Positions 1 through 64,000 of a stretch of DNA of 64,000 bases are shown in pieces. Origin of the DNA: Lachnospiraceae bacterium. GTDB lineage: Bacteria; Bacillota; Clostridia; Lachnospirales; Lachnospiraceae. The DNA lies in the NCBI GenBank assembly GCA_910574195.1, contig CAJTBF010000011.1, positions 29,659-93,658 on the forward strand, given 5' to 3'. Each line of letters begins with the position of its first letter. Position 1 is the stretch's first letter. The notes below the pieces were generated by a model. That model saw only the letters and a list, made by a program, of their open reading frames with translations. It was not told the origin of the DNA and searched no databases. The translations under genes were made by a program, and so were the position numbers.

Positions 1-465
1 TTTCATTTTTTATCTTAAAGCTTATCGAAAACGTTATAAAATCAATGTTTTCCGACTTATTCGTAGTCAAAATTTCAGTCAAAAATTGCAGGTGTATAAA
101 AACCAATTTTCAACCTGTGGAGGAACAGGTAAGGGTATCCCATTTTGAAATGATTCATAACTAAAATTCTGGTCAAATATGGATGAGCCTTCTATTTACA
201 GTGGATCTCTGCTGCTTGTAATGAATCAGCACACTTCATTATACAATGACATCTCTTCTATCTTTTTCTATCATGATACGAAAGACCCGCCACCGGCAGC
301 TTTTTCGCATACTATACTTACTGAACTACGAATGTTTCATAAGATATAGCACACAGAAATTCTGACGCCGGATACTTTTTCTGTATGCTGCCGCATAATA
401 AAAAGCATCTGAGGTTTTATGCGGCAAACACTCAAATGCTCTGTATATTCCATAGGTACGCTTTC
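1..465. other. Intergenic region without a recognisable gene
   Basis: AT-rich sequence with stops in all frames that I followed and no convincing start with a ribosome binding site. The only structure I see is an inverted repeat at 389-426 (arms TGCCGCATAA and TTATGCGGCA), just past the 3' end of nudC. It lacks a U-tract on either strand, so I do not call it a terminator. A short ACCTGT/ACAGGT hairpin lies near 110-130. Confidence 0.5.
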
Positions 466-1323
466 TCACACTACCCCATTTTTAAACTGCATGATCATTT
501 CATTGGTAAGACTGTCCCGCAAGGGCGTTACCGGAATTTCTTCCCGTTCAAACCATTCGGCCATAGACAACTCCTCCTGATCCAATCTAATCGAATCTTC
601 CCCGTCCAAATCACAATAGAACCCCATCAGTTCTGTCTCGGAAAATGCCCACGGCTGACTCTTATAATAACGAATATTTTTTACTTTCAGCCCGACTTCT
701 TCCAGAACTTCCCGCCGCACTGTTTCCTCTATGGTTTCCCCAATCTCTGTATATCCGGCAAGCAGGGCATACTTTTTATATATCCGGCCCGCATACTTTG
801 ACAAAAGCAATCTGTTCCCGTCCGTCACTGCAATGATCACCGCCGGGCAGATCTTGGGAAATTCCATATTGCCACAGTTCTCACAATACAGCATCCGCTC
901 CTTTTTATCCTGCTTTGTCTGAGAACCACACTGTCCGCAATAGTGATGCTTCCGATACCAATGAAATAACTGATGCCCTGTAATTCCCGCAAATGCCCGA
1001 TATTGCGGATCCGCATCCCGAAAGACCTGCACATTCTCTTTCCGGTACTCCGGCGGTAATTCCAGATCCGGTTCTTCTACCAGATAATACCTTTCTTCGT
1101 CAATCGAAAACAGATAGGTCCACGCAAACGCAATCTCTCCGGACATCAAATCTTTCCTTCCATTCTTTTCCCTCAATTCCGCAAAGGTAGGAAAAACGAT
1201 TTCTTCTTCTGTTCTTTTCATCCAGCACTCCTGTCCCTCATAATGAAGAACAAAACTGTTCGGTTCCGGTGCAGTTGGCCGATATGTATTGTCAAACCGA
1301 TGAGGTGCAATATCCTGAATCAT
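466..1323 (-). CDS. nudC: NAD(+)/NADH pyrophosphatase NudC (Nudix family)
   Basis: 285 aa, the usual size for NudC. It hydrolyses NAD(H) to NMN(H) and AMP, and family members can also remove NAD caps from RNA. A zinc ribbon (CGQCG followed about 18 residues later by CENCG) lies in the middle. The C-terminal half holds a perfect Nudix box, G-x5-E-x7-REVLEEVGL. Downstream is SQPWAF, the NADH-pyrophosphatase signature normally written SQPWPFPxS, here without the second Pro. It is a single gene, divergent from the zinc-ribbon gene at 1628, and I see no partner that would define a pathway. Confidence 0.93.
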   Translation of the reverse strand: MIQDIAPHRFDNTYRPTAPEPNSFVLHYEGQECWMKRTEEEIVFPTFAELREKNGRKDLMSGEIAFAWTYLFSIDEERYYLVEEPDLELPPEYRKENVQVFRDADPQYRAFAGITGHQLFHWYRKHHYCGQCGSQTKQDKKERMLYCENCGNMEFPKICPAVIIAVTDGNRLLLSKYAGRIYKKYALLAGYTEIGETIEETVRREVLEEVGLKVKNIRYYKSQPWAFSETELMGFYCDLDGEDSIRLDQEELSMAEWFEREEIPVTPLRDSLTNEMIMQFKNGVV

Positions 1324-1531
1324 ATATTCATCTCCTGTTCTGTCTTATTTCCCAATTAAAAAATATCATTTTTTCTGCCAAATTACAAGTAGTATATACC
1401 ATATTACCAGGTATCTCATAATCCTTCAATTTTCTGGCTTCACTGTTACGCACTCTTACGAACTATGCAGTCAGTGTGCAGTTACAGACCGGATTGTTAG
1501 CAAAGTTGAACTTAAAATAAAAAGAAGATGT

Positions 1532-1559
1532 TTGAAATCAATAGTAGATGGGGTATAAT
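1532..1559 (+). promoter_or_regulatory. Sigma-A type promoter for the zinc-ribbon/LspA-like pair
   Basis: TTGAAA at 1532-1537 and TATAAT at 1554-1559 with a 16 bp spacer, about 70 bp upstream of the start. The rest of the nudC/zinc-ribbon intergenic region (1324-1630) shows no gene. Confidence 0.7.
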
Positions 1560-1627
1560 ATATAGATAGAACACTTCCTGTTCCATGAGATACTCTCTAA
1601 AGCGGGAAGGAGGAAAGGAGTTGAAAA

Positions 1628-2344
1628 TTGATGGGACACTTTTGGGAAGACTTGGAAAAACGGATGGAACACACTGCAGAACACATGACCAAACGGGCCG
1701 GTGAAGCAATGGAGATCCAGAAGCTGAAAAGTCAGATTCGTACATGGGAAAAAGAAAACAATGAGGATCTGACCGAATTAGGTACCATCGTCTATAAGCA
1801 GTACCAGGAAAAAAACGGTTTGACAGAAGCATCTCTTGGTTTATGTGACGCCATCCAGACCCGTGAAAAAAGCATTCGGGAATACCGGCGGAAAATCTCC
1901 GAATTAAGAGGCCGTTTCCCCTGCGGAGACTGCGGCAGAGTTCTTACACAGGAGATGCAGTACTGCCCCCACTGCGGTGCAAAGATCACCGGGGAAATGA
2001 AAGAAAAAGCGGAGGACTATATGGAAATCATCAGAGAGAAAACAGAAGATGCCGTAAAAACTTTCGAAAATAAGACAGACTCTATGGTAGAAACACTTGG
2101 CGAAAAAGTCGATTCTGCGGCAAAAACTTTTGAAAATAAGGCCGATTCTATCACAGCAACACTTCAAAACAGAGCAGAACACACAGCCAAATCACTTGGA
2201 GACAAAGTGGAACACGCCGCGAAAACATTCGGAGACAAAGCAAGTTCCGCGGCAGACACATTCGAAGAAAAAGCCGAATCCATGTCCGATACAATCCAGG
2301 AAAAAGCAAAAGAAGCAGCGAAGCGCCTTCGAGGCGGTGAATAA
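1628..2344 (+). CDS. Coiled-coil zinc-ribbon protein with eight 11-residue amphipathic repeats
   Basis: About 237 aa. A TTG (1628) and an ATG (1631) start are adjacent; the ATG follows AAGGAGGAAAGGAG at a good distance and I prefer it. From the ATG: residues 1-92 are charged, helical and likely coiled coil. A zinc ribbon follows with CxxC at 98/101 and 112/115. Residues 144-231 are eight tandem 11-residue units with pattern T-F/L-x-x-K-x-x-S-x-x-K, for example TFENKADSITA and TLGEKVDSAAK. Such 11-mers form amphipathic helices in LEA group 3 and apolipoprotein-like proteins. There is no signal peptide or membrane segment. The N-terminal half is clearly paralogous to the protein at 2938-3462 (both share the stretch GEAMEIQKLKSQIRT). 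Function is unknown; membrane-surface or stress binding is only an inference. Confidence 0.8.
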   Translation: MMGHFWEDLEKRMEHTAEHMTKRAGEAMEIQKLKSQIRTWEKENNEDLTELGTIVYKQYQEKNGLTEASLGLCDAIQTREKSIREYRRKISELRGRFPCGDCGRVLTQEMQYCPHCGAKITGEMKEKAEDYMEIIREKTEDAVKTFENKTDSMVETLGEKVDSAAKTFENKADSITATLQNRAEHTAKSLGDKVEHAAKTFGDKASSAADTFEEKAESMSDTIQEKAKEAAKRLRGGE

Positions 2345-2364
2345 AAAGGAATAGGGATTAAATT

Positions 2365-2838
2365 ATGGGAATTTTAGTATTAATTTGTATTACGGCATGT
2401 CTCGCTATGCTGGATATTACTTTAAAATCAGTCATAGAGGGATATCTGACGCGAAAAGAGGAACGAACCGTCCAAGGCGGAAAGATTATTTTACGCAAAG
2501 TATACAATCGCGGGCTTTGCATGAATCTCCTGAAAAACGAACCGGAAACCGTAAAGTTTCTTTCTGCTTATGCCACAGTGCTCTTAACTATTTACCAGCT
2601 ATTTACTCTCCTGCGTAAAAAGCACCTGTGTAAAAAGATTGGTTTGTCTCTTCTGACTGCCGGTGCATGGAGCAATACTTTTGATCGCTGGATACGCGGA
2701 TATGTCATTGACTACGTAGGGATACAAACAAAACAGAAAAATCTGGCAAAGATCACCTTCAATCTGGCCGATCTTTTTATTGGAGTCGGAAGCATAATCG
2801 TAATGTTTTGTTCTGTCTTCCATAGAGAAAAAAAATAA
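2365..2838 (+). CDS. Signal peptidase II (LspA)-like membrane protein
   Basis: 157 aa with about four predicted membrane segments. It carries the LspA landmarks: an NRG motif (residues 48-50) in place of NxGaAF, NTFDRW (104-109), VIDYV with the likely catalytic Asp116, and FNLADLF with the second Asp136. LspA is the aspartyl protease that removes the signal peptide of diacylglyceryl-prolipoproteins. The sequence is divergent elsewhere and has no lgt or lipoprotein gene beside it, so it may be a paralogue rather than the housekeeping enzyme. It starts 20 bp after the 11-mer repeat protein and is probably cotranscribed with it. Confidence 0.75.
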   Translation: MGILVLICITACLAMLDITLKSVIEGYLTRKEERTVQGGKIILRKVYNRGLCMNLLKNEPETVKFLSAYATVLLTIYQLFTLLRKKHLCKKIGLSLLTAGAWSNTFDRWIRGYVIDYVGIQTKQKNLAKITFNLADLFIGVGSIIVMFCSVFHREKK

Positions 2839-2869
2839 TACAAAAAGGAAACAACGTTTCCGATATCAC

Positions 2870-2921
2870 AAAAAACAGGTATTCCCTAACACTTTCCAAA
2901 TTCCGGGAATACCTGTTTTTT
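2870..2921. terminator. Bidirectional intrinsic terminator
   Basis: Arms AAAAACAGGTATTCCC and GGGAATACCTGTTTTT are perfectly complementary and flanked by A- and T-tracts. It lies between convergent genes and can serve both. Confidence 0.9.
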
Positions 2922-2937
2922 AAAAAAATTCTTTCTT

Positions 2938-3462
2938 TTATTCTTCTGCTTTCTCTTCTGCTCCCACAGGATCTTCCGCTTCCGTATCTGCCTCTGCAGT
3001 TTTCTCTGTCTCCGGCTCTTTTTCAGCTTCTTCTTCCTGTACAGCAGCCTCTTCCTCTTCTACTTCTACAACAGGTTCCGGCATCTTTGTTCCACAATAC
3101 GGACAATATGCCATTCCTTTTGCTACCGTCTTTCCACAATCTGCACACTGCAGATCTCCTTTTAAATCGTTGATCTTCTGCAGATATTCGGCGATTGTCG
3201 CCTCTCTGTCCTGGATTGCTTCACATAAAATTGCGGCTTCCTCTCCAACGGCATCTCCTGCCTTAAACTGCTCATATACTGCAAGTCCCAGATCTACCAG
3301 ATCATTATCATTCCCTTTTTCCAATGTACGAATCTGGCTTTTCAGCTTCTGGATCTCCATTGCCTCTCCTGCTTTGTTTGTTACAATCCCTGCTGTCTCT
3401 TCTAATTTTTTACCAAGATCTTCAAAAATACTTCCCATCACTGCATGACTCCCTTCGTTCAT
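2938..3462 (-). CDS. Coiled-coil zinc-ribbon protein with acidic tail (paralogue of 1628-2344)
   Basis: Up to 174 aa. Two starts are possible: 3462 (AGGAG with 6 bp spacing) and 3438 (AAGGGAG with about 10 bp spacing). The 3438 start gives MGSIFEDL, which aligns with the paralogue's MGHFWEDL. A helical N-terminal region is followed by a zinc ribbon (CADCG and CPYCG). Instead of the paralogue's basic/amphipathic 11-mers, the C-terminus (about 45 residues) is almost entirely Glu, Ala and Asp. There is no secretion signal. Both proteins have the same core with oppositely charged tails, which hints at related but distinct partners. Function is unknown. Confidence 0.8.
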   Translation of the reverse strand: MNEGSHAVMGSIFEDLGKKLEETAGIVTNKAGEAMEIQKLKSQIRTLEKGNDNDLVDLGLAVYEQFKAGDAVGEEAAILCEAIQDREATIAEYLQKINDLKGDLQCADCGKTVAKGMAYCPYCGTKMPEPVVEVEEEEAAVQEEEAEKEPETEKTAEADTEAEDPVGAEEKAEE

Positions 3463-3605
3463 TTGTTACTCCTGTGTCTATGTTCATTATACTCTTTTCT
3501 CTGTCAACTTCAAATGATTTCTTCACATTTTAATACTTTCATAATAATTTTTTAGTTTTCTCATATATTTTATAGAAAGTCCAAAGAAAGTCCTTAGAAA
3601 ATATT

Positions 3606-5312
3606 ATGATTTCTCCTGAAATATGTAAAGAGCAAATTCTTTCCGAAGATTACCGGGATTTTGTCGTAAACAATAGCCGGGCACTGCCCATTCCCGGACT
3701 TGCAGAAGAAACCCTCTGCCTGCAGAATGCAGGGTTTGGCTATCAATGTTATTATATATCCAGCCGCAGGGTTCAGTCCATCACAGCAGAACGTTTCTCC
3801 TATACTGCTATTCCAAAATGCTACACACCTTTGAGCATGGATTCCCTGAATCAGGCCGGTATCTCCCCTCTCCACAATTATCCTGGATTACAACTGCGGG
3901 GAGAGGGCATCCTGATTGGATTTCTTGACAGTGGTATTGACTATCAAACCCCCATCTTCCGCAATGCGGACGGCACCACCAGAATCGCCGCCATCTGGGA
4001 TCAAACCATTCAGAGCGGAACCCCTCCGGAAAACTTCGCCTATGGCAGTGAATATACCGCAGAAACCATCAATGCTGCGTTAAACACAGATACCCCTCTG
4101 GAGCTGGTCCCCTCTGTCGATGAAACCGGACATGGTACGTACACTGCGAGTCTGGCGGCAGGCTCCGAAAATCCTTCGGAGAATTTTCTGGGCGCCGCTC
4201 CGGAATGCACTCTTGCGGTAGTCAAATTGAAACAGGCAAAACAATACCTCAAAGATTACTACTTTATCCCTGACGAAGCGGAATGTTACCAGGAAACAGA
4301 TATTATTCTGGCGCTCCACTATCTGGACCTTCTGGCTGAAAGACTCCAGCTTCCCCTGGTATACTGTGTCACATTGGGTACAAACTCCGGAGGGCATGTA
4401 GGGGCGCTCCCCTGCGGCGTCTTGCTGAATCTTTACGGAAACTCAACCAATCGGATTCCGGTTATCGCCTGCGGCAACGAAGCCGACAAACGTCATCACT
4501 ACTATCACGAATTCCAGGATAGCCGGCAAGCACATACTGTGGAACTTCGGGTTGGCGAAAATATTCCTGGTTTTACCATGGAACTCTGGACCTCCATTCC
4601 CAACATCATCACCATTTCCCTGACGTCTCCTTACGGAGAAAGCACAAGTACCCTCCCCATTCGTGCAAACTCCCGGACAGAATTCCAATTTTTACTGGAA
4701 CAGACAAAAATTGCTGTGGATTACCGCCTGATTGTAGAACGCGAAAATTCTGAACTCATTTTTTTCCGGTTCACTGATCCCTCTCCCGGAATCTGGAGAA
4801 TTGTTGTGGAACCGGTGCGGATATTTGACGGTCGTTTCCACATCTGGCTCCCAATCAGTGAATTTATATCCGGAGAACTTTACTTTTTGGAATCCAATCC
4901 GGACTTTACCATCACAAACCCGGCAAACGGAACCGCCACCATCAACACTGCTTTCTATGATGGGAATACCAATTCTGTTGCTTTAAGCTCCGGAAGAGGA
5001 TACAACCGCCAGGATCGGATCAACCCCAGCCTGGCTGCCCCCGGCGTCCAGGTAACCGGCGCATTGCCAAACGGGATCTATGTGGCAAGGTCCGGCTCCA
5101 GCGCCGCAGCCGCAATTACGGCGGGTGCCGTCGCATTACTTCTGGAATGGCTGCTGCTGGAACTGGGAAATCCGCTCATTGATTCTATGCAGATTAAAAG
5201 TTTACTTACGATCGGCGCCATTCGTCCCCCGGAAATGGACTTTCCAAACCGGGAATGGGGATATGGCCTGCTGAATTTGTACAACACCTTTGACGAAATT
5301 CGGAAATTCTGA
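3606..5312 (+). CDS. S8 family (subtilisin-like) serine protease, Csp-like
   Basis: 568 aa with an intact subtilase triad: Asp108 in FLDSGID, His176 in DETGHGT, Ser499 in RSGSSAAAA, plus the oxyanion Asn in IACGNEAD. There is no N-terminal signal peptide. About 270 residues separate the His and Ser motifs, including a beta-rich insertion, which is the layout of the clostridial Csp proteases. In spore formers Csp proteases process germination enzymes, but several paralogues of unknown role occur in this family, so the substrate is uncertain. The Ser motif has GSSAAAA where GTSMAAP is usual. It is a single gene, convergent with clpX. Confidence 0.88.
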   Translation: MISPEICKEQILSEDYRDFVVNNSRALPIPGLAEETLCLQNAGFGYQCYYISSRRVQSITAERFSYTAIPKCYTPLSMDSLNQAGISPLHNYPGLQLRGEGILIGFLDSGIDYQTPIFRNADGTTRIAAIWDQTIQSGTPPENFAYGSEYTAETINAALNTDTPLELVPSVDETGHGTYTASLAAGSENPSENFLGAAPECTLAVVKLKQAKQYLKDYYFIPDEAECYQETDIILALHYLDLLAERLQLPLVYCVTLGTNSGGHVGALPCGVLLNLYGNSTNRIPVIACGNEADKRHHYYHEFQDSRQAHTVELRVGENIPGFTMELWTSIPNIITISLTSPYGESTSTLPIRANSRTEFQFLLEQTKIAVDYRLIVERENSELIFFRFTDPSPGIWRIVVEPVRIFDGRFHIWLPISEFISGELYFLESNPDFTITNPANGTATINTAFYDGNTNSVALSSGRGYNRQDRINPSLAAPGVQVTGALPNGIYVARSGSSAAAAITAGAVALLLEWLLLELGNPLIDSMQIKSLLTIGAIRPPEMDFPNREWGYGLLNLYNTFDEIRKF

Positions 5313-5333
5313 TCCATTGGTATCAAAAAACAG

Positions 5334-5388
5334 GAAGAAAAGCGGATCTGTGTCAATCCTGCAGATCTCCTTTTCTGCCTGTCTCTCT
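5334..5388 (+). terminator. Probable terminator after the S8 protease gene
   Basis: An imperfect hairpin (AGAAAAGCGGATCTG pairing with CAGATCTCCTTTTCT) lies just after the stop of the protease gene. Only a weak T-rich tail follows. Confidence 0.5.
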
Positions 5389-5429
5389 TTGCAGAAACTT
5401 CACAAAACAAAATATTTATTGTTTTATTA

Positions 5430-6926
5430 CTATACCCCGCTTTTTTCATTCAATAATGGCAGAGAGGACTGTCCCCGCAATTGAATCAAAGGACCTCCGG
5501 TACCCTCGATATACTCCCGGGTAATGGTTACCTCTCCGATGCTGTCGTCTTTTGGAATCTCATACATAATGTCCAGCATAAATTCCTCGATGATTGCACG
5601 CAGCGCCCTGGCGCCGGTATCCTTCTCCATTGCCTTTTCCGCGATGGATTCCAGTGCGCCTTCATCAAACACCAGCTTCACCTCATCCAGCGCAAGCAAT
5701 TTCTGATATTGTTTCAGAATCGCGTTTCTTGGCTCTTTGAGAATTTTCACCAGCATCTCTTTGTCCAGACCTTTTAGCGTAAAAATAATGGGAAGGCGGC
5801 CGATAAATTCCGGGATCATTCCGAACTTTCGCAGATCCTCTACTGTGACTTTACTTAAAATCTCTTTATCTTTCTCATATTGATCTTTCAGTTCCGCGTT
5901 GAAACCCATAGAAGTCTTTTTAGACAGTCGTTCCCTGATGATCGTCTCCAGATCCGGAAAAGCGCCGCCGCAGATAAACAAAATATTTTTAGTATTTACC
6001 GTCGTTAAAGGCACCATGGCGTTCTTACTGTTGGCTCCTACCGGAACCTCCACCTCGCTTCCCTCCAGAAGCTTCAGCATTCCCTGTTGTACGGACTCTC
6101 CGCTGACGTCCCGCTGATTGGAATTCCTTTTTTTGGCAATCTTATCAATCTCATCGATAAATATAATTCCCTGTTCCGCACGTTCTACGTCATTGTCGGC
6201 AGCCGCCAGTAATTTGGAAACCACGCTCTCGATATCATCCCCTATGTACCCCGCTTCCGTCAGAGACGTAGCGTCGGTAATTGCCAGAGGTACATCCAAA
6301 AGTCTGGCCAGTGTTTTTACCAGATAGGTTTTCCCGCTTCCTGTGGGACCGATCATCAGCATATTGGACTTCTCGATTTCAATGTCATCCATCGTATCCG
6401 TCGCCACACGTTTATAATGATTGTATACGGCAACGGAAATCGCTTTTTTGGCATATTCCTGTCCAACCACATACTCGTCCAGGCGCGCTTTAATTTTATG
6501 CGGCGCCGGAATATCCCTGATATTCAGCTTTGGAACCGGCGCTTCCTTTTTTGCTTCCTTTTTCTTTTTAATCTTCTGCCGCTTCGGCACCGTATTCTCC
6601 AAATCAGACAGATTCAGGAACTGAACCCCCGGCATATTCCCCATCAACTTGGTGATATCCAGAGAACCATTATTCATGGCATCAAAACTCCTCTGCATAC
6701 AGTCCTGGCAAATGGTAATGTTGCTGGGAAGTTCAATCATCTTACCGGTCACACTTTCGGGACGATGGCAGATAAAACAGACCTTCTCATACTCATCTTC
6801 CCTCTTCTCTTTTTCCTCTTCCTTTTCCCCCTGCGTATCAGAAACGGCCATCTCCTCTTTTTCTTCCGCCGGGGAAGATTCTCCTTGTTCCTCTGTATCA
6901 ACTATGATAAAATCATTTTCTGACAT
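5430..6926 (-). CDS. clpX: ClpX-type AAA+ unfoldase, divergent long form
   Basis: 498 aa against about 420 for typical ClpX. Residues 1-46 are an acidic extension. A ClpX zinc-binding domain follows (Cys50, 53, 73, 76), then a Lys-rich linker (about 114-130) and the AAA+ module. This has Walker A GPTGSGKT (193-200), pore loop GYIG (226-229), Walker B IIFIDEID and a GAR sensor 2. The ClpP-docking tripeptide, IGF in most ClpX proteins, is here MGF (340-342), so ClpP binding looks possible. Known role: ATP-driven unfolding and delivery of proteins to ClpP. There is no clpP or tig alongside, unlike the usual clpP-clpX operon, so this could be a second ClpX in the genome. Confidence 0.88.
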   Translation of the reverse strand: MSENDFIIVDTEEQGESSPAEEKEEMAVSDTQGEKEEEKEKREDEYEKVCFICHRPESVTGKMIELPSNITICQDCMQRSFDAMNNGSLDITKLMGNMPGVQFLNLSDLENTVPKRQKIKKKKEAKKEAPVPKLNIRDIPAPHKIKARLDEYVVGQEYAKKAISVAVYNHYKRVATDTMDDIEIEKSNMLMIGPTGSGKTYLVKTLARLLDVPLAITDATSLTEAGYIGDDIESVVSKLLAAADNDVERAEQGIIFIDEIDKIAKKRNSNQRDVSGESVQQGMLKLLEGSEVEVPVGANSKNAMVPLTTVNTKNILFICGGAFPDLETIIRERLSKKTSMGFNAELKDQYEKDKEILSKVTVEDLRKFGMIPEFIGRLPIIFTLKGLDKEMLVKILKEPRNAILKQYQKLLALDEVKLVFDEGALESIAEKAMEKDTGARALRAIIEEFMLDIMYEIPKDDSIGEVTITREYIEGTGGPLIQLRGQSSLPLLNEKSGV

Positions 6927-7048
6927 TTTTTATCCTCCAGACATTCTTGTTGCGATACACCCGGATCGGCAATACACCGATCTGACCTTTATTATAATGG
7001 AAACCTTCTTCCGTTTCAAATTAACTTTTTCTAAAACCACCTTCCGAT

Positions 7049-9007
7049 TCATTCCACCAGCATTTTCAAAAACGCTTCCTCCGATAAAATCGGGATTCCC
7101 AGTTCCCGTGCCTTTTTATTTTTGGAAGAGGTGGACTGCACGTCATTGTTGATCAAATAGTTCGTCTTTGAAGTCACGGAACCGGTCACTTTCCCACCCT
7201 TACTTTCGATCAATTCTTTCAGTTCTCCCCGGTTTGCAAAATGCTGAACACTTCCCGTAACGACAAACGTCTTCCCGGTAAGCCTTCCAGCCTCCTCCTG
7301 TATTTCTTCTTTTGGAAGTGTCACTTCTTTCAGAAGTTTCCGGAACAATTCCCTGTGGTTTTCCCGTGCAAAATAATCTGTAAAAGATTTCGCAATCACG
7401 CCGCCCACGCCGGAAATCTCGTTCAATTCTTCCTCCTTTGCACAGAGAAGCTGTTCCGGATCATTGTGAAATGCTCCGCAGATTACTTTCGCATTGGCCA
7501 AACCAATATTGGCAATTCCCAAACTATACACCAGACGCGGCAATGTGGTCTTTCTGGCTCTGGCAATACTGCTTTGCAGATTCTGATAAGACTTTTCTCC
7601 AAAACCTTCCAGATCTTGTATCTCCTGTGCATAACGTTCCAGATGAAACATATCCGAAAAATCTTTTATAAATCCCTGCACAATGAATTTTTCCAGTGTT
7701 GCCTCCGACAGCCCTTCTATATTCATAGCGTCCCGGCTGACAAAAAGTGCAAACGATTTGATCTGTTTCGCCTGACATTCGGGATTCGTACAGTACAGCG
7801 TTTTTGTATCATTTTCCATGGAAATCCGTGTCGCGCCGCCGCAAACCGGACAGGTTTCGGGAATCTTACACATTCCGCTTCTGGTCCTGTTCCCCGCGAT
7901 CTGCGGAATAATCATGTTAGCTTTATATACCTCGATGGTGTCGCCGATTCCCAGTTCCAATTCCTCCATAATACTAAGGTTGTGCACACTGGCGCGGCTT
8001 ACTGTGGTGCCTTCCAGTTCCACGGGTTCAAACACTGCTACCGGATTAATCAGTCCGGTTCTGGACGGACTCCACTCGATTTCCTTCAATGTGGTCTCCC
8101 GGATCTCATCGGCCCACTTAAATGCAAAAGAATCCCTGGGAAATTTCGCTGTCGCACCCAGAGACTGCCCGTATGCAATATCGTCATACACCAGGACCAG
8201 GCCGTCGGAAGGAATATCGTTATCTGTAATATGCTGTGCAAACCATTCTACTTCTTCTGCAACCGTTTCTGCGTTGACCTGATGATGCTCTACCACTTCG
8301 AATCCCTGACTTTCAAGCCATTCCATCTGCCGGAATCTGGAATTTTCAAAATCCACTCCGTCCGCACGCACCAACGTAAATGCAAAAAAACGTACATTTC
8401 GTCTGGAGGTTACTTCATTACTTAACTGGCGCACGGAACCGCTGCATAGATTTCTCGGATTTTTATAACGTGCGTCTACATCCTCAATCTCCGCATTGAT
8501 CCGCCGAAAATCCCGATACCCAATCACGGCTTCTCCCCGAAGAACTAATTCTCCTTTATACGGAATATGGAGCGGAAGATTTTGAAATACTTTTGCATTA
8601 TTCGTGATCACTTCTCCCACTTCCCCATTTCCGCGGGTAACCGCTTTTTCCAGACTTCCATCCCGGTAAGTCAGTACAATCGTCAAACCATCCAGCTTCC
8701 AGGAAATCACCGCACTCTGCGCTCCCAGAAATTCCCGAAGGCGCTCCACTTCCTTCGTTTTATCCAAAGACAACATGGGACGCTCGTGCCGCTCTTTGGG
8801 CAATTCGCTCAATACTTCATAGCCCACTTGAACCGTCGGGCTGGAGGCGAGAGTGAGGCCTAATTCCTGCTCTAATTCAGATAACTCATCATAAAGCCTG
8901 TCATATTCATAATTACTCATTAGCTCCGTGTCTTCCTGCTCGTAAGCACGACGCGCACGATTCAGAAGTTCTGTCAGCTCCTGTAATCTTTCCCTTTTCT
9001 CTTCCAT
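7049..9007 (-). CDS. ligA: NAD-dependent DNA ligase (LigA family, divergent)
   Basis: 652 aa. Domains in order: Ia (YEYDRLYDEL near residue 35), adenylation domain with nucleophile Lys104 in SWKLDG, OB fold, four-Cys zinc finger (CPVCGG then CTNPEC), helix-hairpin-helix region and a C-terminal BRCT domain. It seals nicks using NAD. The sequence departs from typical LigA at otherwise conserved places, such as NPRNLCSGSVRQL where NPRNAAAGSLRQL is usual, so it may be a second ligase. It lies between rluF and clpX on the same strand with a short gap to rluF (34 bp). Confidence 0.9.
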   Translation of the reverse strand: MEEKRERLQELTELLNRARRAYEQEDTELMSNYEYDRLYDELSELEQELGLTLASSPTVQVGYEVLSELPKERHERPMLSLDKTKEVERLREFLGAQSAVISWKLDGLTIVLTYRDGSLEKAVTRGNGEVGEVITNNAKVFQNLPLHIPYKGELVLRGEAVIGYRDFRRINAEIEDVDARYKNPRNLCSGSVRQLSNEVTSRRNVRFFAFTLVRADGVDFENSRFRQMEWLESQGFEVVEHHQVNAETVAEEVEWFAQHITDNDIPSDGLVLVYDDIAYGQSLGATAKFPRDSFAFKWADEIRETTLKEIEWSPSRTGLINPVAVFEPVELEGTTVSRASVHNLSIMEELELGIGDTIEVYKANMIIPQIAGNRTRSGMCKIPETCPVCGGATRISMENDTKTLYCTNPECQAKQIKSFALFVSRDAMNIEGLSEATLEKFIVQGFIKDFSDMFHLERYAQEIQDLEGFGEKSYQNLQSSIARARKTTLPRLVYSLGIANIGLANAKVICGAFHNDPEQLLCAKEEELNEISGVGGVIAKSFTDYFARENHRELFRKLLKEVTLPKEEIQEEAGRLTGKTFVVTGSVQHFANRGELKELIESKGGKVTGSVTSKTNYLINNDVQSTSSKNKKARELGIPILSEEAFLKMLVE

Positions 9008-9041
9008 ATTCCGGCTATTCTCCCTATACGATTATTTTACT

Positions 9042-9809
9042 TTAAAAGGATTCCTGCACCGGCAGATTGGAGGAACCCTGAATCTGTTCATACAACAGAT
9101 CCAGCTCCGCATCTGTCAGCCTGCGTATCTCCCCTTCTTTTAAAGTCCCCAGTTCAATATTGAGAATTCTGGTTCTTACCAGATCTTTTACCCGATACCC
9201 CAAGGCTTCACACATCCTGCGAATCTGACGGTTCAGTCCCTGTGTCAGTATAATAGAAAATGTATATTTTCCTATCTTTCGTACTTTGCAGGGTCTGGTC
9301 ACTGTTTCTAAAATAGGGACCCCTTCCGCCATCTGCGTGAGAAAACCAGGCGTAACCTCTTTGTCCACGGTTACTTTATATTCCTTTTCGTGCCGGTTCC
9401 CGGCACGCATAATTTTATTGATGATATCACCGTTGTTCGTCATCAGCAGAAGTCCTCTGGAATCCTTATCCAGTCTTCCCACATAAGTGATTCTTACCGG
9501 ATAATTTAAAAAGCGGATGATACTGTTCCGCTCTCTTCGTTCTTCCGTACAGACAATCCCCACCGGTTTATTCACCGCAAGCACCACCAGTTCTTCCTGC
9601 CTGGACACCACTTGCTTGCCCACACGTACTACCTGCTCCGGCCAGACCTTCATGCCGATTTCGGCCGGATGCCCGTCCACCGTCACCCGGCCTGCAGTAA
9701 TCAGTTTATCCGCTTCCCGCCTGGAACATACCCCGGCTTCACTCAAATATTTATTCAGTCGGAGAGGCTCCGACTCCCGACGAAACTCCTGCGCCATCCT
9801 ATTCTTCAC
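9042..9809 (-). CDS. rluF: 23S rRNA pseudouridine synthase RluF
   Basis: 255 aa with an N-terminal S4 RNA-binding domain (LNKYLSEAGVCSRREADKLI) and a RsuA/RluB-type synthase domain. The catalytic Asp is in GRLDKDSRGLL. The stretch NKIMRAGNRHEKEY followed by CKVRKIG and GLNRQIRRMCE matches RluF, which modifies U2604 of 23S rRNA, better than RluB or RluE. The GTG at 9809 has an AGGA box; it overlaps the end of the upstream DHHW gene by 11 bp. An ATG at 9797 is an alternative. The overlap suggests cotranscription with the acylation cassette, though the functions seem unrelated. Confidence 0.87.
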   Translation of the reverse strand: MKNRMAQEFRRESEPLRLNKYLSEAGVCSRREADKLITAGRVTVDGHPAEIGMKVWPEQVVRVGKQVVSRQEELVVLAVNKPVGIVCTEERRERNSIIRFLNYPVRITYVGRLDKDSRGLLLMTNNGDIINKIMRAGNRHEKEYKVTVDKEVTPGFLTQMAEGVPILETVTRPCKVRKIGKYTFSIILTQGLNRQIRRMCEALGYRVKDLVRTRILNIELGTLKEGEIRRLTDAELDLLYEQIQGSSNLPVQESF

Positions 9810-10983
9810 TTTCGTCCTGCTCCCTGCCTAACACACCGCTGATATTGTTATCCTGAAAAAATGTATTTCCGCTGTATAAAAATAAAGTATCCGAAATCCG
9901 GTATGTTTCCATTACCTCATCAATCCTGCCGCTGTAATACCGGGGGTCCACCAATATAATTTCCCGGAAATAGGGCGTCAGAAAAGGAACGAAACAATTT
10001 GCAAAAGAATCTTTTATCACCAGCAGTCTTCGTTTACTCTCGGAAACCGTTTTTATATCCACCAACGATGTATTTCCACCCATAAAAACCGCATATTGAT
10101 CCCGGGTTTTTAACTTGGAAGAATCATACAGAGATGTCGTTTTCTTCTGTTCGTCCACATAGTTGACCACCACTTCGGTATCCATCTCTGTCGGAACATA
10201 GATATCGATTCTCTCTTTCTCGTGCAGGCCGCATCCGCTTTTCGCCGCCAACGTCCCGTTAAATGAGGTAGAAACCGGGTAGGACGCATAACTGCTGGCA
10301 ACTTCCGTCTTAATGTTCATTTGTTCCGCTACGGCGCCAAATGTATAAAATGCCCCCAGGCTGGTCCAGTGATGATCCGTCTTATAATAGATTTCCTCCT
10401 CCTTGTGATCCTTTAAAACCTGCGCGGCATCCAACCATACCAAAGAATCCCCCAGTTCCCGTTTTACCTGAGCGAACATCCGGTTCTGATCTGCCACCGT
10501 CGCAAAAGTAGGCAGAAGGTCACTCTTGATATTGGCCGCATCCGGCACCAGCATCATATACATTTCCACGTCTTTGTTCCGACCGGCAAATTTTTCAATG
10601 GTCTCCAGATTCTCCTTCAATACTTCCTGATCCGAAGACACTATTTTCTCCATCAGATACCCTTCTTTTCCAATCAGAACTCCGTTCTCTTCCCGGCTCC
10701 CGCCCAAACGGTTCAGCTTCACCTTCAGACTCCTCCACAGATTCCTTCCGGCAAACTGATCGGACAGGTAGTCTTCCGTTTTTGACATAAAGCTTCCTGA
10801 TGTCAGCCCGTTCCAGGTCAATTTAGGCTTCCCCTCAAGCATCCTGTTTTCCTCTTCCGACATTTCTTTATCCGGTACCAGCAGATTAAACAGGAACAGA
10901 ACCAGAAAACAGACAATCATTGTCTTACCGACTGTTCCCTCTACTCTTGTTCTTTTTCTATGCTTTTTTTGATTTTGTACCAT
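9799..10983 (-). CDS. DHHW-motif protein, putative polymer O-acetylation accessory factor (AlgJ/AlgX-like)
   Basis: 394 aa with one N-terminal membrane anchor (about residues 22-37) and a large extracytoplasmic domain. The signature YKTDHHWTSLGA is the DHHW motif related to the catalytic region of the alginate acetylation proteins AlgJ and AlgX. It lies downstream of an MBOAT gene, as in other acylation systems. Predicted role: transfer of acyl groups, moved across the membrane by the MBOAT partner, onto a surface glycan or teichoic acid. The acceptor is not known. Start: ATG with an AGGAG box. Confidence 0.82.
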   Translation of the reverse strand: MVQNQKKHRKRTRVEGTVGKTMIVCFLVLFLFNLLVPDKEMSEEENRMLEGKPKLTWNGLTSGSFMSKTEDYLSDQFAGRNLWRSLKVKLNRLGGSREENGVLIGKEGYLMEKIVSSDQEVLKENLETIEKFAGRNKDVEMYMMLVPDAANIKSDLLPTFATVADQNRMFAQVKRELGDSLVWLDAAQVLKDHKEEEIYYKTDHHWTSLGAFYTFGAVAEQMNIKTEVASSYASYPVSTSFNGTLAAKSGCGLHEKERIDIYVPTEMDTEVVVNYVDEQKKTTSLYDSSKLKTRDQYAVFMGGNTSLVDIKTVSESKRRLLVIKDSFANCFVPFLTPYFREIILVDPRYYSGRIDEVMETYRISDTLFLYSGNTFFQDNNISGVLGREQDESEE

Positions 10984-11040
10984 ATTTTGTCACTCCTGCC
11001 TCTGTCCGATTTTCGGACAATGATAATCCATCCCATATCA

Positions 11041-11255
11041 CAGTTTATCGAAACACGCCTCACGCCTTTGTAGAAAAATAGTCAGGGCAGAAATACTTGT
11101 CCTAAAGAACCTCTCAAAAAACGTCAGCGCGGGGCGAGTTTTTTCGAGTTTAGCGTCTGTTACGTTTTTTGCGAAGCGAAAGCGGGGTGATGTGGACAAG
11201 TATTTCTGTCCTGGCGGACGACTGCCTTTTGTATAACAAAGCATACTTTTCTGTA
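11041..11255. repeat. Long inverted-repeat element between DHHW and MBOAT genes
   Basis: Arms CAGGGCAGAAATACTTGTCC (near 11085-11104) and GGACAAGTATTTCTGTCCTG (near 11193-11213) differ at one base and enclose about 90 bp. A second nested pair, AAAAAACGT and ACGTTTTTT, lies inside. The element sits in an otherwise continuous operon and codes for nothing I recognise. It could be a MITE-like repeat or a structured RNA controlling the relative expression of the two genes. Confidence 0.7.
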
Positions 11256-11265
11256 TACCCCAGGT

Positions 11266-12678
11266 TTAAAAACGGAAATATAAGAATGGATTAAATGTTT
11301 CTGTTACCAGAAATGCCACGCAAATCAAAAATATTCCCACATATAATATACAGGATGCCACCCGGCGTACCCGGCTCTTTTTGTATACTTCCGTAACCGC
11401 ACAAAACACGTTCCACCCGCGCGGTGAGGAGGCCAAAATGCACAATACAAACAGCAGCCAGTGCGTAAATATCAAAAATGCTGCCCGCTGATCAAACAGC
11501 GCGCTTGCACCAACACCAAACATCACCCCGATATAGTCAAATGCATATCCCAGATCCGTACTGAAAAAGAATACCCAGCCGATCAGCACCAGCAAAAAGG
11601 TATATATATGTTGAAAAATACGGGGAATCCGGCTAAATAATGTTCCCCAGACATATTTTTCTGCAATCAGAAGGATTCCGTAATACAACCCCCAGAAAAA
11701 GAAATTCCATTCCGCTCCATGCCACAATCCTGTAAGCATCCACACAATCAAAAGATTACAGATATGTCTTCCTTTGCTGCATCGGTTGCCTCCCAAAGGA
11801 ATATATACATATTCCCGAAACCATGTCCCCAGAGAAATATGCCATCTCCGCCAGAACTCTGTAATACTCTTTGAAACATAAGGGTAATGAAAATTTTTAC
11901 GAAATTCAAAACCAAACATCTTTCCAAGTCCCACCGCCATGTCCGAATATCCGCCAAAATCAAAATAAATCTGAAATGCATATGCAAGACACCCCAACCA
12001 TGCCGTAGCTACGGAAACCGTACCAATCTGCGTTTCCGCTACCTGCTCATACACGGCGCCGATGGAATTGGCAAGCACTACTTTTTTCGCAAGCCCCCGG
12101 ATAAAAAACATGACGCCTCTTCCGAATTTTACCATATTAAAAGTCCGGTTCTTTAACTGTGCTTCTATATCAATATAACGCACAATGGGACCGGCAATCA
12201 GTTGCGGAAACATGGAAATATACAATGCAAAGTGCGTAATTTTTCTTTGCGGACTCACTTCCTTCCGATAAACATCAATCAGGTAAGAAAGCGCCTGAAA
12301 CGTATAAAAAGAAATTCCTATCGGCAGCGGAAGCACCCGATAGGGAATTTCAACCGACAACGCTGTATTCAACGTCTCCATCAAAAGCCCGTAATATTTG
12401 AAAAATCCCAGAATCAGCAGATTCATCACGATTGCAAAAATCAGACTTTGCTTCGCTGCTCTTGGACTATTCTGCTTTTCTCCGATATCAAGACCACAAA
12501 AATAATTCAGCCCGATTGACAATACCATCAAAATAATATATACCGGTTCTCCCCATGCATAAAAAATCAGGCTGGCAATCAACAATATCATATTTTTCAG
12601 TTGATACGGAACCAGATAATATATGCCAAGTGTAATCGGCAAAAATAGAAACAAAAATGTGATACTACTAAATAGCAT
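11266..12678 (-). CDS. MBOAT family O-acyltransferase (AlgI/DltB/PatA-like)
   Basis: 470 aa, polytopic, about ten to twelve membrane segments. It carries the MBOAT signature WRRWHISLGTWFREYVYIPL and the catalytic His in LTGLWHGAEW. Related proteins move acyl groups from a cytoplasmic donor across the membrane for alginate, peptidoglycan or teichoic-acid modification. No D-alanine ligase or carrier protein genes (dltA, dltC) are present, so acetylation is likelier than D-alanylation. Flanked by DUF4358 and DHHW genes on the same strand. Confidence 0.92.
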   Translation of the reverse strand: MLFSSITFLFLFLPITLGIYYLVPYQLKNMILLIASLIFYAWGEPVYIILMVLSIGLNYFCGLDIGEKQNSPRAAKQSLIFAIVMNLLILGFFKYYGLLMETLNTALSVEIPYRVLPLPIGISFYTFQALSYLIDVYRKEVSPQRKITHFALYISMFPQLIAGPIVRYIDIEAQLKNRTFNMVKFGRGVMFFIRGLAKKVVLANSIGAVYEQVAETQIGTVSVATAWLGCLAYAFQIYFDFGGYSDMAVGLGKMFGFEFRKNFHYPYVSKSITEFWRRWHISLGTWFREYVYIPLGGNRCSKGRHICNLLIVWMLTGLWHGAEWNFFFWGLYYGILLIAEKYVWGTLFSRIPRIFQHIYTFLLVLIGWVFFFSTDLGYAFDYIGVMFGVGASALFDQRAAFLIFTHWLLFVLCILASSPRGWNVFCAVTEVYKKSRVRRVASCILYVGIFLICVAFLVTETFNPFLYFRF

Positions 12679-12786
12679 ACGATATATTCCTTCCCCGAAT
12701 TTCCTTCTTTATCCTATGTCTGAATTCCAAAAACAAAATATCCCCTTTACACAACCACACAGCCGGATGCGGCAAAAGCGCATCTT

Positions 12787-13671
12787 TTATAATGCCTTTG
12801 TAAATACTGAAGCGTAGTTTTCCGCATCCGGAGAAACTGCAAAGAAAATGAACTTCCCTCTTACCTGAATCTGTGCCTGCTCCAACAATTGCACCTGCTG
12901 CGGCGCATATCCTTCAAACGTATGAATCCTGCTTTCCATACGTTCCTCAATGGCATCCTGCACTTCCTGCACCTGCTGCTCCGATTTGGTCTCGATCATC
13001 AGCACTTCCTCTGCCGAAATACTAAACTCCGCAGAATATAACAACACACCTTCATAGTCTGCACTGTTCAGACCATAATACCGCTTCAGCGCCTGCGTAT
13101 CCTGCTTCAGAAGACTTTCTTTATCCAGACTGCTCTCCACGGCAGAAGCCACTTCCTGAAAGGGCTTGGTACTTCCGCTTGTATAAATCAGAAGAAGCAT
13201 AACATAGATCAGAATCAAAAAAACCGCAACAAATTTCAGCAGCGTAGCTTTACGAAACATGCCGCTTTCCATCTCCCGGGCATTCTCTTCCACATAAGAT
13301 TCTCCCGAATATCCCGTTCGCCGTCCAAAACCTTCTTCCACTTCTTCTACATAGCCGCTATTCCTGACCTGGGAACGCTTAAAATCTTCCCCATATGCAT
13401 CTTCTCTCTCTGAGACAGCCTCCGTCTCTTCCTGATATGCATTGTAATCTTCTGCAGACTGTGCAAAACCTTCCGGCTCCATCCTTTGTTCTTCTACATA
13501 TTCTTCATCCGTATTTCCGCTTAAATGCTGAAAATCCTTGGCGTAGATATGCTGTTTCCAGGAATAATCATGAACCGGTTCCTCCTCACTCTGTGTATTC
13601 CAGGAAGAGGAATAGCCATTCGCGCTGCCCCAGCCTGTGCTGCTTGTCCGATTTCTGTAATCTCTTCTCAT
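12787..13671 (-). CDS. DUF4358 domain protein with disordered N-terminus and one membrane segment
   Basis: About 294 aa from the ATG at 13671, which overlaps the SGNH gene by 4 bp (ATGA) and has GGAGGTGG upstream. An in-frame ATG at 13704 is less likely. The first ~145 residues are low-complexity (Ser, Glu, Tyr, Arg), then one membrane segment (LLKFVAVFLILIYVMLLL), then an extracellular DUF4358 domain (IETKSEQQVQEVQDAIEERM, later FEGYAPQQVQLLEQAQIQVRG). The biochemical role of DUF4358 is unknown. Its recurrent neighbourhood with SGNH, MBOAT and DHHW genes points to a structural or regulatory part of the acylation machine. Confidence 0.8.
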   Translation of the reverse strand: MRRDYRNRTSSTGWGSANGYSSSWNTQSEEEPVHDYSWKQHIYAKDFQHLSGNTDEEYVEEQRMEPEGFAQSAEDYNAYQEETEAVSEREDAYGEDFKRSQVRNSGYVEEVEEGFGRRTGYSGESYVEENAREMESGMFRKATLLKFVAVFLILIYVMLLLIYTSGSTKPFQEVASAVESSLDKESLLKQDTQALKRYYGLNSADYEGVLLYSAEFSISAEEVLMIETKSEQQVQEVQDAIEERMESRIHTFEGYAPQQVQLLEQAQIQVRGKFIFFAVSPDAENYASVFTKAL

Positions 13672-14462
13672 AACGAAGCCACCTCCGCCATGCGTTCCGC
13701 CCACAGAGGATAAAACTCCGGCTTCAGATGAATTCCATCCTCCTCATAATATATTTCTGATACCAGATCCGTATTATCCAAATATGCGATCTGCTGTTTA
13801 TCGCACATCTCCCGCAGCGCTTCGTTATATTCTTCCAGCTTCTCATACGCAGGTTCCCGGTCAATCTCCTGCTGCTGCACCGGAAAAATAGAATTAATAA
13901 AAATCTTCGTGTTCGGCAGATCACTCTGAATCTGCTTGATCACCGCCTTATACTGCTCAATATAAACTTCTACATCCCCCTGGGTTGCCACGATGTCATT
14001 CATCCCATAAGATAAAAAAGCAACCTGCGGGTTAATCTCTCTTAATTTCCCAAGCTGTTCATCCAGCTCATCCAACTCCACTCCAATCTCGGCCACTACA
14101 CTGGATGCGTTCAAAATATCATACTCCTCAAATCCGTCTGTGATGGAATCTCCCATCACCACCGCACTGGCAAACTTCTCTTTCGTACTACGGGCATCCA
14201 GCGCCTCCTGTTCTTCCTTCTCCTTGTCCTCCATTTTTTGTATCCTTGTCTCAATATCGACAAGCTCTGCGGATTCCGCCCGCTTTATGATCTCCAGGCC
14301 CTCCGTTGTATCGATCTTCTTTCTTGTCAGACTGCCGATAATCTCCACCGCTGCAAATGCCGCCAGCAGCACTGCAACGGAACAAAGACCGGCGATCACC
14401 AGAATTCTTTTATTTTTACGATTCAACATTCCCTTTGTACCTTTCCAAAAATCCTTATCCAT
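13668..14462 (-). CDS. Membrane-anchored SGNH/GDSL hydrolase
   Basis: 264 aa with a single N-terminal membrane segment (about 19-41), a helical stalk, and an extracellular SGNH domain. Block I is VVMGDSITDGF (catalytic Ser), block III is YGMNDI, block V is EDGIHLKPEFY (Asp-x-x-His). Such enzymes act as esterases or acyltransferases on glycans. It is first in the cassette SGNH-DUF4358-MBOAT-DHHW and translationally coupled to the DUF4358 gene. It may remove or place acyl groups; the sequence does not say which. Confidence 0.87.
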   Translation of the reverse strand: MDKDFWKGTKGMLNRKNKRILVIAGLCSVAVLLAAFAAVEIIGSLTRKKIDTTEGLEIIKRAESAELVDIETRIQKMEDKEKEEQEALDARSTKEKFASAVVMGDSITDGFEEYDILNASSVVAEIGVELDELDEQLGKLREINPQVAFLSYGMNDIVATQGDVEVYIEQYKAVIKQIQSDLPNTKIFINSIFPVQQQEIDREPAYEKLEEYNEALREMCDKQQIAYLDNTDLVSEIYYEEDGIHLKPEFYPLWAERMAEVASL

Positions 14463-14491
14463 TTTATACTTCTCGTATGGATATCATTTTT

Positions 14492-14520
14492 ATAATACTT
14501 TTTTTGATTACAAAAGTCAA
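14492..14520 (-). promoter_or_regulatory. Promoter of the acylation cassette
   Basis: Read on the minus strand: TTGACT (14520-14515), 17 bp spacer, TATTAT (14497-14492), about 30 bp upstream of the SGNH start. Confidence 0.75.
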
Positions 14521-14523
14521 CGT

Positions 14524-14558
14524 TTGACATTCACTCTGACAAAATTTTATGCTATACT
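14524..14558 (+). promoter_or_regulatory. Probable promoter for the DUF5721 gene
   Basis: TTGACA at 14524-14529 with TATGCT 18 bp later, overlapping an alternative extended -10 (TGCTATACT) ending at 14558. It is followed by a ~150 bp leader with strong dyad symmetry. Confidence 0.55.
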
Positions 14559-14577
14559 GTTACCGGTTGCGTTTCCG

Positions 14578-14727
14578 CATACGATACCCATCCGGGCATC
14601 CCGTATTAAATGCCCTTCGGGTGAGCGGACGCTTTGCGTCCAACAAAGTATACCTAATTGGCCAGCCTTAGCTGTCCGCTCGTGCGGAGCACATGTGATA
14701 CCGGATACCCGGATGGGTATGCCATTT
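14578..14727 (+). repeat. Large dyad-symmetric leader element upstream of the DUF5721 gene
   Basis: Outer arms GATACCCATCCGGGCATCC (near 14583-14601) and GGATACCCGGATGGGTATG (near 14702-14722) pair with one mismatch. An inner pair, GAGCGGAC and GTCCGCTC, also matches. The structure would span nearly the whole 5' leader between promoter and ribosome binding site. It may be a cis-acting RNA or a repeat insertion; no known riboswitch motif is visible. Confidence 0.7.
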
Positions 14728-14746
14728 AAAACAGGAGGACAGTCCT

Positions 14747-15238
14747 ATGATTGCACTGGAACTGAAAAATACAAAAAGTTTTATGAAGCATCTGCTATTA
14801 TCCAATACATTTGATCATTTTTTATTTATTGAAGGAGAAATCGTCACCTTCAATACCTTTACCTTGGACGGATATCTGCAGAAAAATTTTTTTGAGCCGG
14901 ATACCGTGCCGCCCCATCAGTATTCTTCCTGGGGACAGATACGGGAACTCTGTTTTTCCATCATCAAAGGAAAGCGTACTCCCCTCCGTTTCCGGTTTAT
15001 TTTCAGCCTTTCCCCCTCCAATATCGCCAAATTAGTGGAACGACACTCCCTGGATTTCTCTTCCGCCGATGTACAGGGGCTATATCTGAATATCCGGTTT
15101 GAAGACGGTCTTCTGCAATGTGTGACGGGAACCTCCCTTAAAACTTTTTCCATGGACAAGTCTCTGGAAAAACTATGGGATCAGACTGCTATGAAATTCT
15201 TTCTTCAACAGGGAATTGATTTTGAAAAAGCAGACTGA
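14747..15238 (+). CDS. DUF5721 family protein
   Basis: 163 aa, soluble, with a strong AGGAGGA box. The sequence (LLLSNTFDHFLFIEGEIVTF, then TFTLDGYLQK) matches the DUF5721 family, which I know from Lachnospiraceae genomes and which has no assigned role. There is no catalytic motif that I recognise. It is monocistronic, with its own promoter, a structured leader and a terminator. Assignment to the family is from memory of the sequence pattern. Confidence 0.75.
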   Translation: MIALELKNTKSFMKHLLLSNTFDHFLFIEGEIVTFNTFTLDGYLQKNFFEPDTVPPHQYSSWGQIRELCFSIIKGKRTPLRFRFIFSLSPSNIAKLVERHSLDFSSADVQGLYLNIRFEDGLLQCVTGTSLKTFSMDKSLEKLWDQTAMKFFLQQGIDFEKAD

Positions 15239-15258
15239 TGTACGTCCAGTCTGCTTTT
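15226..15258. terminator. Intrinsic terminator (both directions)
   Basis: Arms AAAAGCAGACTG and CAGTCTGCTTTT, followed by CCTCTTTTT on the plus strand and by TTTTT on the minus strand. It overlaps the DUF5721 stop codon and can also stop gltBD transcription. Confidence 0.85.
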
Positions 15259-15365
15259 CCTCTTTTTGATTCTTTCTTTCCGCGAAGCAGAGAGCCAGGC
15301 CCCCATGCTTTCATGGAGATTTGACTCCTGACAGCGCCGGCTGCCCGCAGATCTCCGCTTTTGTT

Positions 15366-16931
15366 TTACTGCGCGGAGAGATTCGTATATCCCATCAGAC
15401 TGAAATCCACTTCTCTGGCGGCTTCCCGTCCCTCCCGAATGGCCCATACCACAAGAGACTGTCCCCGATGCATATCTCCGGCGGTAAATACATTTTCTAC
15501 ATTCGTTTTATATTCTCCGGGATTCGTCTTTACATTCGTTCGTTCATTCACTTCCACCCCGAATGCTTTTGTGATATCACTTTCACTGCCAAGAAATCCG
15601 GCGGCGATCAAAACCAGATCGGTTTCTACCGTATAGGCGCTTCCCTCGATTTCCGCCATCACCATACGTCCGGTTTTCTCATCTTTTTTTGGTTCCAGTT
15701 TCACAAGCACCGCTTTACTGACTCTGCCCTTTTTATCTTTGATAAATTCTTTCACGGTTGTCGTATAAACTCTCGGATCCTGACCAAAAACGGCTGCCGC
15801 TTCCTGCTGCCCGTAATCCGTCTTACAAATCCGCGGCCATTCGGGCCAGGGATTATCCTCCGTTCGTTCTTCCGGCGCTTTGGGCATCATCTCCAACTGC
15901 AGGACGGATTTCGCACCATGACGGACGGCCGTCCCCACACAATCGTTCCCGGTATCCCCGCCGCCGATTACCAGTACCTTTCTCCCTTTCGCGGAAAGAA
16001 AACTTCCTTCTTTTAATTTTTCGATTTCCGCGCAGCATCGACGGCCTCCTGTCTCTTTCACTGCTTCCTCCGCCCAGAGCGCTTTGGTTGTCGATTTCAG
16101 AAAATCTACCGCAAAATAGATTCCCTGCGCATCCCGTCCCGGCACTTTCAAATCCCTTGGATTGGAGGCCCCGCATGCCAGGACGACACGATCATATTCC
16201 TTCAGGAGTGCGGCCGCTTTCTTATCCTTTCCTATATTACAGCCGGTCCGAAACACCACTCCCTCCTGTTCCATTATGGCAATCTTGCGATCTATGATCT
16301 GTTTTTCCAGCTTCATATTGGGAATCCCGTAGCGCAAAAGCCCTCCCGGTTTGTCTTCCCGCTCATAAACCGTTACCTGATGTCCTCTGCCGTTTAACTG
16401 ATCCGCCACCGTAAGACCGGCGGGACCCGAACCGATCACGGCCACCTTTTTCCCGGTACGTACCCTGGGCGGACGCGCACCGGCATATCCCTTCTCGTAT
16501 GCATTTTCAATGATCCCGTATTCATTGGATTTTGTGGCAACCGGCTCCTCATGCAGGCCGCAGGTACAGGCGTTCTCACACAATGCCGGACATACCCGTG
16601 ACGTAAACTCCGGAAAATTATTCGTCTTCCTTAGCCGGTAGTACGCTTCCTCCCAATTTCCGTTATAAATCAGATCATTCCATTCCGGTATCAGATTATG
16701 CAGGGGACATCCGCTTGCCATTCCGTTCAGTATCTGTCCGGACTGACAAAACGGGACACCGCACGCCATACACCTTGCGCCCTGGATTTCCTGCTCTTCC
16801 TTCGGCAAAGGCGTGTGGAACTCATAAAAATGCCTGATTCGTTCTCCCGGTGTTTCCGCCGATTGATCCTGCCTTTTATAGTCCATAAATCCTGTTGGTT
16901 TTCCCACGTCTTTCGGCCTCCTATCTTCCAT
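15366..16931 (-). CDS. gltD: Glutamate synthase small subunit
   Basis: 521 aa. An N-terminal Fe-S domain (CMACGVPFC and CPALCENACTC) is followed by two Rossmann folds: FAD-binding IGSGPAGLTVADQL and NADPH-binding VIGGGDTGNDC. It passes electrons from NAD(P)H to the large subunit, where 2-oxoglutarate and glutamine give two glutamates. The start overlaps the gltB stop by 11 bp, so the pair is translationally coupled. Slightly longer than the common ~480-490 aa. Confidence 0.95.
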   Translation of the reverse strand: MEDRRPKDVGKPTGFMDYKRQDQSAETPGERIRHFYEFHTPLPKEEQEIQGARCMACGVPFCQSGQILNGMASGCPLHNLIPEWNDLIYNGNWEEAYYRLRKTNNFPEFTSRVCPALCENACTCGLHEEPVATKSNEYGIIENAYEKGYAGARPPRVRTGKKVAVIGSGPAGLTVADQLNGRGHQVTVYEREDKPGGLLRYGIPNMKLEKQIIDRKIAIMEQEGVVFRTGCNIGKDKKAAALLKEYDRVVLACGASNPRDLKVPGRDAQGIYFAVDFLKSTTKALWAEEAVKETGGRRCCAEIEKLKEGSFLSAKGRKVLVIGGGDTGNDCVGTAVRHGAKSVLQLEMMPKAPEERTEDNPWPEWPRICKTDYGQQEAAAVFGQDPRVYTTTVKEFIKDKKGRVSKAVLVKLEPKKDEKTGRMVMAEIEGSAYTVETDLVLIAAGFLGSESDITKAFGVEVNERTNVKTNPGEYKTNVENVFTAGDMHRGQSLVVWAIREGREAAREVDFSLMGYTNLSAQ

Positions 16932-19900
16932 TCTTGATTTGATTAAATGCTTCTATCTTCGCCTGGTCGGAACTGAGTCCTTTCTCCTCCATCTGAAGGA
17001 TTGCAGACATCATCCGCTCATAATCCTCGGGAATGATTTTCTTGAACTTCGGCAAATAATCCTTAAAGTGATCTAACAATTCTTTTCCAATTTCAGAATC
17101 CGTATGTGCCACATGTTCCTGGATCATCTCTTTGAGTTCCTGCACATCATACTTATCCGTCACACGTTCCATTTTCACCATGGACTTGTTTACCTTTTTA
17201 TACAGATCATTCTGAAGATCCAGAACGTAGGCAATTCCGCCGCTCATACCGGCCGCAAAATTCTTTCCGGTCTGCCCCAGAATTGCCACCCGGCCTCCGG
17301 TCATATATTCGCATCCATGATCTCCCACACCTTCTACCACGGCAATGGCGCCGGAGTTCCGCACGCAGAACCGTTCTCCGGCCACTCCATTGATAAACAC
17401 TTTTCCGCTTGTGGCCCCATAAAGCGCCACATTTCCGATGATAATATTTTCCTGCGCCTGAAACTGCGCCTCTTTTGGCGTACAAACCACCAGTTTCCCA
17501 CCGGAGAGTCCTTTTCCGAAATAATCATTGCTGTCACCTACAAGTTCCAGTGTCAGGCCCTGCGGAATAAACGCGCCGAAACTTTGTCCGCCTGCTCCTC
17601 TGCACTGGATTACATAGGTATCCTCCGGAAGTCCCTGGGGATACCGTCTTGTAATCTCGGAACCGAAGATCGTTCCAAACGTACGATGTACATTGGATAC
17701 TTCTACTTTCAGGCTTTTCTTCTTTCCCTTTTCCAGAGCCGGAAGCAGTTCCTTTAAGAGCAATTTTTCATCCAATGTTTTTTCCAGTTCAAAGTCAAAC
17801 ACTTTTTTCGGCTGGAAAATCCTTCCTTTTTGTTCCTCTGCATACGGATTATACAGTACGCTGTCCAAATCCAACGCGGCGGCGCGGAAAGAGGTCGGGA
17901 CTTCTTTTCTCTTTAGAAGATCTGTGCGTCCCACCAGTTCATCCACGGTACAAACACCGAGCCGTGCCATATATTCCCGCAGTTCCTGAGCAATGAATTT
18001 CATAAAGTTTACGACATACTCCGGCTTGCCTGCAAAACGCTTCCGCAATTTTGGATTCTGCGTCGCCACCCCCACCGGACAGGTATCCAGATTGCATACA
18101 CGCATCATCACACATCCCATCGTCACCAACGGCGCTGTCGCAAAGCCGAATTCCTCGGCCCCTAGAATCGCGGCAATGGCCACATCCCGACCGCTCATCA
18201 ATTTTCCGTCCGTCTCAATCCGCACCTGCTCCCGCAGACCGTTCTGAATCAATGTCTGATGGGTTTCCGCCAGACCAAGTTCCCAGGGGAGTCCCGCATT
18301 CTGGATGGAACTTCTGGGCGCCGCCCCGGTCCCCCCGTCATAACCGGAAATCAGAATCACACCGGCCCCTGCTTTCGCCACACCGGCCGCTACCGTTCCC
18401 ACACCGGCTTCCGACACCAGTTTCACGGAAATCCGCGCATTTTTATTTGCATTTTTACAGTCATAGATCAATTGCGCCAGATCTTCAATGGAATAAATAT
18501 CATGATGCGGCGGCGGTGAGATCAGGCTGACGCCGGGTGTGGAGTGCCGCGTCTTCGCAATCCAGGGATACACTTTTCCTCCGGGCAGATGTCCCCCCTC
18601 TCCCGGCTTGGCGCCCTGTGCCATCTTGATCTGGATTTCCTGTGCGCTGACCAGATACCGGGAAGTCACGCCAAAGCGCCCGGAAGCCACCTGCTTAATG
18701 GCGGAACATTTTTCCGAATCCAGACGTTCTATATCCTCCCCGCCTTCGCCGCTGTTGGATTTCCCATGAATCTGATTCATGGCCAGCGCCAGTGTCTCAT
18801 GTGCCTCCTGGGAGATGGAACCATAGGACATGGCCCCTGTCTTAAACCGCGTCACAATAGAGTCTACCGGCTCCACTTCCTCGATCGGGATTCCTTCCGC
18901 GGGATAGCAAAATTCCAGCTGCCCCCGGAGATTCACTTTCTCTCCCTCGGCATCCACCAGTTTTGTATATTGTTTGAACATCTCATAACTGCCGCGTTTC
19001 GTAGACTGCTGCAGCATATGGATGGTCTGCGGATTATACAGATGCTCTTCCCCGCCGCTTTTGGATTTATGTTTTCCCACACTATTCAATGTCATATCCA
19101 CTTCCAGTCCCAGCGGGTCAAATGCTTCCGAATGAAATCCGATATAATCTTTCGCAATCTCTTCAATTCCAATCCCGCCTATCCGGCTTACAGTATCTGT
19201 AAAATACCGGTCAATACATGCCGTCTTCAAACCGATGGCCTCAAAAATCTTTGCGCCCTGATAAGATTGTATCGTAGAAATTCCCATCTTAGACGCAATC
19301 TTCACAATTCCATGAAGCGCCGCCGCATTATAATCATTTACCGCCGCATAATAGTCCTTATGCAGCAGGCGGGAATCAATCAACTGCCGGATGGACTCAT
19401 GCGCAAGATACGGATTGATGGCACAGGCGCCGTAACCGAGCAGGGTTGCAAAATGATGTACTTCCCGCGGTTCCCCGGATTCCAGAATCATGGCTACGGA
19501 AGTTCTCTTTTTCGTGCGCACCAGATGCTGCTGCAAACCGGAAATGGCCAGCAGCGACGGGATGGCCACATGATATTCGTCCACCTCCCGGTCCGAAAGA
19601 ATCAGGATGTTGGCTCCCTCCCGAATCGCCCGGTCTACTTCGATAAAAAGATACTCCAGAGATTTCTCCAGACTGGCATTTTTATAGTAGGTAATCGGAA
19701 TCTCAGCCACCTTGAACCCCTGCACCTGCATATTTTTAATCTTCAGCAGATCCGTATCTGTCAGAATCGGATTATGTACCTCCAGCATCTTGCAGTTTTC
19801 TTCTTTTTCCTTCAGGAGATTCCCGTCTCTTCCTATATAAATCGTTGTAGAAGTAACCACCTCTTCCCTGATTGCATCAATGGGAGGATTCGTCACCTGT

Positions 19901-21456
19901 GCAAACCGCTGCTTAAAATAACCAAACAGCGGCTGGTTCTTATGGGACAACACGGCGAGCGGCGTATCAATTCCCATTGCGGAGATTCCCTCCGCGCCAT
20001 TTTGAGCCATATGCAGAATGGATGTTTTGACTTCCTCATAGGTATAACCAAACGCTTTCTGTAACCGCGTACACTCCTCTTTTGTATACGTCGGTACTTC
20101 CTTGTTGGGAATTTTTAAATCCTGGAGATGGATCAGATTTCCGTCCAGCCACTCCCCATAAGGCTGTGCATTGGCATACCGCTCTTTCAGTTCTTCATCA
20201 TCAATGACCTTCCCCTGCACCATATCCACCAAAAGCATTTTCCCGGGATGCAGACGTTCCTTCATTACAATTTTTGCCGGGTCAATATCCAGCACTCCTA
20301 CCTCCGAAGATAAAATCAACTGGTCGTCCGTCGTAATATAGTACCGGGAGGGACGTAACCCGTTGCGGTCCAGCACGGCTCCCATGCAGTCCCCGTCAGA
20401 AAACAAAATGGAGGCGGGGCCGTCCCACGGTTCCATCATCGTCGCATAATAATGATAGAAATCTTTTTTATTCTGCGACATACTGCGGTTATTTTCCCAT
20501 GGTTCCGGAATGGAAATCATGACGGCCAGGGGCAGTTCCATCCCACTCATCACCATGAATTCCAGCGCATTGTCCAACATAGCGGAATCGGAACCGGATG
20601 TATTAATCGCCGGCAATACTTTATGCAGTTCCCCCTTCAAATACTCCGAAGACATGGTTTCCTCTCTGGCGCGCATCTTATCCGCATTCCCCAGAATGGT
20701 ATTGATCTCTCCGTTGTGCACCATGAATCGGTTCGGATGCGCCCGTTCCCAGCTCGGGTTCGTATTGGTACTGAAACGGGAATGTACCATCGCCACGGCA
20801 GACTCATAATCCGTATCCTGCAAGTCCCCAAAAAACAGACGAAGCTGCCCTACCAGAAACATCCCTTTATAAACGATGGTCCGGCTGGAGAGGGATACCA
20901 CATATGTATTATCACTGCTCTGTTCAAAGATCCGCCGGGCTACATACAGACGACGGTCAAAAGGTAAGCCCTGCTCCACCTTCTGCGGACGCCCGATAAA
21001 CGCCTGCATAATATAAGGCATACATTCTACCGCTTTCTTTCCCAATACTTCCGGACAGATCGGCACCTTCCGCCATCCAAGAAATTTCATTCCTTCTTTT
21101 TCCACAATCACTTCGAAAATCTTTCTGGCCTGATTCCGCTTCAGTTCATCCTGCGGAAAAAAGAACATTCCGACACCGTAATCCCGCTCTTTGGGCAAAG
21201 AAAAACCGAGGGGTGTACAGACTTTGGAGAAAAACTTATGTGAAACCTGTAACAAGATTCCTACTCCGTCTCCCGTCTTACCCTCGGCGTCTTTGCCAGC
21301 TCTATGCTCAAGATTCTCTACAATTTTTAAGGCATTGGCCACAGTCTCATGACTTTTTCTGCCCTTGATATTCACGACTGCACCGATCCCGCAGTTATCA
21401 TGTTCGAACTCCGGACGATACAGCCCGGCCTGCCGGCCCACTGTCTGTTCACCCAT
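16921..21456 (-). CDS. gltB: Glutamate synthase large subunit
   Basis: 1511 aa, full length. A 21-residue propeptide precedes the class II amidotransferase nucleophile Cys22 (FEHDNCGIG). The central and FMN-binding synthase domains follow, with the 3Fe-4S cysteines in CVMMRVCNLDTCPVG, then the C-terminal GXGXG beta-helix domain (GDSNDYFGKGLSGG). With GltD it assimilates ammonia together with glutamine synthetase. No regulator such as gltC is adjacent. Confidence 0.96.
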   Translation of the reverse strand: MGEQTVGRQAGLYRPEFEHDNCGIGAVVNIKGRKSHETVANALKIVENLEHRAGKDAEGKTGDGVGILLQVSHKFFSKVCTPLGFSLPKERDYGVGMFFFPQDELKRNQARKIFEVIVEKEGMKFLGWRKVPICPEVLGKKAVECMPYIMQAFIGRPQKVEQGLPFDRRLYVARRIFEQSSDNTYVVSLSSRTIVYKGMFLVGQLRLFFGDLQDTDYESAVAMVHSRFSTNTNPSWERAHPNRFMVHNGEINTILGNADKMRAREETMSSEYLKGELHKVLPAINTSGSDSAMLDNALEFMVMSGMELPLAVMISIPEPWENNRSMSQNKKDFYHYYATMMEPWDGPASILFSDGDCMGAVLDRNGLRPSRYYITTDDQLILSSEVGVLDIDPAKIVMKERLHPGKMLLVDMVQGKVIDDEELKERYANAQPYGEWLDGNLIHLQDLKIPNKEVPTYTKEECTRLQKAFGYTYEEVKTSILHMAQNGAEGISAMGIDTPLAVLSHKNQPLFGYFKQRFAQVTNPPIDAIREEVVTSTTIYIGRDGNLLKEKEENCKMLEVHNPILTDTDLLKIKNMQVQGFKVAEIPITYYKNASLEKSLEYLFIEVDRAIREGANILILSDREVDEYHVAIPSLLAISGLQQHLVRTKKRTSVAMILESGEPREVHHFATLLGYGACAINPYLAHESIRQLIDSRLLHKDYYAAVNDYNAAALHGIVKIASKMGISTIQSYQGAKIFEAIGLKTACIDRYFTDTVSRIGGIGIEEIAKDYIGFHSEAFDPLGLEVDMTLNSVGKHKSKSGGEEHLYNPQTIHMLQQSTKRGSYEMFKQYTKLVDAEGEKVNLRGQLEFCYPAEGIPIEEVEPVDSIVTRFKTGAMSYGSISQEAHETLALAMNQIHGKSNSGEGGEDIERLDSEKCSAIKQVASGRFGVTSRYLVSAQEIQIKMAQGAKPGEGGHLPGGKVYPWIAKTRHSTPGVSLISPPPHHDIYSIEDLAQLIYDCKNANKNARISVKLVSEAGVGTVAAGVAKAGAGVILISGYDGGTGAAPRSSIQNAGLPWELGLAETHQTLIQNGLREQVRIETDGKLMSGRDVAIAAILGAEEFGFATAPLVTMGCVMMRVCNLDTCPVGVATQNPKLRKRFAGKPEYVVNFMKFIAQELREYMARLGVCTVDELVGRTDLLKRKEVPTSFRAAALDLDSVLYNPYAEEQKGRIFQPKKVFDFELEKTLDEKLLLKELLPALEKGKKKSLKVEVSNVHRTFGTIFGSEITRRYPQGLPEDTYVIQCRGAGGQSFGAFIPQGLTLELVGDSNDYFGKGLSGGKLVVCTPKEAQFQAQENIIIGNVALYGATSGKVFINGVAGERFCVRNSGAIAVVEGVGDHGCEYMTGGRVAILGQTGKNFAAGMSGGIAYVLDLQNDLYKKVNKSMVKMERVTDKYDVQELKEMIQEHVAHTDSEIGKELLDHFKDYLPKFKKIIPEDYERMMSAILQMEEKGLSSDQAKIEAFNQIKNGR

Positions 21457-21507
21457 AACTGATGTCCTTTCTTCGTCTTCATACTAATTCTTTTCTTTAC
21501 TTTTCCT

Positions 21508-21536
21508 AATATACAACATCTCCTTCTATTTGTAAA
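21508..21536 (-). promoter_or_regulatory. Promoter of gltBD
   Basis: Minus strand: TTTACA (21536-21531), 17 bp spacer, TATATT (21513-21508), about 50 bp upstream of gltB. Confidence 0.6.
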
Positions 21537-21540
21537 GAAA

Positions 21541-21569
21541 AACTGTTAACAGTTCAGCCTGCGGCCCCA
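21541..21569. repeat. Palindrome of the ACTATTCAGCC-type dispersed family
   Basis: A perfect 14 bp palindrome AACTGTTAACAGTT is followed by CAGCCTGCGGCCC. The junction ACAGTTCAGCC resembles ACTATTCAGCC in the elements near 25760 and 32550. Confidence 0.5.
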
Positions 21570-21620
21570 CTGATACGGAACCCGGCCCATTTAAAGTTTG
21601 CTTTCAGGTTACAATAATTA

Positions 21621-22547
21621 TTACAACTCCTGCATTCCTTCCGGTCCGTCCGGCAATCCTGAATTCTCCGGCTTTTCATCGATCTTCTGGATTAAAACAA
21701 AGGCCACGGCTCCCAGGAACGCACAGAAAATAATTGCTGCTGCCATCCGGAAAAACGCACTGCACATCCAGGTAAGCGTTCCTGTCTCCGTCAGTACAAG
21801 AGACGTCAGATTCGCCGTAATATGCAGCAAAACCGGCGCCTTCAAGGAGCCGTATTTTTCGTACACATAACACAGCAGCATTCCCAATGCCAACGCATAT
21901 AAAAACTGCGCCATTGTTCCGTGATGAAATCCAAACAGCAGAGAAATACTAAAGGCAGCCGGAAAAAAGCTCATCCATTCTCTGCTGCGCTTAAACAGAA
22001 TTCCTCGGAAAATCAATTCCTCCGAAAGGGGAACTACAATCCCCAGACAAAGAATCTGTACCAAAAAAGAAGGTACATAATATACTGCGGAGGCGTTCTG
22101 GTAAGCGTTGCTGCCAAAAGCCAGTTCTGCCAGCACCACCAGCCCGTTTCCACCAATACAAACGACAAGCCCCAAAAGTACAATCCAAACATATTTTGAC
22201 AAAGGAGCTTTTTTATTCACCGGGAGCTGCATCACTTTCTCCCGCTTCCTGTCTCTGTGGAACAAAAACGCCATAACCGGTATCGTACATAATGCCGCTA
22301 ACGCCAGCATCTGTACCTGGTAATGTGCCGCCTGTTCCAGCAGGGTAGTCTGCATCTGGGTGACCGCCTGCATCATCTCCTCACTTGACATGGTATCCGC
22401 CCAGTTCACGGCTTCCACCATCTCCGGTGCAGACAAAAGCAGCAGGATCAATGCAGCCAGCATAGAGCCTACAAATTCCACGCCCCAATATAAAAAATAG
22501 GGACCGATGACATACCAGAACCCTCTTTTCTGCGGTGCCTTATTCAT
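21621..22547 (-). CDS. CPBP family intramembrane protease
   Basis: 308 aa with about seven or eight membrane segments. Motif 1 is SEELIFRG (Glu176, Glu177, Arg181) and motif 2 is FGFHHG (His208/209), the metal-dependent active site of the Rce1/CPBP (Abi) family. Substrates are unknown for most bacterial members; roles in bacteriocin self-immunity and protein processing are reported for relatives. Its start overlaps the end of the alaX gene by 8 bp, so it is the third gene of an argS operon. Confidence 0.88.
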   Translation of the reverse strand: MNKAPQKRGFWYVIGPYFLYWGVEFVGSMLAALILLLLSAPEMVEAVNWADTMSSEEMMQAVTQMQTTLLEQAAHYQVQMLALAALCTIPVMAFLFHRDRKREKVMQLPVNKKAPLSKYVWIVLLGLVVCIGGNGLVVLAELAFGSNAYQNASAVYYVPSFLVQILCLGIVVPLSEELIFRGILFKRSREWMSFFPAAFSISLLFGFHHGTMAQFLYALALGMLLCYVYEKYGSLKAPVLLHITANLTSLVLTETGTLTWMCSAFFRMAAAIIFCAFLGAVAFVLIQKIDEKPENSGLPDGPEGMQEL

Positions 22548-23844
22548 TCTTTTGCTTCCTCACTTTCTCCTGTATCCACACCCTCAAATCCTCTTCGTTC
22601 CCCCGTAGAAATCCCTGTATCATATCTGTTCTGCCGCCGCCTTTTCCCTCAAATGCAACATGCAGTTCCTTTCCCAGTTCTCTCATATTAACGGCCTGAC
22701 TGCCAATCACATAGCGGTATCCGCCCTGCGCGTCCGCACAGAACACGGCACACACCAGATGTCCCCTCTCCAACACCAGATTCATCAACGTCCGGGGGGC
22801 GTCGCCTTCCAGGCCGTCAGGAAACATGCAGACAATCTCTCCCTGGGAATCCGTCTCTTTCGCCTGATACGTCAACAGTTTCTTCTGCTGCTCCAGCAGC
22901 CGCTGCTTATAACCGGCGCATTCTTCTTTCAGATGCTCCACTGCTTCCGAAACTTCCGTCTCCCTGGCGCACAAAGCCGCTGAAATCGTTCTGACAGACA
23001 CTGCCTTATTCTCATAATCTGCCAGTGCCCGAAATCCACATAACATGGTGACTCGGGCGCCTCCTTTGTACCGCTGTACATTGGTCAGTTTGATCAAACC
23101 AACCTCTCCGGTCCGTTTTACATGAGGAGCACAGCAGGCGCAGACATCATATCCCGGAATCGTCACAATCCGAAGCGGGCCTTCCACCTCTTTTTTACTT
23201 CGATATTCCAATCCCTGCTGTTCTTCTTTTGACGGATAGGAAACCTGTACCTCCAGATTTTCCGTCACCGCCTGATTGGCAAGCCGTTCAATCCCAAGCA
23301 GTTCCTGCCGTGTCAGCTCCCCGTTGAAATCCATGGTACAATCCTCGCTGCCAAGATGAAAACCCACATTCTGATAACCAAATCCGGCATGTACCAGACC
23401 GGATACAATATGCTCTCCTGTATGCTGCTGCATCTTCATAAACCGTTCCTGCCAGTCAATCGTGCCGCGCACCATGATCCCCACATCCATCGGATGATCC
23501 ATGAGATGCAGAATCTCTCCCTCCGATTCCTGCACATCCAGAACCCGAACCCCCTCTGCCGGCCTTTTGATACCCGGCGCACCGGGGTCTTTTTGTATTT
23601 CCCGCATCCGCCTGTCCTCTTCCAAAACCGTCGATTCTTTTCCGCCTGTTTCTTCTCCGCCTACTTCTTCCCGCCGGGAGAGGGGTTCCAATCTCCCGGT
23701 ATCCGCATACTGGCCGCCCCCCTCCGGGAAAAATGCGGTCCGGTTTAAAATGACCTGAAACCGTTCCCCCTGGGGCACACACCGGATCACCTGCGCCGTA
23801 AAGGTACGCATATGACTATCCTCATAAAATAACTTCTCTGTCAT
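22540..23844 (-). CDS. alaX: Alanyl-tRNA editing protein (AlaX-L type)
   Basis: 434 aa. A trans-editing enzyme that hydrolyses mischarged Ser- or Gly-tRNA(Ala). The zinc/active-site motifs are HTGEH (His141, His145) and CCAPH (Cys237, His241). A C-terminal DHHA1-like domain ends with GKGGGRTDMIQG, which fits the long AlaX-L class. Residues 57-98 are a charged low-complexity insertion in the N-terminal part that typical AlaX proteins lack. It lies 8 bp after argS. Confidence 0.9.
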   Translation of the reverse strand: MTEKLFYEDSHMRTFTAQVIRCVPQGERFQVILNRTAFFPEGGGQYADTGRLEPLSRREEVGGEETGGKESTVLEEDRRMREIQKDPGAPGIKRPAEGVRVLDVQESEGEILHLMDHPMDVGIMVRGTIDWQERFMKMQQHTGEHIVSGLVHAGFGYQNVGFHLGSEDCTMDFNGELTRQELLGIERLANQAVTENLEVQVSYPSKEEQQGLEYRSKKEVEGPLRIVTIPGYDVCACCAPHVKRTGEVGLIKLTNVQRYKGGARVTMLCGFRALADYENKAVSVRTISAALCARETEVSEAVEHLKEECAGYKQRLLEQQKKLLTYQAKETDSQGEIVCMFPDGLEGDAPRTLMNLVLERGHLVCAVFCADAQGGYRYVIGSQAVNMRELGKELHVAFEGKGGGRTDMIQGFLRGNEEDLRVWIQEKVRKQKNE

Positions 23845-23852
23845 TCTTTTTC

Positions 23853-25628
23853 TTACATCCTTTCCGGCGCGTCAAAACCAAGCAGTTCGATACAAACTTC
23901 CAATACCTCTTTTGTCAGCTTTAACAGCGCAATATATCCGGCTTTCTTTTCGGTGTCTTCCTCCGATAGAATCTTTGTCTCATGATAAAATTTGTTGAAT
24001 GCATTGGCCACATCGTAAATATAGGCGCAAATCTTGTGCGGTGCAATCTCTTCATATACCGTCTCGATCATCTCCGAAAACCTGGCCGTCTCCAGCATCA
24101 GCGCCTTTTCACAGGCACTCTGTGCCGAATGGAGAGCCACCGTCTCCAGAGAACCGCCGCTTTCCAGATATTTATTCAGAATGGATTTGATCCGTACAAT
24201 CGTATAAAGAATATAAGGACCGGTATTCCCTTCAAAGGAAGTGAATCTATCCACGTCAAAAATATAATCTTTGGACGCCTGATTCGACAAATCGCCATAT
24301 TTAATCGCCGCAAGTCCTACGATCTCTGCCGTCTTCCTTGCTTCTTCCGCCGTCACGGTCCGGTTCCCCATGATTTTCTTCCACATCTCCTCATCAATCT
24401 CACGGATCAGATTCTCCAGACGCATTACGCCGCCTTCTCTGGTTTTAAAAGGTTTTCCGTCCTTTCCGTTCATCGTGCCAAAACCCAAAAACTTTAATTC
24501 TACTTCCGGACGCACAATTCCCGTCTTCCTCGCACAGCGGAATACCTGCACAAAATGCAGTTCCTGCCGCTTATCCACCACATAAATCACCTGATCCGGC
24601 CGGTATAACTTCTCCCGCTCCAAAAGCGTCGCCAGATCCGTCGTGTCATACAGGGCGGCGCCGTCTGATTTCAGGATCATACAGGGCGGCACGGCTTTAT
24701 TATCCTCTTCTTCCGCCACATCCACAACCAGAGCGCCCTCATCATAACGGGCATACCCTTCCTCTTTTAAAGATCGGACCATATCCGGAATATACTTCTG
24801 TACATCCGCCTCCCCTTTCCAGAGTTCAAAGTTTACATGTAGTTTTTCATAATTCTTCTTCAGGTCTGTCACAGACACTTTCATAATATGCTGCCATATC
24901 GCCCGAAAACCTGGATGCCCATTCTGCAGTAGATAGGTCGCATGCAATGCTTTTTCCCGGTAATCCTCATGCTCTTTCGCATAAGCGCTTGCCATAGGAT
25001 ATATCTCTTCCAGCTCGCCGATTGTAAACGGCGGTTCCTGTGGATATTCCCCCGTGTAATTCTCATCAAAATAAGGAAGATCCGGACGCCGTCTCTGAAG
25101 TTCCGTAATAATCAGTCCCATCTGGTATCCCCAGTCGCCCAGATGAATATCCCCCAACACCTCGTTTCCTTTGTAACGGACAATCCGCTTCACACTTTCT
25201 CCGATAATTGCAGAACGCAGGTGCCCCACATGCAGCGGTTTTGCCACATTCGGTCCGCCGTAATCTATCACAATTGTCTTCGGGTTGGATTCTTTTTCCA
25301 CACCCAGATTGTCAGACTTTTCCATCTCATTCAAAAAAACTGCCAGAAATGCCGGCCGGATCTTCAAATTAATGAAACCCGGAGCCACCGCTTCCGCATT
25401 CTCAAAACAGGAATTCTCCTGTAAATGTGCCACCACATCCCCCGCAATCATGATCGGCGCCTTTCGATATGCCTTTGCCGCCGCCATCGCTCCGTTACAC
25501 TGATATTCGCACAAATCCGGCCGATTCGACAATGTGACCTTTGCATAACCCGCATCATACCCTGCCGTCGTAAATGCCTGCTCCATCTCTGCCGTAATCA
25601 AATTCAACCATGTTTTCACGTTTTTCAC
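23853..25628 (-). CDS. argS: Arginyl-tRNA synthetase
   Basis: 591 aa, class I synthetase. GGPNVAKPLHVGHLRSAI contains the HIGH-type motif (HVGH, 133-136). An N-terminal Add-1 tRNA-binding domain and a C-terminal all-helical anticodon-binding domain (DALR region, ending ELLGFDAPERM) are present. First gene of an argS-alaX-CPBP operon. A canonical KMSK is not evident, as in many ArgRS. Confidence 0.95.
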   Translation of the reverse strand: MKNVKTWLNLITAEMEQAFTTAGYDAGYAKVTLSNRPDLCEYQCNGAMAAAKAYRKAPIMIAGDVVAHLQENSCFENAEAVAPGFINLKIRPAFLAVFLNEMEKSDNLGVEKESNPKTIVIDYGGPNVAKPLHVGHLRSAIIGESVKRIVRYKGNEVLGDIHLGDWGYQMGLIITELQRRRPDLPYFDENYTGEYPQEPPFTIGELEEIYPMASAYAKEHEDYREKALHATYLLQNGHPGFRAIWQHIMKVSVTDLKKNYEKLHVNFELWKGEADVQKYIPDMVRSLKEEGYARYDEGALVVDVAEEEDNKAVPPCMILKSDGAALYDTTDLATLLEREKLYRPDQVIYVVDKRQELHFVQVFRCARKTGIVRPEVELKFLGFGTMNGKDGKPFKTREGGVMRLENLIREIDEEMWKKIMGNRTVTAEEARKTAEIVGLAAIKYGDLSNQASKDYIFDVDRFTSFEGNTGPYILYTIVRIKSILNKYLESGGSLETVALHSAQSACEKALMLETARFSEMIETVYEEIAPHKICAYIYDVANAFNKFYHETKILSEEDTEKKAGYIALLKLTKEVLEVCIELLGFDAPERM

Positions 25629-25977
25629 TCTCCATATTTTTTCTATGATTCCTCCGCACTCCGGGAAACCAAAACTTTAAATATCGCCCCGCACCGTTAC
25701 TGTGAGCGGCCTCCCAGGCCGTGAATAGTAACCGAAACTCAATCTTTCTAGTAACTATTAAGCCTGGGGCTGAATAGTTACCCTTTTTATTCTAAATTTG
25801 GCTCTTTTTCTTTCCATCTGTCATTTTATCATCTATAATGATTTCTAGCAAGTCCTCTATGGACAGAATCTCGGAAGAATCATAACAGTTCGCTACTGTT
25901 CACACCCTATGGACGCGCATAGTAACAGCAATCAGGACAAAATGAAGAATCTAATAGAAAGAGAAGAGGAAATATCT
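25629..25977. repeat. argS/nfo divergent intergenic region with three palindromes
   Basis: No gene seen. Three dyads occur: 25696-25732 (GTTACT / AGTAAC with inner GGCC / GGCC), 25751-25781 (GTAACTATT / AATAGTTAC with inner AGCC / GGCT, then CCCTTTTTATT), and 25887-25932 (AACAGT TCGCT ACTGTT and a second arm AGTAACAGC). All share the word GTTACTATTC or ACTGTTC. The middle one resembles an intrinsic terminator read on the plus strand, although no upstream plus-strand gene exists. Confidence 0.65.
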
Positions 25978-26883
25978 ATGTTAAAAATTGGTTCCCATGT
26001 AGGAATGAGTGGAAAAGAAATGCTGCTTGGTTCCGCAAAAGAGGCCGTATCTTACGGTGCTGATACTTTTATGTTTTATACCGGCACTCCGCAGAATACC
26101 CGGCGCAAAGACATTAGTGAGCTGATGATTGAGCCGGCCTGGGAATACATGGACACGCACGGTATCCAGGAAATCTTTGTGCACGCTCCCTATATCATCA
26201 ATCTCGGGAATACTGTAAAACCAGAAACTTTTGAGCTTGCCGTCACATTTTTGGAAAAGGAAATCCAACGGACAATCGCCTGCAGGAGCCATCTTTTGAT
26301 CCTTCATCCCGGCGCTCATGTGGGGGCGGGAGCCCAGGCTGGAATCGCCCAGATCGTCAAAGGATTGAACGAGGTACTTACCAGAGATACCAACTGTTTG
26401 ATTGCACTGGAAACCATGGCGGGAAAAGGTTCCGAAATCGGCCGCTCTTTCGAGGAGCTTGCCCGAATCTATGACGGCGTTTCCTACAATGAGAAATTGC
26501 GTGTCTGTTTTGATACCTGCCATGTCAGCGACAGCGGTTACGATCTCATCCATCATTTTGACGAGGTAATAGACGATTTTGACCGGATTCTCGGAAAGGA
26601 GCAGATTGCCCTTTTCCACATCAACGACAGTAAAAATCCCTGCGGCGCTGCCAAAGATCGCCATGCCAATATCGGTTTTGGGGAAATTGGTTTTTCTGCG
26701 CTGAACCATATCGTGCATCACAGTGCGTTTATATCTGTTCCTAAAATTTTAGAGACACCTTACATTCCGGATCCGGAAAATAGTAAAAAGTCCTATGCTC
26801 CCTACAAGTGGGAAATCGAAATGCTGCGAAGCCAGTCATTCGATCCTCTGTTTCCCCGGTATGTTGTAGAGAAGAAATCGTAA
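25978..26883 (+). CDS. nfo: Endonuclease IV (deoxyribonuclease IV)
   Basis: 301 aa from the ATG at 25978 (GAGAAGAGGAA upstream). TIM-barrel AP endonuclease with three zinc ions, cutting 5' of abasic sites in base excision repair. Metal-ligand blocks are visible: [57 protein letters not shown]...[12 protein letters not shown] and ILETPYIPD. It stands alone, divergent from argS. Confidence 0.95.
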
Positions 26884-26905
26884 CACAACGATTTCTTCTT
26901 TCATT
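26871..26905 (+). terminator. Intrinsic terminator of nfo
   Basis: Perfect 11 bp stem GAAGAAATCGT / ACGATTTCTTC with a 6 nt loop and a TTTCATTT tail; the left arm overlaps the nfo stop codon. Confidence 0.85.
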
Positions 26906-26923
26906 TATATACCATTTTTCTAC

Positions 26924-26972
26924 TTGACAATTTTTTCTTTCACCTATATGATTGTATTATATAGATAATACA
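26924..26972 (+). promoter_or_regulatory. Promoter and putative GntR/YtrA operator
   Basis: TTGACA (26924-26929), 17 bp spacer, TATGAT (26947-26952). Abutting the -10 is a perfect inverted repeat, TGTATTAT-ATAG-ATAATACA (26953-26972), overlapping the expected transcription start. The position fits autorepression by the GntR protein encoded next. Confidence 0.75.
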
Positions 26973-27085
26973 CTTATGATTGATTGCATTTCTCTCATTA
27001 TTTGCGGCATAATCTCACAGTATCCCTTTCTTCTTTTTGTTTTTTTCTTCAGAGAAGCGCCGCCTGAGAAATCGAGGTGAACTTC

Positions 27086-27454
27086 ATGCCCTGGAATTTA
27101 AACAACGATCGTCCCATTTACCTACAGATTATGGAACGCATCCAGAAAGATATTGTCTCCGGAGTCTATCCCCCCGGCAGCAGAATCCCTTCGGTACGCG
27201 AACTTGCACTGGAGGCCGCAGTAAATCCAAATACAATGCAAAAGGCCCTGTCCGAACTGGAACGCTGCGGACTGGTATATTCTCTGCGTACCAGCGGCCG
27301 CTTTATCACGGAAGACGAATCGCTGCTGAAACAAACCAGAATGCAGCTTGCTTCCGGACACATCCGGGATTTTTTTCATCATATGGAACAACTTGGTTTT
27401 ACACACGAAGAAATACTGGAATTCATCAAAGAAACGGAAGGAGGGGGCAAGTGA
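27086..27454 (+). CDS. GntR family regulator, YtrA subfamily
   Basis: 122 aa from ATG 27086 (GAGGTG at 27074-27079); a GTG at 27077 is possible but overlaps that box. An N-terminal winged helix (PIYLQIMERIQKDIVSGVYP, then IPSVRELALEAAVNPNTMQKAL) is followed by a short ~50 residue helical dimerisation tail, the layout of YtrA regulators. In this family the regulator represses its own ABC transporter operon and responds to cell-wall antibiotics in some species. The ABC genes follow 1 bp later. Confidence 0.9.
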   Translation: MPWNLNNDRPIYLQIMERIQKDIVSGVYPPGSRIPSVRELALEAAVNPNTMQKALSELERCGLVYSLRTSGRFITEDESLLKQTRMQLASGHIRDFFHHMEQLGFTHEEILEFIKETEGGGK

Positions 27455-27455
27455 T

Positions 27456-28154
27456 ATGGAACCCATTTTGGAATGTCAGGGACTGACAAAAAAATATAAC
27501 AATTTCTATGCGCTGTCCAACTTGAGTCTTACCCTGGAAAAGGGGCAGATTGTTGGACTGCTGGGCCCAAATGGCAGCGGAAAAACGACCCTGATCAAGT
27601 TAATCAACGGACTTCTCACTCCCACCGACGGACGCGTCATGATCCAGAATTTTGCTCCGGGTCCGGAAACTAAAAAATGGATTTCCTATCTGCCGGAGCG
27701 CAGTTATCTTAATACACATATGAAAGTCTGCGAGATTTTCCGGTTTTTTTCTGATTTTTATGAGGATTTTGACCTGGAATGCGCCAATCATATGCTTCAG
27801 GATCTGAAGATTCAACCGGACGCACGTCTTCGTACACTTTCCAAGGGGACACAGGAAAAGGTGCAGCTTATTCTGGTCATGAGCCGCAACGCCCGCCTTT
27901 ATATTCTGGACGAACCAATCGGAGGCGTGGATCCGGCTGCGCGTGACTATATTCTGCATACTATCCTGACCAACTACAAGGAAGACGCCACCATTCTGCT
28001 GTCCACACATCTGATTACAGACATTGAAAATATTCTGGACCGGGTACTTTTCCTGAAAAACGGACAACTGCTCCTGGACTCGACCGCGGATGAAATTCGT
28101 ACAACACAGAACCGCTCCATCGACACTTTATTCCGGGAGGTATACAAATGTTAG
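27456..28154 (+). CDS. ABC transporter ATP-binding protein (YtrB-like)
   Basis: 232 aa from ATG 27456, right after the GntR stop, with GGAAGGAGG upstream. Walker A GPNGSGKTT, a degenerate signature LSKGTQEK, Walker B LYILDEPIGG with the catalytic Glu, and switch His in LLSTHLI. The cargo is unknown; YtrA-linked transporters are thought to protect against cell-envelope stress. Confidence 0.93.
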   Translation: MEPILECQGLTKKYNNFYALSNLSLTLEKGQIVGLLGPNGSGKTTLIKLINGLLTPTDGRVMIQNFAPGPETKKWISYLPERSYLNTHMKVCEIFRFFSDFYEDFDLECANHMLQDLKIQPDARLRTLSKGTQEKVQLILVMSRNARLYILDEPIGGVDPAARDYILHTILTNYKEDATILLSTHLITDIENILDRVLFLKNGQLLLDSTADEIRTTQNRSIDTLFREVYKC

Positions 28155-28945
28155 GAAAACTCATAAAATATGATTTGAAATACGGAATGAGGGTTTTTGT
28201 ACTCCTGCAGTGCGTACAGTTGATCGCCGCTGTCATCGGAAGGTACTTTTTCTTTGAGCGTCTGGATTTTCATGCCTCTCCCGAAAGACTGATTTCCTCT
28301 CTGTATCCGCTTTTTCTTTTTATTATGCTCATTTTCAGTATTGTTTCTTTTGGAACCATGCTTTTGATCGCGGCCCGCTTCTATACCAATCTGTTTACCG
28401 ACGAAGGCTATCTTACATGGACCATTCCGGTTTCTCCCATACAGCAGCTCTGGGGGAAGCTTTTGTCCGGCAGTATCTGGTATGCTCTGGGGATCCTGTT
28501 CACCGGCCTGTCTTTTGTGATCCTCCTGAGCGGAAAAAATACCTGCGCCGCCTATCTGGAAATTGCACCGGAGGTTACGGAAGCTCTGGGAATGTCTCTT
28601 GCAAGATTTTCCTGCATGATGTTCGTGGAATCTTTGCTTACCACTTTTAGTTCGGTGCTCATGATCTATTTTTGTATCGTAATCGGACAACTTCTCCCTT
28701 CCCACCGGCTTCTGGGAGCTGTGATCGCTTATTTTGCTCTTTATTTTTCCATTATGGCTGTAATCAATGGCTCTATGCTGGCTTCCGGCCTGTTTCCCGC
28801 AATCTCCTCCACGTATGTGGGAGACACGATTGCCGTCTATGTGTTCTGTGCAGTGAAAATTACACTTCTCGTCTATTTGATTACAGGTATTGCGGAATAT
28901 TTTCTAATACGATGGATACTGACAAAGAAACTGAATCTGAATTAA
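28148..28945 (+). CDS. ABC-2 type permease subunit
   Basis: 265 aa, about six membrane segments, overlapping the ATPase gene by 7 bp. The N-terminal MLGKLIKYDLKYGMR pattern and helix layout match permeases of YtrA-controlled ABC-2 transporters. There is no conserved substrate motif. Confidence 0.85.
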   Translation: MLGKLIKYDLKYGMRVFVLLQCVQLIAAVIGRYFFFERLDFHASPERLISSLYPLFLFIMLIFSIVSFGTMLLIAARFYTNLFTDEGYLTWTIPVSPIQQLWGKLLSGSIWYALGILFTGLSFVILLSGKNTCAAYLEIAPEVTEALGMSLARFSCMMFVESLLTTFSSVLMIYFCIVIGQLLPSHRLLGAVIAYFALYFSIMAVINGSMLASGLFPAISSTYVGDTIAVYVFCAVKITLLVYLITGIAEYFLIRWILTKKLNLN

Positions 28946-29025
28946 ATGACATGGTATACAGATGGGCATACGCAAAAACCGCGCCGCCGCTGGTAGTCTT
29001 TCCATATACAAAGGTATAAAAAATA

Positions 29026-29097
29026 CACGTCTGGGCGGGATCGAACCGCCGCACCTGCCTCCGGAGGGCAGTGCTCTATCCACTGAGCTACAGACGT
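29026..29097 (-). tRNA. tRNA-Arg(CCG)
   Basis: A 72 nt cloverleaf on the minus strand. The acceptor stem ACGTCTG / CAGACGT is perfect, the D arm is GCTC-AGTGGATA-GAGC, the anticodon arm is CTGCC-CTCCGGA-GGCAG (anticodon CCG), and the T arm is GGCGG-TTCGATC-CCGCC. The discriminator is G and CCA is not encoded. A T-rich run follows directly. Confidence 0.95.
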
Positions 29098-29288
29098 ATA
29101 TCCTGACAGGCATCGGAAAGTGAAAACTCCACTCTCCGAACGCATTAAATATCGTAACACAATTTCCCTCAAAAGTAAAGAACATTTTTTATTTCTGATT
29201 CAACCGGCAACTTTCCACTTTATTTTTCTCTATGATATTTCCCCTGTTTTTTGTATGCTAAATAAACCCTGCCGGGTTCTTTCTCCGA

Positions 29289-29711
29289 TTAACAACAAAA
29301 CACTTTCTTTAACGCTTTTCTTGATGCCGTCTGCATCGCTTCCACTATCGGCATATGTGCACTTACTACATCTACATACGAATTACCTTTTCCATCCTTC
29401 TTCGGTGCTTTGGCTGCGCTTAACGTTTCCACGATTTCCTGCTTCTGCATCGTAAGCACTAAGCCATCCGTGTACCGGTCTATCGTTTCTGTCTGTTCCC
29501 TGTTTTCTTTCCGGTACAATGCTTTTGACAGATTGTTGGCTCCCTTTTCCGAACACCGCATCCGGCGGTTCTTCATCCGCAGCGTAATTACAGTACAGTT
29601 CTGGCTTTCCTGTACTCCCTTTCCTTTGTATATAATCCCTTCCGTCTGCCAATTCCTTATCATAGGCTTCCAGCATGATAGTTGTAATCTCCCTACCCAA
29701 TTCACATACAT
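29289..29711 (-). pseudogene. Internally deleted ISLre2-type (UPF0236) transposase remnant
   Basis: Two frames contribute. One (start near 29700) encodes MGREITTIMLEAYDKELADG, the N-terminus typical of ISLre2/UPF0236 transposases. The other encodes CSEKGANNLSKALYRKENR, then TIDRYTDGLVLTMQ and a C-terminal tail ending KALKKVFCC, which match the end of such proteins. The ~350 residues between, including the catalytic core, are missing and the frame has shifted. It is inactive. Family assignment is from remembered sequence patterns. Confidence 0.7.
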
Positions 29712-29764
29712 AAGAAAATGTAAACTATTTTCATCAAAATCTGTATACTAAGGTGGTGTAATGA

Positions 29765-30292
29765 ATGAAAATTGTACAGGCTACAAATGACAATTTGACA
29801 GAGCTAATGTCTTTTTACAGTGTAATGTGTAATGTCCTTGGTGAAAAAAGTTTCCTTCCAAACGGGGATAAAGGTGGTTTTCCCTCGCAAGCAATGGTAG
29901 AGGAATCTATCAAAGGCAGATGTCAATTTATCGGCATAGAAGATAATAAAATCGTTGCAGCATATATTCTAAACCATGATTGCGACAGTGCATATAATAC
30001 AGTTCGCTGGCAAATCAACGCCGCAAAAAATGAAGTAGTCATTATGCACGCACTTCGTGTTCTGCCGGATTATGGCGGGCGTGGATATTCAAAGCAGCTT
30101 GTCGAACATGCAATCCAGACAGCAAGAAGCAGAGGTTGGAAGGCAATACGGTTAGACTGTCTGAAAGGGAATGATATACCTGTCAAAATGTATCAGTCAT
30201 ACGGTTTTAAATATGTGGATACTGTGGATATTACTTATGTTGATATAGGTATTCCCATGCCATTTCATCTTTATGAGCTTGTTTTGGGATAA
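29765..30292 (+). CDS. GNAT family N-acetyltransferase
   Basis: 175 aa with an AAGGTGG box 8 bp before the ATG. The acetyl-CoA binding motif A is visible as RVLPDYGGRGYSKQLVEHAI, followed by motif B MYQSYGFKYV. The acceptor is unknown. It sits between the ISLre2 remnant and DnaC-like/TnpW debris, on the opposite strand, so it is probably a horizontally acquired passenger gene. Confidence 0.88.
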   Translation: MKIVQATNDNLTELMSFYSVMCNVLGEKSFLPNGDKGGFPSQAMVEESIKGRCQFIGIEDNKIVAAYILNHDCDSAYNTVRWQINAAKNEVVIMHALRVLPDYGGRGYSKQLVEHAIQTARSRGWKAIRLDCLKGNDIPVKMYQSYGFKYVDTVDITYVDIGIPMPFHLYELVLG

Positions 30293-30325
30293 ACAGCTTA
30301 AGCGCTATCAGCAGTCATGCCCGGT

Positions 30326-30523
30326 TTATGCGGTAAAAGGCGGCTTGTGTCCGGCTGCGCTTTCGGCTTCCAGCACTTTCATCATCTTGTCGGCGGCGGT
30401 GGCGGTCGTGCCTTGCTTGAAGTAGCCGGAAACCACAAGGACGGTGTTCCCCCGGCGTACCTCGGTGACGCAATCCGGGCGGCGAGCGGTAGTGGCGGTG
30501 CTTCTGTTGTGGGTGTTGGTCAT
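30326..30523 (-). CDS. TnpW-like transposon-encoded small protein
   Basis: 65 aa. The sequence RPDCVTEVRRGNTVLVVSGY, then FKQGTTATAADKMMKVLEAE, resembles small TnpW-type proteins carried by clostridial conjugative transposons. Its start overlaps the stop of the upstream DnaC-like fragment by 4 bp, the original operon order. It is probably no longer functional in its context. No recombinase or relaxase is adjacent. Confidence 0.65.
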   Translation of the reverse strand: MTNTHNRSTATTARRPDCVTEVRRGNTVLVVSGYFKQGTTATAADKMMKVLEAESAAGHKPPFTA

Positions 30524-30846
30524 AAGCTCTCCTTTCTGTTCAGCAGCGTTTTAAGCTGTTCCATTTTTTCCCTCGCTTTGGCTTTTCTGAAATTCTCCCC
30601 GGTAATGCGGACAGGGGTACACATTTCCGTAAGGTGGTCATAAATGCGGGCGTGGGCGGTGTCCTCCGGGTTCTGCAATTCCTCCAGCGTCAAATTTGTT
30701 GTGACAATCAACGGCTTTCCGCTGCGGTATCTGCTGTCAATCACGTTGTAAACCTGTTCAAGCCCGTATTCTGTGCCACGCTCCATGCCGAAATCGTCAA
30801 GGATAAGCAGGGGGAAGCTGCAAAGGCGGGTTATGATACGCCTTAT
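30520..30846 (-). pseudogene. 5'-truncated DnaC/IstB-like ATPase of a conjugative element
   Basis: Only the C-terminal part remains, from RLCSFPLLILDDFGMERG (Walker B) through IVTTNLTLEELQ and the sensor region to the natural stop. The Walker A half is missing. The open frame continues upstream to about 30939, but that part is unrelated sequence and runs through the terminator of the MATE gene. Homologues help load helicases or act as ATPases in integrative elements. Confidence 0.7.
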
Positions 30847-30872
30847 GGATATCGAAAGTCCCGGAAGGACTA

Positions 30873-30914
30873 AAAAAGGAGGGATCCTGAAAACGTAATT
30901 CAGTGATCCCCCCG
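30873..30914 (-). terminator. Intrinsic terminator of the MATE gene
   Basis: On the minus strand, GGGGATCACTGAA pairs with TTCAGGATCCC (one bulge), followed by TCCTTTTTTAG. It marks the left edge of undamaged chromosome next to the mobile debris. Confidence 0.75.
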
Positions 30915-30931
30915 GATATAAAAAATCCCAT

Positions 30932-32383
30932 TTATACATTTTGTTCTGCAGTAACCGGTATCTTTTTCCTTCTTTGCCGTTTCTGTTTCTTCTCTTCCGA
31001 CTGCCCGTTTTCCTCCTGCGGATAACGCTCCAAAAATTTCTTCATATCGTGATTCATAATATAGAAGTACATTCCAAGCAGCAGAAGTCCTGCACTTACC
31101 CAGGCTGCCGGACTGGCCAGACAGACCCCTACATAACTTCTCTGACCTGCCGCAAGAAATGCGGTTACGCCTCTTCCCGCCAGTTCCATAATTCCCGCCG
31201 TCATAGGGAGTAATCCATAACCCATACCCTGAATCCCGTTTCTATATATATTCACAATCGCCAGAGGAATGAAAAAAAGGCCCGCACATTTCAGATAGGT
31301 ATCCACATCCCCCATAATCTTCGTTACGTCTCCCGACAAGAAGAGATAGGTCATATATTTTCCGCCTGTTACAACCCAAATTCCGACCACAACGGAATAC
31401 ACGGCAGAAATCAGCGTTGCCGTCCGAAATCCCTGCCGCAGCCGCACCACTTTTCCCGCGCCCATATTCTGCGCGCAGTAGGTCGACATGGTCGTTCCCA
31501 TGGCCACATATGCCTGCGTGACCACCTGCTCAATCTTGCTGGCCGCCGTAAACGCCGCCACAGCGCCGGAACCAAGCAGATTCAGGGCCGTCTGCACCAT
31601 CATAGTCCCAATGGCCGTAATGGAATACTGCAACGCCATTGGCAGTCCCACCTTCACCTGCATCTTCAACAGTTCTCCCCTGGGCCTCCAGTCTTCCTTT
31701 TCCATATGAAGAAGCGGTACTTTCTTTCTTATATAAATCAGGCACAGCACTCCGGATACTCCCTGCGCCGCAACCGTCGCATAAGCGGCGCCAACCGCGC
31801 CCATCCGGCATACAAGGATCAATACCAAATCCAATGCGATATTCAACAGAGCCGATAGAATCAGAAAATACAAAGGAACTTTGCTGTTCCCCAACGCCCG
31901 CAGAATACTGGCCAGCAGATTATACAGTACCTGCGCAAAGATGCCTGCACAAATCACCATGATATACGCATACGCATCTGCAAAAATATCGGAAGGCGTC
32001 TGCATAAAACGTAACAACGGCTTCATAAACACCATGCCTGTAACCGTCAGAATCACCGTCACAGCGGCTGACAGCACCACCGCGCCGCCCACAGTCTGGC
32101 GCATCGCTTTTTGATCTCCGGCCCCAAATTTCTGTGCCGTCAGGACGGTGAATCCTGCCGTCATTCCAAGAACAAATCCCATCATCAGAAACATAATGGT
32201 CCCGGTGCTTCCTACCGCCGCCAGTGCCTTCGTTCCCACGAACTTTCCTACAATGACCGTATCCGCCATATTATAAAACTGCTGAAATACATTTCCCAAA
32301 AATATGGGAAATGTAAAATTTAAAATCACTTTTGTTGGACTTCCTGTCGTCATATTCTGTTGTAATGCTTTCATCGTCCACAT
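30932..32383 (-). CDS. MATE family multidrug/Na+ antiporter
   Basis: About 483 aa, twelve membrane segments in two similar halves. The start at 32383 follows AGGAAAGGAA; 32374 is also possible (MKALQQNMTTGSP). The N-terminal FTFPIFLGNVFQQFYNMADT followed by GKFVGTKALAAVGSTG is typical of the DinF/NorM-like clostridial MATE group. It exports cationic drugs or metabolites using a Na+ or H+ gradient. The last ~30 residues are Lys/Arg/Glu-rich and cytoplasmic. Confidence 0.92.
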   Translation of the reverse strand: MWTMKALQQNMTTGSPTKVILNFTFPIFLGNVFQQFYNMADTVIVGKFVGTKALAAVGSTGTIMFLMMGFVLGMTAGFTVLTAQKFGAGDQKAMRQTVGGAVVLSAAVTVILTVTGMVFMKPLLRFMQTPSDIFADAYAYIMVICAGIFAQVLYNLLASILRALGNSKVPLYFLILSALLNIALDLVLILVCRMGAVGAAYATVAAQGVSGVLCLIYIRKKVPLLHMEKEDWRPRGELLKMQVKVGLPMALQYSITAIGTMMVQTALNLLGSGAVAAFTAASKIEQVVTQAYVAMGTTMSTYCAQNMGAGKVVRLRQGFRTATLISAVYSVVVGIWVVTGGKYMTYLFLSGDVTKIMGDVDTYLKCAGLFFIPLAIVNIYRNGIQGMGYGLLPMTAGIMELAGRGVTAFLAAGQRSYVGVCLASPAAWVSAGLLLLGMYFYIMNHDMKKFLERYPQEENGQSEEKKQKRQRRKKIPVTAEQNV

Positions 32384-32531
32384 TTCCTTTCCTATCATAC
32401 ATGTTCCATGTTTTTCTGCAATTTTAAAAAACATGTTCTCTATTATAAGAAAGAATATCGGTAGATGCAAGAGAGCAAAATCACGAATTTTTCTTCTCTC
32501 TTCCCTTACATTTCATCAGAATCACAATAAA

Positions 32532-32562
32532 TCCAGAAAATTCTGGTAGCTATTCAGCCCAG
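32532..32562. repeat. Dispersed palindromic repeat (CTATTCAGCCCAGG copy)
   Basis: CCAGAAAATTCTGG is followed by TAGCTATTCAGCCCAGG. The second part closely matches GTAACTATTCAGCCCCAGG on the minus strand near 25763-25782. Confidence 0.55.
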
Positions 32563-32624
32563 GACTTTGCACCTGCTGCAAAATCCGTAAGAACGCATAA
32601 CAGTTGGAATACTTATAAATTTTA

Positions 32625-33323
32625 TTAGATATTCTGTCCATAATATGCATTGGCGCCATGCTTCCGGTAATAGTGCTTATCCTGCAGCTCCTGCGGCGCC
32701 GGGAGATTCTCCGGGTTGAGCTGCTCGCAGCGAAACGCCATCTTCGCAACTTCCTCCAGCACTACCGCATTATGTACCGCTTCCCCGGCATCTTTCCCCC
32801 AGGTAAAAGGCCCATGATTCTTGCAAAGTACCGCCGGAACCGCCAGATAATCTTTCTCTTTGCGGTCAAATTCATCGGCGATCAGTACCCCCGTATTATA
32901 TTCATATCCTTCCTCGATCTCTTCTTTTGTCAGGTTCCGCACACAGGGAACCTCTCCGTAAATGTAGTCGGCATGCGTTGTTCCGTAACATGGAATATCA
33001 CGTCCTGCCTGCGCCCAACTGGTCGCCCAGGAAGAATGGGTATGTACGATTCCGCCAATCTCCGGAAAACGGTTATACAGCACCACATGTGTGGGCGTAT
33101 CGGAAGACGGATTATATCGTCCTTCTACTTTCTTTCCACTCAGATCTACCACTACCATATCTTCCGGTTTCAGCAGATTATATTCCACGCCGCTGGGCTT
33201 AATCACAAATAAACCGGATTCCCGGTCAATCCCGCTGACGTTGCCCCATGTAAACGTCACCAGTCCATATTCCGGAAGCCGCATATTCGCTTCATATACC
33301 TGTTGTTTCAATTGTTCTAACAT
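32625..33323 (-). CDS. araD: L-ribulose-5-phosphate 4-epimerase
   Basis: 232 aa, class II aldolase/epimerase family. Zinc ligands are in IVHTHSSWA and near [16 protein letters not shown] and KPSGVEY bind the phosphate. It converts L-ribulose-5-P to D-xylulose-5-P. It shares the strand with the FGGY kinase 194 bp upstream, and no araA is present in the window. Confidence 0.93.
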
Positions 33324-33516
33324 CTTTTCTTTCTCCTTTTTCTTCGTAATATTTTTCGCATGCTTTTTTTAAAACATGATCCTGTCACTGCCTTTTCTTT
33401 ATTACTTTACATCATTTTCCTTTACACTTTTCTAATATTCCCAATTATTTCCAGTATTGTCCTTCATACTTTCCCTGTATTCCCACAACATTCTGACAGA
33501 GAAATATCCGTTTTGT

Positions 33517-35115
33517 TTACAGGCTTTCCACTGCCGCACGCTCAATGGGAAGACCGTCCTGATACCGGTTCATGAACGCTTCAAATCCTTTCACATCCTC
33601 CGGCACCGGAGAGATCTTTTCTCCTTCTTCTCCCTGGAATACTTTCTGTGCCAGATACTCTGCCAGACTTTCTCCATCCTTCTGGTTCTTCATATAGGAG
33701 GCAAGCAGTGCCATCCCCCATGCGCCGCCTTCCCCTGCCGTCTCCATCACAAAAACAGGCGTATCAATGGCCGCCGCCATAATTCTCTGACCGACGCCTT
33801 TTGTTTTGAACAAACCGCCATGACCAAGCATTTTATCCAGGCAAACCTGTTCCTTCTTCAACAGAATATCCATCCCGGTTTTTAACGCGCCAAGAGATGT
33901 GTATAAATGTACCCGCATAAAATTTGCCAGATCAAATTTACTGTCCGGCTTTCTCACAAACAAGGGCCTTCCCTCCTCAAATCCGGTAATATGTTCCCCC
34001 GAGAAATAATTATATGCCAGAAGACCGCCGCAATCTGCATCCCCCTCCAACGCTTTTCTATATAAATTGCCGTACAGGGTATTGGGATCCACCGTAACTC
34101 CAAAGTTCTCCAGACATTCCCGGAAAAGACTCACCCACGCGTTCAGGTCGGAAGTACAGTTATTACAATGTACCATGGCCACCGGATCTCCTGTGGGCGT
34201 CGTAACCATGTCAATTTCCTCGTAAGGTTTTGACAAAGGTTTTTCCAACACTGCCATTGCAAATACACTGGTCCCCGCAGATACATTACCCGTGCGCACG
34301 GCAACACTGTTGGTCGCTGTCATCCCTGTCCCCGCATCTCCCTCCGGCGGGCAAAGCAAAATTCCACTCTGCAGATCTCCTTCCACATCCAAAAGTGCTG
34401 CTCCCTCCTTTGTTAGAGTTCCCGCCTGCTGCCCGGCCGTCAAAACCCGGGGTAAAATCTCTCGAATCTTCCACGGAAATTCCTTTTCTGCAATCAAATC
34501 CTCAAACTGATCCAGCATTTTTTGATCAAATTCTTTTATGGAAGAGTCTATGGGAAACATTCCCGCTGCTTCTCCGATTCCCATTACCTTTTCCCCGGTA
34601 AGCTGCCAGTGAATATAGCCTGCCAGTGTTGTAAGAAACCGGATATCTTTCACATGCTCCTCCTCATTTAAAATTGCCTGATACAAATGCGCAATACTGA
34701 AACGTTGTGGAACATGGAACTGAAACACTTCAGAAAGCCGTAAAGAAGCCTCTTCTGTCATGGTATTCCGCCATGTGCGAAAGGCTGTTAATTGCTGTCC
34801 TTCGGCATCAAAGGGCAGATACCCATGCATCATGCCGCTGAATCCGATACTTCCAACCGCAGTCAATGTCTCACCATATCGTTGTTTTACGTCTTCTTTT
34901 AATTTCCGGTAACAATCCTGAAGACCCATCCAGACATCCCCTAAAGAATAGGTCCAGATTTGTTCTTCATAACGATTCTCCCAATCATGTCCGCCGGAAG
35001 CAATCGGAAGATTTTCCGGATCCACCAGAACTGCCTTGATTCTGGTAGAGCCAAATTCAATTCCCAATGCTGTCTGCCCATTTTGAATCATTTCCGCTGT
35101 TTTTTCCCTGTTCAT
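33517..35115 (-). CDS. FGGY-family carbohydrate kinase (ribulokinase-like)
   Basis: 532 aa from ATG 35115 (AAAGGAG upstream; an in-frame start at 35142 is possible). The FGGY ATPase features are visible: [14 protein letters not shown] (phosphate 1), [13 protein letters not shown], and [20 protein letters not shown] in the second domain. Together with araD next door a pentulose such as L-ribulose is the likely substrate, but it is more distant from classic AraB, so L-xylulose or another ketose cannot be excluded. Confidence 0.85.
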
Positions 35116-35187
35116 GATACGAATCTCCTTTCCTTTCCTCAATTATAACGTATTTACCTGTCAAAGGGAAGGAAAATCACATACAGA

Positions 35188-35232
35188 AATCCCTTGAAAA
35201 ACATCTGTTATTCACAGGATTTTCAAGGGATT
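35188..35232. terminator. Palindromic terminator-like hairpin after tsf
   Basis: Arms AATCCCTTGAAAA and TTTTCAAGGGATT are perfectly complementary over 13 bp. The T-run (CTTTTTT) is on the plus-strand side; on the minus strand, where tsf needs it, only a weak TTTCTG tail follows. Confidence 0.6.
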
Positions 35233-35285
35233 CCCATCTTTTTTCTTTCTATAATTATACTCTCATCTGTCCGGCAGCTTTAAAA

Positions 35286-36206
35286 TTACATTCCTGCCTG
35301 TGCGGCAACTTCCGCCGCAAAATCATCTACTTTCTTTTCCAGACCTTCCCCGGTCTCGAAACGAACGAATCTCTTCACTGTTACATTTGCCTGATTTTCT
35401 TTTGCAACTTTATCCACATATTTTGCAACAGTCAGATCACTGTCCTGTACATAAGTCTGATCCAACAGGCAGATCTCCTTCAGTTCCTTATTCAGACGTC
35501 CGATAATCATCTTTTCAATGATATTCTCCGGCTTTTCCGGATTTTCCTTCTTTGCCTGCGCCAGAAGGATCTCTTTCTCATGATCCATGTATTCCTGAGA
35601 TACTTCCGCACGGGATACATACTTCGGATACATTGCTGCAACCTGCATCGCGACATTTTTCAGACAGGTCTTGATCTCGTCATTCACTACGTCCGTATCT
35701 GCCTCAATTAAAACGCCGATCCTTCCGCCGCCATGGATATAGGATACCACACATCCGTCTGTTGTCACCTTTTCAAATCTTCTGATATTCAAATTTTCTC
35801 CGATCACCGCGATCTTCTCTACCAATGCATCTTTCACCGTCTTGCTTGTGTCCGCCGCCCAGGCTTCCGCCAGAAATGCATCCAGATCCGCCGCGTCTGT
35901 CTCTGCCGCCTGTGCTGCCACTGCTTCTACAAATGCCTGAAAATCTGCATTCTTTGCCACGAAATCTGTCTCGGAATTCACTTCCACGATGGATGCAACT
36001 TTATCATCCTTCACAACCGTCCGGACAATTCCTTCCGCCGCAATTCTTCCGGCTTTCTTCTCTGCCTTTGCCTGTCCGTTCTTTCTCAGATATTCAATCG
36101 CCGCATCAATGTCCCCATTGGTCTCCGTCAGAGCCTTTTTGCAGTCCATCATCCCTGCGCCGGTAATCTCTCTCAACTCTTTTACCATGCCTGCTGTAAT
36201 TGCCAT
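35286..36206 (-). CDS. tsf: Elongation factor Ts
   Basis: 306 aa from ATG 36206, preceded by GGAGGAGAG; the open frame extends upstream but without a matching product. It starts MAITAGMVKELREITGAGMM (UBA domain), followed by KKALTETNGDIDAAIEYLR and the dimerisation core (VEVNSETDFVAKN). Nucleotide exchange factor for EF-Tu. It is the second gene of rpsB-tsf, the near-universal pairing. Confidence 0.97.
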   Translation of the reverse strand: MAITAGMVKELREITGAGMMDCKKALTETNGDIDAAIEYLRKNGQAKAEKKAGRIAAEGIVRTVVKDDKVASIVEVNSETDFVAKNADFQAFVEAVAAQAAETDAADLDAFLAEAWAADTSKTVKDALVEKIAVIGENLNIRRFEKVTTDGCVVSYIHGGGRIGVLIEADTDVVNDEIKTCLKNVAMQVAAMYPKYVSRAEVSQEYMDHEKEILLAQAKKENPEKPENIIEKMIIGRLNKELKEICLLDQTYVQDSDLTVAKYVDKVAKENQANVTVKRFVRFETGEGLEKKVDDFAAEVAAQAGM

Positions 36207-36245
36207 GCCTCTCTCCTCCAATTCTTTTTTCCAGCTCATAACTCC

Positions 36246-36335
36246 AAAGCATGTTGAAAATTCATTCCTGCCATCTGCACGCCCCGCTTTGTGGGACGCA
36301 TCTGCCAGAAAACAATTTTCAAACACGCTCCGACG
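36246..36335. repeat. Inverted-repeat element between rpsB and tsf
   Basis: On the minus strand the element begins GAGCGTGTTTGAAAATT and ends GAATGAATTTTCAACATGCT, so its ends are inverted copies. The same end (GAGCGTGTTTGAAAATTC) occurs at about 52690-52712. Interior: GTCCCACAAAGCGGGGCG. Probably a non-autonomous palindromic repeat carried inside the operon. Confidence 0.7.
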
Positions 36336-36341
36336 TAGATT

Positions 36342-37082
36342 TTACTCTTCTGCGGTCTCCTCAACCGCTTCAGCTTCTTCCTCTGTATAATCCTCTGCCG
36401 CGCCCTGATTTGCCTCGATTACTGCATCTGCCATCTTGGATACAATCAGTTTTACCGCACGGATTGCATCGTCGTTCCCCGGGATTACATAATCCAGTTC
36501 TTCCGGGTCGCAGTTGGTGTCGCAGATTCCGATCAACGGAACTCCCAATGTATGCGCTTCCTGTACGCAGATTCTTTCCTTTTTCGGATCTACAATAAAA
36601 ATTGCATCCGGTACACGCTTCATCTCTTTGATTCCGCCCAGATTCTTCTCCAGCTTCGTCCACTCTTTTTTCAGTTCAATAACTTCCTTCTTCGGCAGTA
36701 CGTCAAACGTGCCGTCCTCTGCCATTCTCTCGATATCTTTCAGTCTCTGGATCCGGCTCTGAATTGTCTTGAAGTTCGTCAGCATGCCGCCCAGCCATCT
36801 TTCATTCACATAGAACATTCCGCAGCGCTCTGCTTCTGCCTTGATCGCATCCTGCGCCTGCTTCTTCGTTCCCACGAAAAGGATCGTGCCGCCCTGCGCC
36901 GCAATATCCGCAACCGCCTGATATGCATCATCCACCATTCCCACAGACTTCTGCAGGTCGATGATATAGATTCCGTTACGCTCCGTATAAATATAAGGAG
37001 CCATCTTCGGGTTCCATCTTCTTGTCTGATGTCCAAAATGAACACCTGCTTCCAAAAGCTGTTTCATTGAAATTACGCTCAT
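36342..37082 (-). CDS. rpsB: 30S ribosomal protein S2
   Basis: 246 aa. It starts [20 protein letters not shown] and continues [18 protein letters not shown], classic S2. The acidic C-terminus ([13 protein letters not shown]) is common in the family. Binds 16S rRNA and S1 in the small subunit. Confidence 0.97.
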
Positions 37083-37202
37083 GTTTCTTTCCTCCGTTTG
37101 GTTTTAGACTTCCGTATGCTTTTTCTTCTCCGAAACCGTTCTGCACCGGCAGACTTAGGCACCGTCGGGAAGCCCTGCATACGTGTTTTTTGCAACGCTA
37201 GT

Positions 37203-37231
37203 AGTATAGCACAGAAATTTGGAGAACGCAA
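37203..37231 (-). promoter_or_regulatory. Promoter of rpsB-tsf
   Basis: Minus strand: TTGCGT (37231-37226), 17 bp spacer, extended -10 TGCTATACT ending at 37203. A leader of about 110 nt follows. Confidence 0.75.
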
Positions 37232-37251
37232 TAAAATTTTAGGAATCCCGG

Positions 37252-37289
37252 GACAAAAAACAACACCCTCCTGCATAAACAGGAGGGTG
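37252..37289 (-). terminator. Intrinsic terminator of the NlpC/P60 gene
   Basis: Stem CACCCTCCTG / CAGGAGGGTG with a TTTATG loop, followed on the minus strand by TTGTTTTTTG. Confidence 0.9.
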
Positions 37290-37319
37290 CCCTCTTTTGT
37301 ATTCTATCTTCTTTTTTCT

Positions 37320-38465
37320 TTAGTATCGAACATAAACCATACCGCCCTGTACCGGTCCCGTAATGACACCTACTCCATAAGTTGCCGCATGGATCATCAT
37401 TCCTCCGCCGATATAAATTCCACAGTGACTCTCATTCACACATACATCTCCCGGTTGCGGATCTGAAACTCTCGGCCACGACAAAAATGTATATGTTGTC
37501 CCCAACCGTGCATAATTGCCGGTCAGGCAGTAACTTACAAATCCGGAACAATCAAATGCTCCCGGTGAACATGCACCCCATACATACTCTGCTCTTCCTA
37601 CCCAGCCATATGCACGATCTACAACTGCATTCCCGGTAGCCGCACTGTAACTTGGCTCTGGTACCGGAGTCGGTGCTACTGTTCCACCGCCGGAACCACC
37701 ATCGCCGCCATTATCTACCGTTCCGCCGCCGTTATTCACAGCACCGTTCCCGGCATCCGGCTGCCGGGCTGCGCTCTCTTCCGCTGCCTGTCGTGCTGCC
37801 GCCTCTTCCGCGGCTTTTCTTTCCGCTTCCAGACGCGCCTGCTCTGCGGCCCTGGCTGCTTCCTGAATCATCGCATCCAGGTTCTCAACCTCTGCGCGTT
37901 TCGAATCCAGTGTAGTGGAAAGTTCATTGGACTGTACCTGGTATTCTGCTTCCATCGTCTGCAGCTTTACCATATCCTCTTCCAACGTTGTCTTTAACTC
38001 TTCTACTTCCGTAACGGTATTCGCATATTCCTGAAGCATGTTTCTGTCGTATGTATGTACCTTCTCTACGTACTCTACCTGGCTGAGTACCTCTGCAACG
38101 CTTCCGGATGCCATGATCCGTTCCAATGCGGAGCCGTCACCCTCTTCATACATATATTTAATACGAAGCTTCATATCTTCATATTGCTGCTGCTTCTTTT
38201 CCTCGGCAACTACCAAATCTTCTTTTGCCTGTACAATCTCCTGACCTTTGGTGATCAGCTGCCCCTCCAGCTCATTCATCTTCGTCAGTAATGTATTCAA
38301 TTGTGTCTGTAAATCATTTACCTCGCTCTGCACTGCGGCCTTCTGACTTTCCAGGCTTTCCGCAGACTGTCCTTCGTCCTCCGGTGCTGCAAATACGGGA
38401 GTAGCTACCATGGAACAGGTCAAAACAAGCGCAAGTAACATGCTGCGTACTTTTTTGAGCTTCAT
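37320..38465 (-). CDS. Secreted NlpC/P60 peptidoglycan endopeptidase with coiled coil (CwlO/PcsB-like)
   Basis: 381 aa. Signal peptide 1-26 (cleavage after PVFA). A long coiled coil (about 35-225) with Ala/Glu-rich end, a Gly/Pro/Asn-rich linker, then an NlpC/P60 domain (about 280-381). The catalytic Cys is in FDCSGFVSY and the His in SHCGIYIGGG...IHA. The architecture matches septal or lateral wall hydrolases whose coiled coil is held by FtsEX. No ftsEX is nearby. It has its own promoter and terminator. Confidence 0.92.
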   Translation of the reverse strand: MKLKKVRSMLLALVLTCSMVATPVFAAPEDEGQSAESLESQKAAVQSEVNDLQTQLNTLLTKMNELEGQLITKGQEIVQAKEDLVVAEEKKQQQYEDMKLRIKYMYEEGDGSALERIMASGSVAEVLSQVEYVEKVHTYDRNMLQEYANTVTEVEELKTTLEEDMVKLQTMEAEYQVQSNELSTTLDSKRAEVENLDAMIQEAARAAEQARLEAERKAAEEAAARQAAEESAARQPDAGNGAVNNGGGTVDNGGDGGSGGGTVAPTPVPEPSYSAATGNAVVDRAYGWVGRAEYVWGACSPGAFDCSGFVSYCLTGNYARLGTTYTFLSWPRVSDPQPGDVCVNESHCGIYIGGGMMIHAATYGVGVITGPVQGGMVYVRY

Positions 38466-38604
38466 TTTTTCGCCTTTCCTTATTTTTTTAATTATCTATG
38501 TCCCCACATATATGCCTCTATCATACAACACTTTTTTTCTTTTTTCAATCATTTTTCAAAAAAATCGACATATTCGTAGAATTTTTATAAACCATACATT
38601 CTGT

Positions 38605-38633
38605 ATTATAACGGATATCACCACATTTTGCAA
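38605..38633 (-). promoter_or_regulatory. Promoter of the NlpC/P60 gene
   Basis: Minus strand: TTGCAA (38633-38628), 17 bp spacer, perfect TATAAT (38610-38605), leaving a ~135 nt leader. The region 38466-38796 holds this promoter and the htpG terminator and no gene. Confidence 0.8.
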
Positions 38634-38730
38634 CATCTTTTTAACATTTTCGTAATATTCTTTACAATGCTTTTGTAACACAATATCTTGATGTTTCCTG
38701 CTCGTCTATCGCAAAATATTGTTACGGCAC

Positions 38731-38784
38731 AAAAAGAGGGCATCGCCTCATCACCTATTTTGATGACTTTGCGACACCCTTTTC
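38731..38784 (-). terminator. Terminator of htpG
   Basis: AAAAGGGTGTCGC and GCGATGCCCTCTTTTT (minus strand) form an imperfect stem around an inner TCATC / GATGA stem, ending in a U-run. Confidence 0.75.
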
Positions 38785-38796
38785 ATCCGGTATCCT

Positions 38797-40992
38797 TTAT
38801 TTCGTCAGCAACAACATCATTTCGTTACTTCTTTGCACAAACGCCGTCATTTCTTCCGGATTCAATGGTTTATGAGCCAGCATCGCCAGATCATAAAGCT
38901 GCTTACAGATCATAGACACATTGGAACCGTCTTTGTGCTCTGTTACATACTTCACCAACGGATGAGACGCATTCAAAATCAACGTTGCCTGCCCTCCGTA
39001 CATACCGGTATCCATTCCTCCCATTCCATACATCCGCATCATCTCTTCCATCCGACGGGATTGTTCGGAAAGAACCGCCATGGAAGCAATCTTTTCATCT
39101 TTGAGTTTTTCTACTTTTACTTCCAGTTTTTCATTATTCAGTTCTTTTCGGAAAATCTCTACCAGACTGTCTGTCAGCTTCTGGAATGTTTCCTTTTCCT
39201 CTTCTTCCACTTCTTCTTTCAAAGAATCATGCACCTCGGCATCAATTCGCTGGAAACGGACATCTTCATTCCGCTGCTCCAGATACGTAATAAACGCCGA
39301 ATCGATATTATGCGTCAGAATCACCGCATCCTGCCCCTGCTCTTTGAACATTTTAATATACTGGCTCTGCTGTTGTTCATCGGTTACGTAGTAGACATTG
39401 GTCGGTTCTTTCTTCGCCTCTTTCTCTGATTCGCTTTCTTCTCCCGTCTCCACTACTTCTGCGTCTGACTCTTCCTCCTTCGCGCCTTGTGTATCTGCCT
39501 CCTGTTTTGCCCCATCGTTGTCTGCGGCTTCTGTCGTTTCTTTCGTATCTTCCGGCTTTTCGGCAGCCGCTGTTTCTTTTACATCTTCGCTCTCCTCTGC
39601 ATCCGCCGCCTCTTCTGTTTTCTTTTCTTCTGCAGCTTTTGCGTTCTCCAGATATTCCTCCAGCGTCAGATACTTATGATCCAGATTCTTATACAGGATG
39701 GAACCTTTCACTTTATCCCCGAATTTCTCATCTTTCAGACAGCCGAACTTGATAAACGGACTGATATCATCCCAGTATTTCTCATAGTTGTCCTTATCTG
39801 TCTTAAACATCCCGTTCAGCTTATCCGCCACTTTCTTAGCGATATAGTCTGCTACTTTCGTGACAAACCCATCGTTTTGCAGGGCGCTTCGGGATACGTT
39901 CAGCGGCAGATCCGGACAGTCAATCACCCCTTTTAATACCATCAGAAATTCCGGAATCACTTCCTTGATATTATCTGCGATGAACACCTGATTGTTATAC
40001 AGTTTGATCGTACCTTCGATGGAATCATACTCTGTGTTGATCTTCGGGAAATACAAAATTCCTTTCAGATTAAAAGGATAATCCATGTTCAGATGGATCC
40101 AGAACAACGGCTCCTTGTAATCCATAAATACCTTACGGTAAAACTCAATATAATCCTCCTTGCTGCATTCGCTTGGGTTCTTCCCCCACAAAGGATGAAT
40201 ATCACTGATGGAAACCGGTCGTTTCACAATCTTTGCTTTTTTCTTCGGCTCACTCTTCTCTCCGTCTTCGCCTTCCTTCGGTTCTTCCGTGATATGCTCG
40301 ATCACCTCATCGGTCTCCAGCACATCCGCCTCGTCGATAGTCTCATATTCCGGCTCCGCGTTCGCCTTCGACAGGAAAATCTCCACTGGCATAAAGGAAC
40401 AGTACTTCTCCAATACCTCCCGCGCACGGTACTCATTGGCAAACTCCAGGCTGTCGTCATTTAAAAACAGGGTGATCTCGGTTCCCACTTCCTGTTTATT
40501 ACCGTCCTGCATCTCATATTCTGTTCCGCCATCGCTTACCCAGTGTACCGGTACGGCGTCCTTCTGATAAGACAGGGAATCAATATGCACTTCGTCCGCC
40601 ACCATGAACGCCGAATAAAATCCCAGACCGAAATGACCGATCATCTCGTCTTCCGTTGTCTTGTCCTTATATTTCTCCAAAAATTCCGTCGCGCCGGAAA
40701 ATGCAATCTGCGTAATATATTCTTCCACTTCCGCAGCTGTCATTCCGAGACCGTTATCGATAAATTTCAACGTCTTTTCCTCCGGATTCACGATCACGGA
40801 AATTTTCGCTTTATAATCTTCCGGAAGTTCATATTCTCCCATCATATCCAGCTTTTTCAACTTGGTAATGGCATCACAGCCATTGGAAATCAGCTCCCGC
40901 ATAAAAATGTCGTGGTCCGAATATACCCATTTCTTAATAATCGGAAATATATTCTCGCTGTCGATGGATAAATTACCTTTTTTTGTTCCCAT
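38797..40992 (-). CDS. htpG: Molecular chaperone HtpG (Hsp90) with extra charged segments
   Basis: 731 aa from ATG 40992 (AAGGAG 8 bp upstream), about 100 residues longer than typical bacterial HtpG. The GHKL ATPase domain is intact: MRELISNGCDA, DNGLGMT and GHFGLGFYS. Residues ~213-257 form a charged linker between the N-terminal and middle domains, where eukaryotic Hsp90 has its linker. A second segment (about 451-530), nearly all Glu, Ala, Lys, Asp and Thr, precedes YYVTDEQQQSQYIKMF in the middle domain. Role: ATP-dependent folding and stress protection. Preceded by a perfect CIRCE operator. Confidence 0.96.
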   Translation of the reverse strand: MGTKKGNLSIDSENIFPIIKKWVYSDHDIFMRELISNGCDAITKLKKLDMMGEYELPEDYKAKISVIVNPEEKTLKFIDNGLGMTAAEVEEYITQIAFSGATEFLEKYKDKTTEDEMIGHFGLGFYSAFMVADEVHIDSLSYQKDAVPVHWVSDGGTEYEMQDGNKQEVGTEITLFLNDDSLEFANEYRAREVLEKYCSFMPVEIFLSKANAEPEYETIDEADVLETDEVIEHITEEPKEGEDGEKSEPKKKAKIVKRPVSISDIHPLWGKNPSECSKEDYIEFYRKVFMDYKEPLFWIHLNMDYPFNLKGILYFPKINTEYDSIEGTIKLYNNQVFIADNIKEVIPEFLMVLKGVIDCPDLPLNVSRSALQNDGFVTKVADYIAKKVADKLNGMFKTDKDNYEKYWDDISPFIKFGCLKDEKFGDKVKGSILYKNLDHKYLTLEEYLENAKAAEEKKTEEAADAEESEDVKETAAAEKPEDTKETTEAADNDGAKQEADTQGAKEEESDAEVVETGEESESEKEAKKEPTNVYYVTDEQQQSQYIKMFKEQGQDAVILTHNIDSAFITYLEQRNEDVRFQRIDAEVHDSLKEEVEEEEKETFQKLTDSLVEIFRKELNNEKLEVKVEKLKDEKIASMAVLSEQSRRMEEMMRMYGMGGMDTGMYGGQATLILNASHPLVKYVTEHKDGSNVSMICKQLYDLAMLAHKPLNPEEMTAFVQRSNEMMLLLTK

Positions 40993-41072
40993 ACTAAACA
41001 CTCCTTTTTTATTTAATATCTGAAACGGACACCCAAAAACAGATGATGTCCTCTTTCCATTTTCTAAAAGAT

Positions 41073-41101
41073 ATTCTAATACAGTGTTTTTCAAAAGTCA
41101 A
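41073..41101 (-). promoter_or_regulatory. Sigma-A promoter of htpG
   Basis: Minus strand: TTGACT (41101-41096), 17 bp spacer, TAGAAT (41078-41073), about 80 bp upstream of the start. Confidence 0.8.
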
Positions 41102-41108
41102 CAAAAAA

Positions 41109-41135
41109 TTAGCACTCTTTTGCATCGAGTGCTAA
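41109..41135. promoter_or_regulatory. CIRCE element (HrcA operator)
   Basis: TTAGCACTC, nine bases, GAGTGCTAA: a perfect match to the CIRCE consensus. It lies just upstream of the -35 box of htpG. HrcA binding here would repress htpG until heat shock. Confidence 0.95.
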
Positions 41136-41257
41136 TAATTTTGTAAACCAATTCTAAATTCTCTCTAAAAATTAATTCAGGGAGGAGGTGTCAATCGACA
41201 TACGCCTCACATTTTCAAAAAAATCCAACAAAACCCTTTTAATTTTCACTAATTTTA

Positions 41258-41286
41258 TTGACATTTCTATATTTTTCTAATAAAAT
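41258..41286 (+). promoter_or_regulatory. Promoter of the ECF/SAM-hydrolase operon
   Basis: TTGACA (41258-41263), 17 bp spacer, TAAAAT (41281-41286). An imperfect dyad ATAA-TGTCAAC-TTAT overlaps the start region and could bind the GntR/UTRA protein encoded at the operon end. A small hairpin lies at about 41183-41210. Confidence 0.75.
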
Positions 41287-41337
41287 AATGTCAACTTATT
41301 AAACATGTTCAACAACATAGAAAGAGAGGACATACTC

Positions 41338-41913
41338 ATGAAAAAAGGAATTGGTAAAGCGTTTTTTGGGGAATGGAACACAAAGACAATTGTAACGATG
41401 GCTGTTGGGGCAGCCCTGTATGGCGTATTGATGGTATACGGCGGCATTCCTATTTTTTCACAAACGAATCTGTCGACGGCAATGATCGTTCCTGTTATCG
41501 TCGGGGCAATGTATGGCGCACTTCCGTGCAGTCTGACTTTGCTGATTGGAAATATCATCGCAGATCTGATTGCCGGTAACGGAATGTGGTTTGACTGGTC
41601 TATTGGCAATGCAGTGCTTGGCCTGTTTGTCGGGTTGCTTCCGGTCTACGGCGCATATATCACAGAAGGAATCTTTAAAGTAAAACATGCCATTATTTAT
41701 GGCGTACTCTGTATTGTGGGCAACATCATTGCATTTGGAATTGTTACACCGATCTTTACATATCTGTTCTACGGCGGAGAACTGAAAGTCACATTTATCA
41801 TGGCTGGTTTTGCATGCGCAGGTAATATTGCAATTCTTCTGATCGTAGGAATCCCGGTTCTCTTCTTGCTGGCAAAGCGTTATGCTTCAAGAACAAACCT
41901 GACTGCAGAATAA
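41338..41913 (+). CDS. ECF transporter substrate-binding (S) component, UPF0397-like
   Basis: 191 aa from ATG 41338 (GAGAGGA box), five or six membrane segments. The N-terminal TKTIVTMAVGAALYGVLMVY and the acidic/aromatic segment near NMIADL-type positions (IIADLIAGNGMWFDW) fit the UPF0397 branch of ECF S components, often auto-annotated as riboflavin-type. It would bind one small vitamin-like substrate. With SAM-cleaving enzymes in the operon, a nucleoside, methionine-related or adenosyl compound is plausible but unproven. Confidence 0.82.
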   Translation: MKKGIGKAFFGEWNTKTIVTMAVGAALYGVLMVYGGIPIFSQTNLSTAMIVPVIVGAMYGALPCSLTLLIGNIIADLIAGNGMWFDWSIGNAVLGLFVGLLPVYGAYITEGIFKVKHAIIYGVLCIVGNIIAFGIVTPIFTYLFYGGELKVTFIMAGFACAGNIAILLIVGIPVLFLLAKRYASRTNLTAE

Positions 41914-41943
41914 TCATGATTCAGGAAAGAACGGGATGAGAAT

Positions 41944-43653
41944 ATGAAAAAACCGATCATTGAATTTAAAGATTTCACCTTTCGGTATAAAACGCAGGCG
42001 AACCCGACGCTTCATGATATCAATCTGACGATTTACGAAGGAGAAAAAGTGCTGATTCTGGGGCCAAGCGGAAGTGGCAAATCCACGCTTTCCAATTGTG
42101 TAAACGGATTGATTCCTTTTTCTGAAAAAGGAGAGATCAAGGGTTCTCTGAAGGTAGACGGAATGGAAACCCAGACGGCAAGTCTTTTTAAGCTGAGTAA
42201 AATCGTCGGAACGGTTCTTCAGGATTCGGATGCACAATTTGTAGGATTATCGGTGGGTGAGGACATTGCGTTTGCCCTGGAAAATGAAAATATGCCGCGA
42301 AGTGAAATGCTGCCAAAGGTGGAAGACGCCGCGCGGATTGTAGGGATGGAGGACTTTCTGGAACATCTTCCGTATGCGTTATCCGGCGGGCAAAAGCAGA
42401 AGGTCGCCCTGGCGGGCGTGATGCACGATAAGGTAAAAGTACTTATTTTTGACGAGCCTCTGGCGGCGCTTGACCCCCACATGGGAATGGTAGCGGTGGA
42501 TCTGATCGACCGGATATGCAGGGAGCAGAACAGAACGGCGCTGATCATTGAGCACCGTCTGGAGGATGTACTTTACCGTCCGGTTGACCGGATTATTCTG
42601 ATGGCAGAAGGACGGATTGTGGCCGCCATGGAGCCGGAAGAGCTGCTTCGTTCCGGGCTGCTCAAAACATACGGGATCCGTGAGCCGCTCTATTTGACGG
42701 CAATGAAGTATGCGGGATGCAGTCTGGGAAAAGAACAGAAGCTGTCTGATCCGGACAAGCTGGAGCTGACAAATGAAAACCGGGAATGTATGGAGAAGTT
42801 CTTCAAAGAAACTGCGGCGACATATGAGCCGCGGGCGGAAGAAGCTTTGATTCACGTGGACCAGGTTTCTTTTTCCTATGATGAAGCCATGGTGTTAAAA
42901 GATGTGAATTGTACGATCAGAAAAGGGGAAAAACTGGCGCTGATTGGAAAAAACGGCGCCGGAAAGACAACACTTGCAAGATTGATCTGCGGCGTAAACC
43001 GTCCGACAAAAGGGCAGATTCTCATCCAGGGAGAAAATTATACGACATTGTCTATTAAGGAAATCGGGGAAAGAATTGGCTATGTCATGCAGAATCCGAA
43101 TCAGATGCTTGTAAAGGATATTATCCGGGATGAAGTAGAGATGGCGCTGAAACTTCGGGGGTATTCTGCAGAAGAAGTGGAGAGCCGCACAAAACGTGCG
43201 CTGGAAATGTGCGATCTTTATTCCATGCGTAACTGGCCGGTGAGTTCTGTAAGTTACGGACAGAGAAAGAGGATTACGATTGCGGCTGTGCTGGCTTTGG
43301 AGCCGGACGTCATTATTCTGGACGAACCGACTGCGGGACAGGATTACAGGCATTATGTAGAAATTATTCAATTTATTAACGAATTAAATGAAAAATATGG
43401 AAAAACCATCGTGCTGATTACACATGATATGCATCTGGCTATTGAAAATACAGACCGTGCAATCGTGTTTGCAGAGGGGGAAATGATTGCAGATGACAAA
43501 GTGTTTAAAGTATTGTCTGATGATAAGATAATTCAGAAAGCGAACCTGAAACAGACCTCTTTGTATACGCTTGCATGCAGGATCGGCGTGTCTCCTGAGG
43601 AGTTTATCTCCCGTTTCATTTCCTATGAAAGGATGGTGAGCTCAAGTGAATAA
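41944..43653 (+). CDS. ECF transporter fused ATPase (A-A')
   Basis: 569 aa with two complete nucleotide-binding domains. First: Walker A GPSGSGKST, signature LSGGQKQK, Walker B VLIFDEPLAALD. Second: Walker A GKNGAGKTT, signature-like SYGQRKR, Walker B VIILDEPTAGQD. Fusion of EcfA1 and EcfA2 is usual for dedicated (group I) systems. The gene follows the S component by 30 bp. Confidence 0.93.
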   Translation: MKKPIIEFKDFTFRYKTQANPTLHDINLTIYEGEKVLILGPSGSGKSTLSNCVNGLIPFSEKGEIKGSLKVDGMETQTASLFKLSKIVGTVLQDSDAQFVGLSVGEDIAFALENENMPRSEMLPKVEDAARIVGMEDFLEHLPYALSGGQKQKVALAGVMHDKVKVLIFDEPLAALDPHMGMVAVDLIDRICREQNRTALIIEHRLEDVLYRPVDRIILMAEGRIVAAMEPEELLRSGLLKTYGIREPLYLTAMKYAGCSLGKEQKLSDPDKLELTNENRECMEKFFKETAATYEPRAEEALIHVDQVSFSYDEAMVLKDVNCTIRKGEKLALIGKNGAGKTTLARLICGVNRPTKGQILIQGENYTTLSIKEIGERIGYVMQNPNQMLVKDIIRDEVEMALKLRGYSAEEVESRTKRALEMCDLYSMRNWPVSSVSYGQRKRITIAAVLALEPDVIILDEPTAGQDYRHYVEIIQFINELNEKYGKTIVLITHDMHLAIENTDRAIVFAEGEMIADDKVFKVLSDDKIIQKANLKQTSLYTLACRIGVSPEEFISRFISYERMVSSSE

Positions 43654-44497
43654 CCGGTTTTTGATTAATTTTCAACCCGGGAATACGATGCTTCATAAGC
43701 TGACCGGTACAACAAAGGTCAGGCTTTTTCTGGTACTGACAGTATATTTGATTATGTCGTGGGATTTACGTCTGATCGTGCCTGTCCTGATTGCGGGGAT
43801 TGTGGGATTGATTTCCATGCGTCCGAACTGGAAGCCGATTCGTATCATGTTTATTTTTTTCATTGTAATCAATCTGTTAAATTTGTTTTTGTTCTTTATC
43901 GCAGATCCGGATATCGGAACCAAGTTCTGTGGTTCGAGAACCGTGCTGAAGGATCTGCCGGGCTACCTGTATATCAGCGGGGAAACAATGTGGTATCTAT
44001 TTACAAGATTTATAAAAATATTGGCCACATTCACCATATCCATCACATTTATTCTGTCGATCACACCGTCTGAGTTTGCAGCGGGACTGTATTCGATTAA
44101 GGTGCCTTACAAAATTTGTACGGTCGTGGAACTGGCGTACCGTTGTATACCGGATATTGTAAGAGATTATCAAAACATTTCCACCAGTATGCAGGCCAGA
44201 GGCGTGGAGATGGATGCAAAAAAGATTGGTCTGTGGAAGCGTCTGAAACAGATGGTTATGATCATTGTACCACTTTTGTTATCCTCTTTTGACAAAGTGG
44301 GAAATATTGCAAATGCAATGGATCTGCGCGGCTACGGAAAGCTGAAAAAGCGCAGCTATTATGCAGAACACGAAGCAACGAAAGCAGACGGCGTCTTCAA
44401 AGTGGTGTATCTGGCGGGGATTTTGATCTGTATTGCCTATATTGCTTATAAAATGCTGTCGCCCACCTATCTGCAGCTCTGGTATCCATTTGTATAA
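43646..44497 (+). CDS. ECF transporter transmembrane (T) component
   Basis: 283 aa, overlapping the ATPase gene by 8 bp. Five to six membrane segments (CbiQ/EcfT family). The coupling-helix motif with Ala-Arg-Gly is visible as SMQARGVEMDAKK, and a second as AMDLRGYGKLKKR. It links the ATPases to the S component. Its presence makes this a complete, self-contained ECF transporter. Confidence 0.93.
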   Translation: MNNRFLINFQPGNTMLHKLTGTTKVRLFLVLTVYLIMSWDLRLIVPVLIAGIVGLISMRPNWKPIRIMFIFFIVINLLNLFLFFIADPDIGTKFCGSRTVLKDLPGYLYISGETMWYLFTRFIKILATFTISITFILSITPSEFAAGLYSIKVPYKICTVVELAYRCIPDIVRDYQNISTSMQARGVEMDAKKIGLWKRLKQMVMIIVPLLLSSFDKVGNIANAMDLRGYGKLKKRSYYAEHEATKADGVFKVVYLAGILICIAYIAYKMLSPTYLQLWYPFV

Positions 44498-44533
44498 GCG
44501 TAAATGAGGTGAAAAAGAAAGGAGAAAAAACTT

Positions 44534-45382
44534 ATGAAACCTGCAATTGTAATGCAAACGGATTTTACAGCTGACACAAGCGCGGTATGTACAATGTATG
44601 GCGTATGTCAGATGGTAGATCCGGAGCTGAGAATCTTTAACAATACTCATGCAATACCGGGATTTGATATTTTCAGCGCTTCCTGTAGTCTGGATTATGT
44701 GGTTGATTTCTGGCCGGAAGGTACGGTATTTGTTTCCGTAGTAGATCCGGGCGTGGGAACTGCCAGAAAAGCGTGCGTGGCAAAGTTGAAAAACGGGCAG
44801 TATGTAGTAACCCCGGATAACGGGACTCTGACTCATATAGCAGAAAAAATCGGAATTGAAGAGGTGCGCGAGATTGACGAGACAATCAACCGATGGGTTC
44901 CAACGAAAGCATGCAGTATCTTCCATGGAAGAGATTTGTTCGCATACTGTGCTGCAAGACTGGCGTCAGGCATTATCACATGGGAACAGGTCGGAAAAGA
45001 ATATCCCCTTGAGGAAGTTGTGAAACTTCCACTGGTAAAACCGGAGTGCGGACAGGATGGAACGGTATCCGGCATGATTCAAAGCGCGGGCGTACACTTC
45101 GGATTGGTTTCCTCTAACATTCCGTATCAAATGCTGGAGGAAACAGGTGTAAGCTACGGAGATACCGTAAAAGTTAGAATCTGCCATAACGGGGAAGAAA
45201 AATATCTGGGAGAGGCAAAATACTGTAAGTCCTTCGGATATGTGGCAGAGGGAGAACCGGTTGTGATGGTAAGTGAATCCCTGACCGTACAGATTGCGCT
45301 GAATCTGCGTAACTTTGTAACCGTTTACGGCATTGGTCAGGGACCGGAATGGACGATTGCGTTCCAGAAAGCAGGGCGATAA
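44534..45382 (+). CDS. SAM hydroxide adenosyltransferase (DUF62), copy 1
   Basis: 282 aa. The family splits S-adenosylmethionine with water into adenosine and methionine; fluorinases and chlorinases are relatives. The conserved triad of the hydroxide enzymes is present: Asp71 and Arg78 in VVDPGVGTAR and His131 in FHGRD; TPDNGTLT is also typical. It lacks the insertion loop of the fluorinase. The N-terminal SAM-contact motif is TDFTADTS where TDFG is usual, unlike copy 2. AGGTGAAAAAGAAAGGAG precedes the start. Confidence 0.9.
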   Translation: MKPAIVMQTDFTADTSAVCTMYGVCQMVDPELRIFNNTHAIPGFDIFSASCSLDYVVDFWPEGTVFVSVVDPGVGTARKACVAKLKNGQYVVTPDNGTLTHIAEKIGIEEVREIDETINRWVPTKACSIFHGRDLFAYCAARLASGIITWEQVGKEYPLEEVVKLPLVKPECGQDGTVSGMIQSAGVHFGLVSSNIPYQMLEETGVSYGDTVKVRICHNGEEKYLGEAKYCKSFGYVAEGEPVVMVSESLTVQIALNLRNFVTVYGIGQGPEWTIAFQKAGR

Positions 45383-45397
45383 GCCGGAGGTGAAAAG

Positions 45398-46249
45398 ATG
45401 AGCAAAGCATGCATTGTTTTACAGACTGATTTTGGCCTGAACTGGGGCACCGTAGCATCTATGTATGGGGTATGTAAGCAAGTGGATCCCCAGCTTGAGA
45501 TTTTTGATCTTTCCCATACGATTGAACAGTTCAATACACTGGCTGCTTCAGAGTGCCTTCAATATACGGTAAAATACTGGCCAAAAGGAACCGTATTTGT
45601 ATCTGTGGTAGATCCGGGCGTGGGAACATCCAGAAAGGCATGTGTGGCAAAGACAAAGAACGGATATTATATTGTGACCCCGGACAACGGGACTCTGACT
45701 CATATAAAGGAAATGTATGGGATCGAAGAAGTACGTGAAATTGATGAGACCGTGAACCGCTATCCCGGCTCAGAGAAAGTCAATGTTTTCCATGGAAGAG
45801 ACTTATTTGCATATTGCGGGGCAAGACTGGCCGCAGGTGTGATCACCTATGAAGAAGTCGGTGAAGCATATCCCACAGAAGAGATTGTGATTCACGAACT
45901 TTCTTATGGACAATACGGAGATGGCTGGGCAGAAGGAAAGATCGGAGAAGCGCTGGAGCAATTCGGCAACATCAGTACGAACATATTGAATGATGATTTT
46001 GAGAAAACAGGAATCCGGGAAGGAGATATGGTACACATTCGGATTAAAAACAAAGCGGAAACCGTGTATGATTCACCGGTGTTGTATCATCGTTCTTTTG
46101 GGTTTGCAGAGATTGGAGATCCGGTACTTTTTAACGGGCTGGCGTCTTTTATTGCGCTTGGGCTGAACCAGCGCAGCTTTGCCGCAAAGTATCATATCAA
46201 AGGCGGAGACGGCTGGACGATACGGATTGAGAGGGAAAACCATGCTTAA
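45398..46249 (+). CDS. SAM hydroxide adenosyltransferase (DUF62), copy 2
   Basis: 283 aa, clear paralogue of the preceding gene (15 bp apart). Triad Asp72, Arg79 (VVDPGVGTSR) and His132 (FHGRD); the N-terminal motif is the canonical TDFGLNWG. The C-terminal halves of the two copies differ far more than the N-terminal halves (for example GQGPEWTIAF against GGDGWTIRIE). A heteromer or division of labour is possible. DUF62 enzymes form trimers with active sites between subunits. Confidence 0.9.
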   Translation: MSKACIVLQTDFGLNWGTVASMYGVCKQVDPQLEIFDLSHTIEQFNTLAASECLQYTVKYWPKGTVFVSVVDPGVGTSRKACVAKTKNGYYIVTPDNGTLTHIKEMYGIEEVREIDETVNRYPGSEKVNVFHGRDLFAYCGARLAAGVITYEEVGEAYPTEEIVIHELSYGQYGDGWAEGKIGEALEQFGNISTNILNDDFEKTGIREGDMVHIRIKNKAETVYDSPVLYHRSFGFAEIGDPVLFNGLASFIALGLNQRSFAAKYHIKGGDGWTIRIERENHA

Positions 46250-47021
46250 GAAGTGTACTGCCGAAGATGAAACTGTATTGAAAGAATACCTTATGAAGGA
46301 GAAAGAATATAATACATTTCTTCTGGCAGATATCGCGGCATATGGTTTTGACAATCCCTGCCAGGATGTATGGATGGAGACAAACGATGATGTTTGTGAA
46401 GGAATTTATCTGAGATTTTACACCAATTTGCTTGTTTACAGCCAAAATGTAGGTTTAAAACAGACAAGCGTAGAAATTATTTTAAGAAAGTCTCCGGTAT
46501 CTGTTATAATGGGAAAAAGCAGTACGCTCAAAGATCTTGGAAAATTTCTGTCAAAGGAATATGATTGTTCCGAAAAGCAGCTGTTCAGACTGCGTACAAC
46601 CAAGAAGCTTCGGAATACCGTTTCTGATGTGTTACAGGCAGAGGAAAAGGATGTTGACGATATTTTCCATTTTCTGGAAAGTATCCCTCAGATACGGGCG
46701 TTATATACTTCTAAGGAAATGATTCGCGACAGAATTATCAACGGAGACGGCGTGCATTTGTTTATGCGGGACGGCAAGACGATTATTTCACATGGAAACA
46801 GTACGACAGAGGCAGAGCAGACCGTGATGATCGGCGGCGTCGCGACAAAGGAAATGTACAGAAAAAAAGGGTATGCTTCCTGTGTGGTATCGGCGTTGTG
46901 CAATTATATTTTAAGCCGCGGCAAGGCGCCCTGTCTGTTTGCAGAAAACGGACTCGCCCCTTTCTTTGAAAGTCTGGGATTTGAATCTCTGGGAGGATGG
47001 AGTACGCTGGAAAGGAAATAG
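46242..47021 (+). CDS. GNAT family protein of the ECF/SAM-hydrolase operon
   Basis: 259 aa from ATG 46242, overlapping the upstream stop by 8 bp. The C-terminal half is a GNAT fold: GGVATKEMYRKKGYASCVVS (acetyl-CoA motif) and ENGLAPFFESLGFESLGG. The N-terminal half (about 1-120) is a divergent second domain, as in other two-domain GNATs. The substrate is unknown; translational coupling ties it to the SAM hydrolases. Confidence 0.85.
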   Translation: MLKKCTAEDETVLKEYLMKEKEYNTFLLADIAAYGFDNPCQDVWMETNDDVCEGIYLRFYTNLLVYSQNVGLKQTSVEIILRKSPVSVIMGKSSTLKDLGKFLSKEYDCSEKQLFRLRTTKKLRNTVSDVLQAEEKDVDDIFHFLESIPQIRALYTSKEMIRDRIINGDGVHLFMRDGKTIISHGNSTTEAEQTVMIGGVATKEMYRKKGYASCVVSALCNYILSRGKAPCLFAENGLAPFFESLGFESLGGWSTLERK

Positions 47022-47053
47022 AGAAACGGATGGAACACGAAAGGAATACACAG

Positions 47054-47782
47054 ATGAAGACGTTGGGAAACAGTAAGATTCCATCTTATGTTCCGATTTA
47101 TGACCGATTGTATACAGATATTATGGATGGGGTCTACGAACCGGGATCCAGACTGCCGGGCGAAGCGGCACTTGCCGGGAAATATCATGTAAGCAGGAAT
47201 ACGCTGCGTCAGGCGCTTACCGTTCTGGTGGAAGACGGACTGGTTACGAAGATACAGGGGAAAGGGACATTTGTTACCTACGACGGGAGACGGGAACAAG
47301 AGGATCACGGGCTGTATAATCCAATGATTACATGCAGCAGAAGCCGTATTGACAAGGTGGATGTCTATTACAACTTTGGACCGGCAACAGAAGTCGGGCA
47401 GCGTAAACTGGGACTGCGTCCGAGCGAGATTGTATTGGCAGGCAACAGTGTATTTCATGCGAAAGGCAAGCCGGTGGGACATTCGTTTATGCAGATTCCG
47501 GTGAAGCACATAGAAAATCTGAATGTGGATCTGGGAAAAGAGGAAGATGTGCGTGAAGTAATCAACCACCATATTTTTGAAGTGTCCGCATCTGTAAAGA
47601 TGTCGATTAAATTAATTTATGCGGAAGATTATATTACAAATTATTTAAAAGTGTCCCGGGAAACACCGTTAATTTTTATCGAAGAGATTTTTTATAATAA
47701 GGAAAAAGAAGCGGTTTCCAGGGGGAAATTTTATTTCCTGCCAGACGAGTATGATATTGTATTTCAGGACAAGGAAACATAA
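47054..47782 (+). CDS. GntR/HutC-type regulator with UTRA domain
   Basis: About 242 aa from ATG 47054 (AAGGA box); in-frame starts at 46997 and 47030 would overlap or lie closer to the GNAT gene. The winged helix shows VPIYDRLYTDIMDGVYEPGS, then NTLRQALTVLVEDGL and IQGKGTFV. A UTRA ligand-binding domain follows (about 85-240). It probably senses the operon's substrate or product and controls the promoter at 41258. Confidence 0.88.
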   Translation: MKTLGNSKIPSYVPIYDRLYTDIMDGVYEPGSRLPGEAALAGKYHVSRNTLRQALTVLVEDGLVTKIQGKGTFVTYDGRREQEDHGLYNPMITCSRSRIDKVDVYYNFGPATEVGQRKLGLRPSEIVLAGNSVFHAKGKPVGHSFMQIPVKHIENLNVDLGKEEDVREVINHHIFEVSASVKMSIKLIYAEDYITNYLKVSRETPLIFIEEIFYNKEKEAVSRGKFYFLPDEYDIVFQDKET

Positions 47783-47784
47783 AA

Positions 47785-47833
47785 GAGGCGTCGCTCCACA
47801 GATGGTGGGTATTCACCTGTGGAGCGGCGCCTC
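47785..47833. terminator. Terminator between convergent GntR and gatB genes
   Basis: A 17 bp stem (GAGGCGTCGCTCCACAG / CTGTGGAGCGGCGCCTC, one G-U pair). The minus strand continues CTCTTTTATG. A second small hairpin (GAACAGC / GCTGTTC) lies at 47863-47880. Confidence 0.8.
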
Positions 47834-47904
47834 CCCTGCGGTAAACAAAAGAACTACAGTGTGAACAGCGGGTGCTGTTCCACAATTATTCATGCAAAGA
47901 TGTA

Positions 47905-49338
47905 CTACTGCAGCATCTCGCGCAGCATCTGATTCACCATACCGGGATTGGCTTTTCCTTTCATCATTTTCATCGTCTGTCCTACCAGCGCCCCCAGCGC
48001 TTTTTCTTTTCCGCCGCGATAGTCCGCGACCGCCTGTGGATTTTCGGCAATCACTTTTTTCAGTGTCTCCCGCAGAGCGCCCTCGTCATTCACCGTTTTT
48101 AACCCTTGTTCTTCCACATAGACTTCCGGATTGATATCTTCGTGAAATATCTTTTCAAAGACTTCCTTCGCCACGGAACTATTGATCACGCCTTTTTCCG
48201 TAAGACAAACCAGCCGGGCCAGATTTTCCGGTGAAAATTTCAGATCTTCCGGCTCCATCCCGTTTTCTTTCATCAGACGCATGGTTTCCCCCATCAGCCA
48301 GTTGGACACTTTCTTAGGTTTCTGACAGAGTGCCGTAGCCGCCTCAAAGAGATCCGCCATACTCTTGGATTCCGTAAGAATTTCTGCGTCATACTGCGGA
48401 ATATCAAATTCTTTCCTGTACCGTTTCAGCTTCTCGCTCCGCAGCTCCGGCTGCCTACTTCTGACACGGGCAATCCACTCTTCACTGATCACGATCGGCA
48501 CCAGATCCGGCTCCGGAAAATACCGGTAATCCTGCGCATCCTCCTTGGAACGCATGGCGTAGGATGATTCTTTATTGTCGTCCCAGCGCCGTGTCTCCTG
48601 GATCACCGGGCGTCCTTCCTCCAGCAATTCAATCTGCCTCGCACGTTCCCCTTCAATGGCGCGGGCAATAGCTTTAAAAGAGTTCAGATTCTTCATCTCG
48701 GTTCGGGTTCCGAATGTCTCGCTTCCTGCCTCCCGCACCGAAAGGTTTACATCCGCACGCATGGAACCTTCCTGAAGTTTACAGTCGGAAGCGCCCAGAT
48801 ACTGGATGATCTGACGCAGCTTTTCCAGATAGGCGATCACTTCCTTTGAAGAACGCATATCCGGTTCCGATACAATCTCCACCAGAGGGACTCCGCTTCG
48901 GTTGTAATCCACCAGGGACGTATCATCCCATTCGTCATGAATCAGCTTTCCGGCGTCCTCTTCCATATGCATTTCGTGAATCCGTATTTTTTTCACTGTA
49001 TTTCCCGTCTCAATCTCCACATATCCATTCCTTGCAATCGGAAGATACAACTGAGAAATTTGATAGTTTTGCGGATTATCCGGATAGAAATAATTCTTCC
49101 GGTCAAATTTGCATACCCGTGTAATCTCACAGTTCGTCGCCAGTCCAATGGCCATTGCATATTCCACTACCTGCCGGTTCAATACCGGAAGGGAACCCGG
49201 CATCCCGGTGCAGACCGGACAGGTATGGGTATTCGGCGCCGCGCCGAAAGCCGTGCTGCACCCACAGAAAATCTTCGTTTTCGTTGCCAGTTCCACGTGC
49301 ACTTCCAGGCCGATCACGGTTTCATATTGTTTTTTCAT
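47905..49338 (-). CDS. gatB: Asp-tRNA(Asn)/Glu-tRNA(Gln) amidotransferase subunit B
   Basis: 477 aa from ATG 49338, overlapping gatA by 4 bp. KKQYETVIGLEVHVEL, the zinc-related CGCSTAFGAAPNTHTCPVC and PGSLPVLN are the classical start; EMKNLNSFKAI and RSKEDAQDYRYFPEPDL follow, and a C-terminal YqeY/tail domain ends MVNQMLREML. It phosphorylates the misacylated Asp or Glu and channels ammonia from GatA. Confidence 0.97.
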   Translation of the reverse strand: MKKQYETVIGLEVHVELATKTKIFCGCSTAFGAAPNTHTCPVCTGMPGSLPVLNRQVVEYAMAIGLATNCEITRVCKFDRKNYFYPDNPQNYQISQLYLPIARNGYVEIETGNTVKKIRIHEMHMEEDAGKLIHDEWDDTSLVDYNRSGVPLVEIVSEPDMRSSKEVIAYLEKLRQIIQYLGASDCKLQEGSMRADVNLSVREAGSETFGTRTEMKNLNSFKAIARAIEGERARQIELLEEGRPVIQETRRWDDNKESSYAMRSKEDAQDYRYFPEPDLVPIVISEEWIARVRSRQPELRSEKLKRYRKEFDIPQYDAEILTESKSMADLFEAATALCQKPKKVSNWLMGETMRLMKENGMEPEDLKFSPENLARLVCLTEKGVINSSVAKEVFEKIFHEDINPEVYVEEQGLKTVNDEGALRETLKKVIAENPQAVADYRGGKEKALGALVGQTMKMMKGKANPGMVNQMLREMLQ

Positions 49339-50891
49339 CTTGCCTGCACCTCCTTTCCTGCGGATACCTCTTCTTTCTTTTCCACTGTGTTCCGTACGGT
49401 TTTTTCCCGGCACGTTTCCTGTAACTTTTCGATATCCGCCGGTTTTTCGAACTGCCGGTTCGTCGCACATTCATAGGTGTACGCGGCACGAAGCAGTATT
49501 TTCTCCTGAAAATGGTTCCCGATCAACTGCATCCCGATGGGCAGTCCGTTCTGATCCCGGCCCACCGGAACGGCCATGCCCGGAAGTCCCGCCAGATTCA
49601 CCGCAATGGTATAAATATCGCCCAGATACATTTTCAGCGGATCACACAGACTTTCCCCCAGTAACGGGGCCGTCGTCGGCGCCGTCGGTCCCAGAAGCAG
49701 ATCATACTTTTCAAACGCCTGGTCAAATGCCTGTTTGATCAATGCTTTGGTCTTAAGGGCTTTCAGATAATAGGCGTCATAATACCCGGAGCTTAACACA
49801 AAGGATCCCAGCATAATCCGCCGTTTTACCTCCGCGCCAAAACCTTCCGAACGTGTCTTTTTATACATGTTGTGCAGTCCGTCATAGTCCGCGGTACGAT
49901 ACCCGTACTTCACGCCGTCAAACCGTTCCAGATTGGAACTTGCCTCCGCCGAAGCGATGACGTAATAAGCCGGAATCGCGTAATCCACAAGACTCAAATG
50001 AAACCTCTCTACAACGGCGCCCTGTTCTTCCAGGATGTTCGCCGCAGCCCGGATAGCTTCCGCCACTTCCTCGTCCAGTCCTTCCCCGAAATAATCGGCC
50101 GGAATCCCGATCCGCAGCCCTTTCACATCCTCTGTCAGCGCTTCCGTAAAATGGAGGTCTTCCCGTCGGATGGACGTACTGTCCTTTTCGTCATACGAAG
50201 CAATGGCCTCCAAAACAGCGGCACAATCGGCCGCGTCCTTTGTGATGGGGCCAATCTGATCCAGGGAAGAACCATAAGCGATCAGGCCATAGCGGGACAC
50301 CGTCCCATAGGTCGGTTTCAATCCCACCACACCGCAGAAAGAACTGGGCTGGCGGATCGAACCGCCGGTATCAGATCCCAGCGCATAGAAGCATTCCTGC
50401 GCCGCCACCGCCGCACAGGAACCGCCGGACGATCCGCCCGGTACATGTTCCGGATGATGGGGATTCCTGGTCGGCCCGTACCAGGAAGTTTCTGTGGTGC
50501 TTCCCATAGCAAATTCGTCCATATTGGTTTTCCCCAGAATCACCGCGCCGCTTCTCTGCAGATTCCTCACTGCCTCCGCCGTATACGTGGGCCGGTAATC
50601 AGAAAGAATTTTGGAACTGCACGTCGTCAGTTCCCCGGCAATGCACAGGTTATCTTTCACCGCCACCGGAACGCCTGCCAGAGGGCCTGTCAGTTCCCCG
50701 GCAATGATTTTTTTCTGTACTTCTTCCGCCTGCGCAAGCGCGTCTTCTCTATTGAATGTCACATAACTGTGAAGCAGAGGTTCTGCCGTTTCTGCCCGCG
50801 CAAACACTGCTTCCACAGCTTCTGCCGCCGATACCTCTCTCTGTCTGATCTTTTTTCCCAGCTCTACTGCCGTCAGATCTAATAGTTCCAT
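49335..50891 (-). CDS. gatA: Asp-tRNA(Asn)/Glu-tRNA(Gln) amidotransferase subunit A
   Basis: 518 aa, amidase family. The triad is Lys79 (PVAVKDN), cis-Ser154 (PGGSSGG) and Ser178 (DTGGSIR). It releases ammonia from glutamine. About 30 residues longer at the C-terminus (charged tail EKKEEVSAGKEVQAR) than the usual ~485 aa. Confidence 0.97.
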   Translation of the reverse strand: MELLDLTAVELGKKIRQREVSAAEAVEAVFARAETAEPLLHSYVTFNREDALAQAEEVQKKIIAGELTGPLAGVPVAVKDNLCIAGELTTCSSKILSDYRPTYTAEAVRNLQRSGAVILGKTNMDEFAMGSTTETSWYGPTRNPHHPEHVPGGSSGGSCAAVAAQECFYALGSDTGGSIRQPSSFCGVVGLKPTYGTVSRYGLIAYGSSLDQIGPITKDAADCAAVLEAIASYDEKDSTSIRREDLHFTEALTEDVKGLRIGIPADYFGEGLDEEVAEAIRAAANILEEQGAVVERFHLSLVDYAIPAYYVIASAEASSNLERFDGVKYGYRTADYDGLHNMYKKTRSEGFGAEVKRRIMLGSFVLSSGYYDAYYLKALKTKALIKQAFDQAFEKYDLLLGPTAPTTAPLLGESLCDPLKMYLGDIYTIAVNLAGLPGMAVPVGRDQNGLPIGMQLIGNHFQEKILLRAAYTYECATNRQFEKPADIEKLQETCREKTVRNTVEKKEEVSAGKEVQAR

Positions 50892-50906
50892 GCCCGCACT
50901 CCTCCT

Positions 50907-51200
50907 TTATCCGATTGTTTTCGGCACTTCAAAATAGTCGTCCTTCCGCAAAGGAGCGTTTCCCAGTGTTTCCTCTTTGTTGTCCCCATTGGTCACCACG
51001 TCTTCCCGAAATACATTTTGTACCGGAAGTACATGGGACATTGGCTCGACGCCGGAGGTATCCAGTTCATTCAAAGTATCAATATAATCCAGCATTTTTT
51101 CCATGTCCTTTTTCGCGGCTTCCTTTTCCTGCCCGGACAATTCCAGCTTTGCCAGAATTCCTACATAATCCATCACTTCATCGGAAATCTTATTCGCCAT
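50907..51200 (-). CDS. gatC: Asp-tRNA(Asn)/Glu-tRNA(Gln) amidotransferase subunit C
   Basis: 97 aa with an AAGGAGGAG box. DYVGILAKLELSGQEKE and LDTSGVEPMSHVLP are typical of GatC, which wraps around GatA and stabilises it. It lies between aspS2 and gatA, about 15 bp from gatA. Confidence 0.95.
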   Translation of the reverse strand: MANKISDEVMDYVGILAKLELSGQEKEAAKKDMEKMLDYIDTLNELDTSGVEPMSHVLPVQNVFREDVVTNGDNKEETLGNAPLRKDDYFEVPKTIG

Positions 51201-51246
51201 CCTGCTCCTCCTTTTTTGTCCACATTCTCCTGAACTCTTTCCTTCT

Positions 51247-52578
51247 CTATGGTTCCAGTCTGCTTAAATCCCGTGGAAAAAGCGTTGTCTCCCGTACATT
51301 GTCCTCCAAAAGCAATTTCATCGTCAGACGTTCCATCCCGATTCCCAGCCCTCCATGGGGCGGCATCCCATGACGGAATGCGCTCAGATATTGTTCCATT
51401 CCTTCTTCCGTCATCCCTCTCGCTTCCATCTTTTCCCGCAGCTTTTTATATTCATGAATCCGCTGGCCGCCGGTGGTAATCTCCATTCCCCGAAACAGCA
51501 GATCAAAACTCAGTGTATAGGTTGGATCTTTTGGATCATCCATGGCGTAAAACGGCCGCTTTTTGGACGGATAATGGGTGACAAATACAAAATCCGCATC
51601 CCACTCTTCTTTGGCATATCTGCTGATCAAAAGTTCTTCCTCCGGTTCCAGATCAAAGGGATTCTTGATCTTTCTTTTGTATTTTTCCGACACCAGACGC
51701 TTGATCTCATCAAACCGAACCTCCGGAATTCCATCCGTCCTCGGCAGATCTATTTTCAGGATCTCCAATTCCCGGCCGTACTCCTTTTCCAGAAGTTTCA
51801 TGATATATTGCAGCACGCCGGTTTCCATCCCCATAATCTCTTCAAATCCGTCAATATAACCCATCTCAAAATCCAGGCTGGTATATTCATTCAGGTGTCT
51901 CTTGGTATTATGCTTTTCTGCCCGGAATACCGGCGCCGTCTCAAATACCCGGTCGAAAACCCCCACCATCATCTGTTTATAGAACTGCGGACTTTGCTGT
52001 AAGATTGCCGGTCTGTGGAAATATTCCAGCTTAAAAAGATTGGCGCCGCCCTCCGCACTTTTGGCCCCGATCTTCGGCGTATGAATCTCCGTAAACCCCT
52101 GCCCGTACAGAAAATCCCGAAACCCTCTTACAATGCCTTCCTGAATCCGGAATTTGGCCCGCTCCCGGATGTTGCGCAGGGAAATCGGACGATAGTTCAG
52201 CTTTGCCTCCAAAGACGTATTCAATTTCCACTTGGCTATGGGAAGTGGCATGGATTCCGCCGGTTCGCTTAACACGGTCCCTTCCAAAATCCGAATTTCC
52301 ATTCCATGGGGCGCCTTCTCCGCCTCTGTCAGGATTCCCGTCAATTCCACCGCATCTGCTTCTTTCAGCGCTTTCAGCGGAAATTTTGTGATTCCTTCCT
52401 CATAGACACACTGCAGCAGTCCTTCGCGCTTTCGCAGGATCACAAAAGCCACATTGCCCATCCTGCGGATCGTATGGATGGCGCCGTTTACCTTCACTGT
52501 CTGCCCTGCCATACGCTGTACGGATAACTCACTGATTTCCAATGTTTCTTTTTCTTTGATTCCGGTTACAAATTCCAT
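51247..52578 (-). CDS. aspS: Aspartyl-tRNA synthetase, archaeal type (non-discriminating AspS2)
   Basis: 443 aa from ATG 52578 (AAAGGAG box); the frame upstream is not coding. An N-terminal OB-fold (KVNGAIHTIRRMGNVAFVIL) precedes a class II core: RFRIQEG-type motif, TEIHTPKIGAKSAEGGANLF, FRAEKHNTKRHLNEYTSLDF and GGLGIGMERLTMKLL. The short archaeal architecture, lacking the bacterial GAD insertion, together with the adjacent gatCAB genes indicates a non-discriminating enzyme that charges tRNA(Asn) with Asp. The amidotransferase then converts it to Asn-tRNA. Confidence 0.93.
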   Translation of the reverse strand: MEFVTGIKEKETLEISELSVQRMAGQTVKVNGAIHTIRRMGNVAFVILRKREGLLQCVYEEGITKFPLKALKEADAVELTGILTEAEKAPHGMEIRILEGTVLSEPAESMPLPIAKWKLNTSLEAKLNYRPISLRNIRERAKFRIQEGIVRGFRDFLYGQGFTEIHTPKIGAKSAEGGANLFKLEYFHRPAILQQSPQFYKQMMVGVFDRVFETAPVFRAEKHNTKRHLNEYTSLDFEMGYIDGFEEIMGMETGVLQYIMKLLEKEYGRELEILKIDLPRTDGIPEVRFDEIKRLVSEKYKRKIKNPFDLEPEEELLISRYAKEEWDADFVFVTHYPSKKRPFYAMDDPKDPTYTLSFDLLFRGMEITTGGQRIHEYKKLREKMEARGMTEEGMEQYLSAFRHGMPPHGGLGIGMERLTMKLLLEDNVRETTLFPRDLSRLEP

Positions 52579-52654
52579 GATCTTATTCTCCTTTCCTGTT
52601 CCTGCACACCCTGAGACTTTTTTCCTCACCACAGCTATTTTCCGACTCCATATC

Positions 52655-52715
52655 ATACCTTTCCAGGGCTCCGCCATTCAACGCCCTCCGGCGAATGAAT
52701 TTTCAAACACGCTCT
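52655..52715. repeat. GAGCGTGTTTGAAAATTC-type repeat before aspS
   Basis: Minus-strand end GAGCGTGTTTGAAAATTC, followed by ATTCGCCGGAGGGCGTTG. The end is the same as in the element between rpsB and tsf. It lies between the T-box terminator and the aspS start. Confidence 0.6.
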
Positions 52716-52749
52716 AAAACAAGATATCATATCATTCTCCCGTAACTGT

Positions 52750-53120
52750 GCACAAAAAAAGTCCCTGGATGCCATTCGTGCATCCCGGGACGGAAGTTAT
52801 GTCGATAAAATCCGCGGTACCACCCGCATTGAATCGCTCTGTCTACCCCCTTGTAGTACAAAACGATCCCTCTCTCTGCATGTAACGTATGCTCCACGTA
52901 CCGGCCTACTCTTCTTTCAGCCGGTCAGCTCCCGAGTGTTCCCATGATCTTCTCCCCTGTCCGGCGCTCTCAGTCGGTGACGCCAACTTCCTGTCAGTCT
53001 CTGAAAATCCGAGTCTCGTTCTCTGCCTTTCTTCAATCCATGACAGCATTCCTCTTCTCACTGCCATGTACCTGTTTTGTGAAAAGCGGATTCCCTCCTT
53101 TTCACACTTTAGTATATAAA
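52750..53120 (-). promoter_or_regulatory. T-box leader of aspS-gatCAB, predicted tRNA(Asn)-responsive
   Basis: About 370 nt leader. The T-box core GGGTGGTACCGCGG lies at about 52825-52812. The terminator (GTCCCGGGATGC / GCATCCAGGGAC then seven T) is at 52792-52754. A stem III-like CCGGC/GCCGG hairpin precedes the core. In the specifier region the stretch GGGAACACTCGGGAGC places codon AAC (Asn) at 52940-52938, followed by A. Uncharged tRNA would stabilise the antiterminator and raise expression. The codon assignment is from position only. Confidence 0.88.
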
Positions 53121-53130
53121 AATCTTTTTT

Positions 53131-53159
53131 ATAATAGCACAGTTTTTTTCAGTTTGCAA
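53131..53159 (-). promoter_or_regulatory. Promoter of the aspS-gatCAB operon
   Basis: Minus strand: TTGCAA (53159-53154), 17 bp spacer, extended -10 TGCTATTAT ending at 53131. It overlaps the 3' end of the DUF1097 gene. Confidence 0.75.
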
Positions 53160-53646
53160 GATTTTTTTCAATCCACTGATATACTTTCGTCCCCGTCGCA
53201 TCCGTCATCCAGCCTAACAATACACCGATAAAAAGCGCCGGAAGAATCGCTTTCAGGTTTCCTCCTGCCGCAAATGTAATAAAACAGCCGATATATGCCC
53301 CGGGAATAAAAGAAAACACTTTGATTTCTGCCTGCAGGATAATCATATAAGAAATCCAGGCGCATAAGAAGATCGTATTACCGGACCAGTTCCAGATTTC
53401 CCCCAGAAACAGGGAAATCCAGGCCCATACCACTCCGCTTCCATTTACGATCACAGCCGTTTTTATTCCCTGCCTGCCCTTTTTTCCACAAGCAAAGTAA
53501 GTAGTGCACCCCGCAAAACCAATCCAGCTTACCATACCGTTCTGTTCACACAACATTGTCCACAGTCCGGCGTAAAGTGCCATGGCTGCTCCAAGACAAC
53601 TTAACTGTCCCAAAAATAATTTTTTCATTTTATACCGCAGCCGCAT
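53149..53646 (-). CDS. DUF1097-type membrane protein
   Basis: About 165 aa from ATG 53646 (AAAGGA close by; 53628 is an alternative). Five or so membrane segments with conserved-looking GFAGCTTYFACG and GAYIGCFITFAAGG. This pattern fits DUF1097, a family of small inner-membrane proteins of unknown role. Last gene of the nucleoside operon, 68 bp after the tautomerase gene; its 3' end carries the aspS promoter. Confidence 0.75.
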   Translation of the reverse strand: MRLRYKMKKLFLGQLSCLGAAMALYAGLWTMLCEQNGMVSWIGFAGCTTYFACGKKGRQGIKTAVIVNGSGVVWAWISLFLGEIWNWSGNTIFLCAWISYMIILQAEIKVFSFIPGAYIGCFITFAAGGNLKAILPALFIGVLLGWMTDATGTKVYQWIEKNLAN

Positions 53647-53714
53647 GATTCCTTTCTGCCTGTTTTTTTCACGGCAGCCTGTCCCGGCCGGACGGACTGC
53701 CGTGTTTTTTCCAA

Positions 53715-54056
53715 TCAGTGTAAGGTCCCCCGGGAACCCCAGGTATCCAGATCCACCATTGCAAAATAACATTGCGGAATCTCCAGATCCAGTTCCCGCT
53801 TTGCCAGCGCATACAGCGCTTCAATATAAACCTTACAGGACTCTTCCGGAAGTGGTTTCTGATAAATCGTTTCCATAAACGCACACTCTGCAATCTCCCC
53901 GTTCCGGAAAATATCACAACCCGCGTCAATTCGGATCATCGCACGCTCCGCCGGTTTTCCCGGCAAAAGTTTTACGCATTCCATAATTCCGGTGGAAAGT
54001 GCCGCTTTCTTTTCGGCGTCCATTGTTTTTGTTGTACTAAAATGTAAAAATGGCAT
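53715..54056 (-). CDS. Tautomerase/MIF family protein
   Basis: 113 aa with an AGGAGGT box. After removal of Met the N-terminus is Pro (PFLHFSTT), the catalytic base of the tautomerase superfamily; the length is that of MIF-type phenylpyruvate tautomerases. CDIFRNGEIAECAFMET and YALAKRELDLE fit the second half. Only 13 bp separate it from deoB. A link to nucleoside breakdown is not obvious. Confidence 0.8.
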   Translation of the reverse strand: MPFLHFSTTKTMDAEKKAALSTGIMECVKLLPGKPAERAMIRIDAGCDIFRNGEIAECAFMETIYQKPLPEESCKVYIEALYALAKRELDLEIPQCYFAMVDLDTWGSRGTLH

Positions 54057-54069
54057 CTTTTACCTCCTG

Positions 54070-55251
54070 CTATTTTCGAATCTCTGATAAAAACGATGTT
54101 CCGTTTTCAAATGCAACTCCCAGATGTTCCGCAATGGAAGCCGCAATATCTGCAAAAGTATCTCTGACATGCAGATTGACTCCCTGTTTCAATCCCGGTC
54201 CGTATACGAGAAGAGGCGTATACTCACGAGTATGGTCCGTACTTTCCATATAAGTAGGATCACAGCCATGATCTGCGGTAATAATCAGCATATCATCCTC
54301 CCGCAGACCTGAAAGAATCTCCGGGAATCTGGAATCAAAATATTCCAGCGCCTGTGCATATCCTTTCGGATTTCTTCGATGTCCATACAACATATCGGTA
54401 TCCACCAGATTCACAAAAAGCAATCCTTCGAAATCCTGATTTAAAAATCGAATGGTCGATTCAATTCCCTCCAGATTATTTTTCGTATGGTCAATCTTCG
54501 TAATCCCTACCCGATTAAAGATATCTTCGATCTTTCCTACCGCGATCACATCCTTCCCGGCCTCCTTTACCGCATCCAATACCGTCTTTCCCGGCGGGTC
54601 GATGGAAAAGTCTTTCCGGTTTTCCGTCCGCGTAAAGCCTGACTCTTTATTTCCCACAAACGGCCGGCAGATAATACGGGATACTGTATCATCCCCCATC
54701 ATAAGTTCCCGTGCAATCTGACAGATTTCATACTGTCTCTCCAGTGGGATCACTTCCTCATGCATGGCAATCTGCATCAGGCTGTCCGCAGAAGTATAGA
54801 TGATAGGATAACCGGTCTTCACATGTTCTTCTCCCAAGACCTTGATCACTTCTGTTCCGGAAACCAGATAATTTCCAATCACTTTTGTCCCAATTCGGCG
54901 TTCCAGCTCTTCCGTAATCCGCCTGGGAAAGCCGTCCATAAAGATTCGGTTTGGCTGATCCACCAGCAGGCCGGCTATTTCAAAATGTCCGTTTGTCGTA
55001 TCCTTTGCCGCCGCATACTCCATACATTTCCCATAGTTTCCAGTAGGATTTTCCACACCGGGAAATCCCAGTCCGTCAATATTATACAGACCCATCGCCT
55101 GCAGATTCGGGATTTTGAAACCGCCCAGATTTTCCTCTGCATAAGCTTTCACATGACCTAATGTATTCACACCTGCGTCGTTATATTTATCCGCATCGGG
55201 AAGTGCGCCAACTCCCACACTGTCTAACACAATCAATGCAACCCGTGCCAT
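54070..55251 (-). CDS. deoB: Phosphopentomutase
   Basis: 393 aa from ATG 55251 (GGAGGGTGAAAAT upstream). MARVALIVLDSVGVGALPDA is the metal-binding alkaline-phosphatase-like start. The phosphorylation site region NTLGH is present, and the second metal site is DMLIITADHGCDPT with DHTREYTPLLVYG. It interconverts (deoxy)ribose-1-P and -5-P, linking the phosphorylases to deoC in the same operon. Confidence 0.97.
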   Translation of the reverse strand: MARVALIVLDSVGVGALPDADKYNDAGVNTLGHVKAYAEENLGGFKIPNLQAMGLYNIDGLGFPGVENPTGNYGKCMEYAAAKDTTNGHFEIAGLLVDQPNRIFMDGFPRRITEELERRIGTKVIGNYLVSGTEVIKVLGEEHVKTGYPIIYTSADSLMQIAMHEEVIPLERQYEICQIARELMMGDDTVSRIICRPFVGNKESGFTRTENRKDFSIDPPGKTVLDAVKEAGKDVIAVGKIEDIFNRVGITKIDHTKNNLEGIESTIRFLNQDFEGLLFVNLVDTDMLYGHRRNPKGYAQALEYFDSRFPEILSGLREDDMLIITADHGCDPTYMESTDHTREYTPLLVYGPGLKQGVNLHVRDTFADIAASIAEHLGVAFENGTSFLSEIRK

Positions 55252-55322
55252 ATTTTCACCCTCCATTTCTTCACGAATATGCTCAGGATGTCTTCCACAT
55301 CCAGTATAACGAATATGAATCC

Positions 55323-55372
55323 AGTACATCATTGCATGAATAGTCGCTTCGGAATTCATGCAACAATGTACT
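55323..55372 (-). other. Strong hairpin between nupQ-like and deoB genes
   Basis: Arms AGTACATCATTGCATGAAT and ATTCATGCAACAATGTACT pair over 19 positions with two mismatches. There is no U-run. It could be an mRNA-stabilising or processing site at the boundary between transport and enzyme genes. Confidence 0.6.
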
Positions 55373-56333
55373 AATGTACGATCTGATTCTTCTGTTTCCT
55401 TTGCTTCCACTTCATTTCCAGTCTTCCCGTTTTTCGCAGCTTATCTGATAACGCACTGATGGTCAGCACTACCATAGCCAGAATATATGGCACCATCGAA
55501 ACCAGGGAAGTCGCAATTCCAGGTTTTAATAATTCAATCTGTATGCTGATGGCATCCGCAAATCCAAACAGGAGAGACGCGAATGCGACTCCTACCGGAT
55601 GATACGCGCCAAACACCACCGTTGTATATGCTGTAAATCCGCGTCCCGCAACCATTCCCACAGAAAATTCCGAAAGAATGATGGTGGAAAGGTAGGAACC
55701 TGCCAGACCACAGAACGCACCGGAGAGCAGAATCACACTCCATCTTACGCGATCCGATTTGATTCCCGCGGATTCCGCCGCTTCTGCGGACTGTCCGATT
55801 GCAATGACATTTAATCCATACTTTGTCTTTCTTAACATATACAATAGAATGAAAATCAAAATAATTGTGAACAATACAACAATACTCTGATTATTGACAA
55901 GCACGTTTAGTACCGGCACATGCTCCAGAAACGGCAGACTGACCGGCGGGATCTTTTTGATATTTGCCAGCCTGTATAATCCCTGTGCTTTGAAAACCGG
56001 CGCCATCAAAAATTCTGTAATCCCGGTACTAAGCAAATTCATTGCAATACTGGCAATGATATGATTCGATTTGAATTTGATAACGGAAAGTCCGAAAATC
56101 AAACTATATACCGCCGTTCCGACGATTCCGCCAAGCATCCCCAGCCAGACATTGCCGCCTGTGAGACTGACAACCGCAACACTGATAAAACAACCAATCG
56201 TGATAAAACCATCAATCGCCAGATTGGTGATGCCGGCCTTGGCACAAAGCAGACATCCAAAAGCCGCCAGAAGAATGGGAGTTGCCCCACGTACTGCAGA
56301 GGCCCATACGCTTGCATCCAATACTATACTCAT
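55371..56333 (-). CDS. Nucleoside ABC transporter permease (NupQ-like)
   Basis: 320 aa, about eight to ten membrane segments. GATPILLAAFGCLLCAKAGI and GITNLAIDGF near the start and VFGAYHPVGVAFASLLFGFA near the end are typical of the YufQ/NupQ type of permeases that work with BMP lipoproteins. It overlaps the next permease gene by 4 bp. Confidence 0.92.
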   Translation of the reverse strand: MSIVLDASVWASAVRGATPILLAAFGCLLCAKAGITNLAIDGFITIGCFISVAVVSLTGGNVWLGMLGGIVGTAVYSLIFGLSVIKFKSNHIIASIAMNLLSTGITEFLMAPVFKAQGLYRLANIKKIPPVSLPFLEHVPVLNVLVNNQSIVVLFTIILIFILLYMLRKTKYGLNVIAIGQSAEAAESAGIKSDRVRWSVILLSGAFCGLAGSYLSTIILSEFSVGMVAGRGFTAYTTVVFGAYHPVGVAFASLLFGFADAISIQIELLKPGIATSLVSMVPYILAMVVLTISALSDKLRKTGRLEMKWKQRKQKNQIVH

Positions 56334-57397
56334 TTGCTCAAAGCCTCCTTCTTTCTCTTTCTACGACGGACGGTCACATTGGCACTGATCGTCAGAATAA
56401 TAATCGCCATAATAATCTGCGTTACAATATTGGGTACCTCGGTTACCCGTTCCATGACATTTCCACTGTTTTTCAATCCCCCAAAGAAGAATCCGGAAAT
56501 CAGAACTCCCAACGGATTGTTATTTGCCAGAAGGGCCACCACAATTCCATCAAAACCGATGTCCGGGTTAAACGCAGCCACCAGCCGATGCTGTGTCGCC
56601 GTCACCTCAATCGCACCGATGATCCCTGCCACTGCTCCACTAAGCGCCATAGCTTTCAGCAGAACCTTACTGGAACGAATCCCTCCATACCGTGCAAAAC
56701 CTGCGTTGGAACCAACCAGCTTGATCTCATAACCAAGCGTCGTCTTAAAAAACAGAAAGGAAACAAACAGGGCAATCACCAGTGCAATATAAATTCCCAC
56801 ATTCGCGGAGGAATTCCCAAATGCCGCCAGTTTCGGCAGCCACAGACTCTCCGGAAGGGTTCGGCTGGCATTTACCTGCGTAAGCTTCTCCGGATCCCGC
56901 ATCACTTCTGCCGCCATAAATTCCGTAAGATATTCTCCCACAAAGTTCAGCAAAAGGGTAGTCACTACAATATCCGTATTGCAGTACAAATTCAGAATCG
57001 CGGGAATCATGGCAAATGCCGCTCCTGCCAGCGCCGCCGCCGCAAACACAAGAATCAATCCGGCCAGGGAGCCGTCCGAGGGCAGTGCAAGCGCTACCGC
57101 AGTCGCCGCAATCGCCCCCAGATAAATCTGTCCATCCACCCCCAGATTATACACCTGCGCTTTAAAGGGAATACAAATCGCAACTCCCGACAGAATCATC
57201 GGCGCCGCCCACCGTATGGTACCGGCCAGATCACGTGTAAACGCCCGTCCAAGTCCCTCCCATACAATAAAGGGACTATACCCGGAAACGGCCAGAAATC
57301 CCATGACAATCATAATGGCAACAAGCATCATGCACAACTGGCGTCCAATTGCCCTGACTGCCCCTTCTATTCGTTTCCTCCACAAACTACTCTCCAT
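56330..57397 (-). CDS. Nucleoside ABC transporter permease (NupP-like)
   Basis: 355 aa, about ten membrane segments. RWAAPMILSGVAICIPFKAQ and YNLGVDGQIYLGA and the later GGLKNSGNVMERVT fit the YufP/NupP branch. Coupled to both neighbours by overlapping ends (11 bp with the ATPase gene). Confidence 0.92.
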   Translation of the reverse strand: MESSLWRKRIEGAVRAIGRQLCMMLVAIMIVMGFLAVSGYSPFIVWEGLGRAFTRDLAGTIRWAAPMILSGVAICIPFKAQVYNLGVDGQIYLGAIAATAVALALPSDGSLAGLILVFAAAALAGAAFAMIPAILNLYCNTDIVVTTLLLNFVGEYLTEFMAAEVMRDPEKLTQVNASRTLPESLWLPKLAAFGNSSANVGIYIALVIALFVSFLFFKTTLGYEIKLVGSNAGFARYGGIRSSKVLLKAMALSGAVAGIIGAIEVTATQHRLVAAFNPDIGFDGIVVALLANNNPLGVLISGFFFGGLKNSGNVMERVTEVPNIVTQIIMAIIILTISANVTVRRRKRKKEALSK

Positions 57398-58916
57398 AGG
57401 TTACCTCCTGCCGTTTACTGCCCAGCATATATTCCCCGATCTCGTATTCGTCCGCTTCTCCTCTTTTGAAACGTGCCACAATCTCTCCTTCATACAGGAC
57501 GATAATCTGGTCTGACATGGCCATGACTTCATCCAGTTCCGCAGAAATCAAAAGGACGCCCTTCCCTGCGTCACGCAGCTCTGCAATTTTCGTCCGGATA
57601 TACTGTGTCGCTCCAATATCCACTCCCCGGGTGGGCTGCGCCGCAATCAACAGCCTTGGTGAAGAAGAAAATTCTCTTGCCACCACCACTTTCTGCATGT
57701 TTCCACCGGAAAGGGTTCCGATTGTATAAGTAGAATCCGGTGTTTTTACCAGATATTTTTCACACAATTCTTCCGAAACCCGGGTGATTTTTTTATGATC
57801 CATAACCATCCTCCTCGAGAACGGAGCCTGATCATAGCAATTTAGAATCAGATTTTCACTGATGGTACAATCTTTGGCTGCTCCTGTCTTCAGCCGATCT
57901 TCCGGAACATGTGCAATTCCCTTTTGCCGGCGTTCCCGAATGGAACTTTTCGTAATTTCTTCTTCATCCAGCAGAATGTTCCCACTCTCTGCGGGAATCA
58001 ATCCTGCGATCACTTCTCCCAGATCGGACTGTCCGTTTCCGTCCACACCTGCCACACCTACAATTTCCCCTTCGTGAATCTCCAGGGAAATCTCTTTCAG
58101 CGGCATCCTTCCCGGACGCATTGCCGTACTGACCTGTTTCATTTCCAATACTTTCTTTCCCGGCTGATAAGACTTCATGGGAATCTCCATACTGACTTCT
58201 TTTCCCACAATCAACTTCGATAATTTCCCTACATTCATTTCGGAAGTAAGACCTGTGCCTGTCACCACACCTTTTCGCATGACGGTCACATGGTCCGTTA
58301 CGGCCAGAACTTCCCGCAGTTTGTGGGTAATGAATATAATCGTACATCCCTGTTTTTTCAGCCTTTGCATGGTTTCCAGCAAGGCATCTGTCTCCGCCGG
58401 CGTCAGCACCGCCGTAGGTTCATCCAAAATCAGAATTTTCACCTTACGGTACAGTGCTTTGATGATCTCCACCCGCTGCTTTTCTCCGACGGAAAGCTGA
58501 TGGATCTTCGCTTTTAAATTTACTTTCAAACCGTACTGTTCCATAATGACGCCGATCTCTTCCATTGCTTTTTTCTCATCAATGGAAAGTCCCTTCTTCG
58601 GTGTCCAGCCGAGAATAATATTTCGCAGCACGGTCTCGTCCGGCATCAGTTTAAAATGCTGATGTACCATCCCGATTCCCTGCTGTATAGCGTCCATCGG
58701 GGAATGGAATTCCACCTCTTTGCCATAAAGACGCACGATTCCTTCGTCCGGCCTGGACATCCCATAGAGAATATTCATAATCGTGGATTTTCCGGCGCCG
58801 TTCTCTCCGAGCAGACCATGAATTTCACATTCTTCTACATGAACGGACACATCATTATTTGCAATGACTCCTGGAAAACGCTTTGTAATATTGAGAAGTT
58901 CAATTGCGAATGCCAT
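57387..58916 (-). CDS. Nucleoside ABC transporter ATP-binding protein (NupO-like)
   Basis: 509 aa from ATG 58916 (AGGGGG box). Two fused ATPase domains: the first has GENGAGKST, LSVGEKQR and LILDEPTAVL; the second has the degenerate Walker A GVDGNGQSD, then LSGGNMQK and the Walker B-like LIAAQPTRGVD. This is the usual asymmetry of sugar/nucleoside ATPases of this class. It overlaps the upstream phosphorylase gene by 17 bp. Confidence 0.93.
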   Translation of the reverse strand: MAFAIELLNITKRFPGVIANNDVSVHVEECEIHGLLGENGAGKSTIMNILYGMSRPDEGIVRLYGKEVEFHSPMDAIQQGIGMVHQHFKLMPDETVLRNIILGWTPKKGLSIDEKKAMEEIGVIMEQYGLKVNLKAKIHQLSVGEKQRVEIIKALYRKVKILILDEPTAVLTPAETDALLETMQRLKKQGCTIIFITHKLREVLAVTDHVTVMRKGVVTGTGLTSEMNVGKLSKLIVGKEVSMEIPMKSYQPGKKVLEMKQVSTAMRPGRMPLKEISLEIHEGEIVGVAGVDGNGQSDLGEVIAGLIPAESGNILLDEEEITKSSIRERRQKGIAHVPEDRLKTGAAKDCTISENLILNCYDQAPFSRRMVMDHKKITRVSEELCEKYLVKTPDSTYTIGTLSGGNMQKVVVAREFSSSPRLLIAAQPTRGVDIGATQYIRTKIAELRDAGKGVLLISAELDEVMAMSDQIIVLYEGEIVARFKRGEADEYEIGEYMLGSKRQEVTYGE

Positions 58917-59733
58917 CTGTATTCCCCCTAAATTTCCCCTGGTCATCCCATTCTTTTAGAATCTTCAGGGCCTCTGAAGCCGCAAGGCACGCTTTCTCTT
59001 CCCCGTTATTATAGGCAAAATTATTTTTCTTTCTCGCTGCAACAACCGACAGAATCGCTGCAATCCGTACTCCTGTCAGATAACCGATCACAAACTGTCC
59101 GGCCGTATCCATCTCCAGCACCTTCACCCCCATCTGTTCAATATCCGGCAGAATATTTCCGGCCCATGACGGCCAATAGCTGTCTTCCTCTTCCCCCAGC
59201 GGACGTCCCTGTCCCAGATAGAATGAGCCTGCCGTATATTCCAGAGCCAGCCCGTATTTGTACCCCAACCGTTCGCATGCCTCACACAACGCCATGACCA
59301 TCACAGGATCCGCAAAAGAAGGATATTCCGGATCAATATAACATTCCGCGGAACCATCTCTGGAAATACAGGATACCGGAATTAACAGGTCTCCGTTTTC
59401 AAAGTTTTCATCAATACAACCGGTGGAACCCACACGCAGCACAGTGTGCACACCTGCTTTTTTCAATTCATTGATACAGATTTCTGCACTGAGCGCACCA
59501 ATCCCCGTAGAAGTGGTTCCCTGCTCCATTCCTTTGTAAATCCCTTTTTTGGAAATGTAATGGCGGCTATGTGCAACATCTTTTGCATGTTCCCAGTTTG
59601 CTGCAATCTTGGCAGTCCGCTCCGGCGAACCAGGAATGATCACATATCCGGGCATATCTCCTTTTTTTAAATGCAGGTAGTAGGAACGGCCATCCTCCGT
59701 TTTGGGGTCAAGTATTTGATTTAATTCTCTCAT
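58900..59733 (-). CDS. Nucleoside phosphorylase, uridine-phosphorylase-like (copy 1)
   Basis: 277 aa from ATG 59733 (AGGAGAG box). It follows the NP-I fold of uridine phosphorylase. PGSPERTAKIA keeps the phosphate Arg of PGDPxR, LRVGSTG keeps the second Arg, and GQGRPLG matches the uracil-binding Gln/Arg region. The ribose-binding EME motif is EMD (LEMDTAGQF). Likely splits a pyrimidine or other nucleoside with phosphate. Confidence 0.87.
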   Translation of the reverse strand: MRELNQILDPKTEDGRSYYLHLKKGDMPGYVIIPGSPERTAKIAANWEHAKDVAHSRHYISKKGIYKGMEQGTTSTGIGALSAEICINELKKAGVHTVLRVGSTGCIDENFENGDLLIPVSCISRDGSAECYIDPEYPSFADPVMVMALCEACERLGYKYGLALEYTAGSFYLGQGRPLGEEEDSYWPSWAGNILPDIEQMGVKVLEMDTAGQFVIGYLTGVRIAAILSVVAARKKNNFAYNNGEEKACLAASEALKILKEWDDQGKFRGNTDGIRN

Positions 59734-59763
59734 CTTCTTCTCTCCTAAAATCATTACTGGTTC

Positions 59764-60570
59764 TTATTTTTTCTGCTGCTCTTCCTGTTCCTTTAAGATG
59801 CGTACTGCTTCACTGGCAATTCGACATGCTTTTTCTTCTCCGCCGTTATCTCCCCAGGCTCCTGTCACCCGATTTGCATTGACGGAAAGTATTGCTCCCA
59901 TTTTCAATTTATGCAGATACCCCATAATCAACTCCCCTGCTGTTTCCGTGTCAATGGCAATCACTTTGGCATTTCGCAGCCGTTCCAGCAGATCTTTGTT
60001 CTGCGGCGGAAAATAGCTGGATTCGTCTCCATCGATAGGCCGGCCTTGTCCCACATAGTAGGAACTGATCGTACAGATCACCCCTAATGTGTAACGATAT
60101 CCCAATTTCTCGCATGCTTCCATCAATGCTTTTGTCATGTGCAGGTCCGGTACCGCCGGGAATTCGGGCCGTACATAATGGGTAACTGCTCCGCCTTTTC
60201 GCATACATGCAATCGGGATAATAATATCTCCCAATTCCAGATCTTCCCGGATTGCCTCTGCGGTTCCGACCTTGATGCAGGTATGTGCCCCGACTTTTTT
60301 CAGCTCATTCAGACAAATTTCCGCAGGCTGATCCCCGATTCCCGTGGAAGTCATGGCCATGGCAACTCCCTCATAGTCTCCGACAACCGTCCGGTACTCC
60401 CGATTATATGCCAGTTCCTTTACATCCTTCCAGACATCTGAAATATGCCACGTTGTCCCCTGGTCTCCCGGCAGCAGAACATACGGGGGAATCTCACCCT
60501 GTTCCAGCCGGAGATGATATACTTTTCCGCTCACTGTTGGCGCTGTGGCCTTACTTCCATTTTCCGACAT
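59764..60570 (-). CDS. Nucleoside phosphorylase homologue with altered phosphate site (copy 2)
   Basis: 268 aa, strong GGAGGA box. Clearly homologous to copy 1 (TSTGIG, AEICLNELKKVGAHT, YYVGQGRP). However, the usual PGDPxR is PGDQGTT, the Arg of LRxGTTG is Lys (IKVGTAE), and EME reads DTE (IDTETAGE). Two phosphate-binding arginines are therefore missing. It may be a hydrolase-type enzyme, have an unusual substrate, or act as a partner subunit of copy 1. Confidence 0.85.
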   Translation of the reverse strand: MSENGSKATAPTVSGKVYHLRLEQGEIPPYVLLPGDQGTTWHISDVWKDVKELAYNREYRTVVGDYEGVAMAMTSTGIGDQPAEICLNELKKVGAHTCIKVGTAEAIREDLELGDIIIPIACMRKGGAVTHYVRPEFPAVPDLHMTKALMEACEKLGYRYTLGVICTISSYYVGQGRPIDGDESSYFPPQNKDLLERLRNAKVIAIDTETAGELIMGYLHKLKMGAILSVNANRVTGAWGDNGGEEKACRIASEAVRILKEQEEQQKK

Positions 60571-60714
60571 CCTATTGTCCTCCTCTTTCTAAATATCTAT
60601 GTGGGGTACCCTTTGGGCACCCCGGAATTCCTATATTTCGTATTTTTCCCGTTTCAGTTAAAGAGTCATAAAACAGGATCATTGTATAAAACCGTTACAC
60701 TTTTTGTAAAACAA

Positions 60715-61800
60715 TCATTCTGCTTTGATCCGATTCCAATCCGGCGCCGTAGGATCAAATTCGATTTCCAGATCTCCGTCTTTGATCTGCTGTTCCAGAT
60801 CTTTTCCTGCTTCAAGGGCCGCCGTAAAAGCTTCGGCATATTCTGCATTTTCGGTTCTTTCTGCGAAGGAGTCATAGATTTCCCAGTCCAGATAGTAGCC
60901 CTGGTTCGTGATATCTCGCACTCCCTGTTCCCCACCTGGAAAATTACCTTCCACTAACGCCTGGATTGCATCGTAAACTGCCTGTCCATAATTCATTTTA
61001 ATGGTTCCCACAAAATCTTTACTGTCTTCTGAAAAATCCATTATACAACTCATCACAAACACATCTTTTGTGCTTTCATTCGCCGCTTCAATGATCCCTG
61101 CATCCGGCGCCGCACAATCTCCCTGGATAATATCACAGCCCTTCTCGATCATCGCCAGTGCAACTTCCTTTGCTTTCGCACTGTCCTCATAACTTGCATA
61201 AGAAAATTGTACTTCTGCATCCGGATTTGCATCCCGCACACCGCGCATGAATCCATTTCCCTCTGCATTCGGTCCCGGTTCCTCACCGCCTACAATAAAT
61301 CCAACCTGATTCGTCTTCGTTGCCAGTCCGGCCATATATCCGTCCACATAGAAGGTGGTCTGTCCGCGAAAAACTGCATCCCAGAGATTTTCGATGATCT
61401 CGTCTCCTTCACTGTTTAACTCCTGGAAAATTGCCGCATACTTTGTATCCGGAAATTCTTTCGCAACCAAAGCGGTGGCATCAGACATATAATTAAAGGT
61501 CGTAATCACCAGATCGTAACCTTCCTCTGACATAGCACGTATATCTTCTTCAAAAGATGCGGATTCTGATTCTATTTTCTTAAACTCTACTCCAAAGTCT
61601 TCCGCTGCCCGCTCGCCGCCGGAAGCCATATCATCCATCGGGCCATTGTCGCCAAATCTCTGATTTCCAATCAGAACCACCTTGAGACCATCACTTGTGT
61701 CTCCTGCGTCATCCGACTTTGTTTCACCGCCGGATCCACAGCCTACCAGGCCGATTATCATGCATGCCGCCACTAACATACTGAACCATCTTTTTTTCAT
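60715..61800 (-). CDS. BMP-family nucleoside-binding lipoprotein
   Basis: 361 aa from ATG 61800 (AGGAGG box). Lipoprotein signal peptide with lipobox LVGC (Cys about residue 21), then the BMP/PnrA fold: LIGNQRFGDNGPMDD, FPDTKYAAIFQ, VGFIVGGEEPGPNAEGNGF and GDCAAPDAGIIEAA. Binds nucleosides outside the membrane and delivers them to the NupOPQ-like transporter of the same operon. A 146 bp gap with a GGGGTACCC / GGGCACCCC dyad (60603-60625) separates it from the next gene. Confidence 0.93.
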   Translation of the reverse strand: MKKRWFSMLVAACMIIGLVGCGSGGETKSDDAGDTSDGLKVVLIGNQRFGDNGPMDDMASGGERAAEDFGVEFKKIESESASFEEDIRAMSEEGYDLVITTFNYMSDATALVAKEFPDTKYAAIFQELNSEGDEIIENLWDAVFRGQTTFYVDGYMAGLATKTNQVGFIVGGEEPGPNAEGNGFMRGVRDANPDAEVQFSYASYEDSAKAKEVALAMIEKGCDIIQGDCAAPDAGIIEAANESTKDVFVMSCIMDFSEDSKDFVGTIKMNYGQAVYDAIQALVEGNFPGGEQGVRDITNQGYYLDWEIYDSFAERTENAEYAEAFTAALEAGKDLEQQIKDGDLEIEFDPTAPDWNRIKAE

Positions 61801-61902
61801 ATTTCTTTTCCTCCTGTTTTGTTTCTGCTCTAAAGTTTTTTCTGTTCTTTCCTCATTTTTGTTTTTCTGCTTTTTCAAAGAGTCTCTACTTTACTTTTCG
61901 CA

Positions 61903-63216
61903 TTAGTGAAAGATTCTCTCTGCAATTTCCTGAACTCTTTCCTGCAATTTTGAGATTTCCTTTGTAAGAAGCCTTCTCTCTCTTACGGTCTCTACTCCGT
62001 TTATAATAACGTCCGTCACATCCGATCCTGTCGCACAATACACCACCGTAGAACTTACGTTATCCCTTTTTCCAATCCGCAGTGGATTCATGTGGGGACT
62101 TGTCGCATCAAGCAAAATCAGATCTGCCAGTTTTCCTTCCTCCAAAGTGCCCAGCTCCTGCTCCATATGGAACAGTCTGGCGCCATTTATGGTTGCCATA
62201 TCCAAAATATCTTCCGGCGTAAAGGTCCGTACTCCTGTACGTAGATTATGAATGATTGACATACATTTCATTTCCCGAAACAAATCATTGGAATTGTTCC
62301 ACATGGCCCCGTCTGTCCCCAATGCCACCGGCACGCCGGCTTTTACCAGTTTCGGAATCGGCGCCAGGCCATCTCCGATTTTCATTTCACAAATGGGCGT
62401 ACTCACAAGTCCGGCCCCACTTTTTGCGTAAATTGCAATGTCTTCGTCATCCAGATATACGCCGTGGGATCCGATATATTTGTCTGTCAAAAGTCCGAAA
62501 CGGTCCAGCACTTTCACAGGAGTATCTCCCATCTGTTCCAGAGCACTTTGATGTCGCCAGGTGGTTTCCGACAGATGACTGGAAAAGAAACAATTTCTTT
62601 TTTCTACTGTCTGCCTGACCTTCCAAAGCCGTTCTTCTGTAAATTCTTCTTCCGGGAGCGTCCCTAATACCGGAATCAGCCCATACTTTTCACAGGAAAG
62701 GCGGAATGTATCCAGCATCTCTTCCGTAAGAAAATTATCTGACCGGTAAAAATCATATCGGACATCCTCCGCCGGCGCTCCTCGAAGCCCCACTTCATAG
62801 AATGCTTTCTGAGACAACTCTCCTTCCAGACTCCAGTACATATTTTCCAGCAAAAACGTGGTTCCGGAAAGAACCGCTTCCGCATAGGTAAACTGTCTGG
62901 TATAAAAACGGTCTTCCTGGGACAGATCGCAAAAAAACCAGTTGTTCCCTGCAAAGTTCTGCATCTGTTCCTGCAATGTCGTATTATCTGCAGCACCTTT
63001 TGCAAATCCCATCTCTCCATGACAGTGACCGTTTACCAGTCCCGGCATCGCAATCTTTCCGGATGCCGGAATAAAGGTTCGGCCATCCGATGCCGTCAGC
63101 CTTTTCGACCCCACATATCCGATTCTTCCTTTCTCAATCCCGATACTTCCAACAAGTGGTTTGTAACGATCATGCCCGGAAATGATGACCGCATCCACAA
63201 TCACAATATCAAACAT
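61903..63216 (-). CDS. Metal-dependent amidohydrolase (MTA/SAH/adenosine deaminase-like)
   Basis: 437 aa, TIM-barrel amidohydrolase. Metal ligands GHCHGEM (HxH), SSHLSET, IGSHGVY and LGTDGAM are all present. The MPGLVNGHCH start and LADLILLD end are typical of the TrzN/AtzA/MtaD group, which includes S-adenosylhomocysteine, 5'-methylthioadenosine, 5'-deoxyadenosine and guanine deaminases. In a nucleoside operon an aminopurine (deoxy)nucleoside is the likely substrate. Confidence 0.88.
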   Translation of the reverse strand: MFDIVIVDAVIISGHDRYKPLVGSIGIEKGRIGYVGSKRLTASDGRTFIPASGKIAMPGLVNGHCHGEMGFAKGAADNTTLQEQMQNFAGNNWFFCDLSQEDRFYTRQFTYAEAVLSGTTFLLENMYWSLEGELSQKAFYEVGLRGAPAEDVRYDFYRSDNFLTEEMLDTFRLSCEKYGLIPVLGTLPEEEFTEERLWKVRQTVEKRNCFFSSHLSETTWRHQSALEQMGDTPVKVLDRFGLLTDKYIGSHGVYLDDEDIAIYAKSGAGLVSTPICEMKIGDGLAPIPKLVKAGVPVALGTDGAMWNNSNDLFREMKCMSIIHNLRTGVRTFTPEDILDMATINGARLFHMEQELGTLEEGKLADLILLDATSPHMNPLRIGKRDNVSSTVVYCATGSDVTDVIINGVETVRERRLLTKEISKLQERVQEIAERIFH

Positions 63217-63222
63217 GTTCGT

Positions 63223-63882
63223 TTAATCCTCTGCACCTTCCAAAATTGCAAGACTTGCCGATACACCCAATCTGTCGGCAGAAGCTGTTACCATTGCCAT
63301 GGCCTCTTCATAATTATGAATGCCGCCCGACGCTTTTACGCTCATTTGTGTTCCCACTGTATCCCGCATCAGAGCTACATCGTGCGCTGTTGCTCCACCG
63401 GTTCCAAATCCGGTTGACGTCTTCACGAAATCTGCCCCTGCCTTCAGAGCTGCCTCACATGCCTGCCGCTTCTGCTCATCACTCAGATAACAGGTTTCTA
63501 TGATGACTTTCACGGTTGTTTTATTTGCAGCCTCTACAACCTTTTTAATATCCTGATAAACAGTATCCGTATCCCCCGCAAGCAGGGCACCCACATTGAC
63601 GACCATATCTACTTCTTCTGCGCCGTTCTGAATCGCATCTTTTGTCTCAAATGCCTTTACTTCTGAAGTATTTGCTCCCAGAGGAAAGCCTATTACCGTA
63701 CATACCTTTACCGAAGTTTCTTTTAGTTCCTCGCTTACCAGTTTTACATTACATGGATTCACGCAAACGGACGCGGCCCCGATTTCTTTTGCCTCTTTAC
63801 AAACCTGGCGAATCTGATCCGGTGTTGCAACCGCTTTCAGCAGTGTGTGGTCCATCATTGCAGCTAATTCTTTTTTATTCAT
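63223..63882 (-). CDS. deoC: Deoxyribose-phosphate aldolase
   Basis: 219 aa from ATG 63882 (GGAG about 12 bp upstream). MDHTLLKA, the Schiff-base Lys in [11 protein letters not shown] and the proton-relay Lys in VKASGGI are intact. It splits 2-deoxyribose-5-P to glyceraldehyde-3-P and acetaldehyde, the end step of deoxynucleoside breakdown. It lies 6 bp upstream of the amidohydrolase gene. Confidence 0.97.
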
Positions 63883-63946
63883 TGTTCTTCTCGTCTCCTT
63901 ATTATTCATGATTTCTACCTTTGCTATGTCTGATATCCGGTAACAA

Positions 63947-64000
63947 TTACAACATATGCTGTTCATTTAAAATCTCCAGAATCTTACCCTTATCACTTTC
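63947..64000 (-). CDS. 3' end of an unidentified gene (partial)
   Basis: Reading in from the window edge on the minus strand, 17 sense codons ([17 protein letters not shown]) end in TAA at 63949-63947, 64 bp before deoC. The amino-acid pattern looks genuine (amphipathic helix) and the direction matches the operon, but too little is visible to name the product. Confidence 0.4.

Follow-up and report, generated by a model that had tools for sequence, protein, structure and literature searches.

A widespread DUF62-ECF transporter operon with a proposed role in methionine salvage from S-adenosylmethionine

Seven genes, all open and all on the plus strand, occupy positions 41258..47782 of the window, by which we mean the whole 64,000-nt stretch of Lachnospiraceae DNA that was analysed. 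The first encodes a substrate-binding (S) component of an ECF transporter (41338..41913, 191 aa; PF07155, NF010182). It is followed by a fused ECF A-A' ATPase (41944..43653), in which Pfam and NCBIfam recognize two ABC stretches and DUF3744, and by a T component (43646..44497) that belongs to the CbiQ family by Pfam and scores too low for the CbiQ equivalog of NCBIfam. With genes for S, A, A' and T side by side, the operon has the gene content of a group I ECF transporter, i.e. of a dedicated module. Next come two DUF62 genes (SAM hydroxide adenosyltransferases, 44534..45382 and 45398..46249), whose products are 51% identical and both exceed the Pfam cut-offs for SAM_HAT_N and SAM_HAT_C. The operon closes with a GNAT acetyltransferase-like protein (46242..47021), assigned by Pfam and without match in an NCBIfam search, and with a transcriptional regulator of GntR/UTRA type (46997..47782; both domains found, Pfam/NCBIfam). 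Gaps between neighbours are 30, -8, 36, 15, -8 and -25 nt, and a near-consensus promoter (TTGACA-17 nt-TAAAAT, 41258..41286, plus strand, 11 of 12 matches) that aligns in four genomes stands in front. The first-pass annotation had described seven tightly spaced or overlapping genes behind one good promoter, and the reading frames, domains, gaps and promoter match confirm this.

Two start codons deserve comment. Firstly, 41338 is preferred over 41305 as start of the S gene, on account of a ribosome-binding site upstream of 41338 and of comparison with relatives. Secondly, the 25-nt overlap of the GNAT and GntR genes depends on ATG 46997; the regulator possibly starts at ATG 47030, which would abolish it. 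When the longest reading frames are taken, the same 25 nt overlap in Diplocloster agilis (L019) and there is no overlap in L030 and L032.

Downstream of the promoter lies a 24-nt block (41293..41316, plus strand) with the core GTTCAACAA. All 24 columns are identical in the four-genome alignment, the block is the single such site in the window when up to 3 mismatches are allowed (0 in 100 shuffles), and 7 of 9 sequences that bear a GNAT contain the core once and only once. We regard it as a candidate operator, probably bound by the GntR/UTRA protein of the same operon. The GNAT, which accompanies the window's branch plus a few others, forms one fused protein with GntR in two relatives, which suggests a role in regulation or one that is not yet recognised; for the earlier proposal that it detoxifies or modifies the product we found no supporting evidence.

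The whole seven-gene order is common to Diplocloster modestus, D. agilis and Lachnoclostridium sp. An169. The order is therefore more than chance, and uniqueness to this strain, which the first-pass annotation had named as grounds for doubt when it asked for conservation to be checked, does not apply. On a broader scale, 69 of 90 loci carrying the window's DUF62 subfamily have an S component on the same strand no more than 6 kb away, and S, A-A' and T are all present in 60 of the 90, a count that omits L031 (same record as L019) and two loci of a plasmid collection with DUF62 and no ECF genes (L166 and L167). No S or T was found near distant, weakly matching DUF62s in the 11 loci inspected (from 11 of the 15 genomes having only such matches). 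Co-occurrence gives the same picture: S is present in 40 of 53 DUF62 genomes among 148 genomes of one order (p 4e-15, kinship ignored) and in 16 of 17 among 391 genomes of one class (p 2e-19, kinship likewise ignored). The window arrangement thus belongs to a widespread DUF62-ECF system. The importer nevertheless has no need of the hydrolase, since many genomes that hold S have no DUF62 (11 of 51 in the order, 14 of 30 in the class) and some of these genomes have S-AA'-T together (5 of the 11 and 12 of the 14, respectively). At one such cassette (L192) the contig stops directly after it. In another locus (L020) a GPH symporter takes the ECF position, with the DUF62 pair, GNAT and GntR retained, as expected if enzymes and transporter have a common substrate.

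Regulation in relatives gives the system a metabolic context. A search of 96 sources with a T-box stem I model gave 26 matches, 23 of which precede DUF62, S, or a MetA-MetY-DUF62-S-A-A'-T cluster. The specifier is AUG (methionine) in all 23, although their distribution is uneven, 12 of them coming from one family. As controls of specifier reading, T-boxes before MetQ and before a permease-mmuM pair read AUG, and one before trp-like genes read UGG by spacing. A simple text pattern for T-boxes missed several leaders that Rfam and the stem I model detected. Two methionine T-boxes precede S components of the window's type: in L128 the T-box is followed by S-AA'-T-DUF62, with S in the window's S clade, and in L176 by S-AA'-T-MmuM, with an S that is 46% identical to that of the window and was assigned to this type for that reason. 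No DUF62 was found in the L176 genome. MmuM-type enzymes use S-methylmethionine or S-adenosylmethionine (SAM) as methyl donor, which makes SAM the substrate common to the MmuM and DUF62 families. The model search matched no T-box in the window, L019, L030 or L032, nor did Rfam in the window. Some copies of the system lie near genes of methionine synthesis, import or methyltransferases: MetQ-M20-MetN-MetI adjoins in five loci of one genus, with a nucleoside phosphorylase 3.6-5.3 kb off in the same five, MetA-MetY adjoins in one locus and a nucleoside hydrolase in three.

The name of the S family suggests a different cargo. The window S scores 105.7 bits against a cut-off of 99 for NF010182, "ECF-type riboflavin transporter substrate-binding protein", and PF07155 is named in the same sense. 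S might accordingly import riboflavin or another unrelated vitamin and adjoin DUF62 incidentally, which we consider extremely improbable. S components linked to DUF62 fall under NF010182 as well, and the label hence fails to set them apart; the recurrent linkage to DUF62 and the methionine T-boxes speak against a vitamin. Moreover, neither the window nor the part of the loci scanned with Rfam contains an FMN riboswitch at the gathering threshold; no riboswitch of any kind reaches it in the window, and the only metabolite riboswitch in the scanned loci is of lysine type, on the opposite strand (L063). Comparison of the window S with PDB sequences gave no meaningful match. Riboflavin as ligand of S had been put forward as the finding that would overturn the first-pass annotation; the family label stands, yet such a ligand looks unlikely, and we reject riboflavin import as best reading because the label is only a family name and the context is that of methionine.

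We suggest instead, with moderate confidence, that the operon imports SAM and cleaves it to methionine and adenosine as a form of methionine salvage. The suggestion draws on the DUF62-S linkage, the methionine T-boxes, the methionine-gene neighbours and the transporter swap in L020. The group I importer would take up SAM or a very close adenosyl-sulfonium, bound by S. The two cytoplasmic DUF62 hydrolases would act on this imported pool, water attacking the adenosyl 5´ carbon to release methionine and adenosine, and surrounding SAM would thereby serve the cell as a source of methionine (and purine). In many relatives, uncharged tRNA-Met would induce the module via the T-box. In the window's branch, the operon-encoded GntR/UTRA protein and its GNAT partner may have replaced this switch. 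The earlier expectation that an adenosyl- or methionine-related compound is imported and then cleaved gains support from the 23 methionine T-boxes and the MetA-MetY, MetQ-MetN-MetI and MmuM neighbours, whereas the "SAM analogue" it mentioned is narrowed here: the source of methionine would be SAM itself. DUF62 chemistry requires a sulfonium, so MTA and SAH are disfavoured as substrates, for importer and DUF62 as a system and not for the importer alone.

Several observations run counter to SAM salvage: S without DUF62 is common, the window lacks a T-box, pocket residues of its hydrolases are lost, the DUF62s under T-box control are all of type B, the S family is labelled "riboflavin", and the host is no obvious methionine auxotroph. 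The last point follows from its genome, in which metK occurs and three O-acetylhomoserine sulfhydrylases exceed the cut-off. As metK is present, the system need not be the cell's SAM supply.

In another explanation, importer and DUF62s are co-regulated and have separate substrates. The cargo would be methionine itself or a precursor of it, and the hydrolases would only recover methionine from (R,S)-SAM that arises by damage inside the cell. Methionine T-boxes suit any methionine-yielding function, S-AA'-T is often found without DUF62, and for the DUF62 of Salinispora an excerpt of PMC12120602 reports a preference for (R,S)-SAM. Furthermore, 13 T-box-DUF62 loci have no adjoining S, and in the genomes of 12 of them, all from one family in the 148-genome survey, S gave no match. 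Outside that one family, however, S is present in 16 of 17 class genomes and 40 of 41 other order genomes with DUF62, and a common substrate is suggested by tandem DUF62s and by the L020 locus with its GPH symporter in place of the ECF genes. We therefore hold separate substrates to be unlikely.

The enzymes themselves carry information on the substrate. The catalytic Asp-Arg-His triad (D72/R79/H132) is retained in both window copies; across 118 sequences D is found in 117, R in 116 and H in 112, gaps being scored as losses. According to an excerpt of PMC10491745, DUF62s keep this water-activating triad and halogenases lack it. Synthesis of adenosyl fluoride or chloride is rejected, since the triad is present and the copies (66 and 80 bits) are far under the cut-off of 400 for fluorinase TIGR04507. 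The (R)-SAM hydrolase equivalogs are not reached either (105 and 116 bits against 470 for NF053629, 103 and 102 against 350 for NF058624). R53, Q56, D186, W193, Y245 and N247 are lost in both window copies, each of them 97-100% conserved in 100 relatives (the comparison of types A and B omits five outgroup sequences, L130_D1 and two L144 fragments). Tandem pairs consist of one type A and one type B enzyme in 18 of 24 cases. The 22 DUF62 genes under T-box control all fall into the type B clade, to which the three DUF62s of the window genome do not belong.

Because fluorinase-like pocket residues are lost in the window's branch, its epimer or substrate may have changed. Within a SAM-salvage module, the branch could be specialised for (R,S)-SAM or another adenosyl-sulfonium, a tentative proposal based on the lost pocket (D186, W193, Y245, N247), the absent type B partner, and GntR/GNAT in place of a T-box. 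GntR/GNAT would then perhaps be the sensor of the imported compound itself, and the usual pair of types A and B would cover both epimers of scavenged SAM. Another alternative is that the branch imports some other adenosyl-sulfonium or SAM-like natural product, which is detoxified or used and which GNAT and GntR handle. The loss of all six residues, the conserved promoter block and encoded GntR instead of a T-box, and a GNAT that accompanies this branch and a few others would agree with it. The S components of the window's type in L128 and L176, however, stand behind methionine T-boxes, and the branch is, at several of the positions concerned, similar to ordinary DUF62s, e.g. that of Thermotoga maritima (2zbu), which makes this alternative decidedly improbable.

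If SAM salvage is correct, the link between an entire DUF62 subfamily, importer and methionine T-box offers a testable reason for enzymes that destroy an expensive cofactor: they would unpack imported SAM. Methionine-starvation switches in relatives suggest that bacteria may salvage methionine from surrounding SAM, and this would explain the purpose of DUF62, termed unknown or doubtful in an excerpt of PMC12120602. SAM would join the substrates of ECF importers, it might be exchanged as a nutrient within bacterial communities, and the NCBI "riboflavin" label on DUF62-linked S components would be corrected.

Taken together, the operon can be set against four known systems. Fluorinase and chlorinase (FlA, SalL) have D-x-x-F-G-x-x-W-T-N and Y-x-N-S motifs in common with A- and B-type DUF62 relatives, whereas the window pair lacks these pocket motifs. 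With DUF62/(R)-SAM hydrolases the window copies share both SAM_HAT domains and the triad, but they are tandem paralogues tied genetically to an importer and remain under the NCBIfam equivalog cut-offs. A further counterpart is the methionine-regulated ECF transporter, whose full name is MtsTUV and which, in papers of Rodionov, has reportedly been proposed to bring in methionine or a methionine precursor. Compared by description, it is likewise an ECF importer, and it is tied to methionine regulation; for the window operon such a tie is suggested by the methionine T-boxes of its relatives, which include two cassettes with window-type S. The window operon differs in its encoded GntR, two DUF62s, GNAT, missing T-box and proposed substrate SAM. 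The first-pass annotation knew of no characterised pathway with this gene set, which appears to hold at the experimental level, but the transporter (MtsU, MtsA) is already named in print, as TC 3.A.1.29, the Methionine precursor (Met-P) family, indicates. An excerpt on Streptococcus suis lists "MtsA" (SSU0362) as S component beside SSU0361, "DNA-directed RNA polymerase subunit delta", and the DUF62-family chain 7ccg bears this same name. A literature search pairing DUF62 or SAM hydrolase with ECF or T-box gave no linking paper among the matches listed; SAM as putative substrate of a methionine-regulated ECF system is an assignment proposed here. In MmuP/MmuM salvage of S-methylmethionine, a methionine sulfonium is taken up and a methionine-releasing enzyme follows, a logic shared by our proposal, in which transporter class and chemistry are different. 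Both kinds of system meet on one Enterococcus faecium plasmid, where a permease-mmuM pair lies no more than about 5 kb from a DUF62-ECF operon and the two have separate methionine T-boxes.

The promoter and seven-gene operon described in the first-pass annotation were both found, on the + strand at 41258-47782. Domain searches assign PF07155 to the S component, two ABC stretches and DUF3744 to the fused A-A' ATPase, CbiQ to the T component, and SAM_HAT_N plus SAM_HAT_C to each of the two DUF62 enzymes, after which come a GNAT and a GntR/UTRA regulator. For the S gene the most likely start is 41338, and the intergenic gaps are, in operon order, 30, -8, 36, 15, -8 and -25 nt, the last of which presupposes a GntR start at the ATG at 46997. 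The gene order, whose conservation elsewhere was left to be checked, is complete in all three loci from the genome contig scan (Diplocloster modestus, D. agilis and Lachnoclostridium sp. An169), and their second DUF62 is 79-82% identical to that of the window. The window DUF62 is matched in 9 of 61 surveyed genomes, its own counted in. The window genome also has, at another place, a second ECF-DUF62 system (L027, G000:C5:103000-122000, positions 6349-10618) with the order AA'-T-DUF62-S, free of GNAT or GntR, whose S shares about 29% identity with the window S.

Nine genomes of the set have a GNAT gene adjoining DUF62; it is fused to GntR in two loci (L021, L022) and lies between the two DUF62s in two others (L085, L087). 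The 24 nt located 3' of the -10 box are identical across four genomes and occur once in the window. The core GTTCAACAA is present exactly once per sequence in seven sequences, always 5' of the first gene of a GNAT-bearing operon, for a chance expectation of about 1.3 sites across all seven; among GNAT-bearing sequences it is absent from L085 and L087. We read this site as a candidate GntR operator.

The DUF62-ECF module is widespread. DUF62 was matched in 17 of 391 genomes of the class and 23 of 398 of the phylum (both at 1e-20, with the window's own genome counted), and in 53 of 148 genomes of the order of G730 (1e-30). Fifteen of the 23 in the phylum gave weak matches only, and neither S nor T was near DUF62 in any of the 11 of these that were inspected. 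Neighbourhoods were tallied for 90 loci, some of them sharing a genome, whose DUF62 exceeds 40% identity to a reference: 69 have S on the same strand at a distance of up to 6 kb, and 60 have S, A-A' and T all placed in this way. The 21 loci devoid of S include 13 lone DUF62 genes after a methionine T-box, three outgroup-clade members, three loci at contig ends and one (L194) whose S-AA'-T sits on a different contig. In the remaining one, L020 (7473-12426), a GPH-type cation symporter takes up the ECF position beside a DUF62 pair, a GNAT and a divergent GntR, an apparent transporter replacement. Outside the 90, two records of the plasmid collection (L166 and L167, E. coli and Aeromonas, about 4.9 Mb and probably chromosomes) hold an outgroup DUF62 and lack ECF genes.

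DUF62 and S occur together in 40 of the 148 genomes (DUF62 in 53, S in 51; p 4e-15) and in 16 of the 391 (DUF62 in 17, S in 30; p 2e-19), both p values being computed ignoring relatedness. The dependence runs one way, because S is common in genomes lacking DUF62: 11 of 51 in the smaller set and 14 of 30 in the larger, with S-AA'-T together in 5 of the 11 and 12 of the 14.

A clue to the substrate comes from T-box regulation. Rfam T-box leaders adjoin several operons. An alignment of nine stem I regions, including one that belongs to a permease-mmuM operon, has ATG in the specifier columns of every sequence. A model built from this alignment gave 26 T-box matches over 96 sources, 20 of them directly 5' of DUF62 genes. 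Seven of the 20 precede DUF62-S-AA'-T operons (L088, L115, L121, L129, L161, L164, L165); the ATPase in L161 shows greater divergence, and the leaders of L164 and L165, both E. faecium plasmids, score equally. Further T-boxes precede MetA-MetY-DUF62-S-AA'-T (L122) and two operons with a window-type S: S-AA'-T-DUF62 in L128, whose S shares a clade with the window S in the S tree, and S-AA'-T followed by a homocysteine S-methyltransferase in L176, whose S is absent from the tree and is so called from 46% identity to the window S. Read by eye, counting from the position preceding the 3' GAG (GCG in L148), the specifier is AUG in all 23 T-boxes before DUF62, S or the L122 operon. L116 has a spacing of 7 nt, with a stop codon in the alternative frame; all the others have 6 nt. 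The other three matches served as reading controls: AUG is read before a MetQ gene and before a permease-mmuM pair, and UGG, by spacing, before genes judged trp-like by eye. Twelve of the 23 belong to a single family of the survey, the rest to five other families and to named Listeria and Enterococcus records. The model found no T-box in the window, D. agilis (L019), L030 or L032. A lysine riboswitch just upstream of the ECF-DUF62 operon of L063 (3369-3542) lies on the - strand, opposite to the operon, and apparently serves a divergent gene.

The neighbouring genes agree with this clue. In five loci of a single genus, MetQ-M20 peptidase-MetN-MetI stands 5' of DUF62-S, separated from it by a single small membrane gene (in a sixth locus, L152, at a distance of 5-6 kb), and a nucleoside phosphorylase lies 3.6-5.3 kb from S or DUF62 in those five, adjoining the A-A' gene wherever the latter is in view. 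MetA-MetY is 5' of DUF62-S-AA'-T in L122, a nucleoside hydrolase adjoins DUF62 in L023, L025 and L029, and a dipeptidase-like M20 gene lies between T and DUF62 in L063, L067, L070 and L075. On the L165 plasmid (408-9990), typed conjugative, a permease-mmuM pair and a DUF62-S-AA'-T operon stand within about 5 kb of one another, and a separate methionine T-box precedes each; IS6-family transposase genes flank both operons and separate them. In L176, MmuM lies 3' of S-AA'-T in a genome that gave no DUF62 match. MmuM-type enzymes use S-methylmethionine and SAM. PMC12120602 and PMC10491745 give SAM as the DUF62 substrate, and SAM fits as the compound matching both enzymes. More distant S components (L175, L177, L180) lie near MurB-like genes, identified by eye, and MTA/SAH nucleosidase genes, a context that may point to a different substrate, adenosyl or methylthio.

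Most likely, we suggest, the predicted S component would capture SAM, the ECF module would carry it into the cell, and the DUF62 pair would cleave it to methionine and adenosine. Since the window genome has its own SAM synthetase, imported SAM need not serve as SAM. Three O-acetylhomoserine sulfhydrylases above the cut-off weigh against a simple starvation story in this host, although its metH match (G000:C1:208255-211037) is partial, below the cut-off and carries one internal stop.

Among the listed papers that match these enzymes together with ECF or T-box terms, none connects DUF62 with either an ECF importer or a T-box. A table in a publication about ABC uptake porters has, as TC family 29, a 'Methionine precursor (Met-P) Family' that includes MtsU (PMC3654945). 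In Streptococcus suis, PMC9423846 names SSU0362 'Substrate-specific component MtsA of methionine-regulated ECF transporter' and calls the adjoining SSU0361 RNA polymerase delta. The latter is probably a DUF62, because a DUF62-family chain, 7ccg, bears the same odd name. This solved protein (7ccg_A, 'DNA-directed RNA polymerase subunit delta') misses all three residues of the catalytic triad in the alignment.

The triad is intact in both window copies, and with gaps treated as losses it is retained in 117 (D), 116 (R) and 112 (H) of 118 sequences. The DUF62 tree has two groups, types A and B: type B is home to all 22 T-box-controlled genes, and tandem pairs consist of one A and one B in 18 of 24 cases. 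On the type A side, a separate ten-sequence branch unites the window pair with the pairs from D. modestus, D. agilis, An169 and L020. R53, Q56, D186, W193, Y245 and N247 are each retained by 97-100% of the 100 other members compared. Both window copies, like most of this branch, are altered at these positions; D186 persists in 2 of the 10. PMC12120602 reports a preference for (S,S)-SAM in fluorinase and for (R,S)-SAM in a Salinispora DUF62, and we infer that D186, W193, Y245 and N247 may set the choice of SAM epimer. At these four positions the type A and B enzymes match fluorinase and chlorinase (D-x-x-F-G-x-x-W-T-N and Y-x-N-S), whereas the window branch is closer to Thermotoga maritima 2zbu.
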